Origin: Komagataeibacter sp. FNDCF1
GTDB lineage: Bacteria; Pseudomonadota; Alphaproteobacteria; Acetobacterales; Acetobacteraceae
Length of the DNA stretch: 64,000 nucleotides
Assembly: GCF_021295335.1 (NCBI RefSeq)
Contig: NZ_JAIWOT010000001.1
Span: 2,017,001-2,081,000, forward strand
Direction: 5' to 3'
Positions 1 to 64,000 of the stretch are shown piece by piece (the first letter of the stretch is position 1; the number at the start of each line of letters is the position of its first letter). Below the pieces are notes generated by a model. It was not told the DNA's origin. It did not search any database and saw only the letters and a program-made list of their open reading frames with translations. Both the position numbers and the translations under genes were made by a program.

Positions 1-1113
1 ATCGTGGCCAGCGCGGGCGGGCGCCTTGTCCCGCGCCTGAAATATATCGGCGCCATTCCGGTCGAAATGGAGCTTGGGGCCAAGAACCCCATTTCCATCA
101 TGCGCAATGCCGGACGGCTGCGCCAGGTCATGCAGCATTATGGCGTGAATCTTGTTCACGCCCGCTCCCGCGCACCTGCATGGGCGGCCCATTACGCATG
201 TCGGCGGCTGGGGGTACCCATGGTCACCACGTGGCATGGCGTGCATGACGCCAGCCTGCCGGGCAAGAAGCGCTACAACAGCGTGCTGGCATCTGGTGCG
301 CGCGTCATCGCCGTAAGCCGCTACATCGCCACCCGCCTGCATGATGAGTACAAGGTGGACAGCGACCGCCTGCGCCTGATCCCGCGCGGGGCGGACATGG
401 TGCGTTTCGACCCCCGTGGCGTACGCGGCAACCGGGTCCAGAAACTGATCGGGCTGTGGAACGTACCCGATGGCGCCACCGTCATCATGCTGCCCGCGCG
501 CGTGACCCCGTGGAAAGGCCACGCCCTGCTGGTCGAAGCGCTGTGCCACCTGCACCAGAGCGGTGGACTGGGCGGGGACTGGGTGTGCCTCTTCGTAGGG
601 GAAACGAACGAGAAGGAGGGCCGGCGACTTGTAGCGCAGGCACAGAAGGGCGGGATCGCCTCCCGGCTGCGCTTTGCCGGCCACTGTGCGGACATGCCCG
701 CCGCGATGATGCTGGCGGACATGATTGTCGTGCCATCCCGCCGGCCCGAACCCTTCGGGCGTGTGGTGGTGGAAGCCCAGGCCATGGGCTGCCCCGTTAT
801 CGTATCGGGCCATGGCGCGGCGCTGGAAACGGTGGAAACCGGAGTGACCGGCTTTTCCTACCCCCCCGAGGATGTCAGGGCGCTGGCCGCCTGCATCCAG
901 CATGTGGCCGGGATGGACATTACGGAGCGCGAGACACTGGCATGGCGCGCACGTGAAAACGTGCGTACGCATTATTCCACCCAGGCCATGCAGTACGCGA
1001 CACTTGCCGTATATGACGAACTGCTGGGCACCCAGCTTGCAAATACCTTCTACCACAACATGGTGGCCGGGCAGCCATGGGGCGATGACGTAACCCTGCC
1101 CGAAGCGGGATGA
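1..1113 (+). CDS. Glycosyltransferase family 4 protein, 5' end cut by window edge
   Basis: The reading frame is open from the first base and ends at 1113, so the start lies upstream; the GTG at 4 is only the first possible start inside the window. The visible part has the GT4/GT-B layout: an N-terminal Rossmann half with HARSRAPAW and TTWHGVHD, a linker with VIAVSRYIA, and a C-terminal nucleotide-sugar half with LPARVTPWKGH. An EPFGRVVVEAQ stretch carries the E-x7-E signature of retaining GT4 enzymes. The usual N-terminal glycine-rich loop is missing, consistent with truncation. It probably transfers a sugar from a nucleotide donor during lipopolysaccharide or exopolysaccharide synthesis at the cytoplasmic face. 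Donor and acceptor cannot be read from the sequence. Confidence 0.85.
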   Translation: MVASAGGRLVPRLKYIGAIPVEMELGAKNPISIMRNAGRLRQVMQHYGVNLVHARSRAPAWAAHYACRRLGVPMVTTWHGVHDASLPGKKRYNSVLASGARVIAVSRYIATRLHDEYKVDSDRLRLIPRGADMVRFDPRGVRGNRVQKLIGLWNVPDGATVIMLPARVTPWKGHALLVEALCHLHQSGGLGGDWVCLFVGETNEKEGRRLVAQAQKGGIASRLRFAGHCADMPAAMMLADMIVVPSRRPEPFGRVVVEAQAMGCPVIVSGHGAALETVETGVTGFSYPPEDVRALAACIQHVAGMDITERETLAWRARENVRTHYSTQAMQYATLAVYDELLGTQLANTFYHNMVAGQPWGDDVTLPEAG

Positions 1114-1348
1114 CAGGCGGGGTGGTTCCATTATGCCATGTCCGGGACCATGCCGCCTTGATCTGCCTCATCAGCTGCGCGGAAACCCCGGACGAGCATC
1201 CTGCATTAAGCATGTGCCTTATACGGCGGGTGGTTTTACAATCGACAATACGACTGTAATTCTTCACCCATTGCGCATTCCTCCTTCTGGCGGACGGGCA
1301 TAGCCCGTGGCCCGCCGTTGCAACGCGAACACTTCGGGACCACACCAC

Positions 1349-2470
1349 ATGAACCAGATTTCCCCCGTCCAGGCAGACACCGCACCCCGGGCGCCCCAGC
1401 CCGACCTGCGCCGGGTCGATTGCGACCCGGATTTCTGGTACCCCGTGGCGTGGTCGGCCGACCTTAAAAAAGACAAAACGCTGGCGGTCAGCTACGCGGG
1501 CACGCCCATCGTGCTGGTCCGCCCGGCCGAAGGCAGCGTGTTCGCGCTGTACGACCGCTGCCCCCACCGCCAGGTTCCGCTGAGCAAGGGCACCGTAAAC
1601 GGCCAGACCGTACGCTGCTGCTACCATGGCTGGGCATTCGGCCGCTCGGGCCGCTGCATCGACGTGCCCTATCTGGGCAAGGGCAAGCTGCCCAACGGCG
1701 TGCGTACCTTTCCGGTGCGCGAAGCAGGCGGGCTGATCTTCATCTTTCCCGGCAACCCGGAAAAGGCCGATACCGTCCCCTTCCCCAAGCTGGCGCAGAC
1801 CGACAACCCCAAGTACAAGACCAAGCATTTCAGCCCGCGTGTGAACTGCCACTACACATTCATGCATGAAAACCTGATGGACATGAACCACCAGTTCCTG
1901 CACCGCCGCCAGATGGGGCAGATCAAGGCGCGCTTCCTGGGGCAGGACAGGGGCGAGAACTTCATTGAGGCACGGTACAGCTTCATGCGCTGCGCGGGGC
2001 AGCAGCCGCTGGCCGAGCGCCTGATCTTTGGCAAGCACAAGGACCTGCAGGGCAAGGAACAGCCCATCGAGGAGGTCGTGACCATCCGTACGGAATACCC
2101 GTACCAGACCCTACGCATCACCGACAAGGACGGTGACCTGATCATGGACCTGTGGACCGCCTATGTGCCGCTGGACAAGGAGCAGCGCATGACCCAGTCC
2201 TTTGGCCTGCTGTCCATCCTGCGCCCCCAGACCCCGCTGCTGATCGACCTGATCTGGCCCGCGCTGGGCTGGTTCACCAACCGCATCTTCCTGGAAGACA
2301 AGGAAATCGTGGAGCTGGAACAGGCGGCATGGAACGAGGTGGGCCACGACCGCAATGTCGAGATCTTCCCCGTCGTGGTCGGCCTGCGCGAATTGCTGGC
2401 GCGCTGCGGCATCCCGCATGGCACCACACGGCCGGACACGAAACCCGCCGCACCCGCCGCCACCGCCTGA
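1349..2470 (+). CDS. Rieske (2Fe-2S) aromatic ring-hydroxylating oxygenase, alpha-subunit type
   Basis: A 373-residue Rieske non-haem iron oxygenase. The N-terminal Rieske domain has the C-x-H pair in CPHRQVPL and the C-x2-H pair in CCYHGW. The catalytic domain has NLMDMNHQFLH, matching the D-x2-H-x4-H mononuclear iron ligands. Such enzymes hydroxylate or O/N-demethylate ring substrates using electrons from a separate reductase; no reductase or ferredoxin gene lies next to it, so electrons must come from elsewhere. The ATG at 1349 is preferred over an in-frame GTG at 1307 because the first 14 residues of the longer form are low complexity and unrelated to the family. It could be a vanillate-demethylase-like or sterol/hopanoid-type oxygenase; the substrate is unknown. 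Confidence 0.85.
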   Translation: MNQISPVQADTAPRAPQPDLRRVDCDPDFWYPVAWSADLKKDKTLAVSYAGTPIVLVRPAEGSVFALYDRCPHRQVPLSKGTVNGQTVRCCYHGWAFGRSGRCIDVPYLGKGKLPNGVRTFPVREAGGLIFIFPGNPEKADTVPFPKLAQTDNPKYKTKHFSPRVNCHYTFMHENLMDMNHQFLHRRQMGQIKARFLGQDRGENFIEARYSFMRCAGQQPLAERLIFGKHKDLQGKEQPIEEVVTIRTEYPYQTLRITDKDGDLIMDLWTAYVPLDKEQRMTQSFGLLSILRPQTPLLIDLIWPALGWFTNRIFLEDKEIVELEQAAWNEVGHDRNVEIFPVVVGLRELLARCGIPHGTTRPDTKPAAPAATA

Positions 2471-2537
2471 TCCATCCCCACGCCCCGCGCCCCGGCCCAT
2501 GCCGGGGCGCCTGCCCCAGCCTGACGAAACACCGACC

Positions 2538-2729
2538 ATGACCGAACGGCCAGATACCCCCCGCCTGACCGACAGGGCGGAGGCCACCCGAAGCGCCCGC
2601 CAGCAGCGCGAGGCCGAGGCCCTGCGCGCCAACCTGCGCCGCCGCAAGCAGCAGAGCCGCGCCCGCGCCACCCCGGCAGGTGACGCCCCCCCACCCGCAG
2701 GCCACGACATATCCCGCAACGAAGCGTGA
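2538..2729 (+). CDS. Small conserved-looking basic protein, function unknown
   Basis: A 63-residue ORF starting MTERPDTPRL. It is very rich in Arg, Ala and Gln, with a helical core around LRANLRRRKQQSRARA and a Pro-rich tail. It lies 67 bp after the Rieske oxygenase and 96 bp before dcd on the same strand. I recognise no catalytic motif. The charge pattern resembles short nucleic-acid-associated or ribosome-associated proteins, but that is only an impression. No strong Shine-Dalgarno is seen. High-GC DNA readily makes such ORFs, so it is a moderate-confidence gene. Confidence 0.5.
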   Translation: MTERPDTPRLTDRAEATRSARQQREAEALRANLRRRKQQSRARATPAGDAPPPAGHDISRNEA

Positions 2730-2825
2730 TTGCCAGTTGCGGTCGGGCGGCCACTTCGTTAGGGATCGGCCAGCGGCATGCCCATGCCGCTGGCCGCGCC
2801 ACTCATGCCCAAGGGAAGGGACCCC

Positions 2826-3380
2826 ATGCCAATAATGCCTGATACGTGGATTCGCCGCATGGCCACGGAACATGGCATGATCGAGCCCTTTGTGGAGAAG
2901 CAGAGCCGTGAGGGCGTGATCTCCTTCGGCCTGTCCTCCTATGGCTACGACGCGCGTGTCGCCAATGAATTCAAGATTTTCACCGACGTGGACAACGCGG
3001 TGGTCGACCCCAAGAACTTTGCCGAGAACAGCTTCGTCACCCGCCATGGTGACTGCTGCACCATCCCGCCGCACAGCTTCGTGCTGGCGCACACGGTCGA
3101 ATATTTCCGCATACCGCGCGACACGCTGGTGGTCTGCCTGGGCAAATCCACCTATGCGCGCTGCGGCATCATCGTGAACGTGACGCCACTGGAGCCGGAA
3201 TGGGAGGGCCAGGTCACGATCGAGATCAGCAACACAACCCCCCTGCCCGCGCGCATCTATGCCAATGAGGGGATCTGCCAGTTCCTGTTCTTTCAGGGCG
3301 CATCACCGTGTGAAGTCAGCTACGCCGACCGCAAGGGCAAATACATGGGGCAGGTCGGCGTCGCCCCACCGCGCATGTAA
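2826..3380 (+). CDS. dcd: dCTP deaminase
   Basis: A 184-residue dCTP deaminase converting dCTP to dUTP, feeding dUMP for thymidylate synthesis. The length equals the usual family length. Family signatures visible are SSYGYDARV near the N-terminus, [11 protein letters not shown] (with the conserved Ser/Arg nucleotide-binding motif) and [18 protein letters not shown] containing the catalytic Glu region. The start at 2826 is supported by the purine-rich AAGGGAAGGG at 2811-2820; the in-frame ATG at 2778 would add 16 atypical residues. It is followed 18 bp later by murA on the same strand and they are probably co-transcribed. Confidence 0.97.
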
Positions 3381-3398
3381 GGGCAGGAACCGCAAGTC

Positions 3399-4661
3399 AT
3401 GGACCGTTTCATCATTCACGGCGGGCACCCGCTGCGTGGGGACATCGTTATCGGGGGGGCCAAGAATTCGGCCCTCAAGCTTCTGGTGGCGGGACTGCTG
3501 ACCCCCGAACGCCTGATACTGGACAACGTGCCCCGCATTGCCGACATCCGCACCATGCGCAGGCTGCTGGCGCAGCACGGTCTGGATGTGGAGGACGTGA
3601 GCGGGGATGGCGGCACGCTGTCGGTAGGCGGCAACATTACCAATACCGAAGCACCTTACGATATCGTTTCCATGATGCGCGCCTCCATCCTGGTGCTCGG
3701 CCCGCTTCTGGCCCGGTGCGGGGAAGCCCGTGTGTCCCTGCCCGGTGGCTGCGCCATCGGCACCCGCCCGGTTGACATGCATCTCAAGGCGCTGGAAACG
3801 CTGGGGGCCAAAATCACGCTGGAGAATGGCTACATCCATGCCGAAGCCCCGAACGGGCTGAAGGGTGAGCGGGTGATCCTGCCCTTCGCCTCGGTCGGCG
3901 CCACGGAAAACCTGCTGATGGCCGCGACCCTGGCCAAGGGGCGCACCGAGATCGTCAATGCCGCGCGTGAGCCGGAAATCGGCGATCTGGTCGGCTGCCT
4001 CAACGCCATGGGCGCGCGGATTACCGGCATTGGCACCGGCAAGCTGGTGATTGACGGGGTGGAAGGGCTGCATGGCGCGCGCTACCGTGTCATGCCCGAC
4101 CGGATCGAATGCGGCACCTATGCCTGTGCCGCCGCCATTACCGGGGGCGAACTGCGGCTGGTGGGCGGACAGATCGAGCACCTTGGCGCCGTGGTCCGCG
4201 CGCTGGAGGAAGCAGGCGTGGAAATGGTGCAGGAAGACGGCGCGGTGCGCGTGCAGCGCACGGGCGCGCTGCGCGGGGTCGATATCATGACCGAGCCCTA
4301 TCCCGGCTTCCCGACCGACATGCAGGCCCAGTTCATGGCGCTGCTGTCGGTGGCGGAAGGGGCCTCGATGGTGACCGAGACCATTTTTGAAAACCGCTTC
4401 ATGCATGTGCCCGAACTGAACCGCATGGGCGCGCGCATCAACGTGCACGGGTCTTCCGCCATTATCCGGGGCGTGCATTCGCTTTCTGGCGCGCCGGTCA
4501 TGGCAACCGACCTGCGGGCATCGTTCTCGCTCATCATCGCGGGGCTTGCCGCCCATGGCGAGACGATCCTGAGCCGTGTCTACCATCTGGACCGGGGGTA
4601 CGAGGCCGTGGAGCGCAAGCTGGCGCAGTGCGGGGCGCATATCGAGCGCGTTTCCGGCTGA
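3399..4661 (+). CDS. murA: UDP-N-acetylglucosamine 1-carboxyvinyltransferase (MurA)
   Basis: A 420-residue enzyme of the EPSP-synthase fold that transfers enolpyruvate from PEP to UDP-GlcNAc, the first committed step of peptidoglycan synthesis. Lys22-Asn23 lie in [10 protein letters not shown] and the catalytic loop [10 protein letters not shown] supplies the nucleophilic Cys (residue 118) that fosfomycin targets. Other family blocks include [13 protein letters not shown] and DLRASFSL. Its length is full. It sits between dcd and hisG; the murA-hisG-hisD order is common in alphaproteobacteria. The start at 3399 follows GGGCAGGAA. Confidence 0.98.
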
Positions 4662-4766
4662 CGGGCCGCTGCCCCGAGAAAACTGCCCTTCCTGCATGAT
4701 GGCTGAATGTGGTATGCGCGCATGTCACCAAAGACGTGCGCCGGATATCCGGGCGCGCCTGCCTTC

Positions 4767-5507
4767 ATGTCGGAGAATGCATTGACCGTCCTGTCCCCGG
4801 CCCAGAACGCCGTTCCGGAAACGGATAGCCCGCTGGTACTCGCCCTGCCCAAGGGCCGTATCCTCAAAGCCGCGGCACCGCTTCTGCATATGGCGGGCAT
4901 CGTGCCCGGACCGGACTTCAATGACGAGAAAAGCCGCCTGCTGCGCTTTGAAACCAACGACCCCGGCATGGACGTGGTGCGCGTGCGCTCGTTCGATGTG
5001 GCGACTTTCGTGGCCTTTGGCGGCGCGCAGATCGGCATCTGCGGCGCGGATGTGCTGATGGAGTTCGACTACCCCGAAATCTATGCCCCGCTTGACCTGG
5101 GCATTGGCGGATGCCGCATTTCCATCGCCCAGCCGAAGGACCGCAGCGGGCAGGAGGACAATCCCAACCGCCTCTCGCAGGTGCGGGTGGCGACCAAATA
5201 CCCCTCCCTCACCCGGCGGCATTTCGCGGCGCGCGGCATCAATGCCAGCATTGTCCACCTGCATGGCGCGATGGAACTGGCCCCGGTTCTCGATCTTTCA
5301 CACCTGATCGTGGACCTGGTGGATACCGGCTCCACCCTGCGCGCCAACGGGCTGGAGGAGACGCACACCATCGCCCACGTCACCAGCCGCCTGATCGTGA
5401 ACCGCACGGCGCTCAAGACCCGGCCCGAGCGGATTACCGCCATCATCAACCGCTTCCGCACGGCGCTGGCCTCCAGCACCGTGCCGGGCAAGGACCAGCC
5501 GGCATGA
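4767..5507 (+). CDS. hisG: ATP phosphoribosyltransferase, short form (HisG)
   Basis: First enzyme of histidine synthesis, joining ATP and PRPP. At 246 residues it is near the short HisG_S form, which lacks the C-terminal regulatory domain and needs the HisZ partner. It shows LALPKGRILK at the N-terminus and the PRPP loop DLVDTGSTLRANGL near the C-terminus. No hisZ occurs in the window. The ATG at 4767 is chosen because it leaves a modest N-terminal extension; an in-frame ATG at 4707 and a TTG at 4782 are alternatives. The stop overlaps the hisD start in an ATGA, implying translational coupling. Confidence 0.95.
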   Translation: MSENALTVLSPAQNAVPETDSPLVLALPKGRILKAAAPLLHMAGIVPGPDFNDEKSRLLRFETNDPGMDVVRVRSFDVATFVAFGGAQIGICGADVLMEFDYPEIYAPLDLGIGGCRISIAQPKDRSGQEDNPNRLSQVRVATKYPSLTRRHFAARGINASIVHLHGAMELAPVLDLSHLIVDLVDTGSTLRANGLEETHTIAHVTSRLIVNRTALKTRPERITAIINRFRTALASSTVPGKDQPA

Positions 5508-6817
5508 AGCGCCTCGATACCACCCAGCCCGACTTCCGCACCCTGTTTACCGCGCTGCTGGCCGACCGTGACAGCGACACCGCCCGCGTTGATGGCCCGG
5601 TAACCGAGATCCTGGCTGCCGTGCGCAGCCGTGGGGACGCAGCACTGTGCGAGTTCACCAACGAGTTTGACCGGGCCGATGTCACCCCCGCCACCCTGCG
5701 CATTACCGCAGCCGAGGTGGATGCCGCCTGTGCTGAAGTATCGGCCGACCTGCTGGCTGCGCTGGAAGTGGCGGCCACCCGTATCGAATCCTTCCACCGC
5801 GCCCAGATGCCATCCGACCTGCGTTACGTGGACGGCGCGGGCGTAACGCTGGGCATGCGCTGGACGGCGCTGGATTCGGTTGGCCTGTACGTGCCCGGTG
5901 GCAAGGCGGCCTATCCTTCCTCCGTGCTGATGAACGCCATCCCCGCGCATGTGGCGGGTGTCGGGCGCATCGCCATGTGCGTGCCAACACCCGGTGGCGT
6001 GCTCAACCCGCTGGTGCTGGCTGCGGCGCGGCGCGCGGGCGTGACCGAGATCTACCGCGTGGGCGGCGCGCAGGCGGTGGGAGCAATGGCCTACGGTACG
6101 GCCACCATCGCCCCGGTCGACCGCGTGGTGGGGCCGGGCAATGCCTATGTGGCAGAAGCCAAGCGACAGGTTTTCGGCAAGGTGGGAATCGACAGCATTG
6201 CCGGTCCGTCAGAGGTGGTCGTGGTGGCGGATGCCAACAACGATCCGCGTGCCATAGCACTCGACCTGCTGGCACAGGCGGAACACGACCCCATGGCCCA
6301 GTCCATCCTGATCACGCCGGACGCGGGCATGGCGCAGAAGGTGGAACAGGCCGTCACCACCGAGCTTGAAACCCTGCCGCGTGCCGAAATCGCCCGCGCA
6401 AGCTGGGACGCCCACGGCGCGATCATAACCGTGCGCGACCTGAATGAGGCGGCAGACCTTGTAAACGAGATCGCGCCGGAACATCTGGAGCTTATGCTTG
6501 ACGCGCCGGAACCCGTGTTTGACCGCGTGCGGCATGCGGGCGCCATATTCATCGGGCGGTACTGCCCCGAAGCCATTGGCGATTATGTCGGTGGTCCCAA
6601 CCATGTGCTGCCGACCAGCCGCACGGCGCGTTTTTCATCGGGGCTGTCGGTATTCGACTTCATCAAACGTACCACGTTCATTGGTGCGCAGGCCGGGTCG
6701 CTGCGTGAAATCGGCCCCGCCGCCGTAAGCCTGGCCGAAGCGGAAGGCCTTGATGCCCATGCGCTGAGCGTGTCGGTCCGGCTGGACAGCCTGAAGCGCG
6801 CGCAGAACGGAACTTGA
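5504..6817 (+). CDS. hisD: Histidinol dehydrogenase (HisD)
   Basis: A 437-residue zinc enzyme that oxidises L-histidinol to histidine in two NAD-dependent steps. Visible family blocks are GLYVPGGKAAYPSSV, AGPSEVVVVAD, LLAQAEHDPMAQS (with the zinc-binding Gln/His), IAPEHLEL and DYVGGPNHVLPTS. The start ATG at 5504 overlaps the hisG stop by four bases, so the two are one operon. An open frame extends upstream to 5111 inside hisG, but it lacks any family similarity and is a shadow. Confidence 0.97.
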   Translation: MKRLDTTQPDFRTLFTALLADRDSDTARVDGPVTEILAAVRSRGDAALCEFTNEFDRADVTPATLRITAAEVDAACAEVSADLLAALEVAATRIESFHRAQMPSDLRYVDGAGVTLGMRWTALDSVGLYVPGGKAAYPSSVLMNAIPAHVAGVGRIAMCVPTPGGVLNPLVLAAARRAGVTEIYRVGGAQAVGAMAYGTATIAPVDRVVGPGNAYVAEAKRQVFGKVGIDSIAGPSEVVVVADANNDPRAIALDLLAQAEHDPMAQSILITPDAGMAQKVEQAVTTELETLPRAEIARASWDAHGAIITVRDLNEAADLVNEIAPEHLELMLDAPEPVFDRVRHAGAIFIGRYCPEAIGDYVGGPNHVLPTSRTARFSSGLSVFDFIKRTTFIGAQAGSLREIGPAAVSLAEAEGLDAHALSVSVRLDSLKRAQNGT

Positions 6818-6905
6818 CCCGGGCTGCGCGTATCCCCACATAAACCAACCGTACTGCATGCAACGCCTGCGGCAGAACGGCAAACCTTGATGATTGAAGG
6901 ACACG

Positions 6906-7124
6906 ATGTCGAAAGAAGACATGATCGAATTCAGCGGCACAGTCACCGAACTGCTGCCCAATGCCATGTTCCGCGTCACACTGGATAATGAGCATACCAT
7001 TCTGGCGCATACCAGCGGCAAGATGCGCAAGAACCGTATCCGCGTACTGGCAGGCGACCGCGTGAACGTGGAAATGACGCCCTATGACCTGACAAAGGGT
7101 CGCATCACGTTCCGCTTCAAGTAA
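6906..7124 (+). CDS. infA: Translation initiation factor IF-1
   Basis: A 72-residue single-domain OB-fold protein that binds the ribosomal A site during initiation. The sequence begins [13 protein letters not shown] and ends with [10 protein letters not shown], both standard for IF-1, and contains the RNA-binding [13 protein letters not shown] block. The ATG at 6906 gives the canonical N-terminus. It is 88 bp after hisD and 16 bp before maf, an infA-maf arrangement typical of alphaproteobacteria. Confidence 0.98.
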
Positions 7125-7140
7125 GCCGCCCTTGCCGGTC

Positions 7141-7770
7141 ATGACCGAAAACACCGCTCCCACCGGGGCGGATGCGGGCGCGCAGCTTGTTCTTGCCTCG
7201 GCCTCGCCACGCAGGCTGGAACTCCTGCGCCAGATCGGGATCGTGCCCGACCGGGTGCACCCGGCCAATCTTGATGAAACACCCCGGCGCGACGAACTGC
7301 CCCGCCCCCATGCCCAGCGCCTGGCGATGGAGAAGGCCGACCATGTGGCGGCCGTACTGGATGGTCCGGCACTGGTTCTCGCGGCTGATACCGTGGTCGC
7401 CCTGGGCCGACGCATCCTGCCCAAGGCGGAGGATGCGGCAACGGCGCGTGCCTGCCTGAACCTGCTGTCCGGGCGGCGCCATACCGTTTTTACCGCCGTG
7501 GCCCTGCGCCCCACCGCCGCGTGGAAGGACGGGCGCGCGGGCAACCGGCTGGTGGCCAGCACGGTCGCCTTCTCACGCCTGACCCCCCTGCAGATCGACG
7601 CACTGATCGAGGCGGGTGACTGGCAGGGCAAGGCGGGGGGCTATGCCATACAGGGGCATGCCGCGGCGTTCGTGCGGTTCCTGTCGGGCAGTTATACCGG
7701 CATTGTCGGGCTGCCCCTGTTCGAGACGGCGCAGATGCTGCGCGGGCAGAAGGGGTGCTGGCTGCGGTGA
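7141..7770 (+). CDS. maf: Maf family nucleoside triphosphate pyrophosphatase
   Basis: A 209-residue Maf/YhdE-type house-cleaning pyrophosphatase that hydrolyses non-canonical or modified NTPs and has been linked to septum control. The signature LVLASASPRRLELL is at the N-terminus, ADTVVALG supplies the metal-binding Asp region, and KAGGYAIQG matches the catalytic Lys/Gln segment. An ATG at 7141 is preferred over TTG at 7132. The stop overlaps a possible GTG start (7767) of the next gene, so the two are probably translated together. Confidence 0.92.
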   Translation: MTENTAPTGADAGAQLVLASASPRRLELLRQIGIVPDRVHPANLDETPRRDELPRPHAQRLAMEKADHVAAVLDGPALVLAADTVVALGRRILPKAEDAATARACLNLLSGRRHTVFTAVALRPTAAWKDGRAGNRLVASTVAFSRLTPLQIDALIEAGDWQGKAGGYAIQGHAAAFVRFLSGSYTGIVGLPLFETAQMLRGQKGCWLR

Positions 7771-7772
7771 GC

Positions 7773-8885
7773 ATGCGCATCTGCGCCAGCAGCAGCCCCG
7801 GAGAGGTCCGCATTGCCGTAACCGGCCATGACGTGCTGCTGGATTTCGCACTATGGCGGCCCGACATGGCCGATGGTGTGGGCGATATCTACCGCGCCCG
7901 CGTCAGTGCCCACGTACCTGCCCTGGGCGGGACCTTCATTACCCTGCCGGGACTGGAACAGGCTGGCTTCCTTCCCGATTCGGAAGGGCTTGGCCCCCTT
8001 ACGCAGGGGCAGACGGTTCTCGTGACCATCACCCGCAGTGCACAGGGCGGCAAGGGGGTACGGCTGGGCGCGCGCAACCTGCCACCCGACCTGCCCGGCG
8101 GGTCCGAACCCGGCCTGCTGCGCCGTGGCCCGACCCCGCTGGAGCAACTGGCCCGGCAGTATCCGGATGCACCGATCCTTATTGATGATGCCACCATTGC
8201 CGCCATGCTGCCCGCAGCGCTGCATCCGCGGCTGACACGCGTCACCTCCGCTTTTGACAGCGACCTGCGGGCCAAGGTGGACGCGCTGGAAGACCCGGTC
8301 GTGTCACTGCCCGGCGGCATGTCGGCCAGCATCACGCCCACGCCCGCACTGGTCGCGATCGACATGGATGGCGGGGCCACCAGCATGGACCGCCGCCCCA
8401 AGCAGACGGCACAGTTCGCCGCCAACCGCGACGCGCTGCCCGACCTGCTGCGCCAGTTGCGCCTGCGCAACCTGTCGGGGGCGATCATTGTGGATGTGGC
8501 GGGGCTGGCCATACGCAAGCGTCGCGCACTGGCCGAAACGGTGGAAACCCTGCTGAAGGATGACCCGCTGCGCCCGCGCTTTCTTGGCTTCACAGCACTT
8601 GGCCTGGCGGAAATCGTGCGCCCGCGCGTGCATCCGCCGCTGCATGAACTTTTTCACTCGCGTGAGGGGCAACTGCTGCGCGACCTGCGGGCCCAGATGC
8701 AGGCCTATCGTGGTATGCCCCCCAATGGGCGGCCTGTCACATTGGCCTGCGGGCATGGTATCATGAAGCTCCTGCAGGACCATCCGGACTGGATGGCGGA
8801 TTTCGTACGCCTGACGGGCCGCGTGCTTCAGCCGGTCATGGCACAGGCGCTTCCTGCCAATGGCTGGAGATTTGACCATGACTGA
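7773..8885 (+). CDS. Short ribonuclease E/G family protein
   Basis: About 370 residues. The N-terminal ~110 residues look like the S1-type OB domain of RNase E/G. The middle has ALVAIDMDGG and GAIIVDVAGLAIRKRR, corresponding to the two aspartate-bearing catalytic segments of the RNase E/G nuclease core. There is no CPxC zinc-link pair and no C-terminal scaffold region, so this is a minimal RNase G-like protein. It would act on structured RNA. Genes of this type commonly sit between maf and yacG in alphaproteobacteria, as here. The start is ATG 7773 or the GTG at 7767 that overlaps the maf stop; the latter fits coupling. The end overlaps yacG by eight bases. Confidence 0.8.
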   Translation: MRICASSSPGEVRIAVTGHDVLLDFALWRPDMADGVGDIYRARVSAHVPALGGTFITLPGLEQAGFLPDSEGLGPLTQGQTVLVTITRSAQGGKGVRLGARNLPPDLPGGSEPGLLRRGPTPLEQLARQYPDAPILIDDATIAAMLPAALHPRLTRVTSAFDSDLRAKVDALEDPVVSLPGGMSASITPTPALVAIDMDGGATSMDRRPKQTAQFAANRDALPDLLRQLRLRNLSGAIIVDVAGLAIRKRRALAETVETLLKDDPLRPRFLGFTALGLAEIVRPRVHPPLHELFHSREGQLLRDLRAQMQAYRGMPPNGRPVTLACGHGIMKLLQDHPDWMADFVRLTGRVLQPVMAQALPANGWRFDHD

Positions 8886-9084
8886 ACGGTCTGCCCTTCC
8901 CCCCTGCCCCATCTGTGGCCAGGCCGCCCAGCAGCGCTACCGGCCGTTCTGTTCGCGCCGCTGTGCCGATGTTGACCTGGGCCGCTGGTTTTCAGGCCAG
9001 TACCGCGTGCCCTCGGCCACGTTTCCATCAGAAGAAGATGAAAAATACACAAGACGGGTTGATCCCGATGATGAGGTAGGTTAA
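8878..9084 (+). CDS. yacG: DNA gyrase inhibitor / zinc-binding protein YacG
   Basis: A 68-residue zinc-ribbon protein. CPICG and CSRRCADVDLGRW supply the four zinc cysteines and the diagnostic YacG core; the acidic tail EEDEKYTRRVDPDDE is typical. In E. coli YacG binds GyrB and inhibits gyrase. The ATG at 8878 lies inside the end of the RNase-like gene, so translation is coupled. An upstream in-frame ATG at 8860 would add six residues. Confidence 0.93.
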   Translation: MTERSALPPCPICGQAAQQRYRPFCSRRCADVDLGRWFSGQYRVPSATFPSEEDEKYTRRVDPDDEVG

Positions 9085-9146
9085 ACGCTTGTCCAGCGTC
9101 ACGGCAGGCCCCGCCTGCTCCTGACCCAGCCGGACAACGGCCCGGT

Positions 9147-9222
9147 GCCCAAGTAGCTCAGTTGGTAGAGCATGCGACTGAAAATCGCAGTGTCGGTGGT
9201 TCGATCCCGCCCTTGGGCACCA
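9147..9222 (+). tRNA. tRNA-Phe (GAA)
   Basis: A complete 76-nt cloverleaf with the 3' CCA encoded. The acceptor stem GCCCAAG (9147-9153) pairs with CTTGGGC (9212-9218). The D arm is GCTC/GAGC, the anticodon stem TGCGA/TCGCA encloses the loop CTGAAAA with anticodon GAA at 9180-9182, and the T arm is GGTGG-TTCGATC-CCGCC. Confidence 0.97.
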
Positions 9223-9331
9223 TTCAGTTCCCTAAAAAACAATAGCTTTCTTTTACCGGATCTGTCCGCATGCCATCTGGCAGACAGGATGGCCCATTGT
9301 CATGCTTCCAAAACAGAAAGAAGGTTTTGGT

Positions 9332-9386
9332 GAAGCTTTTTTCCAGAAAGCTTCAGGAACGTCGCCCTTGATGGAAAAAGGCGACG
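9332..9386. repeat. Double hairpin, REP-like / transcription terminator of the dihydroorotase gene
   Basis: Two perfect stem-loops in tandem: GAAGCTTT (9332-9339) with AAAGCTTC (9347-9354), and CGTCGCC (9360-9366) with GGCGACG (9380-9386). They lie just past the 3' end of the minus-strand gene ending at 9429, so they can terminate it. The paired layout looks like a dispersed intergenic repeat, but there is no second copy in this window. Confidence 0.6.
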
Positions 9387-9428
9387 CCCCCAAAATTTCT
9401 ACTGTTTTCTATCAGCAGGCCATGCCGG

Positions 9429-10769
9429 TCAGGCGGCCTGCGGGCGGTCCGTGGCTTCGAACAGCAGGGGTTCGCCCTGTGCGGTCGGGGCAAGCTGGTT
9501 TTCCCACATCACCACATTGCCACGGATAATCGTGCCCATGGGGCGGCCCGTCAGTTCGCGCCCGACAAACGGCGACCAGCCACATTTCGAAGCCAGCCAG
9601 TCCTGCTGCACCATCCAGCGCGCGGCAAGGTCCACAACCGAGAAATCAGCGTCGTACCCCACCGCGATGCGCCCCTTGCGCACTAGCCCGAACAGACGCT
9701 GCGGGCCTGCCGATGTCATGTCCACCACCCGGCGCAGCGACACGCGCCCGTGGGCCACATGGTCCAGCATGAGCGGCAGCAGGGTCTGCACGCCGGGCAT
9801 GCCGGACGGACTGTCGGGGTAGCTGCGCCGCTTGGCTTCCAGCGTATGGGGGGCATGGTCGGAACCGATGATGTCGGGCACACCCTGGCCCATCCAGTAC
9901 CACAGGCCATCGCGCCACGTGCGGCCACGGATGGGCGGGTTCATCTGCGCCAGCGTACCCAGTTCGGCATACGCTTCCTCCCCCGCCAGCGTCAGATGCT
10001 GGGGTGTGACCTCGCAACTGGCAATATCCTTGTGGCCTGACAGGAATTCCAGTTCGGCCGGGGTCGTGACATGCAGCACATGGATGCGCCGCCCCGTGCG
10101 CCGGGCCAGATGCACGATACGCTGCGTCGCCCGCAGCGCCGTTTCCTCATCGCGCCATACGGGGTGGGAGGACGGATCGCCCGCCCTGCGTTCGGACAGG
10201 CGTTCATGCAGGCGGGTCTCATCCTCGGCATGGATGGCCACGCGGCGGCGGCCGGCGCGCAGCACGCGCTCCAGCACGGCATCATCCGACACCAGCAGGC
10301 TGCCGGTGGAAGACCCCATGAAGATCTTGATGCCCGCCGTGCCGGGCAGCATTTCCAGCTCGCCACAGCGATCGGCATTGTCCGTGGTGGCGCCGACATA
10401 GAAGGCATGGTCACACCACATGCGCCCGCGTGCCCGCTCCAGCTTGTCCAGCACGGCTTCGGGGCAATCGGTGGGGGGCTTGGTGTTAGGCATCTCGAAC
10501 ACGGCGGTCACACCCCCCATGACGGCGGCCATGCTGCCCGTTGCCAGATCTTCCGCCCCGGTCAGGCCGGGTTCACGGAAATGGACCTGCGTATCGATCA
10601 CACCGGGCAGGACAGTCAGCCCCGTGCAGTCGATCACGCGGCCTGCATCCCCCTGCCCGCCAATGCGGGCAATCCGCCCGTCACGCACGTAAACGTCGGT
10701 CACGACCGTGGCGTCGGGCAGGACAACGCTACCATTTTTCAGGCAGAGATCAAAAACGGGTAAGGTCAT
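9429..10769 (-). CDS. Dihydroorotase-like cyclic amidohydrolase
   Basis: A 446-residue amidohydrolase most like class I dihydroorotase, which closes carbamoyl-aspartate to dihydroorotate in pyrimidine synthesis. Visible are IKIFMGSSTGS (carboxylated Lys region), AIHAEDE, HVLHVTTP and GSDHAPH. The metal motif usually read D-x-H-x-H is DTQVHFREPG here, with Gln at the first His. It could be a true PyrC variant or a related hydantoinase or allantoinase. ATG 10769 is preferred; 10775 adds two residues. It stands alone between tRNA-Phe and the c-di-GMP cluster, with a hairpin terminator beyond its 3' end. No other pyrimidine gene is adjacent. Confidence 0.8.
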   Translation of the reverse strand: MTLPVFDLCLKNGSVVLPDATVVTDVYVRDGRIARIGGQGDAGRVIDCTGLTVLPGVIDTQVHFREPGLTGAEDLATGSMAAVMGGVTAVFEMPNTKPPTDCPEAVLDKLERARGRMWCDHAFYVGATTDNADRCGELEMLPGTAGIKIFMGSSTGSLLVSDDAVLERVLRAGRRRVAIHAEDETRLHERLSERRAGDPSSHPVWRDEETALRATQRIVHLARRTGRRIHVLHVTTPAELEFLSGHKDIASCEVTPQHLTLAGEEAYAELGTLAQMNPPIRGRTWRDGLWYWMGQGVPDIIGSDHAPHTLEAKRRSYPDSPSGMPGVQTLLPLMLDHVAHGRVSLRRVVDMTSAGPQRLFGLVRKGRIAVGYDADFSVVDLAARWMVQQDWLASKCGWSPFVGRELTGRPMGTIIRGNVVMWENQLAPTAQGEPLLFEATDRPQAA

Positions 10770-10944
10770 GGGCATATCCTGTGGTCATTGGCCCGCATCC
10801 GGCCACAGGCGGGCGCACGGGCGGCAGGTGGCGCGCCGGGCCGGATATTGTGTGACCCCGCACGTCTGTCACCTGATGTATGGCATGCACCTGCCGCCAT
10901 GCAAACCATGCCGCCGGGCAAATGCCCATGCCCCGTACACAAAA

Positions 10945-10970
10945 CACCCCGGTCCTTGCGAACCGGGGTG
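10945..10970 (-). terminator. Rho-independent terminator of the c-di-GMP gene cluster
   Basis: A perfect 9-bp stem CACCCCGGT (10945-10953) with ACCGGGGTG (10962-10970) and an 8-nt loop. Read on the minus strand it is followed by TTTTGTG. It lies 28 bp past the stop of the GGDEF/EAL gene ending at 10999. Confidence 0.8.
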
Positions 10971-10998
10971 TGGTCATGACGCCTGCTGGCGCGGTGTG

Positions 10999-13224
10999 TC
11001 ATTCGCCCGAAAGGACGGGCGGTGCCTCCCTGGCTTCCTTCAGTACGGCGGCCAGCCTGTCATCACGGAGCCATTCCTCCAGCTTGTCCGGTGGCATGGG
11101 CCGCGCAAACAGGTAGCCCTGCACCACGTCACAGCCAAGCTGGCACAGCAGGTCAAGCTGGCGGATGGTCTCCACCCCTTCCGTCACCACCGTCATGCCA
11201 AGACGGCCACCAATGCCGATCACTGCAGTCGTCACCGCCTGGGCATTGGGATCATGCTCAAGGTTCATAATGAAGCTGCGGTCGATCTTGATCTCGGTCA
11301 GCGGCAGGCGCGTCAGACGCGAAAGCGACGAATAGCCGGTGCCGAAATCATCCATCGACAGCGCGACACCCAGGTTACGGATGGCCTGCAGGACCATGTT
11401 CGTATCCTCGTTTTCCGTCATCATGACGCTCTCGGTAATCTCGACCGTCAGGCGATGCGGCTCAAGCTGGCTGTCGCTGAGCAGACGGGCAATGAAACCG
11501 GGCAGGTTGCGGTTACGGAAATGCCCCGCCGAAAGGTTGACCGCCACGGTGGGCACATGCACGCCGTGAGCATCCCACTCCAGGATCTGCTGCACCGCGC
11601 GCTCAAGCGACCAGGTGCCAATGGCCTCGATCTGGCCGGTCTCCTCCGCCACGGCAATGAAGCGCGAAGGATAGATGTTGCCCAGTGTGGGGTGATTCCA
11701 CCGTGACAGCGCTTCCACGCCATACAGCGTGTTGTTGCGCACGTCGATCTGCGGCTGGTACTGCAGGTTGAGCAGCCCCTTGGCCAGCGATTCACGCAGG
11801 GCGGAACCCAGCAGCAGGCGGTCCTGTGCTGCCTTGTTGTCCTCCGAACGGGCAAGGTGAGTCATGCCAAGACCCGCGCGCTTGGCGTGGCGCATGGCCT
11901 GCTCGGCATAGCTGAGCAGGGATTCACCATCTGGCCCGTTTTCAGGGAAGACGCTTATGCCAATGCCCAGTGTCGGCACGATCATGTTGCCGCCGATCTC
12001 GATCGGCTGCTTTACGCAGTCATGCAGTATGGTGGCGAACTTGACCGCGTCTTCCTTGCGCGTGTTCGGCACGATGATCAGGAATTCGTTCGGGCCGGAC
12101 CGGCTGAGCACGTAGTTGCTGCGTGAAACACCCTTCAGCCGTTCCGACACGGATTTGAGGAACCCGTCGCCATTGATATGACCCAGCGCGTCATTGATAT
12201 CGCGGAAACGGTCGATATCGATCATGTACAGCGCGAAGTGGTTGTCACCCGGCTGGCCGATCATGGACCGGATCACCTTGTGCACGGCGGTACGGTTGAG
12301 GAAGCCGGTCAGCGGATCGAAATTGGACAGCTGCGAGATGTGCTGGCGCGCCTCATGCTGCTCGATCAGCACGCCACAGAAGGGCACGCAGCTGTTCACG
12401 ATCTGCGCCGGCCATTCCCCGCGATTACGCTCGGAACGCGAATACAGCGCGAAAATGCCGGTAATGCGGCCGTTGCGCGTACGGATGGCCGATGCCCAGC
12501 AGTGGTGCAGCCCCAGCGAAATGCCAACGGAGCGATAGCTGTCCCACACGATGGTGGTCGCCTCGCCCAGGTCATTGGCCAGCGCCGCGATATCCGCCTC
12601 CGTCAGGCGCATTTCCTCCAGCGCCGCGGCAAAGCGGCGCGGCATGCCGGGGCCGGACAGGATACGCAGGCGGTTCTGGTCGTCCAGCAGGATCAGCACG
12701 GCCACGGTGTTGGGGACCAGCACCTCCACTTCGCGGCAGACCATGTCGGCCACGTCCTGAATCTGGATCTCGCTGGAAAGCGAGCGGAAAACCGTATTCT
12801 GCAGTTCCATCACCCGGCTGCGATGGCCCGCGCCCGTGATGCCACGCACCGTCATCAGGCGGTAGTTCCGCCCTGGCGTTCCCACCTTGGCAGTGCTCAG
12901 GCTGATCTCGGCGGAGATGTAATCCCCGCTGCGGTTTTCAAACGTGACCTCATCGGCAAACGGCCCTGTCCGGTCTGCGGGCACATCCATGCTGAACGGC
13001 AGGTGACCGTTCTCCATCGATGCCGCCAGCAGTTCATTGGCCGGCCTGCCCACCAGTTCGCCAGGATCATACCCCCACAATATCGTGGCTGCAGGATTGG
13101 CGTACAGGATCATGTTGTGATCATCAATGATGATCATGCCATCCTTCGCCTGACTGAGCAGTTCGAAACTGATGTCAGGAATGGTTTCAGCGGCGGGTAG
13201 AGGAATGGAATTCTTGGGTTTCAT
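10999..13224 (-). CDS. PAS-GAF-GGDEF-EAL protein with degenerate GGDEF; probable c-di-GMP phosphodiesterase
   Basis: A 741-residue cytoplasmic protein: PAS about 20-130, GAF-like about 145-290, GGDEF domain about 300-450, EAL domain about 475-720. The cyclase signature is SGPNEF (377-381) instead of GGDEF, so cyclase activity is unlikely. The EAL half keeps YGVEALSRW, VNLSAGHF, EITES, DDFGTGYSS, KIDRSF and TEGVET, all catalytic or metal ligands, so it is probably an active phosphodiesterase. The PAS domain lacks the His segment of its neighbour paralogue, suggesting a different or lost ligand. It is last in a three-gene minus-strand operon (74 bp gap) and closes with a terminator. In Komagataeibacter such proteins set the c-di-GMP level that drives cellulose synthase. 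Confidence 0.9.
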   Translation of the reverse strand: MKPKNSIPLPAAETIPDISFELLSQAKDGMIIIDDHNMILYANPAATILWGYDPGELVGRPANELLAASMENGHLPFSMDVPADRTGPFADEVTFENRSGDYISAEISLSTAKVGTPGRNYRLMTVRGITGAGHRSRVMELQNTVFRSLSSEIQIQDVADMVCREVEVLVPNTVAVLILLDDQNRLRILSGPGMPRRFAAALEEMRLTEADIAALANDLGEATTIVWDSYRSVGISLGLHHCWASAIRTRNGRITGIFALYSRSERNRGEWPAQIVNSCVPFCGVLIEQHEARQHISQLSNFDPLTGFLNRTAVHKVIRSMIGQPGDNHFALYMIDIDRFRDINDALGHINGDGFLKSVSERLKGVSRSNYVLSRSGPNEFLIIVPNTRKEDAVKFATILHDCVKQPIEIGGNMIVPTLGIGISVFPENGPDGESLLSYAEQAMRHAKRAGLGMTHLARSEDNKAAQDRLLLGSALRESLAKGLLNLQYQPQIDVRNNTLYGVEALSRWNHPTLGNIYPSRFIAVAEETGQIEAIGTWSLERAVQQILEWDAHGVHVPTVAVNLSAGHFRNRNLPGFIARLLSDSQLEPHRLTVEITESVMMTENEDTNMVLQAIRNLGVALSMDDFGTGYSSLSRLTRLPLTEIKIDRSFIMNLEHDPNAQAVTTAVIGIGGRLGMTVVTEGVETIRQLDLLCQLGCDVVQGYLFARPMPPDKLEEWLRDDRLAAVLKEAREAPPVLSGE

Positions 13225-13298
13225 AGTAATCCAACATGATGAACACCTGTTTCCAATCAGGCGCCGGGATCGGGAGATGGTCGGTTATCGGGGCAGTT

Positions 13299-15578
13299 TC
13301 ATGTCTGGGTCCCGTCTTTTGGCGCGGCGGCCTCGACTATGCTGGCCTCCAGCGTGCGGGCAGGACCCTTTGACCATTCGAGCATGTCGGCCGGCTCCAT
13401 CGGCCGGGCGAACAGGTAACCCTGCACCACATCGCAGTTCAATCCCTGAAGCAGCTGGAGCTGGACTTCGGTCTCGACACCCTCTGTCACGACCGTCATG
13501 TCCAGGCGGTTGCCAATGCCGATGACCGCCGTGGTCACAGCCTGCGCATTGGGATCATGCTCAAGGTTCATGATGAAGCTGCGGTCGATCTTGATCTCGG
13601 TCAGCGGCAGGCGCGTCAGGCGCGAAAGGCTGGAATACCCCGTGCCGAAATCATCCATCGACAGGCCGACGCCAAGATTGCGGATGGCGGCCAGCCCTTC
13701 CATCGTGTCCTCGTTCTCGTCCATCATCACGCTTTCCGTTATTTCAACGGTCAGGCGCTCGGGGTCGAGGGCACGTTCCTTCAGGATGCGCTCGATCAGC
13801 GCGGGCAACCCGCGATTGCGGAAATGCGCGGCCGACAGGTTGACCGAAACGGTGGGAACATAAAGCCCCTTCTGCTCCCAGTCGATGATCTGCCGGGTCG
13901 CCTCCTCCAGCGACCATGTGCCGATCGTCTCGATCTGGCCGGTGTCTTCCGCCACGGCAATGAAGCGTGAAGGGTAGATGTTGCCCAGCGTGGGATGCTT
14001 CCAGCGCGACAGCGCCTCCACACCATATAGCCTGCCGGTCTTGATATCGACCTGCGGCTGGTAATGCAGGTTGAGCATGCCCTTGGCTAGCGATTCACGC
14101 AGGGCGGAACCAAGCAGCAGCCGGTCCTGTGCGGCGCGGTTATCCGCCGTGCTGGACACGCAGTAACTGCCACGGGCTTCCTTCTTGCACCGCCGCATGG
14201 CGATCTCGGCATGGCCCAGCAGGGATTCCCCATCCGGCCCGTTCTCGGGAAAGAGGCTTATGCCGATGCCAAGCGACACGATCAGCAGGTTGCCCGCGAT
14301 CTCGACAGGTTCCTGCATGGCCTTGATCAGCCCCTCGGCAAAGGCCGTGGCCTTTTCCTCGTCACTGTCCGGCATGACGATGACGAACTCGTCCCCACCC
14401 GAGCGGCTGAGGATGTAGTTGCTGCGCGACATCATCTTGAGCCGCTCGGCAATGGCCCGGAGGAAGGCATCGCCATTCATGTGGCCCAGCGTGTCGTTGA
14501 TATCGCGGAAGCGGTCGATATCGATCATGAAGACCGCGAATTTGTTGTCACCCGGGCGGTCGATCATCGACTTGATGATCTTGTGGATCGCCGTGCGGTT
14601 GAGGAAACCGGTCAGGGAGTCATGGTTGGCCAGCTGGGAGATATGCTGCTGGGCCTCGTAATTCTCGATCACCACGCTGCAGAACGGCACGCAGCCGGTC
14701 ACGATTTTCTGCGGCCAGTCGCTCAGCTTGTACTGATTGCGCGAGAACAGGGCGAAAATGCCCGAAATCCGGCCATTACGCGACTTGATGGCCGAAGCCC
14801 AGCAGTTATGCAGTCCCAGCGAGATGCCCAGCGAGCGGTAACTGTCCCACACGATGGAGTTGGCTTCCGACAGGTCATTGCCCAGCGCCGCAAGGTCCCC
14901 TTCGGTCAGCACCATGTTCTCGAGTGCGGCGGCATAACGGCGCGGCAGGCCAGGACCGGACAGGATGCTCAGCCGGTTGTTCTCGTCCAGCAGGATGATG
15001 GCGGATACGGTGTTGGGCACGAAGCTTTCCACCTCACGGCACACCAGGTCGGCCACGTCCTCCACCTGCATGTCGTTGGAGATGGCCTGGAATACGGTAT
15101 TCTGCAGGTCAAGCAGCTTGCGGCGATGGCTCTCCTCGGTCACACCCTTCATGAAGGCCATGTAGTAGCGCTTCTTTTCCGGGCCGAGCAAGGCTGTGGA
15201 AATCGACATCTCGCCCGAGATGTAGTCACCGGCCTTGTTCTCGAACGTGACCTCACGCGATGTCCCGACAATGCGGTTCACGCCGGTCTTGCGGTTCTTG
15301 TAGATGTAGCTGTCATGATCACCACGGTAGACCGAGGGAACAAGGCAGCTGACATTGCGGCCCAGCACCTCGCTCTCAGTAAAGCCCCACAGCTTTTCGG
15401 CAGCCGGATTGAAGAAAACGATCTCGTTGCGCTCGTTGATGATGACGACACCGTCCGTTGCCTGCTCCAGCAGCTGGAGGCTGACGTCGGCGGTCATGTC
15501 GAGTTCGCGCGTAACCGGTTTTGCTTCAGTTGTCATTGGCTCTTCATGCGGGTTCATTACATACTCGTGCGGTTTCAT
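13299..15578 (-). CDS. PAS-GAF-GGDEF-EAL protein with intact GGDEF and EAL motifs (DosP/PdeA-like sensor)
   Basis: A 759-residue protein: PAS about 32-148, GAF about 160-305, GGDEF about 320-470, EAL about 490-735. The cyclase motif SGGDEF (393-398) and the phosphodiesterase motifs EALSRW, DDFGTGYSS and TEGVET are all intact, so it may be bifunctional. The PAS segment around RGDHDSYI (His88) aligns by eye with the haem-ligand His region of E. coli DosP and K. xylinus PDEA1, so oxygen sensing is plausible. Candidate starts are ATG 15578 (used), and ATG 15536, which has AAGAG just upstream. It follows the MHYT-GGDEF-EAL gene by 16 bp and precedes its paralogue, so the three are probably co-transcribed. 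Confidence 0.9.
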   Translation of the reverse strand: MKPHEYVMNPHEEPMTTEAKPVTRELDMTADVSLQLLEQATDGVVIINERNEIVFFNPAAEKLWGFTESEVLGRNVSCLVPSVYRGDHDSYIYKNRKTGVNRIVGTSREVTFENKAGDYISGEMSISTALLGPEKKRYYMAFMKGVTEESHRRKLLDLQNTVFQAISNDMQVEDVADLVCREVESFVPNTVSAIILLDENNRLSILSGPGLPRRYAAALENMVLTEGDLAALGNDLSEANSIVWDSYRSLGISLGLHNCWASAIKSRNGRISGIFALFSRNQYKLSDWPQKIVTGCVPFCSVVIENYEAQQHISQLANHDSLTGFLNRTAIHKIIKSMIDRPGDNKFAVFMIDIDRFRDINDTLGHMNGDAFLRAIAERLKMMSRSNYILSRSGGDEFVIVMPDSDEEKATAFAEGLIKAMQEPVEIAGNLLIVSLGIGISLFPENGPDGESLLGHAEIAMRRCKKEARGSYCVSSTADNRAAQDRLLLGSALRESLAKGMLNLHYQPQVDIKTGRLYGVEALSRWKHPTLGNIYPSRFIAVAEDTGQIETIGTWSLEEATRQIIDWEQKGLYVPTVSVNLSAAHFRNRGLPALIERILKERALDPERLTVEITESVMMDENEDTMEGLAAIRNLGVGLSMDDFGTGYSSLSRLTRLPLTEIKIDRSFIMNLEHDPNAQAVTTAVIGIGNRLDMTVVTEGVETEVQLQLLQGLNCDVVQGYLFARPMEPADMLEWSKGPARTLEASIVEAAAPKDGTQT

Positions 15579-15594
15579 GAGAGATTCCGAAATC

Positions 15595-17700
15595 TCAGAT
15601 CTCGGGATACGATAATGGCGAAGCTGCGGCACGCAGCGGGCGGGCGGCAAAAGGCTGACGCATGCCATGTGCATCATCGGGGCGCATGCCGGGTGCGGTT
15701 GGCGCCATCTGGGTGGGATGACCGATCAGGTAGCCCTGTCCTTCGTCACAGCCCCTGGACGAGATCGCGGCAAGCTGGTCCGCCGTCTCGATCCCCTGGG
15801 CCAGCACCGAAATCCGCAGCGCATGCCCCGCCACCATGACGGAGCGGACCAGTTCGGCCATGGCCGGATCCGTTGCAACCTGCTTCATCAGGGAGCGGTC
15901 GATCTTGATCTTGTCAAACGGGAAATCACACAGCATCGACAGGACCGAATGGCTGCCGCCAAATTCATCAAGCGCAAGACCCACACCCAGCGTATGCACC
16001 CTGCGCGCCATGGCGAGGGCACGCCGGCGGTCACGCTGCACCGTGGTTTCGGTAATCTCGATTGCCAGACGGCGCGCGGGCAGGCCGCTGCGGTCCAGGA
16101 TATCGGCCACGACATCGGCAAAGCGCGGCTGGAGGAACTGCGTGGCGGACATGTTGACCGCGACACGCACATTGTCATCCCAGCCCATGGCCGCATGGCA
16201 GGCCTGTTCCAGCACCCATTCACCCAGCTGGACAATCAGGCCGTTTTCATCGGCAAGAGCGATGATCTCAAGTGGGGGAATGGCCCCCTTTGCCGGGTGG
16301 TCCCAGCGCAGCAGCGCCTCATAGCCCGAGATCTCGCCCGTGGCGACCACCGTCTGTACCTGATAGAACAGCGAAAGCTGCCCTTCCTGCATCGCCTTCT
16401 TCAGGTCCTCGCCCAGCGCCCGGCGTGCGCTGGCATTCTGGTCGAGGGAGTTTTCGTAATACCAGACGGTCTCATGCAGGTCGGTCTTGGCACGGTACAT
16501 GGCCATGTCCGCGCGTGAGATCAGGGTTTCGCTGTCCTGCGCATCCAGGGGATAGACCGCAACCCCGATGCTGCCGCCGCTGCTCACCACATAATCATCA
16601 ATGGGAATGGGCTGGTTGAGCGCATGGCGGATGCGCTCGACAAAGCCGTGCAGTTCGGCACTGTCGGACGTGCGGTGGATGGCAATGAACTCATCGCCCC
16701 CCAGCCTCGCCACGAACTCTCCCTTGCCCAGCAGGGCGCTGAAACGCTCGGCCAGCGTGGTCAGGACAATGTCCCCCGCCGCGTGCCCCCGCGTATCATT
16801 GATTTCCTTGAACTTGTTCAGGTCAATGCCGATCAGCGCGAACTGCGTGCCGCTCTGGTCGGCCATTGCCACTTCCTGCTCCAGCCGTTCATTGAAGCTT
16901 ATGCGGTTCGGCAGGCCCGTCAGCGCGTCCGACATTGCCATGCGGTGCAGTTCATCATAGGAATCCTGCCGCACGCTGCCATCAATGACAAAGCAGGCGA
17001 TACCGGCGATGATGGTCAGCATGGAGCCACCGATGACCGCGAAGCCAATCGCCAGGAACTGGCCGTTATCGTGCATCATCTGCATATGCGGCTGCACGGC
17101 GACGTGCATGGCCGCCATGCCGGTGAAATGCAGGCCGGCCACCGCGCCGACCATGGCCAGCGTCATCCCGGCTTCCCGGGACACGGTAGCTGGCCGCAGC
17201 GCCAGCATGAGAGCAAGCGACGACAGCACGATGCCGGCCAGGACCGACAACACGACCAGCGGCATGTTCCACACCACCGGGGCATCCACCCGATAGGCGG
17301 CCATGCCGATGTAATGCATGCTGCCGATACCAAGACCAAGGATTGTCCCGCCCACCGCGCAACCACCGCGCCCGTACAGCCGGATAGCGGCCATGACCGC
17401 AAGCGGAACGGCCACGAACATGGCCAGCAGGGACAGCACCGTCTCGACCGGATCCAGATTGACGGCTGCGTTGCAGCGATACGCCAGCATGGCGACGAAA
17501 TGCGTGGACCAGACAAAGCTGGCCCCAGCCAGGGCTGCCAGGAAATACCAGCCGATACGCTGCCTGCCACGCGTTTCTGCCACACGGGTTATCAGGCGCA
17601 TGGTAATCCATGCACCGGCAACACATACAACAAGCGCACCAGCAAGCAGGACGGGATTGTATACCTTCAGTTCATAGATATGATTGCTCATGATTTCCAT
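15595..17700 (-). CDS. MHYT-GGDEF-EAL membrane protein, probable diguanylate cyclase
   Basis: A 701-residue inner-membrane protein. The first ~240 residues hold seven hydrophobic segments with three MHYT-type motifs (THFVAM, MHYIGM, LHFTGM), a module thought to bind metal and sense a diatomic gas. GGDEF is intact in RLGGDEFIAI (334-338). The EAL domain keeps YEALLRW and KIDRSL, but the metal motif is DEFGGS instead of DDFGTG and the EGVE motif is QGIE, so phosphodiesterase activity is doubtful. I expect net cyclase function. An internal ATG at 17691 (MSNHIYEL) is an alternative start. It is the first gene of the three-gene cluster and has a long AT-rich upstream region. Confidence 0.9.
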   Translation of the reverse strand: MEIMSNHIYELKVYNPVLLAGALVVCVAGAWITMRLITRVAETRGRQRIGWYFLAALAGASFVWSTHFVAMLAYRCNAAVNLDPVETVLSLLAMFVAVPLAVMAAIRLYGRGGCAVGGTILGLGIGSMHYIGMAAYRVDAPVVWNMPLVVLSVLAGIVLSSLALMLALRPATVSREAGMTLAMVGAVAGLHFTGMAAMHVAVQPHMQMMHDNGQFLAIGFAVIGGSMLTIIAGIACFVIDGSVRQDSYDELHRMAMSDALTGLPNRISFNERLEQEVAMADQSGTQFALIGIDLNKFKEINDTRGHAAGDIVLTTLAERFSALLGKGEFVARLGGDEFIAIHRTSDSAELHGFVERIRHALNQPIPIDDYVVSSGGSIGVAVYPLDAQDSETLISRADMAMYRAKTDLHETVWYYENSLDQNASARRALGEDLKKAMQEGQLSLFYQVQTVVATGEISGYEALLRWDHPAKGAIPPLEIIALADENGLIVQLGEWVLEQACHAAMGWDDNVRVAVNMSATQFLQPRFADVVADILDRSGLPARRLAIEITETTVQRDRRRALAMARRVHTLGVGLALDEFGGSHSVLSMLCDFPFDKIKIDRSLMKQVATDPAMAELVRSVMVAGHALRISVLAQGIETADQLAAISSRGCDEGQGYLIGHPTQMAPTAPGMRPDDAHGMRQPFAARPLRAAASPLSYPEI

Positions 17701-18088
17701 TTTTGAACGATCAATACCATCAAACCGCCGACAGATTTCAGGGCAATATCCGACGCCGCATGGGGGATGCGGAGATCATCTGGCATTAACCGCCTACGAC
17801 AGGGGCATAAAACAGGCGATCAGCTATTTATTTTTATTTGCTGAGATTAACCTGATATTAGTAAACCCTCTCTTGGGATGCAACAAAAAAATATTGCCCT
17901 GAATCCCACAATGCCATGCTCCTGCCGCTTTATTGGGAATATATAGGGGCCAGGCATTACTCTAATTACAAATCAAGCGTTAAAATCACAATTATTAGGT
18001 TTATTTTCCTATTTTTATACTTATAAATTGCATTATTTGTGTTTTTGATTCCCAAATATTAGGAATTTATACCAGTTTCTTTCCTTTT
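17701..18088. promoter_or_regulatory. AT-rich intergenic region upstream of the c-di-GMP operon
   Basis: These 388 bp contain no credible gene. The composition changes sharply to AT-rich, with runs of A and T, between the end of cytochrome b561 and the start of the c-di-GMP operon, both on the minus strand. It should hold the operon promoter. TTAACCTGATATTAG at 17847-17861 resembles a CtrA box (TTAA-N7-TTAA) with one mismatch. No tRNA, hairpin terminator or IS end was seen in it. Confidence 0.5.
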
Positions 18089-18715
18089 TCATCCGCGCGA
18101 CAGCATGCGCTGGAACACCCGGTCCCGGCAGACAAACAGGTGATACAGGCCCGCACCAGCGTGAAAGAGTGCAGTTACAAACAGTAACCATGCATTCCAG
18201 TGATGTAGCCACGAGAAAAAGGAATGTGACCCGCGCAGCAGGACCGGAAAAGGTGAATTGATCGGCACCCCAAACGCCATGACGGGCCGGCCGGTGGACC
18301 AGCGCGCCATGTAGCCGAACACGATTTCGCCCCCCAGCAGCAGGTAAAGCAGGCGATGCACGCTCCGCGCGACGCGGTCCTGAAATGTTACAACGGGAAA
18401 ACGGATCGTCCGCCCGCCCGTCATGCTCCACGCGATGCGGGTCGTGAACACCGCTGCCAGCAGCACGCCGAGCGATGTATGGGTCGCCACCAGGAACGTC
18501 CGCGATGGCGTGCCACGGGCTAGCAGGTGCCACGCCACCTGCCCTACGGTAAACTGCTCGACCACCAGCACGGCGGTCAGCCAGTGCAGCCAGCGGGTTT
18601 CCCAACTGTACCGTACGGGGCCGCGGGGGGAAACGGAAGAATAAGCGGTCACTTCGGTCACCTGTGGTTCAAATGGCCGGACGGTGCGGACGATCTGGCC
18701 AGACCGCCCGCGCAT
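18089..18715 (-). CDS. Cytochrome b561 family protein
   Basis: A 208-residue four-helix membrane cytochrome. Histidines expected to hold two b-haems occur at RWLHWLTA, ATHTSLGV, VHRLLYLL and LFHAGAGLYHLF. Proteins of this family move electrons from quinol or to periplasmic partners and are abundant in acetic acid bacteria, where they can oxidise superoxide or serve as membrane electron carriers. It starts 6 bp after the upstream glycine-rich secreted protein gene, so they are probably one transcript. The partner dehydrogenase is not identifiable here. Confidence 0.88.
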   Translation of the reverse strand: MRGRSGQIVRTVRPFEPQVTEVTAYSSVSPRGPVRYSWETRWLHWLTAVLVVEQFTVGQVAWHLLARGTPSRTFLVATHTSLGVLLAAVFTTRIAWSMTGGRTIRFPVVTFQDRVARSVHRLLYLLLGGEIVFGYMARWSTGRPVMAFGVPINSPFPVLLRGSHSFFSWLHHWNAWLLFVTALFHAGAGLYHLFVCRDRVFQRMLSRG

Positions 18716-18721
18716 GTGGGC

Positions 18722-19093
18722 TCAGTTGACGCCGGGCAGAAGGGCGCTGTCCTCACCGCCAATATTCATGTTGGAATAACTGCCATCGGTCATGCCCGGC
18801 GCCCGGCTTCCGGATGCGGAACCCGGCATCATCATCGCGCCGGTCATCTGGTCGGCTTCCCCGTCACCATCATTGCTGAACTGCGGCACATCGCCACCCG
18901 CACCCATTTCCGGCGCGCTGTACTGCGACACCCCGGCCGAAGCACTCTGTCCCGCCGTCTCGCCCGGCATGTAGCCACCGGCCCCGCCGCTACCCGACTG
19001 CCCTCGTGCCTGCGCCATGCCCGCACTGCCAGCCAGCATGGCCCCGACAGTCAGCGCCGCGATTCCCTTCATGATGCAACCCGAACCTGACAT
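18722..19093 (-). CDS. Small secreted Gly/Ser/Met-rich protein, function unknown
   Basis: A 123-residue ORF with an N-terminal signal peptide (hydrophobic core GIAALTVGAMLAGSAG, cleavage near AQA-RG). The mature part is low-complexity, rich in Gly, Ser, Met and acidic residues, with no recognised domain and no cysteine in the mature part. The ATG at 19093 has a strong GGGAGG eight bases upstream, which decides the start over ATG 19126 and ATG 19072. It is coupled to the downstream cytochrome b561 gene. The Met-rich tail could bind metal, but that is a guess. Confidence 0.65.
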   Translation of the reverse strand: MSGSGCIMKGIAALTVGAMLAGSAGMAQARGQSGSGGAGGYMPGETAGQSASAGVSQYSAPEMGAGGDVPQFSNDGDGEADQMTGAMMMPGSASGSRAPGMTDGSYSNMNIGGEDSALLPGVN

Positions 19094-19341
19094 CCGATTT
19101 CCCTCCCGTTGCGTGCCATGGCTCATGCCGCATGGCTTCCCTGTCTTACATGGGACATCCGTCCCGACATGCCAACATTACCGCGCCTGCAAGCGGATCG
19201 GGACAGTTCTGTCACGCATGCCACGCGCGTGTGCCATGCAGCATGGAACACCCGAGCGGGGGCATGGTTGTCATGAAACGTAACGGAGCGCACAGTCCAG
19301 ATCGTTCCGCCAATCGCCTGCACCGTGATGGAGACAGCAAG

Positions 19342-19863
19342 ATGACCATTCTCGCCACCCTTCCCCTGAGCCAGATGACCGTGGTGCCCGACCTGCTGGC
19401 CGCCCCGGTCGGCACGGTCATGATCGCATCGGAAATCTCACGCGATGACCAGAAGATCGTCATCCGCAGCCGCCTCGTTTCCAAAAACGGGACGACACCC
19501 GGCCTGATCATGATGGCGGCGAAGACAAAGGGGTATTTCGTGCCCGACGACGCATGTACCGAATTCGTGCGCACCGCGTTGGACGTCACCACCGTCATGC
19601 CGCTGCTGCTGACGAAAATCCTGCCCGGCTTCCGCTACAAGTATGACGCGGTGGTACGGGGCGACGTATGGCAGCTGCGCGATGAGGCGGGCAAGGAATT
19701 CGCGGGCCTGGCTGTCAACTCATCCGATGAGGAGGAAAGCAAGGTTTCCGCCTATGCCCGCATCGAAGGCGGCCGGATTGGCGATATCGTGCCCGCGACG
19801 CGTGTGGCCTATCTGGGCCAGCTTGATTTCGGGGCAGGCAACGCCACACCCACGCTGGGCTGA
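19342..19863 (+). CDS. Conserved-looking hypothetical protein, 173 aa
   Basis: A 173-residue soluble protein beginning MTILATLPLSQ. I do not recognise a family. It has a beta-rich look with alternating hydrophobics (VVPDLLAAP, TVMIASEIS, KIVIRSRLV) and no signal peptide or membrane segment. The start at 19342 follows GGAGA in ATGGAGACAGCAAG; longer in-frame starts upstream read into intergenic sequence. It converges on the ferritin-like gene, and a 12-bp stem-loop at 19872-19902 separates them. Confidence 0.7.
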   Translation: MTILATLPLSQMTVVPDLLAAPVGTVMIASEISRDDQKIVIRSRLVSKNGTTPGLIMMAAKTKGYFVPDDACTEFVRTALDVTTVMPLLLTKILPGFRYKYDAVVRGDVWQLRDEAGKEFAGLAVNSSDEEESKVSAYARIEGGRIGDIVPATRVAYLGQLDFGAGNATPTLG

Positions 19864-19871
19864 ATGGCTTC

Positions 19872-19902
19872 CCCCGGCCATGGACCTTTGCCATGGCCGG
19901 GG
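19872..19902. terminator. Perfect 12-bp stem-loop between convergent genes
   Basis: CCCCGGCCATGG (19872-19883) pairs exactly with CCATGGCCGGGG (19891-19902) around a 7-nt loop. It sits between genes ending at 19863 (+) and 19915 (-), so it can act in both directions. There is no clear U-run, so its efficiency is uncertain. Confidence 0.6.
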
Positions 19903-19914
19903 CATGGATATGGC

Positions 19915-20919
19915 TCAGGCCGCGCCGGGCTGGCTTTCCAGGCTTGCCGAATTGGGCGTGCGCCTGAGGAACCGCCGGATGAACCGCGCCAGGTTGGGGG
20001 CAAGCTTCGGCCGCAGCAGGCGCGGGTCGTAACCCGAGAAGCGGCGTTCGTTCTCGATCAGGCAGATATCGATCATGTCGCGCAGCGGCACATCGATATC
20101 GGCCACCTCCTTGGTGCCGTTTACGGTGAAGTTGTTGTCCTGCTGGTGCCTGTTGCCATCGGCATCGAAGGTGGTGACCATGCCCAGGCGTTCATACAGC
20201 AGGAAGAACCATACGCCGATCACGCGCGCCTCGAACCACGGGCGCTTCCACAGCGGCATGGTGGCGCGGTGCCACGCCAGCCAGTTGGCGAACAGCAGGA
20301 TATGGCGGCATTCCTCCTGCATCACCGGCTCGAACGTGTCGATCAGCGCAGGGGGGAAAAAGGCTGATTTCTGGGCAATGGCGAACAGGCCGAAGGCAAA
20401 GAAGCTGTCCACGCATTCCGAGAATCCCGTGACCATGTAGGCCCATTCCACATCACGCGGTTCGATGTAGGGCGGCTCCGACGCAAGCGGGATGCCATAG
20501 GCCTCCACCATCTTGGACAGCACTTCCTTGTGGCGGTTTTCCTCCCACGCATTGCGTGACAGGGCATCCTTCATGTCCGGATCATCGATCAGCCGGGCAT
20601 AGGCCGCCATGCGCAGGCGGGCCTTGCCTTCGGTCTGGACCGCGATGTCCCAGATCGGCAGCGAGGTCACGCGTTCCAGCGTTTCCCTGTCCAGTTCGGG
20701 CCATTCAATGACCGATGGCTTGTAGGGGTTGAAGGTTTCGCGGAACATGTCCGCCACGGCCTTCTTGTGCTCGGCCGATCCGGGCCTGAGCGGGCCGGGC
20801 ACCGGGCTGGACCAGTGGCGGGCGTTGAAATCGGCCTTCGCCACCGCATCGGGGGTGGCGGCACCCGCGTCACGGGCTTCGGGCAGGGTTGTGTAGATAT
20901 CGGAGAGTGATTTCGTCAT
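19915..20919 (-). CDS. Ferritin-like diiron protein, function unknown
   Basis: A 334-residue protein. Two helices carry E-E-x-R-H motifs, EENRHKEV and EECRHILLF, the diiron ligands of the ferritin-like superfamily. A further conserved-looking helix is ICLIENERRF. It is longer than ferritin and closer in layout to diiron oxygenases or desaturase-like proteins. There is no signal peptide. Its neighbours (a hypothetical gene and a ClpP paralogue) do not indicate a pathway. Oxygenase or redox function is likely; the substrate is unknown. Confidence 0.75.
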   Translation of the reverse strand: MTKSLSDIYTTLPEARDAGAATPDAVAKADFNARHWSSPVPGPLRPGSAEHKKAVADMFRETFNPYKPSVIEWPELDRETLERVTSLPIWDIAVQTEGKARLRMAAYARLIDDPDMKDALSRNAWEENRHKEVLSKMVEAYGIPLASEPPYIEPRDVEWAYMVTGFSECVDSFFAFGLFAIAQKSAFFPPALIDTFEPVMQEECRHILLFANWLAWHRATMPLWKRPWFEARVIGVWFFLLYERLGMVTTFDADGNRHQQDNNFTVNGTKEVADIDVPLRDMIDICLIENERRFSGYDPRLLRPKLAPNLARFIRRFLRRTPNSASLESQPGAA

Positions 20920-21054
20920 GTCGGCTCGCTGCTCGGAACGGTGTCGGGTGGAAACGCGGCCAGCGGCATCGATCCATCCGACCTGACACCCTCGTCGCCG
21001 GTTCCCATCAATTATATTCAGGCACCATTCGGTGCAGGACTGTTACAGGAAATC

Positions 21055-21091
21055 TGCAGGGGGCACCCGGTCAGTCCGGGCACCCCCTGCA
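21055..21091 (-). terminator. Stem-loop downstream of the ClpP paralogue
   Basis: TGCAGGGGG pairs with CCCCCTGCA, then an internal CA/CA loop, then CCCGG with CCGGG, closing a TCAGT loop. It lies 52 bp beyond the stop of the minus-strand clpP-like gene, so a terminator role fits. The trailing U-run is poor. Confidence 0.55.
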
Positions 21092-21142
21092 AAACGGAAC
21101 AGCAGCATTACGGACGGGCCGTACGGCCCGCCTTGCCCTGGA

Positions 21143-21817
21143 TCAATGCAGGTCCGAGATTTTGTCGATCACGCGCGTCACCAGCCCGTATTCGATCGCT
21201 TCCGGCGCGGACATCCAGTAATTGCGGTCCGTGTCCTTGCAGACCTTCTCGTAAGGCTGCCCCGTCTCACGTGCGAAGATATGGTTCAGGCGCGCACGCA
21301 TCTTGATGATTTCGCGAGCCTCGATATCGATATCGGTCGCGGGACCGCGCACACCGCCCATGGGCTGGTGCAGCAGGAAGCGCGTGTTGGGCAGGCAGAA
21401 GCGCCGCTCCCTGTTGCCCGCCGCAAAGATCAGGGCACCGGCGGACGCCACCCAGCCCGTGCCGATCATGTTGATGGGGGCCAGCGAATCGACAAAGCGG
21501 ATCATGTCGTGGATGGTGTCACCACTTTCCACATGCCCACCGGGCGAGTTCACGTACACGTCGATCGGCTTGTCCGACGCACCGGCCAGCGCCAGCAGGC
21601 GACCGGTCACGTCGCGGGCGATCTTGTCATTGATCGGGCCGAACACCAGCACCTTGCGCTGGTCGAACAGGCGGCTTTCCAGTTCGCCAACGGGCGAGGA
21701 AAGCGTGCGGTTCTTGTCGGGCTCCTCGGTTTCCGGGCCCTGGGGTTCGGGGATATCGGGATCTCTCGGATCTTCATCATCCATGCGGACGCGGTCTTTC
21801 GGCTGCATGCCGTTCAT
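21143..21817 (-). CDS. ClpP-family protease paralogue with Ser-His-Asn triad
   Basis: A 224-residue ClpP-fold protein with a 35-residue acidic, Pro-rich N-terminal extension. Family blocks are VYVNSPGGHVESGDTIHDMI, GWVASAGALI (nucleophile Ser125), RFLLHQPMGG (His150) and DTDRNYWMSAPEAIEYGLV. Aligned with E. coli ClpP, the catalytic Asp of ERDRF corresponds to Asn199 here, and the Gln-x-x-Ser-Met context around the Ser is Trp/Ala. It is therefore likely a second ClpP that works inside a mixed ring with the main ClpP and a Clp ATPase, or is weakly active. The start at 21817 is backed by GGGAGAA; a longer in-frame ORF reaches 21958. No clpX, clpA or tig gene is adjacent, unlike the main clpP locus of most proteobacteria. 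Confidence 0.85.
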   Translation of the reverse strand: MNGMQPKDRVRMDDEDPRDPDIPEPQGPETEEPDKNRTLSSPVGELESRLFDQRKVLVFGPINDKIARDVTGRLLALAGASDKPIDVYVNSPGGHVESGDTIHDMIRFVDSLAPINMIGTGWVASAGALIFAAGNRERRFCLPNTRFLLHQPMGGVRGPATDIDIEAREIIKMRARLNHIFARETGQPYEKVCKDTDRNYWMSAPEAIEYGLVTRVIDKISDLH

Positions 21818-22042
21818 CGGGTTCTCCCTATTCTCCGGGACTGTCCTGGTCATGCCCTTATCCTGCGCCGCCTTGCGCCCGGTGCCAAGTCCCCCGGCAC
21901 CATGCCGGGGCAGGCCACCGGGCACAAAGGCGATGGCAGGAGGGGCTGCGCGGTGCAAGCCCTCTCGCTAAGATCGGTATTGCAGGCTAGTTTGTCCGCG
22001 TTATGTCGTGTGCAGGCCAAAACGGGCCATGGGAGCTAGAGA

Positions 22043-23053
22043 TTGGGAAAGCGGGCACCATCGCCAAGTCCCGGAAGATTTTTTTTTCCGCCAACCGGAT
22101 GCGTCGCCCCCCTGCGGGCCGTATTCCTTGCGCTGCTGGCCACGGGCACGGCGGGCTGCGCACACCACCAGGATACGGTCGATGCCCTGTCGGACTGGTA
22201 CCACCGGTACCAGGGCGGCGTGATCGGCCAGCAGCGGCCACCGCCGCCGGGTACGCACCAGCCCTATCCCAAGATCGGGCTCGGACCGAACAGGCTGCCA
22301 TCACTCCCCTCGCCCGACCTGCGTGAGGACATTACCACCGACCTCGAGGCCCAGCGCGAATTCAACCAGCGTCAGGACGCGATCATGGGCACCATGCCCA
22401 CGATCGCGGACATCCCGCCCGTTCCCACCCATCCGCTGGCAAACAGCCAGTCCGCGTCCCTGCAGGCGGCCGATGGCACGGATGCGGGCACCAGTAGCGG
22501 CGCCCCCACGCATGGCGGCAACGCCACCCCCCGTGGCGAACGCGGCATGTCCACCCAGCCCGAACCCGCGCGTGACAGCAGCGGGAAGCTGCTCATGCCC
22601 GAAATCACCACCACGCTGCCCGACCATCCCGAAGCGGTGCCTGCCAACCTGCCCCCGATTGCCGCGGCCCCGCCCGAACTGCCCAGCGTGGGTGGAATCA
22701 GCCTGCCCGACAACGCCGCGCGCGACGGCATGGACCTGCCGGCCTATCATCTCGCCTCCCCCGATGACGGGGAGCCTGTCCGCTTCCTGTCCGGCTCGGA
22801 CCAGATCGAACCGGGGGAGGAAGACGTGGTGGGCAGCATCGTGCAGCAGCGTGGCAACAGGTTCGTGATCGTGAACGGCTATGGCAATGCCGCGACCGCC
22901 ACGGCAGAAGGGCAGACGGCGGCGCTGAACCTGGCCATACTGCGCGCGCGCACCCTGACGCGCCTGCTTCTGGCCCGTGGCGTGCCGGCCAGTCGCATCA
23001 CCGTGCGAGCCCATGCCTTTGGCAATGGTGCAAGATTGGCCATCGTGCGCTAG
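22043..23053 (+). CDS. Probable lipoprotein with OmpA-like C-terminal segment
   Basis: A 336-residue ORF. A hydrophobic stretch VFLALLATGTAG precedes Cys39, a good lipobox, so it is probably an outer-membrane lipoprotein. The middle is Pro-rich and disordered. The last ~75 residues (NGYGNAATATAEGQ ... ARTLTRLLLARGVPASRITVRA) resemble the C-terminal half of OmpA/Pal peptidoglycan-binding domains. The start is a TTG at 22043 with GGGAG seven bases upstream. A run of nine Ts at 22079-22087 lies between the start and the lipobox. Function beyond envelope anchoring is unknown. Confidence 0.7.
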   Translation: MGKRAPSPSPGRFFFPPTGCVAPLRAVFLALLATGTAGCAHHQDTVDALSDWYHRYQGGVIGQQRPPPPGTHQPYPKIGLGPNRLPSLPSPDLREDITTDLEAQREFNQRQDAIMGTMPTIADIPPVPTHPLANSQSASLQAADGTDAGTSSGAPTHGGNATPRGERGMSTQPEPARDSSGKLLMPEITTTLPDHPEAVPANLPPIAAAPPELPSVGGISLPDNAARDGMDLPAYHLASPDDGEPVRFLSGSDQIEPGEEDVVGSIVQQRGNRFVIVNGYGNAATATAEGQTAALNLAILRARTLTRLLLARGVPASRITVRAHAFGNGARLAIVR

Positions 23054-23141
23054 AGTAGCGTGACCGGAGCCCGCCATGGGGGTGGGCCCGGCCTGATCCC
23101 AACCCGGCGCCGCGTGTCGCGCGCCCTCAACAGAGCATCCC

Positions 23142-24383
23142 ATGACCGAAGAATTCCACCGTATCCGCCGCCTGCCGCCCTATGTCTTCGCCGAAGTCAA
23201 CAAGGCCAAGGCCCAGGCCCGAGCGCGGGGGGAGGATATCATCGACCTGGGCATGGGCAACCCCGACACCCCCACCCCGCCCCATATCGTGCAGAAGCTG
23301 GTCGAGACGGTGTCCGACCCGCGCACGCACCGTTATTCCGTCAGCCGTGGCATTCCCGGCCTGCGGCGGGCGCTGGCGGGATATTACGAACGCCGCTTCA
23401 ATGTGAAGCTCGACCCCGAGACGGAAGTGATCGCCACCCTTGGCTCCAAGGAAGGGCTGGCCAACCTTGCCTCCGCCATCACCAGCCCCGGTGACACGAT
23501 TCTGGTGCCCAACCCGTCCTATCCGATCCATCAGTTCGGTTTCATCATTGCCGGTGCGTCCGTGCGCTCCATCCCGGCCACACCCGATGATGAAATGCTG
23601 GAGGCGCTGGAACGTGCGGTGCGCCATTCGGTACCCAAGCCCACGGCCCTGATCGTCAACTTCCCCTCCAACCCCACGGCGTACCTGGCCGATATCGATT
23701 TCTACCGCAAGCTGGTGGCCTTTGCCCGCAAGCATGAAATCTGGATCCTGTCCGACCTGGCCTATGCCGAGATCTATTTTGGCAGCAACGTCCCCCCCTC
23801 GATCCTGGCCGTGCCAGGGGCGAAGGACATTGCGGTGGAGTTCACGTCCCTGTCCAAGACCTATTCCATGGCGGGCTGGCGCATGGGGTTTGCCGCGGGC
23901 AACCCGAAGCTGATCGCGGCGCTTACGCGCATCAAGTCCTATCTGGATTATGGCGCGTTCACGCCCATCCAGGTTGCCGCCGTCGCGGCACTCAGCGGCC
24001 CGCAGGACTGCGCTGCCGAAATCCGCGATACCTACCGCAAGCGCCGCGACGTGCTGATCCAGGGCCTGCACGCGGCGGGGTGGGACGTGCCCTCGCCCGA
24101 GGGCTCGATGTTCGCCTGGGCGCCGATTCCCGGGCGGTTCCGTGAACTGGGCAGTGTCGGCTTCTCCAAGCTGCTGCTGGAAAAGGCCGGGGTTGCCGTG
24201 GCCCCCGGTCTGGGCTTTGGCGAACATGGCGAAGGATTCGTGCGGATCGGACTGGTGGAAAACACCCAGCGCCTGCGCCAGGCCACCCGCTCCATCCGCC
24301 ATTTCATGGCGGAACATGGCGGCGTTGCCCCCACCACGCAGCAGGCAGCCCCCCTGCCTGATGAACAGCCCGCCCATTCATGA
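23142..24383 (+). CDS. AlaC-like class I/II aminotransferase
   Basis: A 413-residue PLP-dependent fold-type I aminotransferase. SLSKTYSMAGWRMGF holds the Schiff-base Lys, VNFPSNPTA and SDLAYAEI the cofactor-contacting Asn/Asp/Tyr, and RIGLVEN the substrate-carboxylate Arg. The sequence is closest to AlaC (alanine transaminase) and to proteins often labelled LL-diaminopimelate aminotransferase. Its stop overlaps the start of hom by four bases (ATGA), so it forms an operon with homoserine dehydrogenase. Annotations as a diaminopimelate or glutamate-pyruvate enzyme cannot be separated by eye. Confidence 0.9.
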   Translation: MTEEFHRIRRLPPYVFAEVNKAKAQARARGEDIIDLGMGNPDTPTPPHIVQKLVETVSDPRTHRYSVSRGIPGLRRALAGYYERRFNVKLDPETEVIATLGSKEGLANLASAITSPGDTILVPNPSYPIHQFGFIIAGASVRSIPATPDDEMLEALERAVRHSVPKPTALIVNFPSNPTAYLADIDFYRKLVAFARKHEIWILSDLAYAEIYFGSNVPPSILAVPGAKDIAVEFTSLSKTYSMAGWRMGFAAGNPKLIAALTRIKSYLDYGAFTPIQVAAVAALSGPQDCAAEIRDTYRKRRDVLIQGLHAAGWDVPSPEGSMFAWAPIPGRFRELGSVGFSKLLLEKAGVAVAPGLGFGEHGEGFVRIGLVENTQRLRQATRSIRHFMAEHGGVAPTTQQAAPLPDEQPAHS

Positions 24384-25744
24384 CTGCCCAATCGGTTGAC
24401 GGAAAAGAAATGACATCCATCCCCTCCACGTGTGAATCCAGGCCCCTGCGTATCGGCATTGCGGGGCTTGGCACGGTTGGCGCCGGCGTTGTCAGGCTGC
24501 TGCGTGAAAACGCAGCCCTGATCCGCGCCCGCGCGGGCCGCGAACTGGTCGTGACCGCCGTCAGCGCGCGCGACCGCACGCGCGACCGTGGAATCGACCT
24601 GTCCGGCGTGGCGTGGTGCGACACGCCGGAGGAACTGGCCACCCACCCCGATGTGGACGTGGTGGCCGAACTGATCGGGGGCGCGGAAGGCCCGGCGCGG
24701 CTGACCGTCAGCCAGGCGCTGGAAAACCGCAGGCCGGTCGTGACCGCCAACAAGGCGCTGATCGCCATCCACGGCGCGGAACTGGCCTGCACGGCGCAGC
24801 AGGCAGGCGTGCCACTGATGTTCGAGGCCGCCGTGGCCGGTGGCATTCCCGCCATCAAGACCGTGCGTGAAGGGCTGGCCGCTGACCGTATCCTCAAGAT
24901 CGGCGGCATCCTGAACGGGACGTGCAACTACATTCTCAGCGTCATGCACGAGACCGGGCGTGACTTTGCCGAAATCCTGTCCGACGCCCAGAAGCTGGGC
25001 TATGCCGAGGCCGATCCCTCGACCGACGTGGATGGAATCGATACTGCCCACAAGCTTGCCATCCTGGCGGGTCTTGCCTTCGGGCGGCCGGTGGTGTTCG
25101 CCTCCCTCTATATCGAGGGCATCCGGCGCATCGGCGCGCTCGACCTGCAGTTCGCGCGCAAGATGGGCTACTGCATCAAGCTGCTGGGTCTCGCCCGCCA
25201 GCATGAAAACGGGATCGAGGCACGCGTGCATCCCTGCCTTGTGCCGCAGGATGCCCCCATCGCGCAGGTCAATGGCGTATTCAACGCCGTGGTGGCGGAA
25301 GGGGCCTTCGTGGGGCGCCTGATGCTGGAAGGCCGGGGCGCTGGCGAAGGCCCCACCGCCACCGCCGTCTGTGCCGATCTGATCGATATTGCCCGTGGCG
25401 CCGCCATTCCGGTATGGGGCTGCGATGCCGACAGCCTGACACAGGCGGTAGCCCTGCCCGCCCGGGAATTCATGGGCGAGTACTACCTGCGGCTGAATGT
25501 ATGCGACCGCCCGGGCGTGATTGCCGATATCACGGCGGTACTGCGTGATAACGGCGTGTCGCTGCGCAGCATGCTCCAGCATGCCGACGCGCATGATATC
25601 CGCCCCGATGGCACGCATGCCGTGCCACTGGTGCTGCTGACGCATGAGACCAACGAAGCGGCCATGCAGCACGCCCTGCACCATATTGCCGAACTGGAAG
25701 CCGTGCTGGATGAACCGGCCCTGATCCGCATCGATGCAGGCTGA
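24380..25744 (+). CDS. hom: Homoserine dehydrogenase
   Basis: A 454-residue NAD(P)-dependent enzyme reducing aspartate semialdehyde to homoserine, the branch point to threonine and methionine. The Rossmann motif GIAGLGTVGAGV is at the N-terminus, followed by PVVTANKALIA, FEAAVAGGIPAIK, GGILNGTCNYIL and YAEADPSTDVDG DxAHK, all family blocks. A C-terminal ACT domain (about residues 365-445, YYLRLNVCDRPGVIADI) suggests threonine feedback. The start at 24380 overlaps the aminotransferase stop, indicating coupled translation. thrB and thrC are not adjacent. Confidence 0.97.
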   Translation: MTAQSVDGKEMTSIPSTCESRPLRIGIAGLGTVGAGVVRLLRENAALIRARAGRELVVTAVSARDRTRDRGIDLSGVAWCDTPEELATHPDVDVVAELIGGAEGPARLTVSQALENRRPVVTANKALIAIHGAELACTAQQAGVPLMFEAAVAGGIPAIKTVREGLAADRILKIGGILNGTCNYILSVMHETGRDFAEILSDAQKLGYAEADPSTDVDGIDTAHKLAILAGLAFGRPVVFASLYIEGIRRIGALDLQFARKMGYCIKLLGLARQHENGIEARVHPCLVPQDAPIAQVNGVFNAVVAEGAFVGRLMLEGRGAGEGPTATAVCADLIDIARGAAIPVWGCDADSLTQAVALPAREFMGEYYLRLNVCDRPGVIADITAVLRDNGVSLRSMLQHADAHDIRPDGTHAVPLVLLTHETNEAAMQHALHHIAELEAVLDEPALIRIDAG

Positions 25745-25819
25745 ATGATGGTGGCGGGTGGTTTTTCGGGCCATCCGTCCCATCTTGTCGGGTGACCATA
25801 CAAACCAAGGATTCATTCC

Positions 25820-27667
25820 ATGTCCGCTGCCGACCTGCTGTCCTCCCCTTCCGCCATGCTGTCCGGGGAGGAGGGACAGGTTCCCGTCGTGCTGGGCGTG
25901 ACACGCAGTGTCACGGGCCGCCAGTGGCACTGGCGCGCGGGCGCGCAGGCCAGCCATACCGACCGCATGGGCATGGCCATTGCCCAGCAGGCCGGCCTGC
26001 CCGAAATCGTGGGCCGCATGCTTGCCCTGCGTGGCGTCGCCCCCGAACAGGTCGGCACCTACCTTACCCCCACCCTCAATGACCTCATGCCCAATCCGTC
26101 CACCCTGGTGGACATGGACACCGCCGCCACCCGCCTTGCCGCCGCGATAGGCAGCGGCGAGACCGTGGGGCTGTTTGGCGATTACGACGTGGATGGCGCG
26201 TGTTCCACCGCCCTTCTGGCCACCTTCCTGCAGGATGCGGGCTGCACGGTACTGACCCACATTCCCGACCGCATGACGGAAGGCTACGGCCCCAACATTC
26301 CCGCCATTGAGGCCATGCAGGACGCAGGCGCCAGCCTGATCGTGTGCCTGGACTGCGGCACGGCGGCGGTCGAGGTGCTGGAGCATGCAAGCAGGCGCAG
26401 TGATGTGATTGTCCTTGACCACCACCAGGTACAGGGGCCGCTGCCAAAGATCGTGGCCACGGTCAATCCCAACCGGCCAGACTGCCCGTCCCGCCTGCAT
26501 GGGCTGTGTGCCGCGGCCGTCACGTTCATGACCATTATCGCCACCCGCCGCACCCTGCGGGAAGCGGGATGGTTCGATACCCGCCCCCAGCCCCGGTTGC
26601 TGGACTGTCTCGATCTGGTGGCGCTGGCCACCGTATGCGACGTAATGCCGCTGCACGGACTGAACCGGGCTTTTGTGACCCAGGGGCTGAAGGTCATGAC
26701 AGGACGCCAGCGCGTGGGGCTGGCGGCGCTGCTGGAAGTCGCGGGCGCGCGCGATCCGTTTTCCGCCTTTACCTGCGGGTTCGCGGTGGGGCCACGCATC
26801 AACGCGGGTGGCCGCATTGCGGATTCGGGGCTGGGGCTGCGCCTGCTGCTGTGCACCGACCCGGCCGAGGCCCGCGTGCTGGCCGAACGCCTCAATTCCG
26901 TCAACCACAACCGGCAGGGCGTCGAAGCCGGCATCCTGGACCGTGCGATGGAACTGGCCGCCGCCCAGCGCGCGCAGGGCCATGCCGTACTGGTGCTGAG
27001 CGGGCGTGACTGGCACCCCGGCGTGGTGGGAATCGTGGCCGGACGCATAAAGGAAAAATTCAACCGTCCCGTGCTGGTCGGCGCGGAACTGGAAGATGGC
27101 AGCGTAAAGGGCTCCGCCCGTTCGGTACCGGGGCAGGACCTTGGCGGGGCCATTATTGCCGCGCGGCAGGCAGGGCTGCTGTCCTCGGGCGGGGGGCATG
27201 CCATGGCGGCGGGATTCGGACTGCCCGCCGGGGGGATACCGGCCCTGCAGGCATTCCTTGACCATCACCTCGCGACCGCCGCCGATCTGCCAGATGCCGT
27301 GGACCTGACCATCGACGCGGTCGTGAATGTCGCTGCCGCCACCGTGGCACTGGCAGGCGACATGAACCGGCTGGCTCCGTTCGGGGCGGGTAATGATGAA
27401 CCCCTGATCGCACTGCCACGTGTACGCGTGGCCCATGCCCAGCGCATCGGGCGGGAGGGCAATACCCTGCGCCTGACGCTGGAAGGCGAAGGCCGTGGCC
27501 CACGGCTGAAGGCCCTGGTTTTCCGTGCCAATGAAAGCCCGCTGGCCGCCGTACTGGAAGATCGCGATGCGCCCCCCCTGCATCTGGCGGGCTGGCTGCG
27601 TGCCGAAAGCTGGAATGGCCAGACATCGGCCACCTTCTTCATCCGTGACGTGGCGATCGCCCAATAA
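25820..27667 (+). CDS. recJ: Single-stranded-DNA-specific exonuclease RecJ
   Basis: A 615-residue 5'-3' exonuclease of the DHH superfamily used in recombination and mismatch repair. The DHH motifs are visible: GLFGDYDVDGACSTALL, IVCLDCGT, VLDHHQVQ, and the DHHA1 region near GGRIADSG and SSGGGHAMAAG. A C-terminal OB-like domain follows. The ATG at 25820 is standard. It is 75 bp after hom on the same strand and precedes tRNA-Glu, with an AT-rich 3' flank. Confidence 0.96.
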   Translation: MSAADLLSSPSAMLSGEEGQVPVVLGVTRSVTGRQWHWRAGAQASHTDRMGMAIAQQAGLPEIVGRMLALRGVAPEQVGTYLTPTLNDLMPNPSTLVDMDTAATRLAAAIGSGETVGLFGDYDVDGACSTALLATFLQDAGCTVLTHIPDRMTEGYGPNIPAIEAMQDAGASLIVCLDCGTAAVEVLEHASRRSDVIVLDHHQVQGPLPKIVATVNPNRPDCPSRLHGLCAAAVTFMTIIATRRTLREAGWFDTRPQPRLLDCLDLVALATVCDVMPLHGLNRAFVTQGLKVMTGRQRVGLAALLEVAGARDPFSAFTCGFAVGPRINAGGRIADSGLGLRLLLCTDPAEARVLAERLNSVNHNRQGVEAGILDRAMELAAAQRAQGHAVLVLSGRDWHPGVVGIVAGRIKEKFNRPVLVGAELEDGSVKGSARSVPGQDLGGAIIAARQAGLLSSGGGHAMAAGFGLPAGGIPALQAFLDHHLATAADLPDAVDLTIDAVVNVAAATVALAGDMNRLAPFGAGNDEPLIALPRVRVAHAQRIGREGNTLRLTLEGEGRGPRLKALVFRANESPLAAVLEDRDAPPLHLAGWLRAESWNGQTSATFFIRDVAIAQ

Positions 27668-27736
27668 TTTCAATATTTTTTATACATAGGGCTTGACCGC
27701 CCCCCCATGTCGGGATAGTTACCCCTCACGCCTTTA

Positions 27737-27812
27737 GTCCCGTTCGTCTAGAGGCCTAGGACACCGCCCTTTCACGGCGGCAACACGGGTTCGAATCCCG
27801 TACGGGACGCCA
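27737..27812 (+). tRNA. tRNA-Glu (TTC)
   Basis: A 76-nt cloverleaf with encoded GCCA end. The acceptor stem GTCCCGT (27737-27743) pairs with ACGGGAC (27802-27808), the anticodon stem CCGCC with GGCGG, and the loop CTTTCAC carries anticodon TTC at 27771-27773. tRNA genes are common integration sites, but no integrase or matching att repeat was found downstream. Confidence 0.97.
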
Positions 27813-28512
27813 GCTACTTTACCGCAGTTTACTGCGGATCTTGGCTGATTACAGGCACTTTCCTGATTTCCAGTCTGTTGGACTTTGAGCCAATCCTGAA
27901 CCAGACGGGTTTCCGTCACTCAGGGATGGCTCAGTGATGTCAGGGATTCTCATGAGCGAATCATAGAAGACGAATACCGGCCCCGCCACGAGCAGAGCGC
28001 CGCCCAAAGGTGTGTGGTATCGTGGCCCCGGCCAGCACCAGGCCTAAAAGATGGTAGACGGCAAACGTATCCGCAAAACATTCGCCCCAGCCTCTCTGTC
28101 TTGGCGTTGGCCCAGTGAAAAACGGGGCAGGATCGTTCCTGACCGGTTTCGTGATACACCTCCAGCCTTCCCCGATCTGTCAGTTGACCGGGACGTGACA
28201 GGGCTGCCTGCATGGCTTCCATGCGGCCTTTCCCGCAACCATACAGCCCCGTCCCCATCTTGATGTCCTGACGTGCAGGTGACAGGTGTGGAATACTGCC
28301 GGGTATTGCGTTCCCTTCATACGATGACATGATCTGGCCATGCGAAGTACGTCTGTTCCTTCTTTATACATTGTGCTGCGGGCTTTCCTGCATGACAACG
28401 GATGCAGTATTCAATGCCATGCGCATCAGGCAACCATCGGAAATATCCAACGCCTGTCATGAAACCGGCCATGACCACGCCTGAAAGCATTCTGCGCCTG
28501 AATACAACGCCA

Positions 28513-28550
28513 GAGCAATTCCACTGAACTCTGGCTCAGTGGAATTGCTC
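28513..28550. repeat. Perfect 15-bp inverted repeat
   Basis: GAGCAATTCCACTGA (28513-28527) and TCAGTGGAATTGCTC (28536-28550) are exact reverse complements around an 8-nt loop, ACTCTGGC. It resembles dispersed palindromic elements of alphaproteobacteria. No transposase is attached. Confidence 0.85.
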
Positions 28551-28577
28551 CAACTCATTGTTTATCGAGCATCTTCA

Positions 28578-28605
28578 CCAGTTTGAATGTATCCATTCAA
28601 ACTGG
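28578..28605. repeat. Perfect 12-bp inverted repeat
   Basis: CCAGTTTGAATG (28578-28589) and CATTCAAACTGG (28594-28605) pair exactly around the loop TATC. It lies 27 bp after the previous palindrome, suggesting the two form one composite element. Confidence 0.85.
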
Positions 28606-28842
28606 ATCTGCCCTAATTTCCACTTTGCCATCATGGTGGGCTTCCTGATTGCAGGAAAGGCACCTGCCATCTGAAGTGATTTGTTCAGGATCAGAGCCAG
28701 GTGAAAACGATAGCAATGATATTGCAGTCCGTAAGGAAAGGCCGCGAAGATCATCCCGCCGATCTGGCGAGCTGATCAATGATGTCTGTGGATGACTTTT
28801 TTCGAAAATTTCCGGGGAAAGAGACATTGCACATCCGGAATA

Positions 28843-28856
28843 TAGTGTTCACACTA
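28843..28856. promoter_or_regulatory. Candidate operator upstream of the permease gene
   Basis: TAGTGT and ACACTA are inverted around TC, 32 bp before the start codon at 28889. Position and symmetry suit a repressor site, but the binding protein is unknown. Confidence 0.35.
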
Positions 28857-28888
28857 CAACACTCCGCCTTCCATCGGCAAAGGCATTC

Positions 28889-30253
28889 ATGACTGACGAG
28901 ACGCCACGCTTTTCTGTTGAAGCGAACAGCACTTCCTTCGTACCGCGTGGCCAGCGTCATGGCCATGTGCGGGACCTGTTCACGCTGTGGTTCACCACCA
29001 ATATCGCACCGCTCCCCATCGTTACCGGGGCCACGCTCTACCGGAGCGTGCATCTGCCATTATGGGTGGTGATCGTGACAATCGTGGCGGGGCATTTCAC
29101 GGGGGGGCTGGTTCTGGGGGCCTGCTCGGCGCAGGGGCCACAGACCGGCCTGCCGCAGATGGTCCAGGCCCGCGCGCAGTTCGGGCGTTATGGATCCCTG
29201 CTGATCGTTCTGGTTTCCGCCCTGCTCTATCTTGGCTTCTTTACATCCAATACGGCACTGGCCGGTGCCGCGCTCCATGGTCTGTATGGCGGGATTTCAC
29301 CGGCGCTGGGGGCCATTCTTGCCGGGCTTGCCGCCGTCGGGATCGGTGCGATGGGATACAGCACCATTCATCTCATCAACCGGGTCGGCTTCTGGTTCAT
29401 GGCGGCCGCCCTTGCCGCGGGGTTTGTTTTCGTGCTTGTGGCCAGCGGGCCGCAGGCCGCTACAGCACCGGTGCAGGCATCAGGTTTCATAAGCTGGATG
29501 CTGCTGTTTTCGACCACCTGCGTCTGGAACATCTCCTATTCCTGCTACACATCCGACTATTCCCGCTACCTGCCGCCAGATGTCGGCTTCAGGGGGCCAT
29601 TCCTGGCCAGTGCGGCCGGGGCGGCCGGGGGCGCGTCGCTCAGCTTCATCTTCGGGGTACTGATTGCGGCAACGATGCCCGGCGTCATCGACCCGCTTTC
29701 AGCCATTGCGGGACTTGCACGACCACTCGGGCTGTTTCTGATGGTACTGTTCGTACTCAATATTGTCAGTCATAACGCACTGAACGTGTATGGCGCGGTT
29801 CTTACCCTTATTACCGCAATCCAGACCCTTTTCCTTTCCTGGCGACCGGGCAGGACGGCACGCCTGTGCTTTTCGGCCATTATCCTTCTGGGAAGCCTGA
29901 TGGTCGTGACACTTTATCCGCAGAGCGTTGTGCCGGTATTTCTGAATATCGTGCTGTCGCTTCTGATTGTTCTCGTGCCGTGGGTGACGGTCAACCTGTG
30001 CATGTTCTATTTCCTCCGCACCAGCCGGGCGGACCCGGGCGCCGCCGTAGCGGATACTCCTTTTGATCTGCGGGTCTGTCTTGCCTATCTTGTTGGTGTT
30101 GTTGTGCAAATTCCTTTCACATCCAATGCGTATTACACAGGACCGCTGGTTGCGTTCATGCACGGAATCAATCTGGGCTGGCTGATTGCGGCCCCGGTCA
30201 CGGCGGGGATGCTGTTCATGCTCAATGGGCGCTTACGCCCATCAAATTCATGA
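28889..30253 (+). CDS. NCS1-family nucleobase/cytosine-type permease
   Basis: A 454-residue inner-membrane transporter with about 12 hydrophobic helices. The layout and segments such as LFTLWFTTNIAPLPIVTG, QMVQARAQFGRYGS and SCYTSDYSRYLPP match the purine-cytosine/NCS1 family, which imports nucleobases, hydantoins and related heterocycles by cation symport. An AAAGG precedes the ATG. The next two genes encode a flavin reductase and a flavin monooxygenase, so the imported compound is probably oxidised at once. The exact substrate cannot be assigned. It is preceded by a gene-free stretch and a small inverted repeat. Confidence 0.9.
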   Translation: MTDETPRFSVEANSTSFVPRGQRHGHVRDLFTLWFTTNIAPLPIVTGATLYRSVHLPLWVVIVTIVAGHFTGGLVLGACSAQGPQTGLPQMVQARAQFGRYGSLLIVLVSALLYLGFFTSNTALAGAALHGLYGGISPALGAILAGLAAVGIGAMGYSTIHLINRVGFWFMAAALAAGFVFVLVASGPQAATAPVQASGFISWMLLFSTTCVWNISYSCYTSDYSRYLPPDVGFRGPFLASAAGAAGGASLSFIFGVLIAATMPGVIDPLSAIAGLARPLGLFLMVLFVLNIVSHNALNVYGAVLTLITAIQTLFLSWRPGRTARLCFSAIILLGSLMVVTLYPQSVVPVFLNIVLSLLIVLVPWVTVNLCMFYFLRTSRADPGAAVADTPFDLRVCLAYLVGVVVQIPFTSNAYYTGPLVAFMHGINLGWLIAAPVTAGMLFMLNGRLRPSNS

Positions 30254-30395
30254 TTTCCGGTCACTCCGCCATGTCTGATGACGGGTTGCGGAGGCTGGAA
30301 CGCGGGCGACCGGCCCCAAACGTGACTGACAGACACAAAGATGGTCCGCAGCCGCATCCAGAACGCATTTTGTCGTATGTTTCGCCCATTTATCG

Positions 30396-30437
30396 TGTAT
30401 ACATTATTTGTGAATCGATATCGTAACGGTCGATATC
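30396..30437. promoter_or_regulatory. Candidate operators before the flavin reductase gene
   Basis: The palindrome TGTATACA (30396-30403) resembles GntR-family half-sites. It is followed by CGATATC twice as a direct repeat (30416-30422 and 30431-30437), each containing the GATATC palindrome. The cluster is within 70 bp of the next start codon, so control of the flavin reductase and monooxygenase genes is plausible. No regulator gene is adjacent. Confidence 0.4.
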
Positions 30438-30461
30438 ATGGCAGCAAAGGAGAAGTATTCG

Positions 30462-30938
30462 GTGATCGATCAGACCGACTTTCGTGAATTGATGTCGCGT
30501 TTACCCAGTCCGGTCTGCGTGGTGACAACAGACGGACCGGCCGGACTGGCGGGTCTTACTGTCTCCGCAGCCTGTTCCGTGACGGATACGCCGCCGACCA
30601 TGCTTGTCTGCGTAAACCGTTCCAGCCGGAGTTATGCCGCGCTGATGGAAAATCGTGAGATCTGCATCAATGTTCTCGGTTCACGCCAGCAGGAAATCGC
30701 CATGCGGTTTGCCTCGTCAAAAGGGGACATGAAAGAAAAATTCCAGAACCTTCCAACACACAGGCTGCGTGGCGGTGCGCCCGCGATCGAGGGATGCCTG
30801 GCATCCCTGGACTGCACCATTGTCAAGACGGCCGATATCGGCACGCATACCGTCCTGTTCTGTGAGGTGCATGCGTCATCTTCCGAGGAGGATGAAGGCC
30901 TGACCTATTTCCGCCGCGCGTTTCTCTCCCTTTCCTGA
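30462..30938 (+). CDS. Flavin reductase family protein (HpaC/RutF type)
   Basis: A protein of about 158 residues that reduces FMN or FAD with NAD(P)H for a partner monooxygenase. The split-barrel flavin reductase signatures are SRLPSPVCVVTTDG, GLTVSAACSVTDTPPTMLVCVN and CINVLGSRQQEIAMRFA. A clear AAAGGAG at 30446-30452 points to GTG 30462 as the start; the ATG at 30438 has no Shine-Dalgarno and would add eight residues. The LLM monooxygenase follows 24 bp downstream, and together they form a two-component flavin monooxygenase. Confidence 0.88.
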   Translation: MIDQTDFRELMSRLPSPVCVVTTDGPAGLAGLTVSAACSVTDTPPTMLVCVNRSSRSYAALMENREICINVLGSRQQEIAMRFASSKGDMKEKFQNLPTHRLRGGAPAIEGCLASLDCTIVKTADIGTHTVLFCEVHASSSEEDEGLTYFRRAFLSLS

Positions 30939-30962
30939 TATCTGCCGTACGGAAGATCCATC

Positions 30963-32270
30963 ATGTCCAGAAAAATGAACCTGTTTGCCTATCTCAAGAC
31001 CGGGCCGACCGCGCTGCACCCGGCGGGCTGGCGCCACCCGGAGGCGACACTGGGGGACATTCTCAAACCCTCCCGTTACGAAAGCATCGCACGTACTCTG
31101 GAAGATGCCTGTTTTGACGGGTGTTTTTTCGCCGATCTGCAGGGTCTGTATGACATCCACGCCGGTGGCTACGATGCCTATGTCCGCTATGGTGGCCAGA
31201 TCAGCTACCTCGACCCGATGACGGTCCTGCCCGTCATGGCCGCGGCAACACGCAACATCGGCCTTGGGGCCACGCTTTCCACCACGCTGCTGCCACCCTA
31301 TCACCTGGCCCGTTCGCTCCAGTCGCTGGATGTGATGAGTGGCGGGCGCGTGGCATGGAACATCGTGACATCAGCCACCGAGCTTGAGGCCCGCAATTAC
31401 GGCCTGGACAGCCTGCCGGACAAGGAACTGCGCTATGACCAGGCCGACGAGGTTGTCGAAGCCTGCATGAAGCTGTGGAAAAGCTGGGATGAGGATGCGT
31501 GGATCCTTGACAAGGAACACGGCATCTTCGGTGATCCGGACAAGGTTCATTACGCCAATTACGAAGGCCGTTTCCTGCGCACGCGTGGGCCGATCACCAT
31601 TCCGCGCAGCGCACAGGGGCATCCGGTTCTCATGCAGGCGGGCTCCTCCCCGCGCGGGACCGAATTTGCCGCACGCTGGGCCGAACTGGTCTTTACATTC
31701 CATGCACCGATGGAAAAGGCCATTGCCAGCTACAATACGCTGAAGGAAAAAGTCGTTGCGGCAGGACGACGCCCCACGGACTGCGCGGTTGCCATGCTGG
31801 CCACCTGCATTATCGGCGAGACGGATTCCATCGCGCGTGAAAAGGCCGATTACATCAACGGGCTTGTTGTCGGGGAACTGAACGCGGCGCACCTGTCCGC
31901 ATCGGCTGGCGTGGATGTCACGAAACTTTCGGGCAAGGCAGGATCGGAAGCAGGCTCCCAGGGCATGCATGCGATTATCGAGGAAGTGTCCGAATTGCAG
32001 AAAACCGCCAAGACGCAGTTCATGGAAGCGGCAAAAAAGTCGCTTCCTGCACAGATCGTGGGCTCCCCCACAACCGTTGCGGACCGGCTGGAGGAACTGT
32101 TCACCGCCGGGTGCTGTGACGGGTTCGTAATTGATCCCGTAACGTCACCCTCCAGCCATGAGGCATTTGCCCGCGCTGTGGTGCCCGAACTGCAGCGCCG
32201 TGGCCTGTTCCGTACGGAATACCAGGCAACGACCCTGCGCGGTAATATCGGAACCCGTCCGGGCCGATGA
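30963..32270 (+). CDS. FMNH2-dependent monooxygenase, LLM class, NtaA/SnaA/DszA type
   Basis: A 435-residue TIM-barrel enzyme of the luciferase-like family. The NtaA/DszA subgroup is shown by the N-terminal AYLKTGPTALHPAGWRHP, the LEDACFDGCFFAD segment, GLGATLSTTLLPPYHLAR, SLQSLDVMSGGRVAWNIVTS and the QAGSSPRGTEFAARWAE block. These enzymes use reduced FMN from a partner reductase to cleave C-N or C-S bonds or open heterocycles. The preceding gene supplies the reductase and the NCS1 permease the uptake route. The substrate could be a purine, pyrimidine, hydantoin or aminopolycarboxylate analogue. A hairpin terminator follows at 32280. Confidence 0.9.
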   Translation: MSRKMNLFAYLKTGPTALHPAGWRHPEATLGDILKPSRYESIARTLEDACFDGCFFADLQGLYDIHAGGYDAYVRYGGQISYLDPMTVLPVMAAATRNIGLGATLSTTLLPPYHLARSLQSLDVMSGGRVAWNIVTSATELEARNYGLDSLPDKELRYDQADEVVEACMKLWKSWDEDAWILDKEHGIFGDPDKVHYANYEGRFLRTRGPITIPRSAQGHPVLMQAGSSPRGTEFAARWAELVFTFHAPMEKAIASYNTLKEKVVAAGRRPTDCAVAMLATCIIGETDSIAREKADYINGLVVGELNAAHLSASAGVDVTKLSGKAGSEAGSQGMHAIIEEVSELQKTAKTQFMEAAKKSLPAQIVGSPTTVADRLEELFTAGCCDGFVIDPVTSPSSHEAFARAVVPELQRRGLFRTEYQATTLRGNIGTRPGR

Positions 32271-32279
32271 CCCGGTTCC

Positions 32280-32311
32280 CGCGGAAGGTGTGCCACGGCC
32301 TTCCGCGTTTT
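32280..32311 (+). terminator. Rho-independent terminator of the permease/monooxygenase cassette
   Basis: CGCGGAAGG (32280-32288) pairs with CCTTCCGCG (32299-32307) and is followed by TTTTC. It is 10 bp after the monooxygenase stop, marking the end of the transcription unit. Confidence 0.85.
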
Positions 32312-32491
32312 CATTCCCGGCCGGCGGGTACACCACATGGTGCGGCCGCCGCTATTCTGCCGGAGCTGCACGGCCCCTGCGGGCAGGCCGGAATCATGTC
32401 ATGACCTGCCCCGCATTGCGGCATGCAACCATCCTGTCATGGGGCATGCCGGAATCCCGCCTTACCCACCACGGGCCATGGCGGGCACGGA

Positions 32492-33325
32492 TTATGCCTG
32501 CTGCCCGCCCCCTTGCGCCTTACGCCGCGCACGCCGCCGTGCGCGGGCGGCATCCATGATCAGGGGTGGCGCCAGCCGACGCAGGACCGCTTCCAGCCGT
32601 TGCGCAACGGACTGCCTGCTGTTGGGCAGGTACAGGGTCGTTTTGCTGCGGTCACGCGTCTCGGGCCGGGGGGCGGTATAGAAATAGGCGATCAGCGCCC
32701 GGCGCACACGTCCGGGCTGCACAGGCTGCGGATGACCATGCCATGCCCGGGCCGACTGTTCCATCAGCACCGTACGGGCAAAGAGCGGCCGGATTTCCAC
32801 GGCCCGCCGCCGGGGTGCGTCATGCCACAGTTCCAGGCCGCCACCATCCGCATGGTCCCAGCCGGCATTGAGATAGGTAAGCAGGGCCAGCCGGTTTTCC
32901 AGATTGGTGACAGGATGGTGGCTGAAATCGAGATGCACCTGAAACTGTCCCTGCCCCCCGACTTCATGCATGCCACCGCCATACAGATAGGGATCAGGCA
33001 CCAGCCCGGTTATGCCGGTCAGCCGTGTCACCAGCCGCAGGAAGGGGGCACCATGCACGATATCGAAAAACCGCTGCACGGCAGGCGGCAGGGCGGTGGC
33101 CATGCTGGTGGACTGCTTGGCCTGCATCCGGTCCCGGAAAACATTCACGTCATTCAGGGCTGACAGATCAAATTCCCGCAGCGCGTTTTCCAGCAGTTCG
33201 GCCGTGAACAGGTTATCCATGACCAGGTGCGGGAAGGGCCGGGCGGTCGCGTAACGACGCGCCAGCTGGTCGGGCAATGCTGAACCCGGTCGTACCAGTT
33301 CGCGCAGCAGGGATATGTCAGCCAT
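32492..33325 (-). CDS. 2-oxoglutarate/Fe(II)-dependent oxygenase
   Basis: A 277-residue protein. The double-stranded beta-helix metal triad is visible as HLDFSHH (H-x-D), a distal His in AWHGHPQPV and Arg in VRRALIAYFYT, which would bind 2-oxoglutarate. The fold is closest to prolyl-4-hydroxylase-type enzymes that hydroxylate peptides or small molecules. A basic, Ala-rich tail (MDAARARRRARRKA) follows. No operon partner is evident. Substrate unknown. Confidence 0.82.
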   Translation of the reverse strand: MADISLLRELVRPGSALPDQLARRYATARPFPHLVMDNLFTAELLENALREFDLSALNDVNVFRDRMQAKQSTSMATALPPAVQRFFDIVHGAPFLRLVTRLTGITGLVPDPYLYGGGMHEVGGQGQFQVHLDFSHHPVTNLENRLALLTYLNAGWDHADGGGLELWHDAPRRRAVEIRPLFARTVLMEQSARAWHGHPQPVQPGRVRRALIAYFYTAPRPETRDRSKTTLYLPNSRQSVAQRLEAVLRRLAPPLIMDAARARRRARRKAQGGGQQA

Positions 33326-33607
33326 GCAGGGTATCCTGTAAAACCGCGGTCGTGGATGAAAATCATGTCTTTTTTGAAACTACTGAATTTAAATATTCTT
33401 TAAAATTTTTCCGTGGACAGAACATCTCTCGTGAATTTCAACCACTCCAAAATATAGACCCTGCATTACATTTGATACGATGCCGCCCGTCCATGCCATG
33501 GCCATGCCTGCCGCCCCTGTCCGCATGGCAGGCGAGCGGGCGGCCACCATCCCCTTTCCACCCCGGATCATGGCATACTGCGCGACCACCCGAGGAGGAA
33601 CGGACTC

Positions 33608-33937
33608 ATGGAACCATGGACTTCATTCACGCTGTTCGGAAAATCCGGCACGATCTACCAGTTCCGCCGTGTGCCCACGCCACGGCCCGCGCAGGCGGCG
33701 GTATTCCTGCTGACGACCGTCATGGGCTCAACGGCCAATGGCGGGTCGTGGCAGTTCGTGGATCCTGAGATCGGCACCGTCACATCACTGGCAAAGGACT
33801 GGGACAGCGTGATCACCCCCGCACGCGAATCCAAGGAAGAAAGCGATGACGTGCTGGTCTGTTTTCCCGAAAGCGGCGACGTGGCGGATGCCTTTGCCGA
33901 CCTGCTGGAGGGTGGCGCGAAACGCCTGCCGGGCTGA
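33608..33937 (+). CDS. Hypothetical protein, 109 aa
   Basis: A 109-residue soluble protein starting MEPWTSFTLFGKSG. The start is supported by a strong GAGGAGG about ten bases upstream. There is no signal peptide, no membrane helix and no motif I recognise. The composition is mixed alpha/beta with an acidic C-terminal half (ESKEESDDVL). The upstream 280 bp are relatively AT-rich with no gene. It precedes the amidohydrolase by 96 bp on the same strand. Confidence 0.65.
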   Translation: MEPWTSFTLFGKSGTIYQFRRVPTPRPAQAAVFLLTTVMGSTANGGSWQFVDPEIGTVTSLAKDWDSVITPARESKEESDDVLVCFPESGDVADAFADLLEGGAKRLPG

Positions 33938-34033
33938 CACCCTTCCCGCGCCACCGGCACAGACGTGACTGGACGCGGGTAGCGCGCACGGTCAACACTG
34001 GCTGCCGGTCCCAGCCGGATGGAGTTTCCCACC

Positions 34034-35494
34034 ATGCCCCCCTGCCGCCCTGCCCTGATCGCCCTTGTGACCGGCCTGCTGGCCAGTCCCGTGGCAGCCC
34101 ATGCCCGCACGCCCCATACCGGCACCGCCACGCCGGTCATGCTGCGCCATGCCAGCGTGATTGACGGCACGGGCGGAGCTGTCCGGCCTGATACCGACAT
34201 CATCATTCAGGGTGACCATATCACCGCCACCGGCCATGCGCTGCACGTGCCTGCCCATGCGCGCGTGATCGAACTGGGCGGGCAGACGATCATGCCGGGC
34301 CTTGTCTCGGACCACAGCCATGTGGGGCAGGTCAGCGGCACCAGCAATGGCGAAGTCAACTACACCCGCGCCAATATCCTGGCGGCGCTGGCGCAGTACG
34401 AACATTATGGCGTGCTGACCATTACGGCGCTCGGCCTCAACCGTTCGCCGCTGTTCGATGACCTCCGGCGCGAGCAGCATGCCGGGCTCAACCCCGGCGC
34501 CGACCTGTATGGCGTGGATCAGGGCATCGGCGCGCCTGATGGCGTGCCGCCGGAGAACATGTTCCATCTCGGCGCGGATCAGGTCTTCCGCCCCACCACC
34601 CCTGACGAGGCGCGGGCGGCGGTCAACAGGATGGCCGATGAGGGCACCGACCTGATCAAGCTGTGGGTGGATGACTTCCGCAATGGCGTGCCGGGTGCGC
34701 ATCCGCTGCCCAAGATGCGGCCCGAAATCTACCGTGCCGCCATTGCGCAGGCGCATCTGCGCGGCAAGCGGGTCGCTGCCCATATTCACGATCTGGCCGA
34801 TGCACGTGCCCTTGTGGCGGGGGGGGTGGATATCCTGGCCCATGGCGTGCGTGACCGACCGGTTGATGCCGCGCTGATCAGCGCCATGACCCAGCAGCGC
34901 ACGGGCTACATCGCGACACTGGACCTGGATGAAGCCAATTACATCTTTGCCGAACACCCCGAATGGCTGGAGGATCCGTTCTTCTCCTACGGGCTGTCGC
35001 CTGCGCTGCGCCAGCAGTTTGCCGATCCGGCGTGGCGGCGGAAAATACTGGCCGCCCCGCTCACCGCGGCATCACGCAAGGCGCTGGCACTGAACATGCG
35101 TAACCTGATCACGCTGTACCATGCAGGCATCGCCATTGGCTTTGGCACGGATTCGGGGGCGACACCCACCCGGATTCCCGGCTTTGCCGAACATCGGGAA
35201 CTGCGCCTGTCCATCATGGCGGGGCTGACACCGCTGCAGGCCATAACACTGGCAACGGGTGATGCGGCCCGTCTCATGCAACTGTCCGACCGGGGCACGA
35301 TCGCACCGGGGCAACTGGCGGATCTGGTGGTGGTGCAGGGGGACCCGGTGGCCGATCCGCACGCATTCGACCGGCTGCTGCAGGTCTGGCATCGTGGCAG
35401 GCAGGTGACCGGCCCGCTGCCCGGCCAGACCCAGCCCCAGACCCAGTTCCAGACCGGGCAGGGCACGACCGGGCAGCCGCCCGCCAGCCCATGA
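34034..35494 (+). CDS. Secreted metal-dependent amidohydrolase
   Basis: A 486-residue protein with a signal peptide (ALIALVTGLLASPVAAHA). The amidohydrolase TIM-barrel ligands are visible: the H-x-H in VSDHSHVG, the Lys of DLIKLWVDD, H-x-H in AAHIHDLAD, and the Asp of GFGTDSGATP. C-terminal segments (LADLVVVQGDPVADP) match imidazolonepropionase-like and prolidase-like members. It probably hydrolyses an amide or ring in the periplasm; substrate unknown. A Gln/Pro-rich tail follows. The ATG at 34034 is preferred because 34019 would put five residues before the signal peptide. It shares the strand with a small lipoprotein gene 13 bp downstream. Confidence 0.85.
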   Translation: MPPCRPALIALVTGLLASPVAAHARTPHTGTATPVMLRHASVIDGTGGAVRPDTDIIIQGDHITATGHALHVPAHARVIELGGQTIMPGLVSDHSHVGQVSGTSNGEVNYTRANILAALAQYEHYGVLTITALGLNRSPLFDDLRREQHAGLNPGADLYGVDQGIGAPDGVPPENMFHLGADQVFRPTTPDEARAAVNRMADEGTDLIKLWVDDFRNGVPGAHPLPKMRPEIYRAAIAQAHLRGKRVAAHIHDLADARALVAGGVDILAHGVRDRPVDAALISAMTQQRTGYIATLDLDEANYIFAEHPEWLEDPFFSYGLSPALRQQFADPAWRRKILAAPLTAASRKALALNMRNLITLYHAGIAIGFGTDSGATPTRIPGFAEHRELRLSIMAGLTPLQAITLATGDAARLMQLSDRGTIAPGQLADLVVVQGDPVADPHAFDRLLQVWHRGRQVTGPLPGQTQPQTQFQTGQGTTGQPPASP

Positions 35495-35507
35495 CAGGAC
35501 CCCACCC

Positions 35508-35774
35508 ATGACAGACACAACAACCCTGCCCGTCCGGCGCGCGCGTCGGCAGATTGCGCCGCTGCTTATGGTGCTGGCAGTACCCCTGGCCGCCTGCACC
35601 GGCCCGACGGGGCCGCAACTGTCAGGCCCCGATGGCCCGATGATCGCCAATAATGACTGGAACGAGCACAGTTACGGCATGGGCTATTATTCGGGTCCGT
35701 ATGATGATGGATTCGAAGCCGAAGGCTTGGATGGCGGGCCACCATCCTATCTGGGTGATGAATTCATGCGCTAG
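35508..35774 (+). CDS. Small lipoprotein, 88 aa
   Basis: An 88-residue ORF with a lipobox LAAC at residues 27-30, so a lipid-anchored mature part of about 58 residues. The mature part is rich in Gly, Pro, Tyr and Asp. No domain is recognised. It starts 13 bp after the amidohydrolase and may be co-expressed with it. Confidence 0.65.
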   Translation: MTDTTTLPVRRARRQIAPLLMVLAVPLAACTGPTGPQLSGPDGPMIANNDWNEHSYGMGYYSGPYDDGFEAEGLDGGPPSYLGDEFMR

Positions 35775-36001
35775 ATCCGGGGCACCCGCTTCGGGCGTGA
35801 AGGCAGACCTTTTTCGCCAGCTTTCATCTTGAATCATATGCCCTGTTCCTCCGGTCCTGCGCAACGTGATCCATTGCCAAGACGGCGGAGTGCTTCAGTC
35901 AGGGGCTGATACATCGTCCCTGCTGCATCCGTGGGCATGCCTGTCGCGCCGCTTTCTTCCCGCATTCGGGACGCAGGAAGAATTCCAGTTACCGACAGGG
36001 C

Positions 36002-36934
36002 CTAGCAACGGGTGGAAAAACGGTCCCACGGGGTGATCCGGGTCACGGGCAGTTCCACCGGACGGCCGTAGACCTCGGCCGCCAGGAAGGCCAGTTCCGC
36101 CTCCACCGCGCTTTCGGCCAGCGAGAGGGACCATGCGCGCGGGTTGCCATCCGTACCGTCATTCCAGCGGTAGCCACGCTGGCGCAGCATGTCCTTGTAT
36201 TCATAGGGCGCATTCTCGGCCCAGATCCGGCAGCGGATCTTGCGTGCATTTTCCAGAAGCACCCCCAGCGCCGGACGCCCGGAAACCGGCAGCACCCGAT
36301 CCAGGATGGCAATGCCCGCGTGGCAGTCATCCACCGCGCGATGCCCGTCAAACCAGAAGCCCGCCTGCATGCCCAGATAGGACAGCTTGCGCCCTTCGTA
36401 TCCCTCCGCCGCCCAGTCCACATCCTTCATGGAACAGGCCCACGGTTTGGTGGTGAAGACGGGGCTGAAGCTTTCAGCAAACTTCCGGTCAAAATCTGCA
36501 TTATGTGCGATAATAAGGGACGCGGGCGCGACGAACTGTGCCACTTCCTCCGCCGTGACACGCTGCCCCGCCACCATGGCGGGCGTGATGCCGGTCAGGG
36601 CGGTGATCTGCAGCGGGATGGGGCATGATGGTTCACGCAGACGGCTGAAGGGCTCCAGACTGCCCAGAATCTCGCCCTGCAATGTGTAGACGAACGGCAC
36701 GATGCCGAATTCGATGATCTCGTCCTTTGCCGCACTCAGTCCCGTTGTCTCGAGATCAAGGAACATGCCAAGCCGCGTGGCGCTGCCACCCGGCGCGTCA
36801 CTGGCGGGGGGATACTGGGCCAGCATGCGTGGCTCCAGCGGGCGCAGGACCCGGTAGCGCCCGCTGCCTTCGAGATCGCGGGCCATCTGTTCCAGTTGCA
36901 TGGGGGTGTGGTCTGTCACGGGGGGTTCATCCAT
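36002..36934 (-). CDS. DnaQ-like 3'-5' exonuclease
   Basis: A 310-residue protein with an intact DEDDh exonuclease core: Exo I in FLDLETTGL, Exo II in IIAHNADFDRKF, Exo III in HRAVDDCHAG. The family includes the proofreading epsilon subunit and YprB-like nucleases. The N-terminal ~60 residues and the C-terminal ~80 (TPWDRF) are outside the nuclease core. The start at 36934 has GGAGA upstream; a longer in-frame ORF to 37153 lacks similarity and overlaps the divergent promoter. Cellular role beyond DNA/RNA 3' trimming is not evident. Confidence 0.85.
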   Translation of the reverse strand: MDEPPVTDHTPMQLEQMARDLEGSGRYRVLRPLEPRMLAQYPPASDAPGGSATRLGMFLDLETTGLSAAKDEIIEFGIVPFVYTLQGEILGSLEPFSRLREPSCPIPLQITALTGITPAMVAGQRVTAEEVAQFVAPASLIIAHNADFDRKFAESFSPVFTTKPWACSMKDVDWAAEGYEGRKLSYLGMQAGFWFDGHRAVDDCHAGIAILDRVLPVSGRPALGVLLENARKIRCRIWAENAPYEYKDMLRQRGYRWNDGTDGNPRAWSLSLAESAVEAELAFLAAEVYGRPVELPVTRITPWDRFSTRC

Positions 36935-37027
36935 GGGCTCATCTCCTGCCGGGGCCTGCACCGGTATGAGAACAGTGCGTGACCCTGCCCTGTCCAGACA
37001 GAACTGGCGTTGCCCGCTGACATGCGA

Positions 37028-37039
37028 TGTAATATTACA
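37028..37039. promoter_or_regulatory. Perfect 12-bp palindrome in a divergent promoter
   Basis: TGTAATATTACA is self-complementary and lies in the 163-bp gap between the exonuclease start (36934, minus) and the potassium-channel start (37098, plus). Symmetry and location suggest an operator. The binding protein is unknown. Confidence 0.4.
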
Positions 37040-37097
37040 AACCTTGTCAGCCCGTCCGGTGCTGACCCGACACGCCACGCGCAGGCAGGATGACGTC

Positions 37098-38075
37098 ATG
37101 GCAGATAGCGCCGGACTACCCCCCACCACCCGGCCACCCGGCAGGGGCGGCATGGAGTCGCCGCAGTCCCGCTCCCACCGGCTGGAGGACAGTGGCCATG
37201 ACCGGGTCGTGCGCGTGGGCCAGGTGGACCGTATCTGGTCGGATTTCTACCATCATGCGCTGACCGCGCCATGGAGCACGTTCTTCTGGGGTTCCCTGCT
37301 GGTCTATGTCGTGGTGAACCTGATCTTCGCCCTGCTCTACATGTGCGATGGCGGCGGGGTCAGGGGTGCGCAGCCCGGCAGCTTTGCCGATTTTTTCTTT
37401 TTCAGCGTGCAGACACTGTCCACCGTCGGCTATGGCGGCATGGTCCCGGTCAGCCGCACCGCCAACCTGATCGCAACGGTGGAGGTACTGGGCGGCATGA
37501 TGATCAATGCCCTGGCCACCGGGCTGATCTTTGCCCGCTTCTCCCGCCCGCGCGCGCGGGTCATGTTCAGCAACAAGGCCCTTGTCCTGGCCGAAAACGG
37601 GCAGATGCACCTTGATATCCGCATTGCCAACTGCAGGCGCAGCCCGATCCTGTCGGTTGATGTGGAATTCGCGCTGGCCCGCCTGATCCACATGCCATCG
37701 GGCCGGGTGGTACGGCAGTTCGATCCGTTGCCGCTCCAGCAGTCCCACGTGCCCGTGCTGCGCTTTGCCTGCACGCCCACGCATGTCATCAACACACAGA
37801 GTCCCCTCCATGGCCTGACGGAAGCCGACCTGTCGGCGCAGGAGGCTGAAATCATCGTCAGCCTGACCGGCACGGATGAAGCATCCGGCCAGACCGTCTT
37901 CGCACGTTCGGCTTACGGATTTGACCGGATGCTGTATAATCACCGTTTTGTTGACATCATAAACGCCGGGCCGGATGGGCGGATCACCGTTGACTATACC
38001 CGCTTTGACCATACCGAATCCCCCCAGGATGCAAACGCCGTCCGGGCGGAATACCTGTCCGACCAGCCGGACTGA
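37098..38075 (+). CDS. KirBac-type inward-rectifier potassium channel
   Basis: A 325-residue channel subunit. TM1 is about residues 60-80 (LLVYVVVNLIFALLYM), the pore helix and selectivity filter are FFFFSVQTLSTVGYGGM (TVGYG filter), and TM2 is TVEVLGGMMINALATGLIFA. The C-terminal half is the IRK cytoplasmic immunoglobulin-like domain (ARVMFSNKALVLAENG). Tetramers conduct K+ across the inner membrane. The ATG at 37098 is preferred over an in-frame start in the preceding overlap. It is divergent to the exonuclease and close to the retropepsin-like gene (31 bp). Confidence 0.9.
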   Translation: MADSAGLPPTTRPPGRGGMESPQSRSHRLEDSGHDRVVRVGQVDRIWSDFYHHALTAPWSTFFWGSLLVYVVVNLIFALLYMCDGGGVRGAQPGSFADFFFFSVQTLSTVGYGGMVPVSRTANLIATVEVLGGMMINALATGLIFARFSRPRARVMFSNKALVLAENGQMHLDIRIANCRRSPILSVDVEFALARLIHMPSGRVVRQFDPLPLQQSHVPVLRFACTPTHVINTQSPLHGLTEADLSAQEAEIIVSLTGTDEASGQTVFARSAYGFDRMLYNHRFVDIINAGPDGRITVDYTRFDHTESPQDANAVRAEYLSDQPD

Positions 38076-38106
38076 GCGGGGCGGGACTTACCGCCTGCGC
38101 GCGGGC

Positions 38107-39204
38107 ATGCTGGCGCTGCTGGCATGGGCCTGCGCCAGCCCCCTGGCCCATGCGGCCCCGCGGGCACGGGCCACGGTCGCCCCGCCGGTCCAGCCTCCCG
38201 CCATGCTGTACGGCCTGCCCGCCGCCTGCCTGAGCCATGTGATCACGGCGCCGCTGCTGACCAACAGCGGCAGCCCGCTGGTGCCCGCCACGTTCAACGA
38301 CACTACGGGCCTCGCCTATCTGAGCGTCACGCAGGACCGGGTGGGGGTCTATGCCGCGACGGAACTGGATTTTCCCATTGAATCCATCATCAACATCCAG
38401 ACCATCGCAGGCACGGACACCACGTACACCACCGTGCTGCACAGCCTGAAGCTGAGCAATGGCGCGGCGCAGGACGTACCCGCCCTGCTGATCGGCATTG
38501 GCCTGCCCCATATCGATACCCAGCCCGTGCTGGGCGTGATCGGTTACGACTTGCTGAGCAATTATGACGTGCTGCTGGATTTCCAGGCCCGGCGCATGGT
38601 CCTGTTCGTGCCAAGCGATGCCGCCGGCTGCCCGCCACAGGCCGAATGGCTGGGGCCGGACAGCATGGGCGTGCCGCTCCTGCCCGATGCGACGGGGCGC
38701 ATGACCGGCGTTGCCCTGCGGGTGGGCGAACAGGCGGTACGGATGGAAATCGAGCCGGGGGCGGACATGTCCTCACTGTCGCGGCGGGATGCGAAAACGC
38801 TGGGCCTGACCAATGCCATCCTGCATGACGACATGCATGTGCGCACCAATGCGGGGAAGATCCTCAATGGCCGACGCCATCATTTCGACCATGTGGCGCT
38901 GGGGGCATGGCAGGACCTGTCGCTGGACGTGAATGTGGAAAAGACCAGCTACAGCATCCTGGGCATGAACTTCCTGCGTCGCAGGCGCGTGCTGCTGGCT
39001 TTCCCGCAGGATATGCTGTTCCTGACCCCGCAGCAGGACACGGCCAATGACCGGGGCCAGGCCACGCGCGGCATACTCAGTACCCGCACCGCCATCGCCC
39101 GCATGGTCGACACCCCACCGCCGCCACCCGGCACGGCGGCCAGTCATTCCCTGATCACACCGGCCCCATCCGCACCGCAGACAAACGCGCAGCCCCGACC
39201 CTGA
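38107..39204 (+). CDS. Secreted retropepsin-like aspartyl protease-fold protein, degenerate active sites
   Basis: A 365-residue protein with a signal peptide ending near AHA. Two similar halves are visible: the first ends in VLGVIGYDLLSNYDVLLDF, the second in YSILGMNFLRRRRVLLAFP, both typical of retroviral-type aspartyl protease domains. However the expected DTG catalytic triads are not intact: the first half has FNDTTGLAY and the second EPGADMSSL. It may be a binding protein rather than a protease. A Pro-rich tail ends the chain. It follows the channel gene on the same strand with a weak ribosome binding site, so the start is uncertain. Confidence 0.7.
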   Translation: MLALLAWACASPLAHAAPRARATVAPPVQPPAMLYGLPAACLSHVITAPLLTNSGSPLVPATFNDTTGLAYLSVTQDRVGVYAATELDFPIESIINIQTIAGTDTTYTTVLHSLKLSNGAAQDVPALLIGIGLPHIDTQPVLGVIGYDLLSNYDVLLDFQARRMVLFVPSDAAGCPPQAEWLGPDSMGVPLLPDATGRMTGVALRVGEQAVRMEIEPGADMSSLSRRDAKTLGLTNAILHDDMHVRTNAGKILNGRRHHFDHVALGAWQDLSLDVNVEKTSYSILGMNFLRRRRVLLAFPQDMLFLTPQQDTANDRGQATRGILSTRTAIARMVDTPPPPPGTAASHSLITPAPSAPQTNAQPRP

Positions 39205-39223
39205 CGGGACCCGGGCAGTCCGG

Positions 39224-41062
39224 TCAGGCCAGCCCCACGGCCAGAAGCCGGTCGCGATAGGGGCCGGGCACGCGCTCCAGTTCCGCCATGCTACCCTGCT
39301 GGGCAATATGGCCGTGCTCCATCACCACGATCCGGTCAAAGCCACGCAGGGTGGAAAGCCGGTGCGCCACCGCGATCACGGTGCGCCCCACCATCAGCCG
39401 CTCCAGGGCAGCATGCACATGGCGCTCGCTCTCCCCGTCCAGCGCGCTGGTCGCCTCATCCAGGATCAGGATCGGGGCATTGCGCAGGAAGGCCCGCGCA
39501 ATGGCCAGGCGCTGGCGCTGGCCGCCGGACAGCATGACCCCACGCTCTCCCACCACGGTGTCGAATCCGCGCGGCATGGCGGCGATGAAGCCCATGCAGC
39601 CCGCAGCCTCGGCCGCCGCCCGTACCGCCGCATCCGTTGCATCGGGGCAACCATAGCGGATGTTTTCCAGCACCGAGCGGCGCAGCAGGTACACATCCTG
39701 CGGCACCACCGCCATGCTGGCGCGCAGGCTGGCCTCATCCAGTTCAAGGATGTTGATGCCGTCAATCTCCACCGCGCCTTCCTGCACGAAGCGCTGGCGC
39801 TGCAGCAGGGCCAGCACCGTGCTCTTGCCCGAACCCGAAACACCCACCAGCCCGATCCGGCTGCCCGCCGGAACATCCAGGTCAAAATGCGACAGAACCG
39901 GCCTGCCGCCGGGATAGGCGAACGTCACGTCGCGCAGCCTGACATGCCCCCGGCAACGGTTGGGGTGCAGGCGCACCGTCTCGGCCACGCCGCTGCGTTC
40001 ATGCGCCACCAGCAGGTGGCCCAGCGTCTCATCCAGCCGGGTGACGTGCTTCATCGCCTCCACCATGGAAAAGGCGAGGTCGCGCGTGCAGTTCAGGATC
40101 AGGAAGCCCAGCGTGGTCACCATCACCACGTCACCTGTGCTGGCCCTGTGCCACCGCCACAGCAGCACCGCCCACAGCAGCAGTCCCGTGGTCATGATGG
40201 CCGTGACGACGGAATGGATCATGCGCAGCTTTTCCATATACCGCAGCGAACGGGTATGCAGCGCGGTCTCGCCGCCAATGCGCGCGCGCATGCGCCCATG
40301 CTCGGCGCCGATCATGCCATAGGCACGCACCAGCGGCAGGTTCTGCATGACATCCAGCATCTCGCCATCCACCTCCGCCGCTTCCGCGGCGTAGGCCAGG
40401 TGCAGCCCCTGCCCCTTTCCTGCCAGCCGGTATATGCCAAGCCCCAGCAGCATGGTCATGCCCACCAGCACCACGACCATGAGCGGGCTGACCGTGCCCA
40501 GCGTCGCGATGGCCAGCAGCATGTTCAGCGCGGAAGGCAGCAGGTTCCACGCCGCCATGTTCTCCAGCGCCACCACCGCGCTGGCGGCGGCCGAAACCCG
40601 GGCCGCCAGCGCGCCGGAAAGCCGGTCGGCAAAATAGGTGGCGGCATGCCCCGTAAGGTAGCGGAACAGGTCCTGGCGCACATCGCTGCCCACGCGCACG
40701 AACACGCCCGATGCCATCCATCCCGCCACACGCCACGCCGCGTTGTCACACACGATGGTCAGGCAGAACAGGATGATGGACACCCACACCGCCCCCATGC
40801 CCTGGCTGCCCTCCGTCATGCCGTTGACAAGGTGGCGGATGATGGCGGACATGCCCACGTTGCACGCCACCGCCACCGTGATCGCACCGGTGATGATGGC
40901 ATGCCACCGGGCATGCAGCCGCACGTAATGCCCGATGAAGGCAAGCGGGCGATGCCGGTAGCGCTGCAGGGCGGCGGCATTGACGTCCATGCCGTCCGTC
41001 TGCTGCGGGTGATCCGCCGGTTGTGCCGCCGGGGTGGCGGGGCCGTTAACGGGTGTTGTCAT
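39224..41062 (-). CDS. ABC transporter, fused permease and ATPase (exporter type)
   Basis: A 612-residue half-transporter: six transmembrane helices in the first ~330 residues, then an ATPase domain with Walker A GVSGSGKST, signature LSGGQRQRLAIARA and Walker B LILDEATSALD. The Q-loop is VVPQDVYLL and the H-loop is AVAHRLST. Such exporters move lipids, drugs or peptides out of the cytoplasm. The partner may be itself (homodimer). The start at 41062 is used; an upstream ATG at 41089 adds nine residues. It converges on the retropepsin-like gene across a 19-bp gap. Confidence 0.9.
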   Translation of the reverse strand: MTTPVNGPATPAAQPADHPQQTDGMDVNAAALQRYRHRPLAFIGHYVRLHARWHAIITGAITVAVACNVGMSAIIRHLVNGMTEGSQGMGAVWVSIILFCLTIVCDNAAWRVAGWMASGVFVRVGSDVRQDLFRYLTGHAATYFADRLSGALAARVSAAASAVVALENMAAWNLLPSALNMLLAIATLGTVSPLMVVVLVGMTMLLGLGIYRLAGKGQGLHLAYAAEAAEVDGEMLDVMQNLPLVRAYGMIGAEHGRMRARIGGETALHTRSLRYMEKLRMIHSVVTAIMTTGLLLWAVLLWRWHRASTGDVVMVTTLGFLILNCTRDLAFSMVEAMKHVTRLDETLGHLLVAHERSGVAETVRLHPNRCRGHVRLRDVTFAYPGGRPVLSHFDLDVPAGSRIGLVGVSGSGKSTVLALLQRQRFVQEGAVEIDGINILELDEASLRASMAVVPQDVYLLRRSVLENIRYGCPDATDAAVRAAAEAAGCMGFIAAMPRGFDTVVGERGVMLSGGQRQRLAIARAFLRNAPILILDEATSALDGESERHVHAALERLMVGRTVIAVAHRLSTLRGFDRIVVMEHGHIAQQGSMAELERVPGPYRDRLLAVGLA

Positions 41063-41153
41063 GAATGGGTGATACCCCTGTACATGCATGGCGGGATGGT
41101 CCGCAGTTCTGCCGCATTTCGCCCCGTATCATGCCTGCATGACACACGCACCC

Positions 41154-42488
41154 CTATCCCGCCTGGCGGGACGTCTTACCTTCGTGTCCCTGCTGGTCCT
41201 GTGGCTGGCCGTCATGGCGCATGACCCGATCCCCCTGCCCTTCTGAAACCCGCCGCGGCGGCGGGGGTTCATGGCCGGATACCGACCGGCCGCCATATTC
41301 ATGCGAGCGGCCGTATTCCTCCGCCATGATGGCGGAAAAGGAAGGGCCGGTGGCATCACGCTCCAGCCGCCTTGCCGCGCCATCCAGCCTGCGGATGGCG
41401 TCAAGCCGTTCCTCCCGCCCCAGCTTCGCGGCCGTTACCGCCGCCTTCATGACCGACAGCGTGCGGTCATATACCGCCACCGGCACGGGATAGGGATGCC
41501 GGTCCTTGCCCCCATGGGCGAGTGAGAAGCGCGCCGGGTCGGAAAAGCGGCAGGGCGCGCCATGCACCACCTCCGCCACCAGTGCCAGCGCACGCACGGT
41601 CCGTGCCCCCACGCCGGGCACCCGCAGCAGCCCCGCGAAGTCACGCGGCCCCGCCTCGCTCGCCGCCGCCAGCGCACCATGCAGGCGGCGCATGTTCACA
41701 TCCGCCGGACGCACGTCATGGTGAGCGGGCAGGGACAGGTGCGGCAGTTCCCCCTGCGCCGGGGGTGGTGGCAGCCTGTCCTCGATGCGCATGACTTCAT
41801 GAACCAGCCGGTCCGGCCCCATGGCGTGCAGCAGGTCCATCTGCCCGCTGCGCGAAGCGGCAGCGCGCCGGTCGGTCAGGTTCATGATCGCGCTGCCCGC
41901 CGCGCGGCCATCAATGGCCGCATGCGGGGCTTCCACAAAACTCTCCAGCCCCTCGGACAGCCAGTGATAGCGCCGCGCCATGCGCTGGCCGGTATGCATG
42001 CCCTGCTGGATGACCGTCCATTTACCATCCGCCGCCACCACGAAGCCATGCAGGTACAGGTCGAATCCATCCTGCACGGCGGCACTGTCCACTTTCGCCA
42101 CCATCCGGCTGCTGGCCACCAGCGGCACGGCATCAAGTCCGGTCACGTCCCCTACCGCCAGCAGTTCATCGGGCGTACGGCGGGAATGGCGGCCACGCCC
42201 ACCGCAGACATACAGACCCAGTTCACCCGATAACGGCGCCAGACCGCGCTTGAGCGCCCCGATCACGCTGGTGGTCATGCCCGATGAATGCCAGTCCATG
42301 CCCATGACCGCGCCAAAGGACTGGAACCAGAAGGGATGGGCCAGCCGGCGCAGGAATTCGTCCCGCCCGTAATGATGGATGACCGCCTGCGCGATCACGG
42401 CCCCCAGGCGGGACATGCGCTGGCCCAGCCAGGCGGGCACGCGCCCGGTATGAAGCGGCAGGTCGGCAGAGCCGGCACGTCGGGTCAT
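41154..42488 (-). CDS. DUF763 domain protein, function unknown
   Basis: A 444-residue protein. The N-terminal GSADLPLHTGRVPAWLG, the WFQSFGAVMGMDWHSSG segment and the long central domain are those of DUF763 proteins. A helix-hairpin-helix-like element is at AGLLRVPGVGARTVRALALVAE, which suggests DNA contact. The C-terminal ~40 residues are low complexity (Gly, Gln, His). AAGGAA precedes the start at 42488. Its neighbours are an ABC exporter and mntR, with no DNA-repair gene adjacent. Family function is not established. Confidence 0.85.
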   Translation of the reverse strand: MTRRAGSADLPLHTGRVPAWLGQRMSRLGAVIAQAVIHHYGRDEFLRRLAHPFWFQSFGAVMGMDWHSSGMTTSVIGALKRGLAPLSGELGLYVCGGRGRHSRRTPDELLAVGDVTGLDAVPLVASSRMVAKVDSAAVQDGFDLYLHGFVVAADGKWTVIQQGMHTGQRMARRYHWLSEGLESFVEAPHAAIDGRAAGSAIMNLTDRRAAASRSGQMDLLHAMGPDRLVHEVMRIEDRLPPPPAQGELPHLSLPAHHDVRPADVNMRRLHGALAAASEAGPRDFAGLLRVPGVGARTVRALALVAEVVHGAPCRFSDPARFSLAHGGKDRHPYPVPVAVYDRTLSVMKAAVTAAKLGREERLDAIRRLDGAARRLERDATGPSFSAIMAEEYGRSHEYGGRSVSGHEPPPPRRVSEGQGDRVMRHDGQPQDQQGHEGKTSRQAG

Positions 42489-42545
42489 GGCGTTCCTTTC
42501 CGGGGGGCTTTCCGGCCGTTTCCCGCAATCATCCCTGCCGGGTGA

Positions 42546-43082
42546 TCAGTCGCGGCGGCGCCGGGCCGCCGCCATGAAGGCGCCCAGCCCCGCATCAAGC
42601 GCATGGCGCAGCGCCGCCAGCGTTTCCTTGCCCACGTAGTGCTCCATGCCTTCGGCATCAATGCGCGCGCTGGCCTCGCTCACGCCCAGCGCGCGCAGGA
42701 ACTGCTCGACCACACGATGGCGCTCCCGGCTTTCACGCGCCATGTCGTACCCGGCCCCGGTCAGGAAGATGCCACGATAGCGGCGGCGCGTGACCAGGCC
42801 TTCCGCTTCCAGCCGCACCAGCATCTTGGCCACGGTGGGCTGGGAGACGCCAAGCCTTGCCGCTATATCCACCTGGCGTGCTTCCTGCCCGTCATTGAGC
42901 AGGTCATCGATCAGTTCGACGTAATCCTCGACCAGTGCCGTCTTGCGCGCCAGCCGCGCCTGGCGGAAACCGGCGGACTGCATGTCCGCATCCACCATGG
43001 GCCGCGCCCGCATGCCATGGCCATTGCCCGGCCTGCGATCATGGTCGGGCATGGCTGCTCCCCCCGCGGCCCGGCATGGCAT
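42546..43082 (-). CDS. mntR: Manganese-responsive transcriptional regulator MntR (DtxR family)
   Basis: A 178-residue winged-helix repressor of the DtxR family. The DNA-binding helix is DIAARLGVSQPTVAKMLVRLE, and the metal-binding signature EGMEHYV matches the E-x2-E-H of MntR. It represses manganese uptake genes when manganese is high. The start ATG at 43082 overlaps the peroxiredoxin stop (TAATG), so the two are translationally coupled; a shorter start at 43052 is possible. Linkage with a peroxiredoxin points to a manganese-oxidative stress response. Confidence 0.9.
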   Translation of the reverse strand: MPCRAAGGAAMPDHDRRPGNGHGMRARPMVDADMQSAGFRQARLARKTALVEDYVELIDDLLNDGQEARQVDIAARLGVSQPTVAKMLVRLEAEGLVTRRRYRGIFLTGAGYDMARESRERHRVVEQFLRALGVSEASARIDAEGMEHYVGKETLAALRHALDAGLGAFMAAARRRRD

Positions 43083-43753
43083 TAACGCGACCGGTCGGTA
43101 TCAGGCATGGTGTCATAGAACCAGCAAGGCCCCTTGGCCCGGCGCACGGCGGCCTGCGTGGTGGGCACGGGCCTGACCACGTCACAGCCCGGGGTCCAGC
43201 CCTCCGGTGTCATGACGGCATTGCCGTCACTGCGGCGCAGGGCCTCGACCAGGCGGAGCAGTTCCTCCACCGAGCGACCGACCGACATGGGGTACCATAC
43301 AAGCGCACGGATCACCCCCGCCGGGTCGATCACGTAGCTTGCGCGCACGGTGGCGCTGTTATACGCGGTCTGGTCGAGCATGCCATAGGCGCGGCATACC
43401 GCCATGGAGGGGTCCTCCACCAGCGGGAAGGGAATCTCGACGCCAAAGCGTTCCTGTATCGTTTCCAGCCATGCCAGATGCGCGTACAGGCTGTCGACCG
43501 ACAGGCCCAGCAGCGCGCAGTCCAGCTTTTCAAAACGGTCCATCGCCCTGGCCAGCGCCATGAACTCACTGGTGCAGACGGGCGTGAAATCCGCCGGATG
43601 GGAAAAAAACAGAAGCCAGCGCCCGCGGAAATCCGACAGGCGCATCTCTCCCTTCGTGGTGCGGGCCATGAAGTCCGGCGCCACGTCGCCAATACGCAGC
43701 GGGCGGGTTCCCGTCACGCCGCCGACTGCAGGTATGCTGCCCTCAGTACTCAT
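43082..43753 (-). CDS. 1-Cys peroxiredoxin (Prx6 type)
   Basis: A 223-residue thioredoxin-fold peroxidase. The peroxidatic Cys is in FTPVCTSEF, with SHPADFTP before it, as in Prx6-type enzymes; no typical resolving Cys motif is evident apart from a C-terminal GPCWFY. It reduces hydrogen peroxide and alkyl peroxides. The start at 43753 follows AAGGCAGG. It is coupled to mntR and is divergent to the sulfide-oxidation genes, sharing an intergenic region of 89 bp that holds a palindrome. Confidence 0.92.
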   Translation of the reverse strand: MSTEGSIPAVGGVTGTRPLRIGDVAPDFMARTTKGEMRLSDFRGRWLLFFSHPADFTPVCTSEFMALARAMDRFEKLDCALLGLSVDSLYAHLAWLETIQERFGVEIPFPLVEDPSMAVCRAYGMLDQTAYNSATVRASYVIDPAGVIRALVWYPMSVGRSVEELLRLVEALRRSDGNAVMTPEGWTPGCDVVRPVPTTQAAVRRAKGPCWFYDTMPDTDRSR

Positions 43754-43801
43754 ACCCTGCCTTTTGCATCTGACGCGCCTTGACGCAAGCGGTCTCATAA
43801 C

Positions 43802-43811
43802 ATACATGTAT
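43802..43811. promoter_or_regulatory. Palindrome in the peroxiredoxin/sulfide gene divergent promoter
   Basis: ATACATGTAT is a perfect palindrome set in a wider AT-rich imperfect repeat (ATAAC ... GTATTAT). It lies 31 bp before the metallo-hydrolase start and 48 bp before the peroxiredoxin start. AT-rich dyads in this position are typical of ArsR-family sulfide regulators (BigR/SqrR), but no such gene is in the window. Confidence 0.4.
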
Positions 43812-43842
43812 TATGTAATTCATAAACTATGGAAAACATTCC

Positions 43843-44766
43843 ATGCAGGATCCTGTCATCCAGGCCGCCACGCGCCAGATCGCAACATGCCGCGCAGCCG
43901 GCACGGTACCGGTTGTCAGGACGTTTTTCGACAATCCCACCTTCACCGCCACCCATGTCGTGCATGACCCGGCCACGATGGCCTGCGCGGTCGTGGACAG
44001 CGTGATGGATTACGACCCCGCATCCGGCCGGATCGACCACGCCATGGCGCAGGAAGTCGTTGACTGCGTTACCACAGGAAAACTGAAAGTGGCGTGGCTG
44101 CTCGAGACCCACGTCCATGCCGACCACCTTTCCGCGGCCCCCTGGCTGCAGGAACGGCTGAGCGGGCAGCTTGCCATCGGTGCCGACATCCTGCGCGTGC
44201 AGGACATTTTCGGCAAGCTGTTCAACGCCGGCACGCGCTTTGCGCGCGACGGGTCGCAGTTCGACCGTCTTTTCCATGATGGCGAGACCTTCATGCTCGG
44301 TTCCCTGCCCGTCATCGCCCTGCATGTACCGGGTCACACACCGGCGGACATGGCCTACGTCATCGGGGATGCCGCCTTTATCGGTGATACCCTGTTCATG
44401 CCCGATTACGGCACGGCGCGGGCCGATTTTCCCGGTGGGGACGCACGCACGCTGTACCATTCGATCCGCAGGCTCCTGTCCCTGCCGGACGAGACGCGGG
44501 TCTTCCTGTGCCACGACTACAAGGCGCCGGGGCGGGACGAATACGCGTGGGAAACCACAATCGGCGCGGAACGCCGCCACAATGTCCACGTTCATGACGG
44601 CGTGGATGAAGATACGTTCGTGACGATGCGCACCCGGCGCGATGCCACGCTGTCACTGCCGAACCTGATCATGCCGTCCGTGCAGGTCAACATGCGGGCC
44701 GGCCATCTGCCCGAACCGGAAGACAATGGTGTAAGCTACATCAAAATACCGGTCAGCAGTTCCTGA
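43843..44766 (+). CDS. Metallo-beta-lactamase fold hydrolase, Blh/persulfide dioxygenase type
   Basis: A 307-residue MBL-fold protein with metal motif THVHADH, further ligands in HVPGHTPADM, FIGDTLFMPDYGTARADFPGG and CHDYKAPGRD. These features match the BigR-linked hydrolase and ETHE1-like persulfide dioxygenases that oxidise glutathione persulfide during sulfide detoxification. The SQR gene follows 61 bp later on the same strand, which supports this role. It could also be a glyoxalase II-like enzyme, but the FIGDTLF and GTARADFPGG blocks favour persulfide dioxygenase. Confidence 0.88.
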   Translation: MQDPVIQAATRQIATCRAAGTVPVVRTFFDNPTFTATHVVHDPATMACAVVDSVMDYDPASGRIDHAMAQEVVDCVTTGKLKVAWLLETHVHADHLSAAPWLQERLSGQLAIGADILRVQDIFGKLFNAGTRFARDGSQFDRLFHDGETFMLGSLPVIALHVPGHTPADMAYVIGDAAFIGDTLFMPDYGTARADFPGGDARTLYHSIRRLLSLPDETRVFLCHDYKAPGRDEYAWETTIGAERRHNVHVHDGVDEDTFVTMRTRRDATLSLPNLIMPSVQVNMRAGHLPEPEDNGVSYIKIPVSSS

Positions 44767-44827
44767 CAGTCGCTGCCGCCACCCTGTTTTACCCTGCGTT
44801 TTTCCATTCTGCTTACGGAGAACCTTC

Positions 44828-46114
44828 ATGACAGACACCGCCCCATCCGCCCCCGGTCTGGCCAGTGCCGTACGGGGACTGACCTATGATGTTGTCGTGG
44901 TTGGCGGGGGGGCCGCGGGCCTGTCCACCGCCGCCAGCATCCTCAGGCGGCGGGGCGGCATCACGGTTGCGATCATCGAGCCGTCCACCTCGCATTTCTA
45001 CCAGCCGGGCTGGACACTGGTCGGTGGCGGGGTGTTCAAGCAGTCCCGGACACGGCGGTCGGAAAAGCGGCTGATCCCCCCCGGTGCCGACTGGGTGCAG
45101 GCGGCGGCCATCGGGTTCGAGCCCGAAGCCAGTCTCGTGCATCTGTCAAACGGTTCCTCCATCCGCTACAACGTGCTGGTCGTGGCCACCGGCTTGAGCC
45201 TGAACTGGGACGGGATCGAGGGCCTGAGCGAGACGCTGGGCCGCAATGGCGTGACCTCCAACTACCGCTACGACCTGGCCCCCTATACCTGGCAGCTTGT
45301 ACAGACACTGGGGCGCGGCAACGCGGTATTCACCCAGCCGCCCATGCCCATCAAATGCGCGGGCGCGCCACAGAAGGCGATGTACCTGGCCTGTGACGCA
45401 TGGCGCAGGCGGGGGCTGGCCGACAACATCAACGTCTCCTTCCATACCGCGACACCGGGGCTGTTCGGGGTGAAGGAATTCGTGCCGCCGCTGATGGAAT
45501 ACATCCATCGCTACCACATTGACCTGTGCCTGAAATCCAACCTGAAGAAGGTGGACGGCAGGAACCGTATCGCCACATTCGAGAACGTGGCGGAAGATGG
45601 CGGCAAGACCACCACCGAGACGGAATTCGACATGCTGCATGTCGTCCCGCCCCAGTGCGCGCCCGAAGTGATCCGCAACAGCCCGCTGGCGGGTGAAGGC
45701 GGCTGGGTATCGGTTGATCCCGCCACGCTGCGCCATACGAAGTATGAAAACGTCTTTTCGCTGGGCGACGTGGCTGGCACGTCTAACGCCAAAACGGCGG
45801 CGGCCGTGCGTGTGCAGGCCCCGGTTGTTGCGGTCAACGTGCTGGCCACGCTGGACCACAGGCCGATGGTGGCCGACTATGACGGTTATGGCGCCTGCCC
45901 GCTCACGGTGGAGCGCGGGCGGATCGTGCTGGCCGAATTCGCCTATGGCGGCAAGCTGGACCCGACCCTGCCCACATGGCTGCTGGATGGCCGCAAGCCC
46001 ACCCATTTTGCATGGTTTCTCAAGGAATGGGTGATGCCGGTCCTGTACTGGGACGGCATGCTCAGGGGCCGCGAACTGATGGTCGCCCCCCACAAAATCG
46101 GCACGCCGCGCTGA
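44828..46114 (+). CDS. Sulfide:quinone oxidoreductase-like FAD protein (type II)
   Basis: A 428-residue flavoprotein. The FAD dinucleotide motif VVVVGGGAAGLSTAASIL is at the N-terminus, HFYQPGWTLVGGG is diagnostic of SQR, and the conserved Cys is in PIKCAGAPQKAMYL. LGDVAGTSNAKTAAAVRVQAP is the second FAD-contact block. It should oxidise sulfide to persulfide and pass electrons to quinone at the inner membrane. GGAGAA precedes the start. The upstream gene encodes the matching persulfide dioxygenase, so the two form a sulfide-oxidation pair. Confidence 0.92.
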   Translation: MTDTAPSAPGLASAVRGLTYDVVVVGGGAAGLSTAASILRRRGGITVAIIEPSTSHFYQPGWTLVGGGVFKQSRTRRSEKRLIPPGADWVQAAAIGFEPEASLVHLSNGSSIRYNVLVVATGLSLNWDGIEGLSETLGRNGVTSNYRYDLAPYTWQLVQTLGRGNAVFTQPPMPIKCAGAPQKAMYLACDAWRRRGLADNINVSFHTATPGLFGVKEFVPPLMEYIHRYHIDLCLKSNLKKVDGRNRIATFENVAEDGGKTTTETEFDMLHVVPPQCAPEVIRNSPLAGEGGWVSVDPATLRHTKYENVFSLGDVAGTSNAKTAAAVRVQAPVVAVNVLATLDHRPMVADYDGYGACPLTVERGRIVLAEFAYGGKLDPTLPTWLLDGRKPTHFAWFLKEWVMPVLYWDGMLRGRELMVAPHKIGTPR

Positions 46115-46138
46115 ACTGGCCGGCCGGGTGACACGATA

Positions 46139-46173
46139 CATGGCCGCGCGGGGTGGATCTCCGCGCGGCCATG
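46139..46173 (+). terminator. Perfect 13-bp hairpin overlapping the next start codon
   Basis: CATGGCCGCGCGG (46139-46151) and CCGCGCGGCCATG (46161-46173) are exact complements around a 9-nt loop. It can terminate the SQR transcript, although there is no U-run. The 3' arm ends in the ATG at 46171, a possible start of the next gene. Confidence 0.6.
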
Positions 46174-46758
46174 CGTATGAATACGGCCATGGATACCAAG
46201 CCGCCTTCCACCCACCATGTGGGTTCTTCCCGTCCGCTGCGCCTGGCTGATGACGTGGTCAGCAGGGCCGTCTATGGTGGGCCGGACAGATGCTACCGCT
46301 ATGAACTGATACGTACGTGGGATGCGGATCGCCCCGCTGTCATGTGGCTGATGATGAACCCGTCGGTCGCGACCGAGGACGGGGATGACCGTACGGTGGC
46401 CAAGTGCCAGCGTTACGCCCGCGCATGGGGATACGGCACGCTACTGGTGGGCAACACGTTCGCCTATCGCTGCACCGACCAGAAACGCCTGACGGAAGTG
46501 CCTGACCCGGTCGGGCCTGATAATGACCGCCACCTGCTGGACATGGCGCGCCGGGCCAGCCTGGTGATCGCGGCCTACGGCTCCCCCCAGATCAAGAGCC
46601 TGCTGCCACGCGGGCCCGAAGTGGTGCGGATGCTCCAGCAGCACGGCATTACCGTCAGCGCCATGCGCCTGAGCCGCCGTTCGGGCCGGCCGGAACACCC
46701 GCTGTACCTGCCCGCCGACCTGCGGCCCGAACCCCTGCCTGCCGATCCGCTGACCTGA
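46171..46758 (+). CDS. DUF1643 domain protein
   Basis: A protein of up to 195 residues. VMWLMMNPSVATEDGDDRTVAKCQRYARAWGYG is typical of DUF1643, whose molecular function is unknown; these proteins often occur near DNA-modification or phage-related genes but are also chromosomal. Later blocks are PDPVGPDNDRHL and SRRSGRPEHPLYLP. Possible starts are ATG 46171, inside the hairpin, and ATG 46192 downstream of it; neither has a good ribosome binding site. Its stop is 41 bp from the convergent SDR gene. Confidence 0.8.
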   Translation: MRMNTAMDTKPPSTHHVGSSRPLRLADDVVSRAVYGGPDRCYRYELIRTWDADRPAVMWLMMNPSVATEDGDDRTVAKCQRYARAWGYGTLLVGNTFAYRCTDQKRLTEVPDPVGPDNDRHLLDMARRASLVIAAYGSPQIKSLLPRGPEVVRMLQQHGITVSAMRLSRRSGRPEHPLYLPADLRPEPLPADPLT

Positions 46759-46799
46759 CTGGCCAGCCGGGACTCAGCGGGTGGTGACGGACCACCGGG

Positions 46800-47495
46800 T
46801 CAGAAGCTTTCTTCCGCCCGGCAGTTGACCGGCACTTCGGAAATGCTGACCTCATTAGGAGACGTGACAAGGAAGTGGGCAATACGGCCGATTTCCTCGG
46901 GCGGGGTCATTTTCAGGTCCGCCATCATGCCAGCCACCATATCCGTCCTGACAAAACCGGGACAGATGACGGTCGAACGGATGCCATGGTCAAAACCTGC
47001 ATGGCGGATGGCGTGCGCCAGCGCCAGCGACCCGAATTTGGATACGGCATAGGCCCCCGAATCCGCATCATAAACCCGTTTGCTGGACAGTGAGCCGATG
47101 ATGATCACCCGCCCCTGCCCACAGGCCACCAGCTGGTCCCATGCGGCGGCCACAAGCCTGCGGGGACTTTTGACATGGACCTCCAGCATGTCGTCCATAT
47201 CGCGTTCGGAAATGTCGATGACGCTTTTCCACGTCCCGATGCCCGCATTGGCCACAACGGCGTCAATCCGCCCGAAACGGCCCTGCGTTTCCTTCACCCA
47301 CGCGGCTTCGGTCGTGGCGTCAAGCGCGTCATAGCGGGACACCAGCACCCGTTCCCCGTCAGCCCATGCGGGCATGTGCGGGGTGCGCATGCCAAGGCTG
47401 ACATGCCAGCCCGCGTCGTGAAACCTGCGGGCAATGGCAGCCCCCATGCCACGCGCGGCCCCTGAAACCATGATGACCCGTCCGGACTCTGCCAT
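46800..47495 (-). CDS. Short-chain dehydrogenase/reductase
   Basis: A 231-residue SDR. The cofactor motif is VSGAARGMGAAIA, the NAG motif is VVANAGIG, and the catalytic Ser and Y-x3-K are IIGSLSSK and GAYAVSKFG. It oxidises or reduces a small alcohol or carbonyl compound with NAD(P). No pathway partner is adjacent. The start at 47495 removes 17 residues present in a longer ORF. Substrate unknown. Confidence 0.88.
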   Translation of the reverse strand: MAESGRVIMVSGAARGMGAAIARRFHDAGWHVSLGMRTPHMPAWADGERVLVSRYDALDATTEAAWVKETQGRFGRIDAVVANAGIGTWKSVIDISERDMDDMLEVHVKSPRRLVAAAWDQLVACGQGRVIIIGSLSSKRVYDADSGAYAVSKFGSLALAHAIRHAGFDHGIRSTVICPGFVRTDMVAGMMADLKMTPPEEIGRIAHFLVTSPNEVSISEVPVNCRAEESF

Positions 47496-47701
47496 GGAGG
47501 TTTTTCCCGCATCCTGTGGGTTGTCGATACGGTGCCATCCTTTCACAGGATGGACGACCTGACGAATCCATTTGCATTACGCAACGAAAAAGGAAGGGCG
47601 GATTTTCCTCAAGACTGCTCTGGCAATACTGCAGTGGCAACAAGGCACGGGCCATCGTGGAAAACGCTCTTCCGGAAACACCCATTCCCGGGAACCGTCT
47701 T

Positions 47702-48781
47702 TTACCCGAACAGCGCCAGTTGCCGGGGCGCGGGCTGCGTATCCTGCGCGCGCAGTCCGGATACGGTAATGCCCAGCAGCCGGATGCCCCGTGGCAGGGG
47801 AAAACACGGGGCCAGTAACCCCTGCGCCCGATCGGTCAGGTCGGGTGCGTCACGCACCGGTTCCGCCGCCGTGCGCCCGCGCACGATCTGGCGAAAATCA
47901 TTGTATTTCAGCTTTATGGTAACGGTAACGCCCGTCAGGCTGCGGGCCGTGCAGCGGTTCCATACCCGTGCCGACAGGTCGGCCACGCTGTCACATGCGG
48001 CGGACCAGTCATGGATATCGGTCTCGAATGTTTTTTCCGCCCCTACCGAACGGCGCGGCCGGTTGACCTCGACCGGGCGTTCATCAAGCCCCCGCGCAAT
48101 ACCGTAATAGAAATCCGCCGCCTTGCCGAAATGCCGCAGCAGGCGCGACAGCGGCTGGCCACGCAGGTCCAGCCCCGTGTGGATACCCAGCGCGTTCATG
48201 CGCGCAGCGGTGGCAGGCCCGATGCCATGAAAGGCTTCCACCGGCAGGTCAGCCACGAAATCCGCCCCCATGGCCGGTGTAATGACAAACTGGCCGTCGG
48301 GTTTGCGATAGTCCGATGCCAGCTTGGCCAGGAATTTGTTGTAGGACACGCCCGCCGATGCGGTGAGCCCCGTCTCGGCATGGATCAGCCCCCGGATGGC
48401 GGTGGCAATGGCCGTAGCCGATGGGTAGGGCAGCAGCGGCCGCGTTACATCCAGATAGGCTTCATCAAGTGAAAGCGGCTGGATCAGGCTGGTAAAGCGG
48501 GAAAATATGCCATGTACCTGCGCCGAGACGGCACGGTACACCTCAAAGCGGGGCGGTACGAATACCAGGTCAGGGCATTTACGCAGCGCCGTGACCGAAG
48601 GCATGGCCGAACGGACCCCGAAGCGCCGGGCTTCATAACTGGCGGCGGCCACGACGCCACGGCGTCCGGGGCTGCCCACGGCAACCGGCCGCCCGCGCAG
48701 GGCCAGGTTGTCGCGCTGCTCGACCGAGGCATAGAACGCATCCATGTCCACATGGATGATACGACGGCAGGCCTGTGTCAT
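47702..48781 (-). CDS. dinB: DNA polymerase IV (Y family)
   Basis: A 359-residue translesion polymerase. The catalytic motifs are HVDMDAFYASVEQRD at the N-terminus and SLDEAYLD in the palm; the C-terminal little-finger domain follows (VEVNRPRRSVGAEKTF). It copies past damaged bases and is usually SOS-regulated; I did not find a convincing LexA box upstream. The ATG at 48781 gives the standard start; a longer in-frame ORF begins at 48841. It is followed upstream (minus strand) by a 39-aa membrane peptide gene. Confidence 0.95.
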   Translation of the reverse strand: MTQACRRIIHVDMDAFYASVEQRDNLALRGRPVAVGSPGRRGVVAAASYEARRFGVRSAMPSVTALRKCPDLVFVPPRFEVYRAVSAQVHGIFSRFTSLIQPLSLDEAYLDVTRPLLPYPSATAIATAIRGLIHAETGLTASAGVSYNKFLAKLASDYRKPDGQFVITPAMGADFVADLPVEAFHGIGPATAARMNALGIHTGLDLRGQPLSRLLRHFGKAADFYYGIARGLDERPVEVNRPRRSVGAEKTFETDIHDWSAACDSVADLSARVWNRCTARSLTGVTVTIKLKYNDFRQIVRGRTAAEPVRDAPDLTDRAQGLLAPCFPLPRGIRLLGITVSGLRAQDTQPAPRQLALFG

Positions 48782-48851
48782 GCCGCTACCGGGTCGTGCG
48801 CCTGCACGGCCATGCCCACGCGGGGCACGACCGGCATGCAATCAGGCCGGA

Positions 48852-48971
48852 TCAGCCGTTGCACTTCTTTTTCTTGAGGAAAAACACGATAAGGCCGGCA
48901 ATCGCGCCAAAAACCAGAATACCCTTCATGCACGGAGACTTGGACGGGCACTTGGTTGTACAGTCAGACAT
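48852..48971 (-). CDS. 39-aa single-helix membrane peptide
   Basis: A short ORF reading MSDCTTKCPSKSPCMKG then a hydrophobic helix (ILVFGAIAGLIVFFL) and a Lys-rich end KKKKCNG. It has three N-terminal cysteines and one near the end. AAGGA stands eight bases before the ATG at 48971. It is 70 bp upstream of dinB on the same strand. It is too short for routine gene calling, but the Shine-Dalgarno, topology and charge pattern support a real small membrane protein. Function unknown. Confidence 0.65.
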   Translation of the reverse strand: MSDCTTKCPSKSPCMKGILVFGAIAGLIVFFLKKKKCNG

Positions 48972-49183
48972 GGTTCATTCCTTGATCAATCGGGCCGGCG
49001 CCCGGACGGGCGCGGCACGCCCCCATACTACCGCATGCCCGAAACATGACCATACCGCATTTTACATGCATGTTCCCGTTCTGGCCTGACATGCGATGAC
49101 AGGGCAGCCGCATTGCGTTGTGCCATCTTTTGTTACGCAGGGCGGCAGGCGATGATGGCGCCGCAAAGACCGGAGTATGAACC

Positions 49184-49888
49184 ATGAAGAAAATCGCCTT
49201 CCTGCCTGCCGCCCTGCTCATGCTTGGAACCGCAATGGGCTCGGCCCATGCGGCATCATCCGCCGGGCGTGCGGTCAACCGTGATTTCGCCAAGCTCTCG
49301 GCCGATGGCAGCCGCGCGTTTGACGACATCGCCATGGCCCGCACCGCGCTGGCCAACAACGACACCGCTGGCGCCGTGAAGCTGCTGACCGATGCCAATA
49401 ACGCCCTGCAGCGCGCCAAGAGCGACAACAGGGTGTTCATGAAGGCGGAAGCCCAGCTCACCCCGCCCAAAAAGGCCCCGACGGGCGCACCCGCCCCAGC
49501 CGCCGCCCCCTCCACCAAGCCGGTTGCGTGGCTGCCGGTTGATGGCGAATACATTGTAACCGAGGATCTGGAGCCTACTTCCACCAAGGCTACCGCCGTG
49601 AACTCGGCCAATACCAGCCTGAACAAGGGCAAGCCCGCGCAGGCGGCGCAGAACCTGCAGGTCGCGGCCGTGGATGTCGATTTCGTTCTGGCCATCGCCC
49701 CGCTTGATGCCAGTGCCAGCGATGTCTATCGCGCAACCAACCTGCTGGCGGGCAAGGACACCAAGGGCGCCGACAATGCCCTGCAGGAAGCCCAGAACAG
49801 CATCCGCTTCGTATCCGAAGACATGGTCGGCTCCCCCAATGGGCAGCCACAGGGCTCCGGCAATGGCAAAAAGACCGCCGGTCACTGA
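49184..49888 (+). CDS. YfdX-family periplasmic protein
   Basis: A 234-residue protein with a clear signal peptide (ALLMLGTAMGSAHA). The mature helical repeats (DIAMARTALANNDTAGAVKLLTDANNALQRAKSDN and KGKPAQAAQNLQVAAVDVDF) match the YfdX family, which in enterics is linked to acid and virulence stress. A Pro/Ala linker lies in the middle. In an acetic acid bacterium an acid-tolerance role is attractive but unproven. It is followed by another secreted protein on the same strand. Confidence 0.85.
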   Translation: MKKIAFLPAALLMLGTAMGSAHAASSAGRAVNRDFAKLSADGSRAFDDIAMARTALANNDTAGAVKLLTDANNALQRAKSDNRVFMKAEAQLTPPKKAPTGAPAPAAAPSTKPVAWLPVDGEYIVTEDLEPTSTKATAVNSANTSLNKGKPAQAAQNLQVAAVDVDFVLAIAPLDASASDVYRATNLLAGKDTKGADNALQEAQNSIRFVSEDMVGSPNGQPQGSGNGKKTAGH

Positions 49889-49916
49889 CCCTTACGGGTG
49901 CTTCCGGTCCTTCTCC

Positions 49917-50636
49917 ATGCGTAGCACGGCAGGGTCGTGCCGCGCATTGCGGCATGGTGCGCGTGGCAGGCCGGCCCTGCCACGCGCCCGGGCGGGTATA
50001 CGTGTCCTGCTGGCCTGCATGGGCATAGGCTGGACAGCCACGGGAATGGGGTGGCCCCTGTCCACCGCCCGGGCAGCAGGTGAAATCCAGCTGTGTCTGG
50101 AACAGCATCCGGTGCAGGACAGCTTCGTGCAGGCACCATCGGGGCAGATGCCGGTGCATGTGCCTGCCGGCACCGTGTTCAATTACGCAGGCCATGCCTT
50201 TGGTCCCGCTGCCGACCCGCTCGACCGCGCCCATGCCAACCCGGATGGTGATGGCTGGCGCGGCATATCCAGCGCGGAAGAAACCCGCCGCCGTAACCTG
50301 CAGATGGAAGATATTGGCGGTGATGGTACCTATCACCGCCCGCAGGCCGCCCTCGTGACTACCGGCGCCGTGACCCTGTCACGCAGCCACCCCTGCGCAC
50401 GCATGGGGGCCAGTGCCCTCCTGTCCCCTGACTGGACATGGACGATGGATACGATCCCGGCCCGCCCCGACATGTATTTCCAGGTCTATGGCACCCTGCG
50501 CGACGACCATCTTGATCCGACATTCAATGACGATAACGATCCCTTCCAGCGGATCGCGGCGCGGGGCGGCATCAATGCCGTTGTTACACAAACAGTTGAC
50601 CAGGCCGTTACACTGAATTCGCCAGACCAGCCATGA
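49917..50636 (+). CDS. Secreted hypothetical protein, about 239 aa
   Basis: The N-terminal region has a hydrophobic stretch (VLLACMGIGWTATGMG) ending near STARAAG, so it is probably exported. The mature part has IQLCLEQHPVQDSFVQ, a VFNYAGHAFGP block and WTWTMDTIPARPD, none of which I recognise. The start at 49917 is chosen among in-frame ATGs because it places the signal peptide near the N-terminus, although a long basic n-region remains. It is 28 bp after the YfdX gene and may be co-transcribed with it. Confidence 0.55.
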   Translation: MRSTAGSCRALRHGARGRPALPRARAGIRVLLACMGIGWTATGMGWPLSTARAAGEIQLCLEQHPVQDSFVQAPSGQMPVHVPAGTVFNYAGHAFGPAADPLDRAHANPDGDGWRGISSAEETRRRNLQMEDIGGDGTYHRPQAALVTTGAVTLSRSHPCARMGASALLSPDWTWTMDTIPARPDMYFQVYGTLRDDHLDPTFNDDNDPFQRIAARGGINAVVTQTVDQAVTLNSPDQP

Positions 50637-50845
50637 TGCGGGCCTGAATAACAGGGCCTGTCTATACTTTAATGGTTCCGGCCCGTTTCAGTCATGGCCT
50701 TCAATGCACACATGCGTATACAAACCGGCGGGCTGCTACATGGCCGCACCGGATGGTAAACCATAACATGTATGTTAAAGGTAATTTTACAGCTCCGGCA
50801 TATGCCGGGCAGGCCGGGCAACCGATGGGAACTATGGAGAAGGGG

Positions 50846-51088
50846 ATGGCGCTCTACCAGTCCGCACAGTTTGTCGACACGTGGACCGATCCTGAATTTG
50901 ACAAGATCCATCCCCCCCGTACCGTCGCCCCCCATTCAGGCATCTACCGCTGCGTAGGATGCGGGGTGGAGATAGCCATAAGCGAAGGGCATCTCCTGCC
51001 GCCCATCCATGCCCACCCGCACCGGCTGGGCACGAAGGAGGCATGGCAGATGATCGTCTATGCCGACCACCGCCAAAAACCGGGCTGA
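50846..51088 (+). CDS. Small zinc-ribbon-like hypothetical protein, 80 aa
   Basis: An 80-residue ORF starting MALYQSAQFVDTWTDPE. The centre, GIYRCVGCGVEIAISEGHLLPP, has a C-x2-C pair and the following His-rich segment IHAHPHR could complete a metal site. GGAGAAGGGG stands directly upstream of the ATG at 50846, which decides the start over several longer in-frame ATGs. No signal peptide is present. Function unknown. Confidence 0.6.
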   Translation: MALYQSAQFVDTWTDPEFDKIHPPRTVAPHSGIYRCVGCGVEIAISEGHLLPPIHAHPHRLGTKEAWQMIVYADHRQKPG

Positions 51089-51125
51089 ATTTCCACCCGT
51101 TCCGCCCGCTGCGGTCTGGTCAGTG

Positions 51126-51572
51126 TTACCACCAGCCGCCGCCCCATGGGCCGCCCCAGCCTCCACCCCAGCCCCACATGCCCCAGTTCCATGAGGCATC
51201 CTGGTACATATCCGCTGTCATCTGCTGCTGGTCAGCCAGATTCTGGGCCTGCACATAGGACATGTAGCGCCCATAGGCCGCCTGGTTGCCGACATACAGG
51301 CAATTGCACACCTTCGGGTCGGAATAGATGTACAGCATGTGATCCCCGAACGATTTCTGCAAAAACCGGTTGGGGGGAAGCTTCTGCAACATTGCCTGCC
51401 GCTCGGGATCATTGGCGGGACGCACGACAAAACCGGCGGCGGCGAGGCTGTTTTCCTTATCCGTGATCTGGTCGCGCACGCTTTCGCACGCTGTAAGCCC
51501 GATGGACGCGACAAGCAGCAGTGCACCGCCTGTATGAAGATGTCCCAGCGCCCGTTTTATTCCCATCGACAT
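51126..51572 (-). CDS. Lipoprotein with Trp/Gly-rich C-terminus
   Basis: A 148-residue ORF with a lipobox (SIGLTAC) after a hydrophobic leader, so a lipid-anchored envelope protein. The middle has an ordered-looking segment (LPPNRFLQKSFGDHMLYIYSDPKVCNC). The last ~20 residues are almost wholly Trp, Gly and Pro. This tail is unusual and may bind carbohydrate or sit at a membrane surface. The start 51572 is used; 51605 adds eleven residues. Confidence 0.65.
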   Translation of the reverse strand: MSMGIKRALGHLHTGGALLLVASIGLTACESVRDQITDKENSLAAAGFVVRPANDPERQAMLQKLPPNRFLQKSFGDHMLYIYSDPKVCNCLYVGNQAAYGRYMSYVQAQNLADQQQMTADMYQDASWNWGMWGWGGGWGGPWGGGWW

Positions 51573-51761
51573 GCTGCCTGTTTCCATCCTGGTTGATGTG
51601 CGCATCCTGTCCCATGCAACGCGCGGAATAAAGATGTGACGGAAAAAACATATGCATTATTCCGACAGAGTTTGATTTATCTCATGTCCGGGCCGGAAAC
51701 ATCAATGCCATAACACAGGGGCGATGGGGGCATCGCATATCGAATCATCACTTAAAACCTT

Positions 51762-51787
51762 GGCGGGTTCCTTTACGGGAACCCGCC
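51762..51787. terminator. Bidirectional hairpin terminator beyond the CtrA-like gene
   Basis: GGCGGGTTCC (51762-51771) pairs with GGAACCCGCC (51778-51787). On the plus strand it is followed by ATTTTTCTTTAT, and on the minus strand by AAGGTTTTAAG. It lies 72 bp beyond the stop of the response regulator gene. Confidence 0.75.
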
Positions 51788-52420
51788 ATTTTTCTTTATA
51801 CGGACAGTCGCATGGCCATACCGGCCATGAAGGACAGGAACAGCAGCGTTGCCTGTACTCAGGCAGCCGTTACCGGCACCCGTGTCTCCTCCACTGCCCC
51901 GAGTGCCGGGATGGCCTCGTCACGCAGTACATAACCCTGCCCCCATACGGTGGCGATGAGATGGCCCGCCCCGGCCACCTGCAGTTTCTTGCGCAGCTTG
52001 CAGATGAAGACATCGATGATCTTCATTTCCGGCTCATCCATGCCGCCATACAGGTGATTGAGGAAGGCATCCTTGGTCAGGACCATGCCCTTGCGCAGCA
52101 GCAGCAGCTCCAGGATCATGTATTCCTTGCCCGTCAGGTGCACACCCTGCCCCTGTACGCTGACCTGCCGGCTCCCCAGGCACAGTTCCAGCTGGCCCGC
52201 GCGCAATGTCGGCTCGCTATACCCCTTGGAGCGGCGGATGACCGCCTGCATCCGCGCCGTCAGTTCCATCGATTCGTAGGGGCGGGTCACATAGTCATCC
52301 GCGCCGGTGGAAAATGCCTTTACCTTTGCGGTGGCGGCCTTCTCTTCCGAAAGGACCATGACCGGGGTCGGCACCCGTGCGGCACGGCTGACACGGATGA
52401 CTTCAAACCCGTCCATGTCA

Positions 52421-53350
52421 GAGCCCGATCCGAAAGTTTTTCAACCCTGACAATGCCTTGCTGTCCGTCGTGTGAGCATTCGGATTGAGGCGATCAATGT
52501 CCATGCGGTTGAGGAAGCAATGGATTGTTCCCAATCTTTGGCGAGCCGCCTGCATCGTCCCAGCCATGCGAATGTCCGTTCCACCACCCAGCGACGCGGC
52601 AGGATCTGAAAACCCTTCACCGTATCGGACCGCCTGATGATTTCGAGGGTCCATTTTCCCATGGAGGCGAGCGCGGATCGCAATTTGTCGCCAGCATAGC
52701 CGCCATCAGCGAAGATGTGGCGCAGCCAGGGAAAGCGCCTGCGTATCGCTGCCAGAACATCAACGGCCCCATCACGGTCCTGGATATCAGCGGCATGAAC
52801 GAGGAGAAAGATCAGGAAGCCGCAGGTATCCGTCACGATATGGCGCTTGCGGCCCTTGACCTTCTTCCCCGCGTCATAGCCCGAAATCCCGCCGCTTTCC
52901 GTGGTTTTCACCGACTGGCTGTCAATCACGCCCGCGCTCGGAGAGGCGTCACGTCCCTCGATCTCGCGCAGGCTCATGACCAGCACCGTATTCATGACCT
53001 CGAACACTCCGGCATCACGCCAGGCGTAAAAATAGCGCCTGATGGTCGAGACCGGCGGAAAGCATTTCGGCAGCAGACGCCACGCACACCCGGCCGAGGC
53101 TATGTAGAGCATCGCATTGACCACCTCGCGCATATCCGTCGTGCGCGGACGACCGCCCCGTTTCGCCGGGGGCACAAATGGCATGATCAAAGTCCACTCC
53201 CCGTCCGTCATGTCCGATGGATATCGCAATCTTTCCCGGCTATACTCGCGCCGGGCAATACCAGTCCATGTCACCATTCACTCCATCTCTCTGCAAAGAC
53301 GGATGAATCACAACAGGCTGGTATTGTTCAAAAACTTTCGGATCGGGCTC
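52421..53350 (-). mobile_element. IS1031-type insertion sequence (IS5 family), 930 bp
   Basis: The element is bounded by 24-bp inverted ends, GAGCCCGATCCGAAAGTTTT and its reverse complement, matching at all but one of the 24 positions. A 3-bp TCA duplication flanks it (52418-52420 and 53351-53353), the TNA pattern of the IS1031 subgroup. It encodes one transposase. Length, ends and target choice agree with IS1031 of Komagataeibacter. It splits the CtrA-like gene and looks intact. Confidence 0.96.
52441..53277 (-). CDS. IS5-family transposase (IS1031 subgroup)
   Basis: A 278-residue DDE transposase. The catalytic Asp residues are in VIDSQSVKT and IFADGGYAG, and the Glu is in RWVVERTFAWLGRCRRL, which fits the Y/R-E signature of the IS5 family. 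The N-terminal helical region (MTDGEWTLIMPFVPPAKRGG) is typical. The reading frame is intact, so the element may be active. It is transcribed in the same direction as the gene it interrupts. Confidence 0.96.
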   Translation of the reverse strand: MVTWTGIARREYSRERLRYPSDMTDGEWTLIMPFVPPAKRGGRPRTTDMREVVNAMLYIASAGCAWRLLPKCFPPVSTIRRYFYAWRDAGVFEVMNTVLVMSLREIEGRDASPSAGVIDSQSVKTTESGGISGYDAGKKVKGRKRHIVTDTCGFLIFLLVHAADIQDRDGAVDVLAAIRRRFPWLRHIFADGGYAGDKLRSALASMGKWTLEIIRRSDTVKGFQILPRRWVVERTFAWLGRCRRLAKDWEQSIASSTAWTLIASIRMLTRRTARHCQG

Positions 53351-53643
53351 TCAGGCAGATTTACGTCCATGACCGCCAGGTCATAGTTATAGGATTTTAA
53401 CATTCCGAGGGCATCATGACCGGTATCGACATGATCGACTGTAAATCCGGCCTTTTCCATATGCCGGGTGGTCTCATCGACTTTTCGGGCATTGGGCTCA
53501 ACTAGCAAAATTCTCATATCGACCATCCAGTAGATATTTGTTCTTATCTACCTATACGTGCGCGTGATCGCTACAACAACCTAAAGTTGACGATATATTA
53601 GCGGTAATTTATTCGTAAATCGTATTTCTAATTCTTTATTTAA

Positions 53644-53658
53644 TTAATAATCAGTTAA
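53644..53658. promoter_or_regulatory. CtrA-type box upstream of the CtrA-like gene
   Basis: TTAA (53644-53647), seven bases, then TTAA (53655-53658) give an exact TTAA-N7-TTAA CtrA box, 127 bp before the start at 53517. The surrounding DNA is AT-rich, so chance occurrence is possible. Autoregulation of ctrA through such boxes is known in Caulobacter. Confidence 0.45.
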
Positions 53659-53663
53659 TTCAT

Positions 53664-54458
53664 TTATATCCTGATGCCCACCGCATGGTCCAGCGGGCCG
53701 GAGCCCGCGCCATAACCCGGGGCCGCGGCAATCGCGTTGCGCACATAGGTCCGTGCGCGCACCACGGCATCGCGCAACGTCATGCCCTGCCCCAGTCCCG
53801 TGGCAATGGCGCTGGCAAGTGTGCAGCCCGTACCATGGGTATGACGGGTGGCGATGCGGGGGCTTGCGAATGTCTCCATCCTGCCGCCCTGTTCCACCAG
53901 CACATCCACCAGTTCATCACCCTGTATATGGCCGCCCTTGAGCAGCACGGCGCGCGCGCCCAGCGCCAGCAGCTCGCGCGCCGCGTCCTGCATGTCCTCC
54001 CGCCGGGCAATGGGGCGGCCCAGCAGGGCTTCGGCCTCGGGCAGGTTGGGGGTCAGGACGGTGGCAAGCGGCACCAGCCGGTCGCGCAGGGTCGCCAGCG
54101 CGCTGTCATGCAGCAGCGCGGCTCCACCCTTTGCCACCATGACCGGATCAAGCACATAGGGCACGTCGGCGGATGTCATCAGCACGGCGGCGATCGCCTC
54201 GATCACCTCCGGTCGGTCAAGCATGCCGCTCTTGAAGGCATCGACCCCCAGGTCATCCATGACGCAGCGCATCTGCGCCACGATGAATTCGGGCGCGACC
54301 GGCATGACGTCGTGCACGCCAAGCGTATTCTGTGCCGTCAGCGCCGTGATGGCGGTCATGGCAAAGCCGCCCAGCACCGTCACGGTCTTGATATCGGCCT
54401 GAATACCGGCGCCGCCGCCGCTATCGCTCCCGGCCATGATGAGAATACGCCCGCGCAT
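53664..54458 (-). CDS. thiD: Hydroxymethylpyrimidine/phosphomethylpyrimidine kinase ThiD
   Basis: A 264-residue ribokinase-fold enzyme that phosphorylates HMP and HMP-P in thiamine synthesis. ILIMAGSDSGGGAGIQADIKT is the substrate-binding N-terminus, YVLDPVMVAKGG and RHTHGTGCTLASAIA the ATP site and catalytic Asp region. It starts 5 bp after the glmM stop and is probably transcribed from that gene's promoter. No other thiamine gene is adjacent and no TPP riboswitch was seen. Confidence 0.95.
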   Translation of the reverse strand: MRGRILIMAGSDSGGGAGIQADIKTVTVLGGFAMTAITALTAQNTLGVHDVMPVAPEFIVAQMRCVMDDLGVDAFKSGMLDRPEVIEAIAAVLMTSADVPYVLDPVMVAKGGAALLHDSALATLRDRLVPLATVLTPNLPEAEALLGRPIARREDMQDAARELLALGARAVLLKGGHIQGDELVDVLVEQGGRMETFASPRIATRHTHGTGCTLASAIATGLGQGMTLRDAVVRARTYVRNAIAAAPGYGAGSGPLDHAVGIRI

Positions 54459-54463
54459 GAACT

Positions 54464-55822
54464 TCAGCCCGCCATCTGGATCGCGTTGATGGATTCGCAC
54501 ATATCTTCCACCACTTCCTTTACCAGTGCTTCGTCTTCCGCTTCCACCATTACACGCACCAGCGGTTCGGTGCCGCTTTCACGCAGCAGCAGGCGCCCAC
54601 GATCACCCAGCCGCTTTTCCGCAGCCATGCGGGCTTCATTCACCTGCGGGTCGTGCAGCGGGCTCCTGCCGACAAAACGGATATTGCGCAGCAGTTGCGG
54701 ATAGGGCCTGAACATGCGGCAGACCGCACTGGCGGGGCGGCCTGTCTCCACCACTTCGGCCAGCACCTGCAGGGCCGCGACCAGCCCGTCTCCCGTTGTG
54801 GCGAAATCGGACAGCACCATGTGCCCGGACTGTTCGCCCCCGATATTGGCACCCAGTTCGCGCATCTTCTCCACCACGTAGCGGTCCCCCACCGCCGTGC
54901 GCACCAGTTCCAGCCCCTGCGTTTCCAGATAGCGCTCCAGCCCCATGTTGGACATGACGGTGGCCACGATATGCCGCCCGGACAGCCGTCCCTGCCGCGC
55001 CCAGGAGGTAGAGATCAGCGCCAGGATCTGGTCTCCGTCGATCAGCCGCCCCTTTTCATCGGAAATCAGCACCCGGTCCGCATCCCCATCAAGCGCTATC
55101 CCGATATCGGCCCGATGGCGCAGCACCGCGGCACACAGGGCTTCGGGCCGGGTGGAGCCGCATCCTTCATTGATGTTGATACCATCGGGGTCACAGCCGA
55201 TGCGCACCACTTCCGCCCCCAGTTCCCACAGCGCGGTGGGAGCCACGCGGTAGGCTGCGCCATTGGCGCAGTCGATGACAATGCGCAGCCCGTCCAGCCG
55301 CAACCCGCGCGGGAAGGAAGACTTGGCATTTTCCACATACCGGCCGGCCGCGTCATTCAGGCGCGACGCGCGACCGATCTGGTCGGGGGCGGCCAGCCTG
55401 TCGGTCAGGTCCATGCCCATATCCGCCTCGATCCCGGCTTCCGTCTCATCCGAAAGCTTGAAGCCATCCGGTCCGAACAGCTTGATGCCGTTATCACCAT
55501 ACGGGTTGTGGGAGGCCGATATCATGACCCCCAGATCCGCCCGCAGCGAGCGGGTAAGCATGGCGATGGCCGGGGTAGGCATGGGGCCGACCAGCGTCAC
55601 ATCCATGCCCGCCGACAGGAAACCCGAGACAAGCGCGCATTCGATCATATAACCCGACAGGCGCGTGTCCTTGCCCAGCAGCACGCTATGGCGATGCGTG
55701 CCCTGAATGAACCGCAACCCTGCGGCCTGGCCCAGTTTCTGCGCTACTTCGACAGTCATTGGAAAACGGTTGGCGGTGCCCCGGATTCCATCCGTGCCGA
55801 ACAGCTTTCTTGTCTTTACCAT
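54464..55822 (-). CDS. glmM: Phosphoglucosamine mutase
   Basis: A 452-residue phosphohexomutase converting glucosamine-6-phosphate to glucosamine-1-phosphate for UDP-GlcNAc synthesis. The phosphoserine loop is [15 protein letters not shown], the metal loop ALDGDADRV, and sugar- and phosphate-binding blocks GGEQSGH and [14 protein letters not shown] follow. Length is standard. It is followed by thiD and preceded upstream by folP, the common folP-glmM order next to ftsH. Confidence 0.97.
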
Positions 55823-55873
55823 TACTGGGGATCTCCAGATGCGTTCTTGTCGTACACCGACCTACCTTACCTG

Positions 55874-56914
55874 TTATGGGCGATCCAGCCCCTGACTGAC
55901 GCGCACGGCCTGCATCATTGCCGTCACATTATGAACGCGCAGCACGGCATCGGGAAAAACCAGCCCCGGCAGCGTGGCCGCAACCGTCGCCGGATCACGG
56001 CGCAGCGCATCGGGTTCGTGGCAGATTTCACCCAGCGTCCGCTTGCGCGACACCCCCAGCAGCACCCGGCAGCCAAGATTGGCCAGCAGCGGCAGGCGTG
56101 CCAGCAATTCAAGATTGCCCTCCGTCGTCTTGGCAAATCCGATACCCGGATCAATCAGTATCCGCTCCCGCGCAATGCCGGCACTCACGGCCTCATCCAC
56201 CCGCGCGGACAGTTCGCGCAGCACGTCCACCGCTACGTCATCATACACCGCATGGGCCGCCATGGTCGCCGGCGTGCCCCGCATGTGCATGAGTACGACC
56301 GGGCAGCCATGGCGCGCCACCACCGCGCGCGCTGCCGGATCATGGGTCAGGGCCGAAACATCATTGATAAGGTCCGCCCCCGCATCCAGCGCCCGGTCCA
56401 TGACCGAAGCCTGCCGCGTATCAATCGACAGGACCATGCCGGCCAGCGCCGTGCAGGCCCTGACCGCGCGGATGACCGGCCCGATGCGCCGCCATTCCTC
56501 CCCGGCGGTAATGGGTGGCGCACCGGGGCGGGTGCTTTCGCCGCCAATATCGACAATCCGGCAACCGGCGGCATGCATGGCCTGTATGGATTCAAGCGCT
56601 GCACGGACATGGTAATGCTGGCCGCCATCACTGAAGCTGTCAGGCGTAACGTTGATGATCCCCATAACCTGCGGGCCAGGCGGCAGGCCCGCAGCCGGGG
56701 TGGGCCTGTCCACACGCCCGGCACAGGCCGCCCATCCGGATGGTATGGCACAGGCGGACACGATACGTCCGGCCGGTTCATCCCCCCCGATCAGCCGGGC
56801 CAGCGCATAGGCATGCGGCCCGCCCGCCAGCCAACGCGCCTGTCCCGTCGTTACGGCCTGTTCCGCCGCCTTCCCCCGCAACAGCGCCAGGGGTTCGATC
56901 AGCCGGTCGTCCAT
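55874..56914 (-). CDS. folP: Dihydropteroate synthase
   Basis: A TIM-barrel enzyme that joins 4-aminobenzoate to the pterin pyrophosphate in folate synthesis, the sulfonamide target. The two signatures are GIINVTPDSFSDGG and VDIGGESTRPGA, with LINDVSAL and GIGFAKTTEGN after them. The N-terminal ~90 residues before the barrel are longer than in E. coli. The start used (56914) leaves a 346-residue protein; ATG 56947 is an alternative. Starts further upstream fall in the ftsH terminator hairpin (56959-56993) and are unlikely. Confidence 0.93.
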   Translation of the reverse strand: MDDRLIEPLALLRGKAAEQAVTTGQARWLAGGPHAYALARLIGGDEPAGRIVSACAIPSGWAACAGRVDRPTPAAGLPPGPQVMGIINVTPDSFSDGGQHYHVRAALESIQAMHAAGCRIVDIGGESTRPGAPPITAGEEWRRIGPVIRAVRACTALAGMVLSIDTRQASVMDRALDAGADLINDVSALTHDPAARAVVARHGCPVVLMHMRGTPATMAAHAVYDDVAVDVLRELSARVDEAVSAGIARERILIDPGIGFAKTTEGNLELLARLPLLANLGCRVLLGVSRKRTLGEICHEPDALRRDPATVAATLPGLVFPDAVLRVHNVTAMMQAVRVSQGLDRP

Positions 56915-56958
56915 GCAGTGTTCCGCAGTTTTCCGTGTATATGCCATGCCAGAGACAA

Positions 56959-56993
56959 ACATGGCGGGGCAGCCATCGGCTACCCCGCCATGT
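56959..56993 (-). terminator. Hairpin terminator after ftsH
   Basis: ACATGGCGGGG (56959-56969) pairs with CCCCGCCATGT (56983-56993), 26 bp beyond the ftsH stop. On the minus strand it is followed by TTGTCT. It separates ftsH from folP. Confidence 0.7.
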
Positions 56994-57018
56994 TCTCTTT
57001 CCATCAGGCCCTGCAAGC

Positions 57019-58959
57019 CTAGCCTGCGGGAGCCGTGCCCACACCGTTATCCCCTTTCGGCGCGGGCAGTGGCGCCACGGGGGCCGATGGTGCCGATGGC
57101 GGCACTGACGGACGCCGGTTTTCCGGCATCGGATCATCCACCACCACGCGTTCGATCTTCTCGCCGCGCAGTACCTGGCGGATTTCCTCACCCGTCAGGG
57201 TTTCATATTCCAGCAGGGCGGAACCAAGCCTGTGCAACTGGTCGATATGGTCAAGCAGCAGGGTCCGGGCACGGTCATAAGCCGTATCGATCAGCTTGCG
57301 GACCTCGTTGTCGATTTCGCGCGCCGTTTCCTCGGACACATTCTTGTTCTGGGTCACGCTGTGGCCAAGGAACACTTCCTGCCCGTTGCCGCCATAGGCC
57401 ACCATGCCCAGCTTTTCGCTCATGCCCCATTCGGTCACCATGCGGCGGGCCACGTCGGTCGCCATCTTGATGTCGCCCGATGCCCCGGTGGAGACGTTGT
57501 CGGGGCCAAAGATGATTTCCTCCGCCGCGCGCCCGCCCATGGCCAGGGTCAGCTTGCCAATGCACCATGACCGGCTTTCGGAATAACGATCCTTCTCCGG
57601 CAGGCTCATCACCATGCCCAGCGCACGGCCGCGCGGGATGATGGTCGCCTTGTGCACCGGGTCGGAACCGGGGGTCAGGATACCGACCAGTGCATGGCCG
57701 CCTTCATGGTAGGCGGTCATCTTCTTCTCGTCCTCGGTCATGACGAGCGAGCGGCGCTCGGCCCCCATCATCACCTTGTCCTTGGCGTTCTCGAACTCCA
57801 GCATCGCAACCGTGCGCTTGCCCAGGCGGGCGGCCATCAGTGCGGCTTCATTGACAAGGTTGGCCAGGTCCGCACCCGAGAACCCGGGCGTGCCGCGGGC
57901 AATGACCTTGGGGTCCACGTCGGAAGCCAGCGGCACCTTGCGCATGTGCACGCGCAGGATCTTCTCGCGGCCCGCCACATCCGGGTTGGGCACCACGACC
58001 TGACGGTCAAAGCGGCCGGGGCGCAGCAGGGCAGGGTCAAGAACGTCGGGGCGGTTGGTCGCGGCAATCAGGATCACGCCCTCATTGCTGTCAAAGCCGT
58101 CCATCTCGACCAGCATCTGGTTCAGGGTCTGCTCGCGCTCGTCATTGCCGCCACCCAGGCCCGCGCCACGATGGCGGCCCACGGCGTCGATTTCATCAAT
58201 GAAGATGATGCAGGGCGCCGCCTTCTTGCCCTGCTCGAACATATCACGGACACGTGATGCGCCGACACCCACGAACATTTCGACAAAGTCGGAACCGGAA
58301 ATGGTGAAGAAGGGAACATTCGCCTCACCCGCAATGGCACGGGCCAGAAGCGTCTTGCCGGTGCCGGGGGGGCCGACCAGCAGCACGCCCTTGGGGATCT
58401 TGCCGCCCAGGCGGGTGAACTTCTGCGGGTCGCGCAGGAAGTCGACGATTTCCTGCAGTTCGCTCTTGGCCTCATCAATGCCCGCCACGTCATCGAACGT
58501 AACGCGGCCCTGCTTTTCGGTCAGCATGCGTGCGCGCGACTTGCCAAAGCCCATGGCACGACCGCCGCCCGACTGCATCTGGCGCATGATGAAGATCCAC
58601 GCACCCACCATAAGCAGCAGCGGCGCGTAATTGATCAGGTAGCGCAGGAAGGGATTGGTATCGTTTTCAAGCGGCTTGGCCGCGACTTCGATTCCCTTTT
58701 CCGTCAGGCGGGGGATAAGCGTCGGGTCCTGCGGGGCATAGGTGTCAAACGACGTGCCATCCGTCAGCGTGCCGCTGATATTGTGTTCCTGCACGACGAC
58801 GGACCGGACATGGCCGCTGTTCACGTCTCCGATGAAATCGGAATATGCCAGTTGCTGTGATGCGTGCTGCACGCTTCCCGGCTGGAAAACGTTAAACAGC
58901 AGCAGCAACAGGACGATGATGATAACCCACAGGGCCAGGTTCCGGCCGAAATTGTTCAT
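57019..58959 (-). CDS. ftsH: ATP-dependent zinc metalloprotease FtsH
   Basis: A 646-residue membrane-bound AAA+ protease that degrades misfolded membrane and regulatory proteins. TM1 is about 9-25 and TM2 about 105-125, flanking a periplasmic domain. The ATPase has GPPGTGKT (Walker A), IIFIDEIDA (Walker B) and the SRH arginines near [19 protein letters not shown]. The protease has HEGGH as zinc motif. A Pro/Ala-rich C-terminus ends the chain. The start at 58959 follows AAGGCAAG; the longer ORF to 59088 is not needed. tilS lies directly upstream, the usual tilS-ftsH pairing. Confidence 0.98.
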
Positions 58960-59091
58960 CTTGCCTTTTGTTCCATCCGCTGGCCCCTCCGCCACCGCCC
59001 CGGTTCGGGCAGATGAACAGACGCCACGTTCACTACGTTCTACCATACATAGGACGATCAAGGGATATTCACACCCCCAATCCACCACCTT

Positions 59092-60381
59092 TTATGACAG
59101 CAGGCCCGAAGGACCGTGCTGCACACCGCCAAACAGGGCGTCAGGCAATACGGGCTGGGGCGGATGGTTCATGAAAACCACGTCAGTCGCCCAGTCCTGC
59201 GCGTACACACCCATGTGAGGCACGGCAGCAACCCGCCCCCCCTGCCACAGCGCGGGCAATGTACGCAGCGCACGTGCCGGCCAGGCCGGGCGCCCCCGCC
59301 CCGTGGGCCACCACGATGCCACCGGCCCCGCCGCACCCATTTCACATCCCGGCGGCAGGGCTGGCGCGCGCAATGCGAAGCGCCGGTCCCATACCGCTCC
59401 CGCGCAGGCGGTGATGGAGGGTGCCATCGCCGCCTCCTCCCGCATGACAATCCATTGCCCATCGCGCCATGGCATGATGGCAACGCCTGCCAGCGTCGCG
59501 GGTTCTGGGGACCGGGCGAGTAAATTGATCCGCGCGCGCGCGGGCGGGTAGTCATGCCCCCCCACCACGCGCACAAGGCCGGACAGGACCCGTGGCGGCG
59601 CAAGACCGGCGGGAAGCACCACCCACCCCCCCGGATGGAAACCGGCATGGGCAGCCAGCCAGCGCGCATCTTCCCGGTCACGGGCCATGCGGCCCTGCCC
59701 GGCATGGCGGGCGTGCATTTGCAATGCGGTGCCCAGGCTGGCATCGGCCGCCAGAACCCGCCGCGCGCGTGCACGCTCGGTACGCAGGTCGGTGTTGGAC
59801 GGGTCTTCCACCCACGCGATGCCCGCTGCACTTACCGTGGCATAAAGGGCCGGTTTGCCAAAGGACAGCAGGGGCCGGACAATACGGACGTCATGCACTG
59901 GCGTCGTGACCGCCATGGCCGCCAGCCCGTCCGCCCCACTTGCGGCCCGTCCGCGCATCAGGACCGTTTCGGCCTGATCGCCTGCATGATGGGCGACCAG
60001 CAGGTCCAGCGCACCCATGTCGCGGCAGGCGGCGAACAGGGCCTCATAGCGCATCCGGCGGGCCCGCTCGGCCATGCGGGGGCCACGTTCCAGCCCCTCC
60101 AGCACCAGCAGGCGCGCGGGCATGCCAAAAGCGGACAGGCGGCGGACCGTCTCCTCCGCCTCGCGCCGGGATTCGGCGCGCAGGCCGTGGTCAACCACCA
60201 GCCCCACGACATCACGCCGCCACTGACGGGCCAATACCGCCAGCGCCATGCTGTCCGCCCCGCCCGAGACCGCGATGGCCACCGGCACGCCGTGCCCCGG
60301 CCATGGGCCAAGGGCCGCCATGATGGGGGCGAAATGCCGCAAATCCAGCGGTTCAGCCAGATCCTGCGACTGGCCAGGCAT
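59092..60381 (-). CDS. tilS: tRNA(Ile)-lysidine synthase
   Basis: A 429-residue ATP-dependent enzyme adding lysine to C34 of tRNA-Ile(CAU) so it reads AUA. The PP-loop is AIAVSGGADSMALAVL, followed by GLVVDHGLRAES and LLVAHHAGDQAETVLMR. The C-terminal domain is less conserved, as usual. It is 3 bp after cpoB and 132 bp before ftsH on the same strand, so a shared transcript is likely. Confidence 0.93.
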   Translation of the reverse strand: MPGQSQDLAEPLDLRHFAPIMAALGPWPGHGVPVAIAVSGGADSMALAVLARQWRRDVVGLVVDHGLRAESRREAEETVRRLSAFGMPARLLVLEGLERGPRMAERARRMRYEALFAACRDMGALDLLVAHHAGDQAETVLMRGRAASGADGLAAMAVTTPVHDVRIVRPLLSFGKPALYATVSAAGIAWVEDPSNTDLRTERARARRVLAADASLGTALQMHARHAGQGRMARDREDARWLAAHAGFHPGGWVVLPAGLAPPRVLSGLVRVVGGHDYPPARARINLLARSPEPATLAGVAIMPWRDGQWIVMREEAAMAPSITACAGAVWDRRFALRAPALPPGCEMGAAGPVASWWPTGRGRPAWPARALRTLPALWQGGRVAAVPHMGVYAQDWATDVVFMNHPPQPVLPDALFGGVQHGPSGLLS

Positions 60382-60384
60382 GAT

Positions 60385-61122
60385 TCAGCCGCACTTGGCG
60401 CGTTTGCGATAGACCTGTTCGGCCGACTTGATGCGCGCAGCCGGTTCGGGGAATTCACTCGCCAGCTTGTCCAGTGCCTGGCAGGCGGATGCCTTGTCAT
60501 TCAACGCCACAAGCGTTGCCGCGACCCCCAGCAGTGCACTGGGCGCGCGCGCGCCATGGGGCGCACGGTTATACGCATCGTAATAGGCAAGGGCTGACTG
60601 GCGGTACTGCTTCTGCCCGGCCAGGGACTGGGCCAGCAGATACTGCGCATCCACCTGCCGGGGTGATTTGGGGCCGGACAGCACCTGCTGCGCATCAGCC
60701 TGCGCGGCCGCGAAATCCTGCTGCATCAGCGCGTCATTGCCAGCCTTGAGCAGGTCATCCGCGCTGCGCTTTGCCGTAGGGGCCGCGGCGGGACTGGCCA
60801 CGGGTGCGGCCAGCGCGGCGCCACCCGTCGTACCGCCATGGCCATGCTGCATGGCAAAGTTCATGTCCTCGATCTGCTTGTTCATGGCGGCGCTCTGCTG
60901 CTGGACCTGATTGGTCAGCTGGTCGATCTGGCCCCGCATATCACGTGTCTGCTGTTCAAGCGTATTGACACGGTCAAGCAGCTGAAGGGTCAGGTTGCCG
61001 CTGTCATCCGCCCGCGCGGCACCAAGACCGGCCAGCATGACACCGCCCGCCAGCATACCCACCCTGCCCCATCGCCGGGAACGGGAGGTGACCGAAAGGA
61101 AACCCGACATCACAGACCGCAT
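60385..61122 (-). CDS. cpoB: Tol-Pal system coiled-coil/TPR protein CpoB (YbgF)
   Basis: A 245-residue periplasmic protein. A signal peptide (VGMLAGGVMLAGLGAARA) precedes an N-terminal coiled coil (LLDRVNTLEQQTRDMRGQIDQ) and C-terminal TPR-like helices (ADDLLKAGNDALMQQDFAAA). CpoB links the Tol-Pal complex to peptidoglycan synthesis during division. The start is ATG 61122. It lies 3 bp before tilS and after pal, from which a hairpin separates it. Confidence 0.92.
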   Translation of the reverse strand: MRSVMSGFLSVTSRSRRWGRVGMLAGGVMLAGLGAARADDSGNLTLQLLDRVNTLEQQTRDMRGQIDQLTNQVQQQSAAMNKQIEDMNFAMQHGHGGTTGGAALAAPVASPAAAPTAKRSADDLLKAGNDALMQQDFAAAQADAQQVLSGPKSPRQVDAQYLLAQSLAGQKQYRQSALAYYDAYNRAPHGARAPSALLGVAATLVALNDKASACQALDKLASEFPEPAARIKSAEQVYRKRAKCG

Positions 61123-61166
61123 GGACCAAACCCCTTGTAACAACTAAGCATGCCTACCTAAAACAA

Positions 61167-61197
61167 AACCGGCCGAGCGATAGGCGCCCGGCCGGTT
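61167..61197 (-). terminator. Intrinsic terminator between pal and cpoB
   Basis: AACCGGCCG (61167-61175) and CGGCCGGTT (61189-61197) form a 9-bp stem, followed on the minus strand by TTGTTTT. It sits 36 bp after the pal stop and may end the tol-pal transcript or attenuate cpoB. Confidence 0.8.
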
Positions 61198-61233
61198 CCA
61201 TACTGCAACGCTACGGAAAGCGTTGTCAGGAAA

Positions 61234-61704
61234 TTACTGTACCGCCGTGATGGCGTTACGGTTCTGGGCCCAGGATGCCTCGTCATCGCCAACGGCGGTC
61301 GGACGGTCCTTGCCGTAGGAGATGGTGGTGATGCGCGACGCATCGACACCCTTCGCCACCAGGTAATCATGAGCGGCGTTCGCACGGCGCTCACCCAGGG
61401 CGATGTTGTATTCTTCCGTGCCACGGTCATCGCAGTTGCCTGCGATCTGCACGTGTACCTGCGGGTACTTGGCCAGCCAGGCAGCCTGCTTGTCGAGCGT
61501 TGCCTTCGCATCGCTGGACAGCGTGTTCTGGTTCAGTGCGAACAGCACGCGGTCACCAGCCGTTGCGACGAGATCAGCCTCGCTGCCCGGGGCCGGACCG
61601 ACCTGCTGTGTAGCCGCACCTGTGTTCGCGCTCTTGTTCGCATGATCGGAACACGCAGCGAGGAAAAGGGCCATGCCGGCCGCACCGAGAAGCTTCAGTT
61701 TCAT
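61234..61704 (-). CDS. pal: Peptidoglycan-associated lipoprotein Pal
   Basis: A 156-residue outer-membrane lipoprotein. The lipobox is FLAACS near residue 18. The OmpA-like domain has LFALNQNTLSSDAKATLDKQA and the peptidoglycan-binding block AGNCDDRGTEEYNIALGERRANAA, with GKDRPTAVGDDEASWAQNRNA at the end. Pal anchors the outer membrane to peptidoglycan and works with TolB. The start ATG 61704 gives a correct signal; the longer ORF to 61941 is spurious. Confidence 0.97.
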   Translation of the reverse strand: MKLKLLGAAGMALFLAACSDHANKSANTGAATQQVGPAPGSEADLVATAGDRVLFALNQNTLSSDAKATLDKQAAWLAKYPQVHVQIAGNCDDRGTEEYNIALGERRANAAHDYLVAKGVDASRITTISYGKDRPTAVGDDEASWAQNRNAITAVQ

Positions 61705-61951
61705 TACTTTTGATCCTGGATCGGTTTCTTTGGTCGAAACCATTTGTTGAATTTCCGGATTTAAATATGGAACGGTCCCGAGTCTCGTTTCGCTCTGCCA
61801 AACAAACTGTAAAACAGAAACTCGCGATCGCTGGAAACCTGCGCCATCATAGACGGAAAACCGCGATTGCGTCAATGTTGGACAAACACATACCCGCCAC
61901 CCGCCCATGGCGGGGATCGCATGATACGATTTGCCCAACATATTGATATCA

Positions 61952-63319
61952 TTACTTGTTTAGCGGAGACCACGTCGGATCGGATGCGCTGCCCGCAGGC
62001 AATGCACGTTCGTGGAAGCCAGTAATGTCAATTGTGCTGATACCTGTTGCAAATCCGGCACCAGTACTGCCGCCCGAACTCTGGCGGCAGAAGGCCAGGA
62101 CACGACCATTGGGGCAGAAGGTCGGGCTTTCCACGGTAAAGCCCTGTGTCAGGATCCGCTCCCCCGTTCCATCGGGCGCCATCACGCCAAGCGAGAAGCT
62201 GCCATTGGCAATGCGCGAGAACGCGATCAGGTCACCACGCGGCGACCATACGGGCGAACCATACTGGCCATGCCCATAGGAAATCCGCTTCGCATCCCCA
62301 CCCGACGCACTCATGATATAGAGCTGCGGCGAGCCGCCACGGTCGGAGTTGAACACGATCTGCGAACCGTCGGGGCTGAAGGACGGGCTGGTGTCAATCG
62401 CCCCAGAGGACGTCAGCTGCCGCCGCGACATGGTGGCAAGATCGACCAGATAGATATCGGACCCGCTGCCACGCGTGACCGACAGGATGACGGAACGCCC
62501 ATCGGGGGAGAAGCGTGGTGCAAATGAAATACCGGAGAAGTCACCAAGCAGGCGCTGCTGCCCGGTATTGAGGTTGAACAGGTAAACACGTGGCCGGTAA
62601 TTGGCATATGACATGAATGCCAGTTCACTATTGGCCGGGTTGAAGCGCGGCGTCAGGGTCAGCCACTGGCCGTTGGTCAGGTAGCGGCTGTCCGCCCCGT
62701 CCTGGTCCATGATGGCCAGCCGCGTGACCTGGCGCGCACGCGGGCCGGAACGCGCGATATAGGCGATGCGGGAGTTGAAGTAGCCCTGCTCACCCAGCAT
62801 GCGGTTATAGATCACATCGGCGATCACATGCGCGATGCGGCGCCAGTCCTGGGCTGCGGCGGTATAGGCCGTGCCCTGGATCTGCTTGCCCACCAGCACG
62901 TCCCACAGGCGGAATTCCACCCGCAGGGAACCGCCCTGGTCAACAACCTTGCCAGTCACGGCCGCGCGCGCGCCCATGGACTTGTAGGATGCGAAATCCG
63001 GCGTGCCCTGCGGCATGCTGGCGCTGATGGGGCGGAACAGCCCGCAATTGCCCAGATCGGCCGAGATCACATCCGTGATCTGCTGGGCAACCCCGCTGCC
63101 GAGTGAGGGCAGGACAATGGGGATGGGCGCCGTGCGGGCCTGGTCCACCGTAATCTCGGCATCGCCCGCAGCCTGCGCATGCGCCGTGCCAGCCGCGAAC
63201 AGGGGCGTGGCCATAAGGCCGCCCGCCACACCCGCACCCATGAACCCACGCCGGCTGAACGCTGCTGCCAGCCGTGCGGCATCGTCATCCGGGATCAGTG
63301 GCTTTACGCTTGACGTCAT
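61952..63319 (-). CDS. tolB: Tol-Pal system beta-propeller protein TolB
   Basis: A 455-residue periplasmic protein with an N-terminal alpha/beta domain and a six-bladed propeller made of WD-like repeats (FSPDGRSVILS, FSPDGSQIVFNSDRGG, WSPRGDLIAFS). The leader contains a twin-arginine motif, SRRGFMGAG, ahead of a moderate hydrophobic stretch and a cleavage near AHAQA, so export via Tat is likely. GGAGAGG precedes the start at 63319. It lies upstream of pal and downstream of tolA, the usual order. Confidence 0.96.
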   Translation of the reverse strand: MTSSVKPLIPDDDAARLAAAFSRRGFMGAGVAGGLMATPLFAAGTAHAQAAGDAEITVDQARTAPIPIVLPSLGSGVAQQITDVISADLGNCGLFRPISASMPQGTPDFASYKSMGARAAVTGKVVDQGGSLRVEFRLWDVLVGKQIQGTAYTAAAQDWRRIAHVIADVIYNRMLGEQGYFNSRIAYIARSGPRARQVTRLAIMDQDGADSRYLTNGQWLTLTPRFNPANSELAFMSYANYRPRVYLFNLNTGQQRLLGDFSGISFAPRFSPDGRSVILSVTRGSGSDIYLVDLATMSRRQLTSSGAIDTSPSFSPDGSQIVFNSDRGGSPQLYIMSASGGDAKRISYGHGQYGSPVWSPRGDLIAFSRIANGSFSLGVMAPDGTGERILTQGFTVESPTFCPNGRVLAFCRQSSGGSTGAGFATGISTIDITGFHERALPAGSASDPTWSPLNK

Positions 63320-63350
63320 TTTCCTCTCCTCGCCCTCGTCCACTTCTGTA

Positions 63351-64000
63351 TCAGGGACGGAATACGAATTTCAGTTGTCTGGTCTGGCCCAGCAGGTTCT
63401 GCGGAATCGGCAGCTTGGCACAGGTGGGGCTGAGCACCGCATCACGCGCGCGTTCCGCCAGCGCGCGGTATGAGGGGTCGGACGCCATCTGGGCCTGTGT
63501 CTGCGGTGCGAACTCCACCAGTCGCGCCGTGCCGGTTCCATCCACGGTCACGACCAGATGCGCCACGAACTGGGCATAGTTGCGCGCGGCCGTATCTTCC
63601 GAATAACAGCGGCGCACCGCACTGCCGATCGCCTTCTGTTCCGTGGAACTCAGTGCGCTCGTGATATCCCCGTCCGGCGTGCCACCCCCATCGGGCGCAC
63701 CGCCCTGCAGCGGGTTGGCGCGGGCCTTGGGCGGATGGGTCTGCTTCTGGTCCGCGCGGAAGGCATCAAGCGTCGCCAGCAGGGAATGCGTGTCGGGCAC
63801 GTGCTTCTTCGTCTCGTTGGGCTGGGTCGTGCGTGACTGTTCCTGCACCTTTGGCGCCGCCGTGGGGTCCGGCTGAGCCGAAGGCGGCACGGGCGCATGC
63901 GCCTGCGCGGGAGCGGCCTTTGCCGGCGTTGGCGGCAGCTTCACCGCATCGGGCGAAGGCTGCTGCTCACGCGGCGGGGTCGGCGCGTCGGGCACCGGCT
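63351..64000 (-). CDS. tolA: TolA C-terminal part, cut by window edge
   Basis: The open frame runs to the right-hand end of the window; the start, membrane anchor and most of the helical domain are missing. The visible part is Pro/Gln/Ala-rich (domain II linker), followed by the C-terminal domain with AVRRCYSEDTAARNY and VVTVDGTGTARLVEFAP, matching TolA domain III. TolA links the TolQR motor to TolB and Pal. It precedes tolB by 31 bp in the tol operon. Confidence 0.9.
   Translation of the reverse strand, partial: PVPDAPTPPREQQPSPDAVKLPPTPAKAAPAQAHAPVPPSAQPDPTAAPKVQEQSRTTQPNETKKHVPDTHSLLATLDAFRADQKQTHPPKARANPLQGGAPDGGGTPDGDITSALSSTEQKAIGSAVRRCYSEDTAARNYAQFVAHLVVTVDGTGTARLVEFAPQTQAQMASDPSYRALAERARDAVLSPTCAKLPIPQNLLGQTRQLKFVFRP

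What the first reader, a model, noticed from the sequence alone, without database searches (positions are those of the whole stretch)
51859..53517. CtrA-family regulator cleanly split by an intact IS1031-type element
Deleting 52421-53350 and one TCA copy rejoins a continuous 241-residue frame with the codon GAC at the joint, giving VNLPDMDGF, which fits the CtrA receiver. The 24-bp ends, TCA duplication and whole transposase imply a recent insertion into a gene for a normally important regulator. Either the regulator is dispensable here, or a second copy exists, or the downstream half (ATG 52416 onward, receiver remnant plus DNA-binding domain) is still made.
Basis: seen in the sequence. Interest (0 to 1): 0.75.

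Follow-up and report, generated by a model that had tools for sequence, protein, structure and literature searches.

The report
Jumping gene splits decaying CtrA regulator
In a cellulose-making vinegar bacterium a small jumping gene has recently cut the only copy found of the regulator gene ctrA in two, and relatives suggest that this regulator had already lost its phosphate switch and is repeatedly being discarded in the genus.

Summary
A 930-bp IS5-family element (52421-53350) with 25-bp ends and a TCA duplication splits a 241-codon frame; 26 identical copies, this one included, lie in the genome, so the insertion is recent (inferred). No second ctrA was found: the best-scoring other homologue is 37% identical. 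The interpretation needs correcting. The receiver was unusual before the insertion: Asp8 is Pro, Lys101 is Arg, and position 51 (the phosphoacceptor) is D, E or N in Komagataeibacter and Glu in the Acetobacter, Gluconacetobacter and Novacetimonas rows examined. None of 41 genomes of these four genera gave a ChpT or CckA orthologue at the thresholds used; 6 of 8 other genomes gave at least one. Among 19 Komagataeibacter genomes ctrA is broken in 4, by four different lesions: this IS, two 1-bp frameshifts and a deletion of the DNA-binding domain. Both neighbour genes are unbroken wherever covered. Where intact, ctrA is under purifying selection (dN/dS about 0.1). Best reading: ordinary IS inactivation of a dispensable CtrA already uncoupled from its phosphorelay. 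The wider pattern, natural Glu51 CtrA and repeated gene loss, is the interesting part. No expression, phosphorylation or phenotype data exist here.

The parts
53354..53517 (-). 5' part of ctrA (ATG 53517; residues 1-54 and part of codon 55); in the present DNA the frame runs on into the IS and stops at 53308, 69 aa
   Evidence: Pfam Response_reg 1.3e-7
53351..53353 (.). TCA, copy of the target-site duplication
52421..53350 (-). 930-bp IS5-family (IS1031-type) element
53326..53350 (.). terminal inverted repeat
52421..52445 (.). terminal inverted repeat
52441..53277 (-). transposase, 278 aa, same strand as ctrA
52418..52420 (.). TCA, other copy of the target-site duplication
51859..52420 (-). 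3' part of ctrA; ORF from ATG 52416, 185 aa: second half of receiver and whole winged-helix DNA-binding domain
53644..53658 (.). perfect CtrA box TTAA-N7-TTAA, -141 to -127 from the ATG; perfect at about this place in 16 of 18 Komagataeibacter upstream regions that reach that far
53576..53589 (.). 14-bp near-palindrome ACAACCTAAAGTTG, invariant in 18 of 18 upstream regions aligned; operator of an unidentified regulator (inferred)

Best explanation
An active IS5-family (IS1031-type) element recently jumped into the receiver half of the only ctrA found in this Komagataeibacter genome and inactivated it. The cell tolerates this because CtrA in this genus is no longer the phosphorelay-driven essential cell-cycle regulator of Caulobacter: the kinase CckA and phosphotransferase ChpT are gone, the receiver has lost its phosphorylation pocket, and the gene is repeatedly lost. 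Shown: the split, identical IS copies, no second copy by search, no ChpT/CckA orthologue at the thresholds used, altered residues, four different lesions in the genus. Inferred: recency, loss of function, dispensability, phosphorylation-independence of the intact orthologues.
For: Split, TCA duplication, joined frame. 26 identical IS copies. One ctrA only. Genus: 4 of 19 broken by four different lesions. The two neighbours, thiD (TIGR00097 above cut-off) and an unnamed 159-aa ORF, are each one open match in 17 of 17 relatives in which they are covered (18 relatives; one cut by a contig end in each case) and open in the window; 4/19 against 0/36 gives Fisher p = 0.011. Receiver residues. ChpT: 0 of 41 genomes of Komagataeibacter, Novacetimonas, Gluconacetobacter and Acetobacter by Pfam model, and nothing over 28 bits there by a family-built profile; 5 of 8 other genomes positive. 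CckA orthologue at E 1e-70 and at least 53% identity: 0 of 41, 5 of 8 others, the query's own source included.
Against: No transcript, protein or phenotype data. The gene is otherwise conserved (276 of 297 family genomes match at 1e-35) with dN/dS about 0.10 (receiver) and 0.07 (DNA-binding domain) among 15 intact Komagataeibacter genes, so it does something useful in most species. The 3' half could still act. The two 1-bp frameshifts are in draft assemblies and could be errors. The p-value rests on two neighbour genes in the same related genomes. Position 51 is Asp in this very gene. Every one of the 49 genomes, G000 included, has some CckA-like hybrid kinase, and Brilli et al. count cckA as present in comparable organisms (PMC2877005), so absence of CckA depends on how orthology is drawn.
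Confidence: 0.75

Rival explanations
1. The 3' half is made as a 185-aa protein by read-through of ctrA and transposase transcription and restart at ATG 52416, and works as a receiver-free, constitutive CtrA DNA-binding domain.
For: Transposase and ctrA lie on one strand; ATG 52416 lies 24 nt past the transposase stop. The DNA-binding domain is whole and modelled confidently (blocks 86-93 apart from one at 66), and the receiver remnant too is modelled at 80-88. Neither half has a stop or frameshift, and dN/dS to G004 is low in both.
Against: No convincing ribosome site before 52416 and no promoter on that strand by consensus scan; half a receiver that starts at a helix and keeps two strands is probably unstable (inferred; the low pTM of 0.55 does not decide it); absence of decay is equally expected from a recent insertion.
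Confidence: 0.15
2. The insertion marks a subpopulation or laboratory-selected clone of a species whose wild type has intact ctrA; it has no biological weight of its own.
For: IS1031 elements are known to be linked to loss of cellulose production and to insert in cellulose genes (PMC6559022, passages; PMC13068021, passages). The element is present in 26 identical copies. One genome per species is held, so strain variation could not be seen.
Against: Other genus genomes carry other lesions in the same gene, so loss is not special to this clone.
Confidence: 0.25
3. The CtrA of these bacteria is phosphorylated by another kinase, with Asp51 or a neighbouring residue as acceptor, so the phosphorelay is replaced, not lost.
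For: G000 has a CckA-like hybrid kinase (L160, REC-PAS-HisKA-HATPase-REC, 247 bits to the CckA model). Asp51 is present in 9 of the 18 genus genomes tabulated (7 Glu, 2 Asn).
Against: That kinase sits about 5 kb from a CheA-like gene and is only 33-35% identical to the outgroup CckA; Asp8 and Lys101 are missing in every genus row and Asp51 is Glu or Asn in half of them; no histidine-kinase ATPase domain lies near ctrA.
Confidence: 0.1

Closest known systems
CtrA (OmpR/PhoB-type response regulator, Caulobacter/Brucella type)
   Same: Domain order, conserved DNA-binding domain, CtrA box TTAA-N7-TTAA before its own gene, no kinase gene beside it; receiver aligns end to end with Brucella CtrA 4qpj (4qpj named in the listing as cell cycle response regulator CtrA, organism recalled).
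   Different: Asp8 to Pro and Lys101 to Arg, variable residue 51, no ChpT or CckA orthologue at the thresholds used, gene broken in 4 of 19 genus genomes.
Atypical (phosphorylation-independent) response regulators, such as ChxR (recalled)
   Same: Receiver kept with lost phosphorylation residues; presumably acts without phosphate.
   Different: Here it is a CtrA-type protein and the change runs through one bacterial clade; independence of phosphate is inferred, not shown.
Laboratory allele ctrA(D51E)-delta-3 of Caulobacter (PMC5189948, passages)
   Same: Glu at the phosphoacceptor, as in natural Acetobacter, Gluconacetobacter, Novacetimonas and the K. xylinus group.
   Different: Natural, and found in genomes without recognisable relay; the laboratory allele also has a C-terminal change; activity of the natural forms not tested.
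IS1031 family (IS5 group) of Komagataeibacter
   Same: 930 bp, short terminal repeats, 3-bp TNA duplication, IS5-family transposase.
   Different: No difference found; no IS1031 reference sequence was compared.

Membership tests
CtrA | NCBIfam CtrA model NF045991 (curated cut-off 350 bits; 'Rhodob' in its name) | tested here: not met
   Best of all models but under the cut-off: 256 bits for the window's 3' half, 312 and 303 for intact orthologues L036 and L048
CtrA | Orthologue by tree: groups with canonical CtrA | tested here: inconclusive
   Inside the genus clade (99*) of a tree of 69 of 146 rows on hand that includes canonical Asp51 rows of the family, but no Caulobacter row and several long branches
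CtrA | CtrA-type DNA-binding domain | tested here: met
   GGMDEPEMKIIDVFICKLRKKL block invariant or nearly so across 20 family rows; Trans_reg_C 2e-20; that this block is typical of CtrA is recalled
CtrA | Phosphorylatable receiver (Asp8, Asp51, Ser/Thr79, Lys101) | tested here: not met
   P8, D51, S79, R101 in the window gene; roles of residues 8, 79 and 101 recalled from response-regulator structures
CtrA | CckA-ChpT phosphorelay in the same genome | tested here: not met
   No ChpT; no CckA orthologue at 1e-70, though a weaker CckA-like kinase exists
CtrA | CtrA box before its own gene | tested here: met
   53644-53658. Against: genome-wide the motif is not enriched, 7 sites against 19 of the reversed pattern, and none of 7 Novacetimonas/Gluconacetobacter upstream regions has it
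IS1031 (IS5 group) | IS5-family transposase | tested here: met
   NF033580 256 bits, cut-off 110
IS1031 (IS5 group) | TNA 3-bp duplication, about 930 bp, short inverted repeats (recalled for IS1031) | tested here: met
   19 of 20 copies examined, of 26
IS1031 (IS5 group) | Sequence identity to named IS1031 | not tested
   no IS reference sequence was fetched
Atypical response regulator | Works without phosphorylation | not testable with these tools
   needs biochemistry

The most novel reading that the evidence does not exclude
In acetic acid bacteria the master regulator CtrA was cut loose from its CckA-ChpT phosphorelay: kinase and phosphotransferase were lost, the phosphoacceptor became Glu51 (the change used in the laboratory as part of an active allele), and the protein went on as a phosphate-independent transcription factor under purifying selection. 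In Komagataeibacter the pocket decayed further and the gene is now being lost again and again, this IS insertion being one case caught in the act.
Probability: 0.55. Interest if true: 0.7.

Novelty: new variant of a known kind. Interest (0 to 1): 0.5.

Why it matters
CtrA is the textbook example of an essential regulator run by phosphorylation. A clade that keeps its DNA-binding domain under selection after losing both upstream proteins and the phosphorylation pocket would give a natural series (Asp51 with relay, Glu51 without relay, decayed pocket, broken gene) for asking what CtrA does without phosphate and when it becomes dispensable. For cellulose producers it is a practical warning: sequenced Komagataeibacter strains may differ in a global regulator.

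Tried and rejected
Second ctrA copy in the genome: not found (nine other matches at 26-39% identity, the best-scoring 37%). ChpT missed by a divergent model: a profile built from four ChpT proteins of the outgroup genomes still gave nothing over 28 bits in the 41 genomes of the four genera, and those weak hits lie in frames of 652-963 aa. L160 as CckA: rejected on identity, architecture and its position near a CheA-like gene. CtrA-box regulon of the genome: only 7 perfect boxes, fewer than the reversed control; neighbours include an acyltransferase, a 2OG-oxygenase and a GINT1-type protein, too thin to call a regulon. Promoter/terminator consensus scan gave nothing on the ctrA strand. Other strains of the species: none searched, one genome per species is held. 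Tree: 69 of the 146 rows on hand were used; near-duplicates, further named relatives, and L194, L197, L201, L202, L204 and L207-L215 were left out, the last because some are truncated, very divergent or may be other paralogues.

Full report
What is there. The window is a stretch of the 3.53-Mb main contig of an unnamed Komagataeibacter genome (3.74 Mb, 5 contigs; genus placed by the tree). On the minus strand, between an unnamed 159-aa ORF (51126-51605, no Pfam or NCBIfam match) and thiD (53664-54500; TIGR00097 313 bits, cut-off 205), lies a gene split by a 930-bp element. Its ends are inverted repeats, TCA flanks both sides, and removing the element with one TCA gives a 241-codon frame. The element encodes a whole IS5-family transposase. 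It is present in 26 identical copies; of 20 whose flanks I examined, 19 have a TNA duplication and one (L003) does not. The joined gene shows no excess of amino-acid changes against its near relative G004: dN/dS about 0.06 in the receiver and 0.09 in the DNA-binding domain. The insertion is therefore probably recent.

Is there another copy? None found. Searching the whole genome with the 3' half gave ten matches: this gene and nine at 26-39% identity. Six of the nine lie within about 2 kb of a histidine-kinase ATPase domain (coordinates), so they look like ordinary two-component pairs.

Relatives. Of 19 genus genomes, 18 match at 1e-50. The order thiD-ctrA-ORF is kept in the 16 of 18 relatives in which both neighbours are covered. 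Fifteen have a full reading frame of 244-245 codons as counted. Four do not. G000 has the IS. G009 (L047) has lost one base in the DNA-binding domain, leaving a 171-aa frame. G016 (K. xylinus K2G30, L046/L063) has one extra A in an A-run and loses the C-terminal part of the winged helix. G002 has residues 1-114 and then 175 bp where the window has about 480, so the DNA-binding domain is deleted. As a control, thiD and the 159-aa ORF are each one open match in 17 of 17 relatives in which they are covered (thiD of L037 ends a few residues early; one match to the ORF, L042, runs to the contig end) and open in the window; 4/19 against 0/36 gives p = 0.011. These genomes are related and the two frameshifts are in draft assemblies, so I take this as support, not proof.

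The receiver. I aligned 97 fetched orthologue rows, L031-L127, with the joined gene (several rows are the same genome reached by two tools, and L048-L127 are the best 80 of 266 confirmed stretches, so the sample leans to near relatives). Of 43 rows L069-L127 outside the four genera, 37 have E7, D8, D51 and K101; the exceptions are L074 and L077 (Q7), L076, L094 and L105 (G8), and L116, a MAG with Glu51. 4qpj, deposited as CtrA, has the same motifs. All nine Acetobacter-labelled genomes used have Glu51, with Lys101 in all but L078. Gluconacetobacter (nine) has Glu51 with Asp8 changed to Gly, His or Tyr. Novacetimonas including G. entanii (four) has Glu51, Pro8, Arg101. Komagataeibacter has Pro8 and Arg101 in every row, and Asp, Glu or Asn at 51 in 9, 7 and 2 of 18 genomes tabulated; G002's remnant has Asp. 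Further unnamed genera of the family also carry Glu51. A quick tree of 69 rows needs five changes of residue 51; it has long branches and no certain root, so the order of changes is not settled. Asp51 in the window gene may be a return from Glu.

The phosphorelay. I searched 49 genomes, 41 of the four genera and 8 others, for ChpT with Pfam PF10090 and with a profile from four ChpT proteins of those others. Dedicated ChpT genes were found in 5 of the 8 others and in none of the 41; of 14 control genomes only Caulobacter was positive for PF10090. The CckA model NF046026 gives hits at 1e-60 in all 49, none over its cut-off, stronger in most of the others. An outgroup CckA-like protein as query finds orthologues (at least 53% identity) in 5 of the 8 others, its own source genome G054 included, and nothing at 1e-70 in the 41. 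Of seven genomes with a canonical receiver, four have both genes, one ChpT alone, one CckA alone and one (Acidisphaera rubrifaciens) neither; the eighth, KSS8, has Asp51 but Gly8 and neither gene. So loss of the relay does not always bring loss of the residues, but none of the 29 Glu51 genomes tested has the relay. Both absences rest on similarity thresholds.

Is intact CtrA still used? By sequence, yes. Among 15 intact Komagataeibacter genes mean dN/dS is 0.105 (receiver) and 0.068 (DNA-binding domain). The upstream region keeps a perfect CtrA box near -142 in 16 of 18 Komagataeibacter regions that reach that far, our own and G002 included; it is broken in G009 and in K. melaceti, whose gene is intact, and L050 is cut short. 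None of seven Novacetimonas or Gluconacetobacter regions has a perfect box within 200 bp. A second block, CAACTTTAGGTTGT, is invariant in 18 of 18 aligned rows. Self-regulation is likely in this genus, but genome-wide the box is not enriched: 7 sites against 19 of the reversed pattern.

What becomes of the 3' half. Transposase and ctrA lie on one strand; ATG 52416 is 24 nt past the transposase stop, and the preceding bases show no convincing ribosome site to my eye. The 185-aa product is modelled with a good DNA-binding domain and half a receiver (mean pLDDT 80, pTM 0.55, 20-row alignment). I give a working fragment about 15%.

Literature. Loss of phosphorelay members in Rhodospirillales is known: Brilli et al. 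2010 (PMC2877005, passages) report members missing to different degrees and no ChpT, but say that cckA is present, which differs from my stricter result; PMC8116508 (passages) finds ctrA, gcrA and ccrM in 72-82% of genomes but chpT, cckA and divL in 27-36%, and cites ctrA deletions without effect on growth in R. centenum and M. magneticum. ctrA(D51E)-delta-3 is described as stable and active in Caulobacter (PMC5189948, passages). IS1031 insertions linked to cellulose loss are known (PMC6559022, PMC13068021, passages). I found no report of natural Glu51 CtrA or of broken ctrA in Komagataeibacter in searches of an open-licence library; of the listed papers I opened only those named here, PMC12733265 (background mention only), PMC9756655, PMC6528568, PMC13214618 (no mention in the main text) and PMC13028821, all as passages; the rest I saw as listings.

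Verdict. The IS insertion itself is ordinary for this genus. What lifts it is the target: a CtrA without its relay that most species still keep under selection and several have lost.

Noticed in passing
window 53576-53589: Near-palindrome ACAACCTAAAGTTG invariant in 18 of 18 Komagataeibacter ctrA upstream regions aligned; looks like an operator of another regulator.
   Followed up: partly
window 33389-33403: Second perfect TTAA-N7-TTAA in the window (2 found, 0.01 expected), 64 bp before a 2OG-Fe(II) oxygenase ORF (L233).
   Followed up: partly
L204, L212-L214 (unnamed family genomes): CtrA-like proteins whose receivers have lost most phosphorylation residues while the C-terminal domain is still recognisable; may be further decay or other paralogues.
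   Followed up: no
L116: A MAG outside the four genera with Glu51 but otherwise canonical receiver (EDD, K101); its relay genes were not tested.
   Followed up: no
L063:about 5428: K. xylinus K2G30 frameshift lies in a run of seven A; could be a phase-variable site.
   Followed up: no
L160, L155, L166 (G000:C1:1353-1360 kb): Cluster with a CheA-like protein and two hybrid kinases, L160 being the nearest thing to CckA in this genome.
   Followed up: partly
L003: One of 20 exact IS copies examined has unlike flanks (TAA/TCA), suggesting recombination between copies.
   Followed up: no
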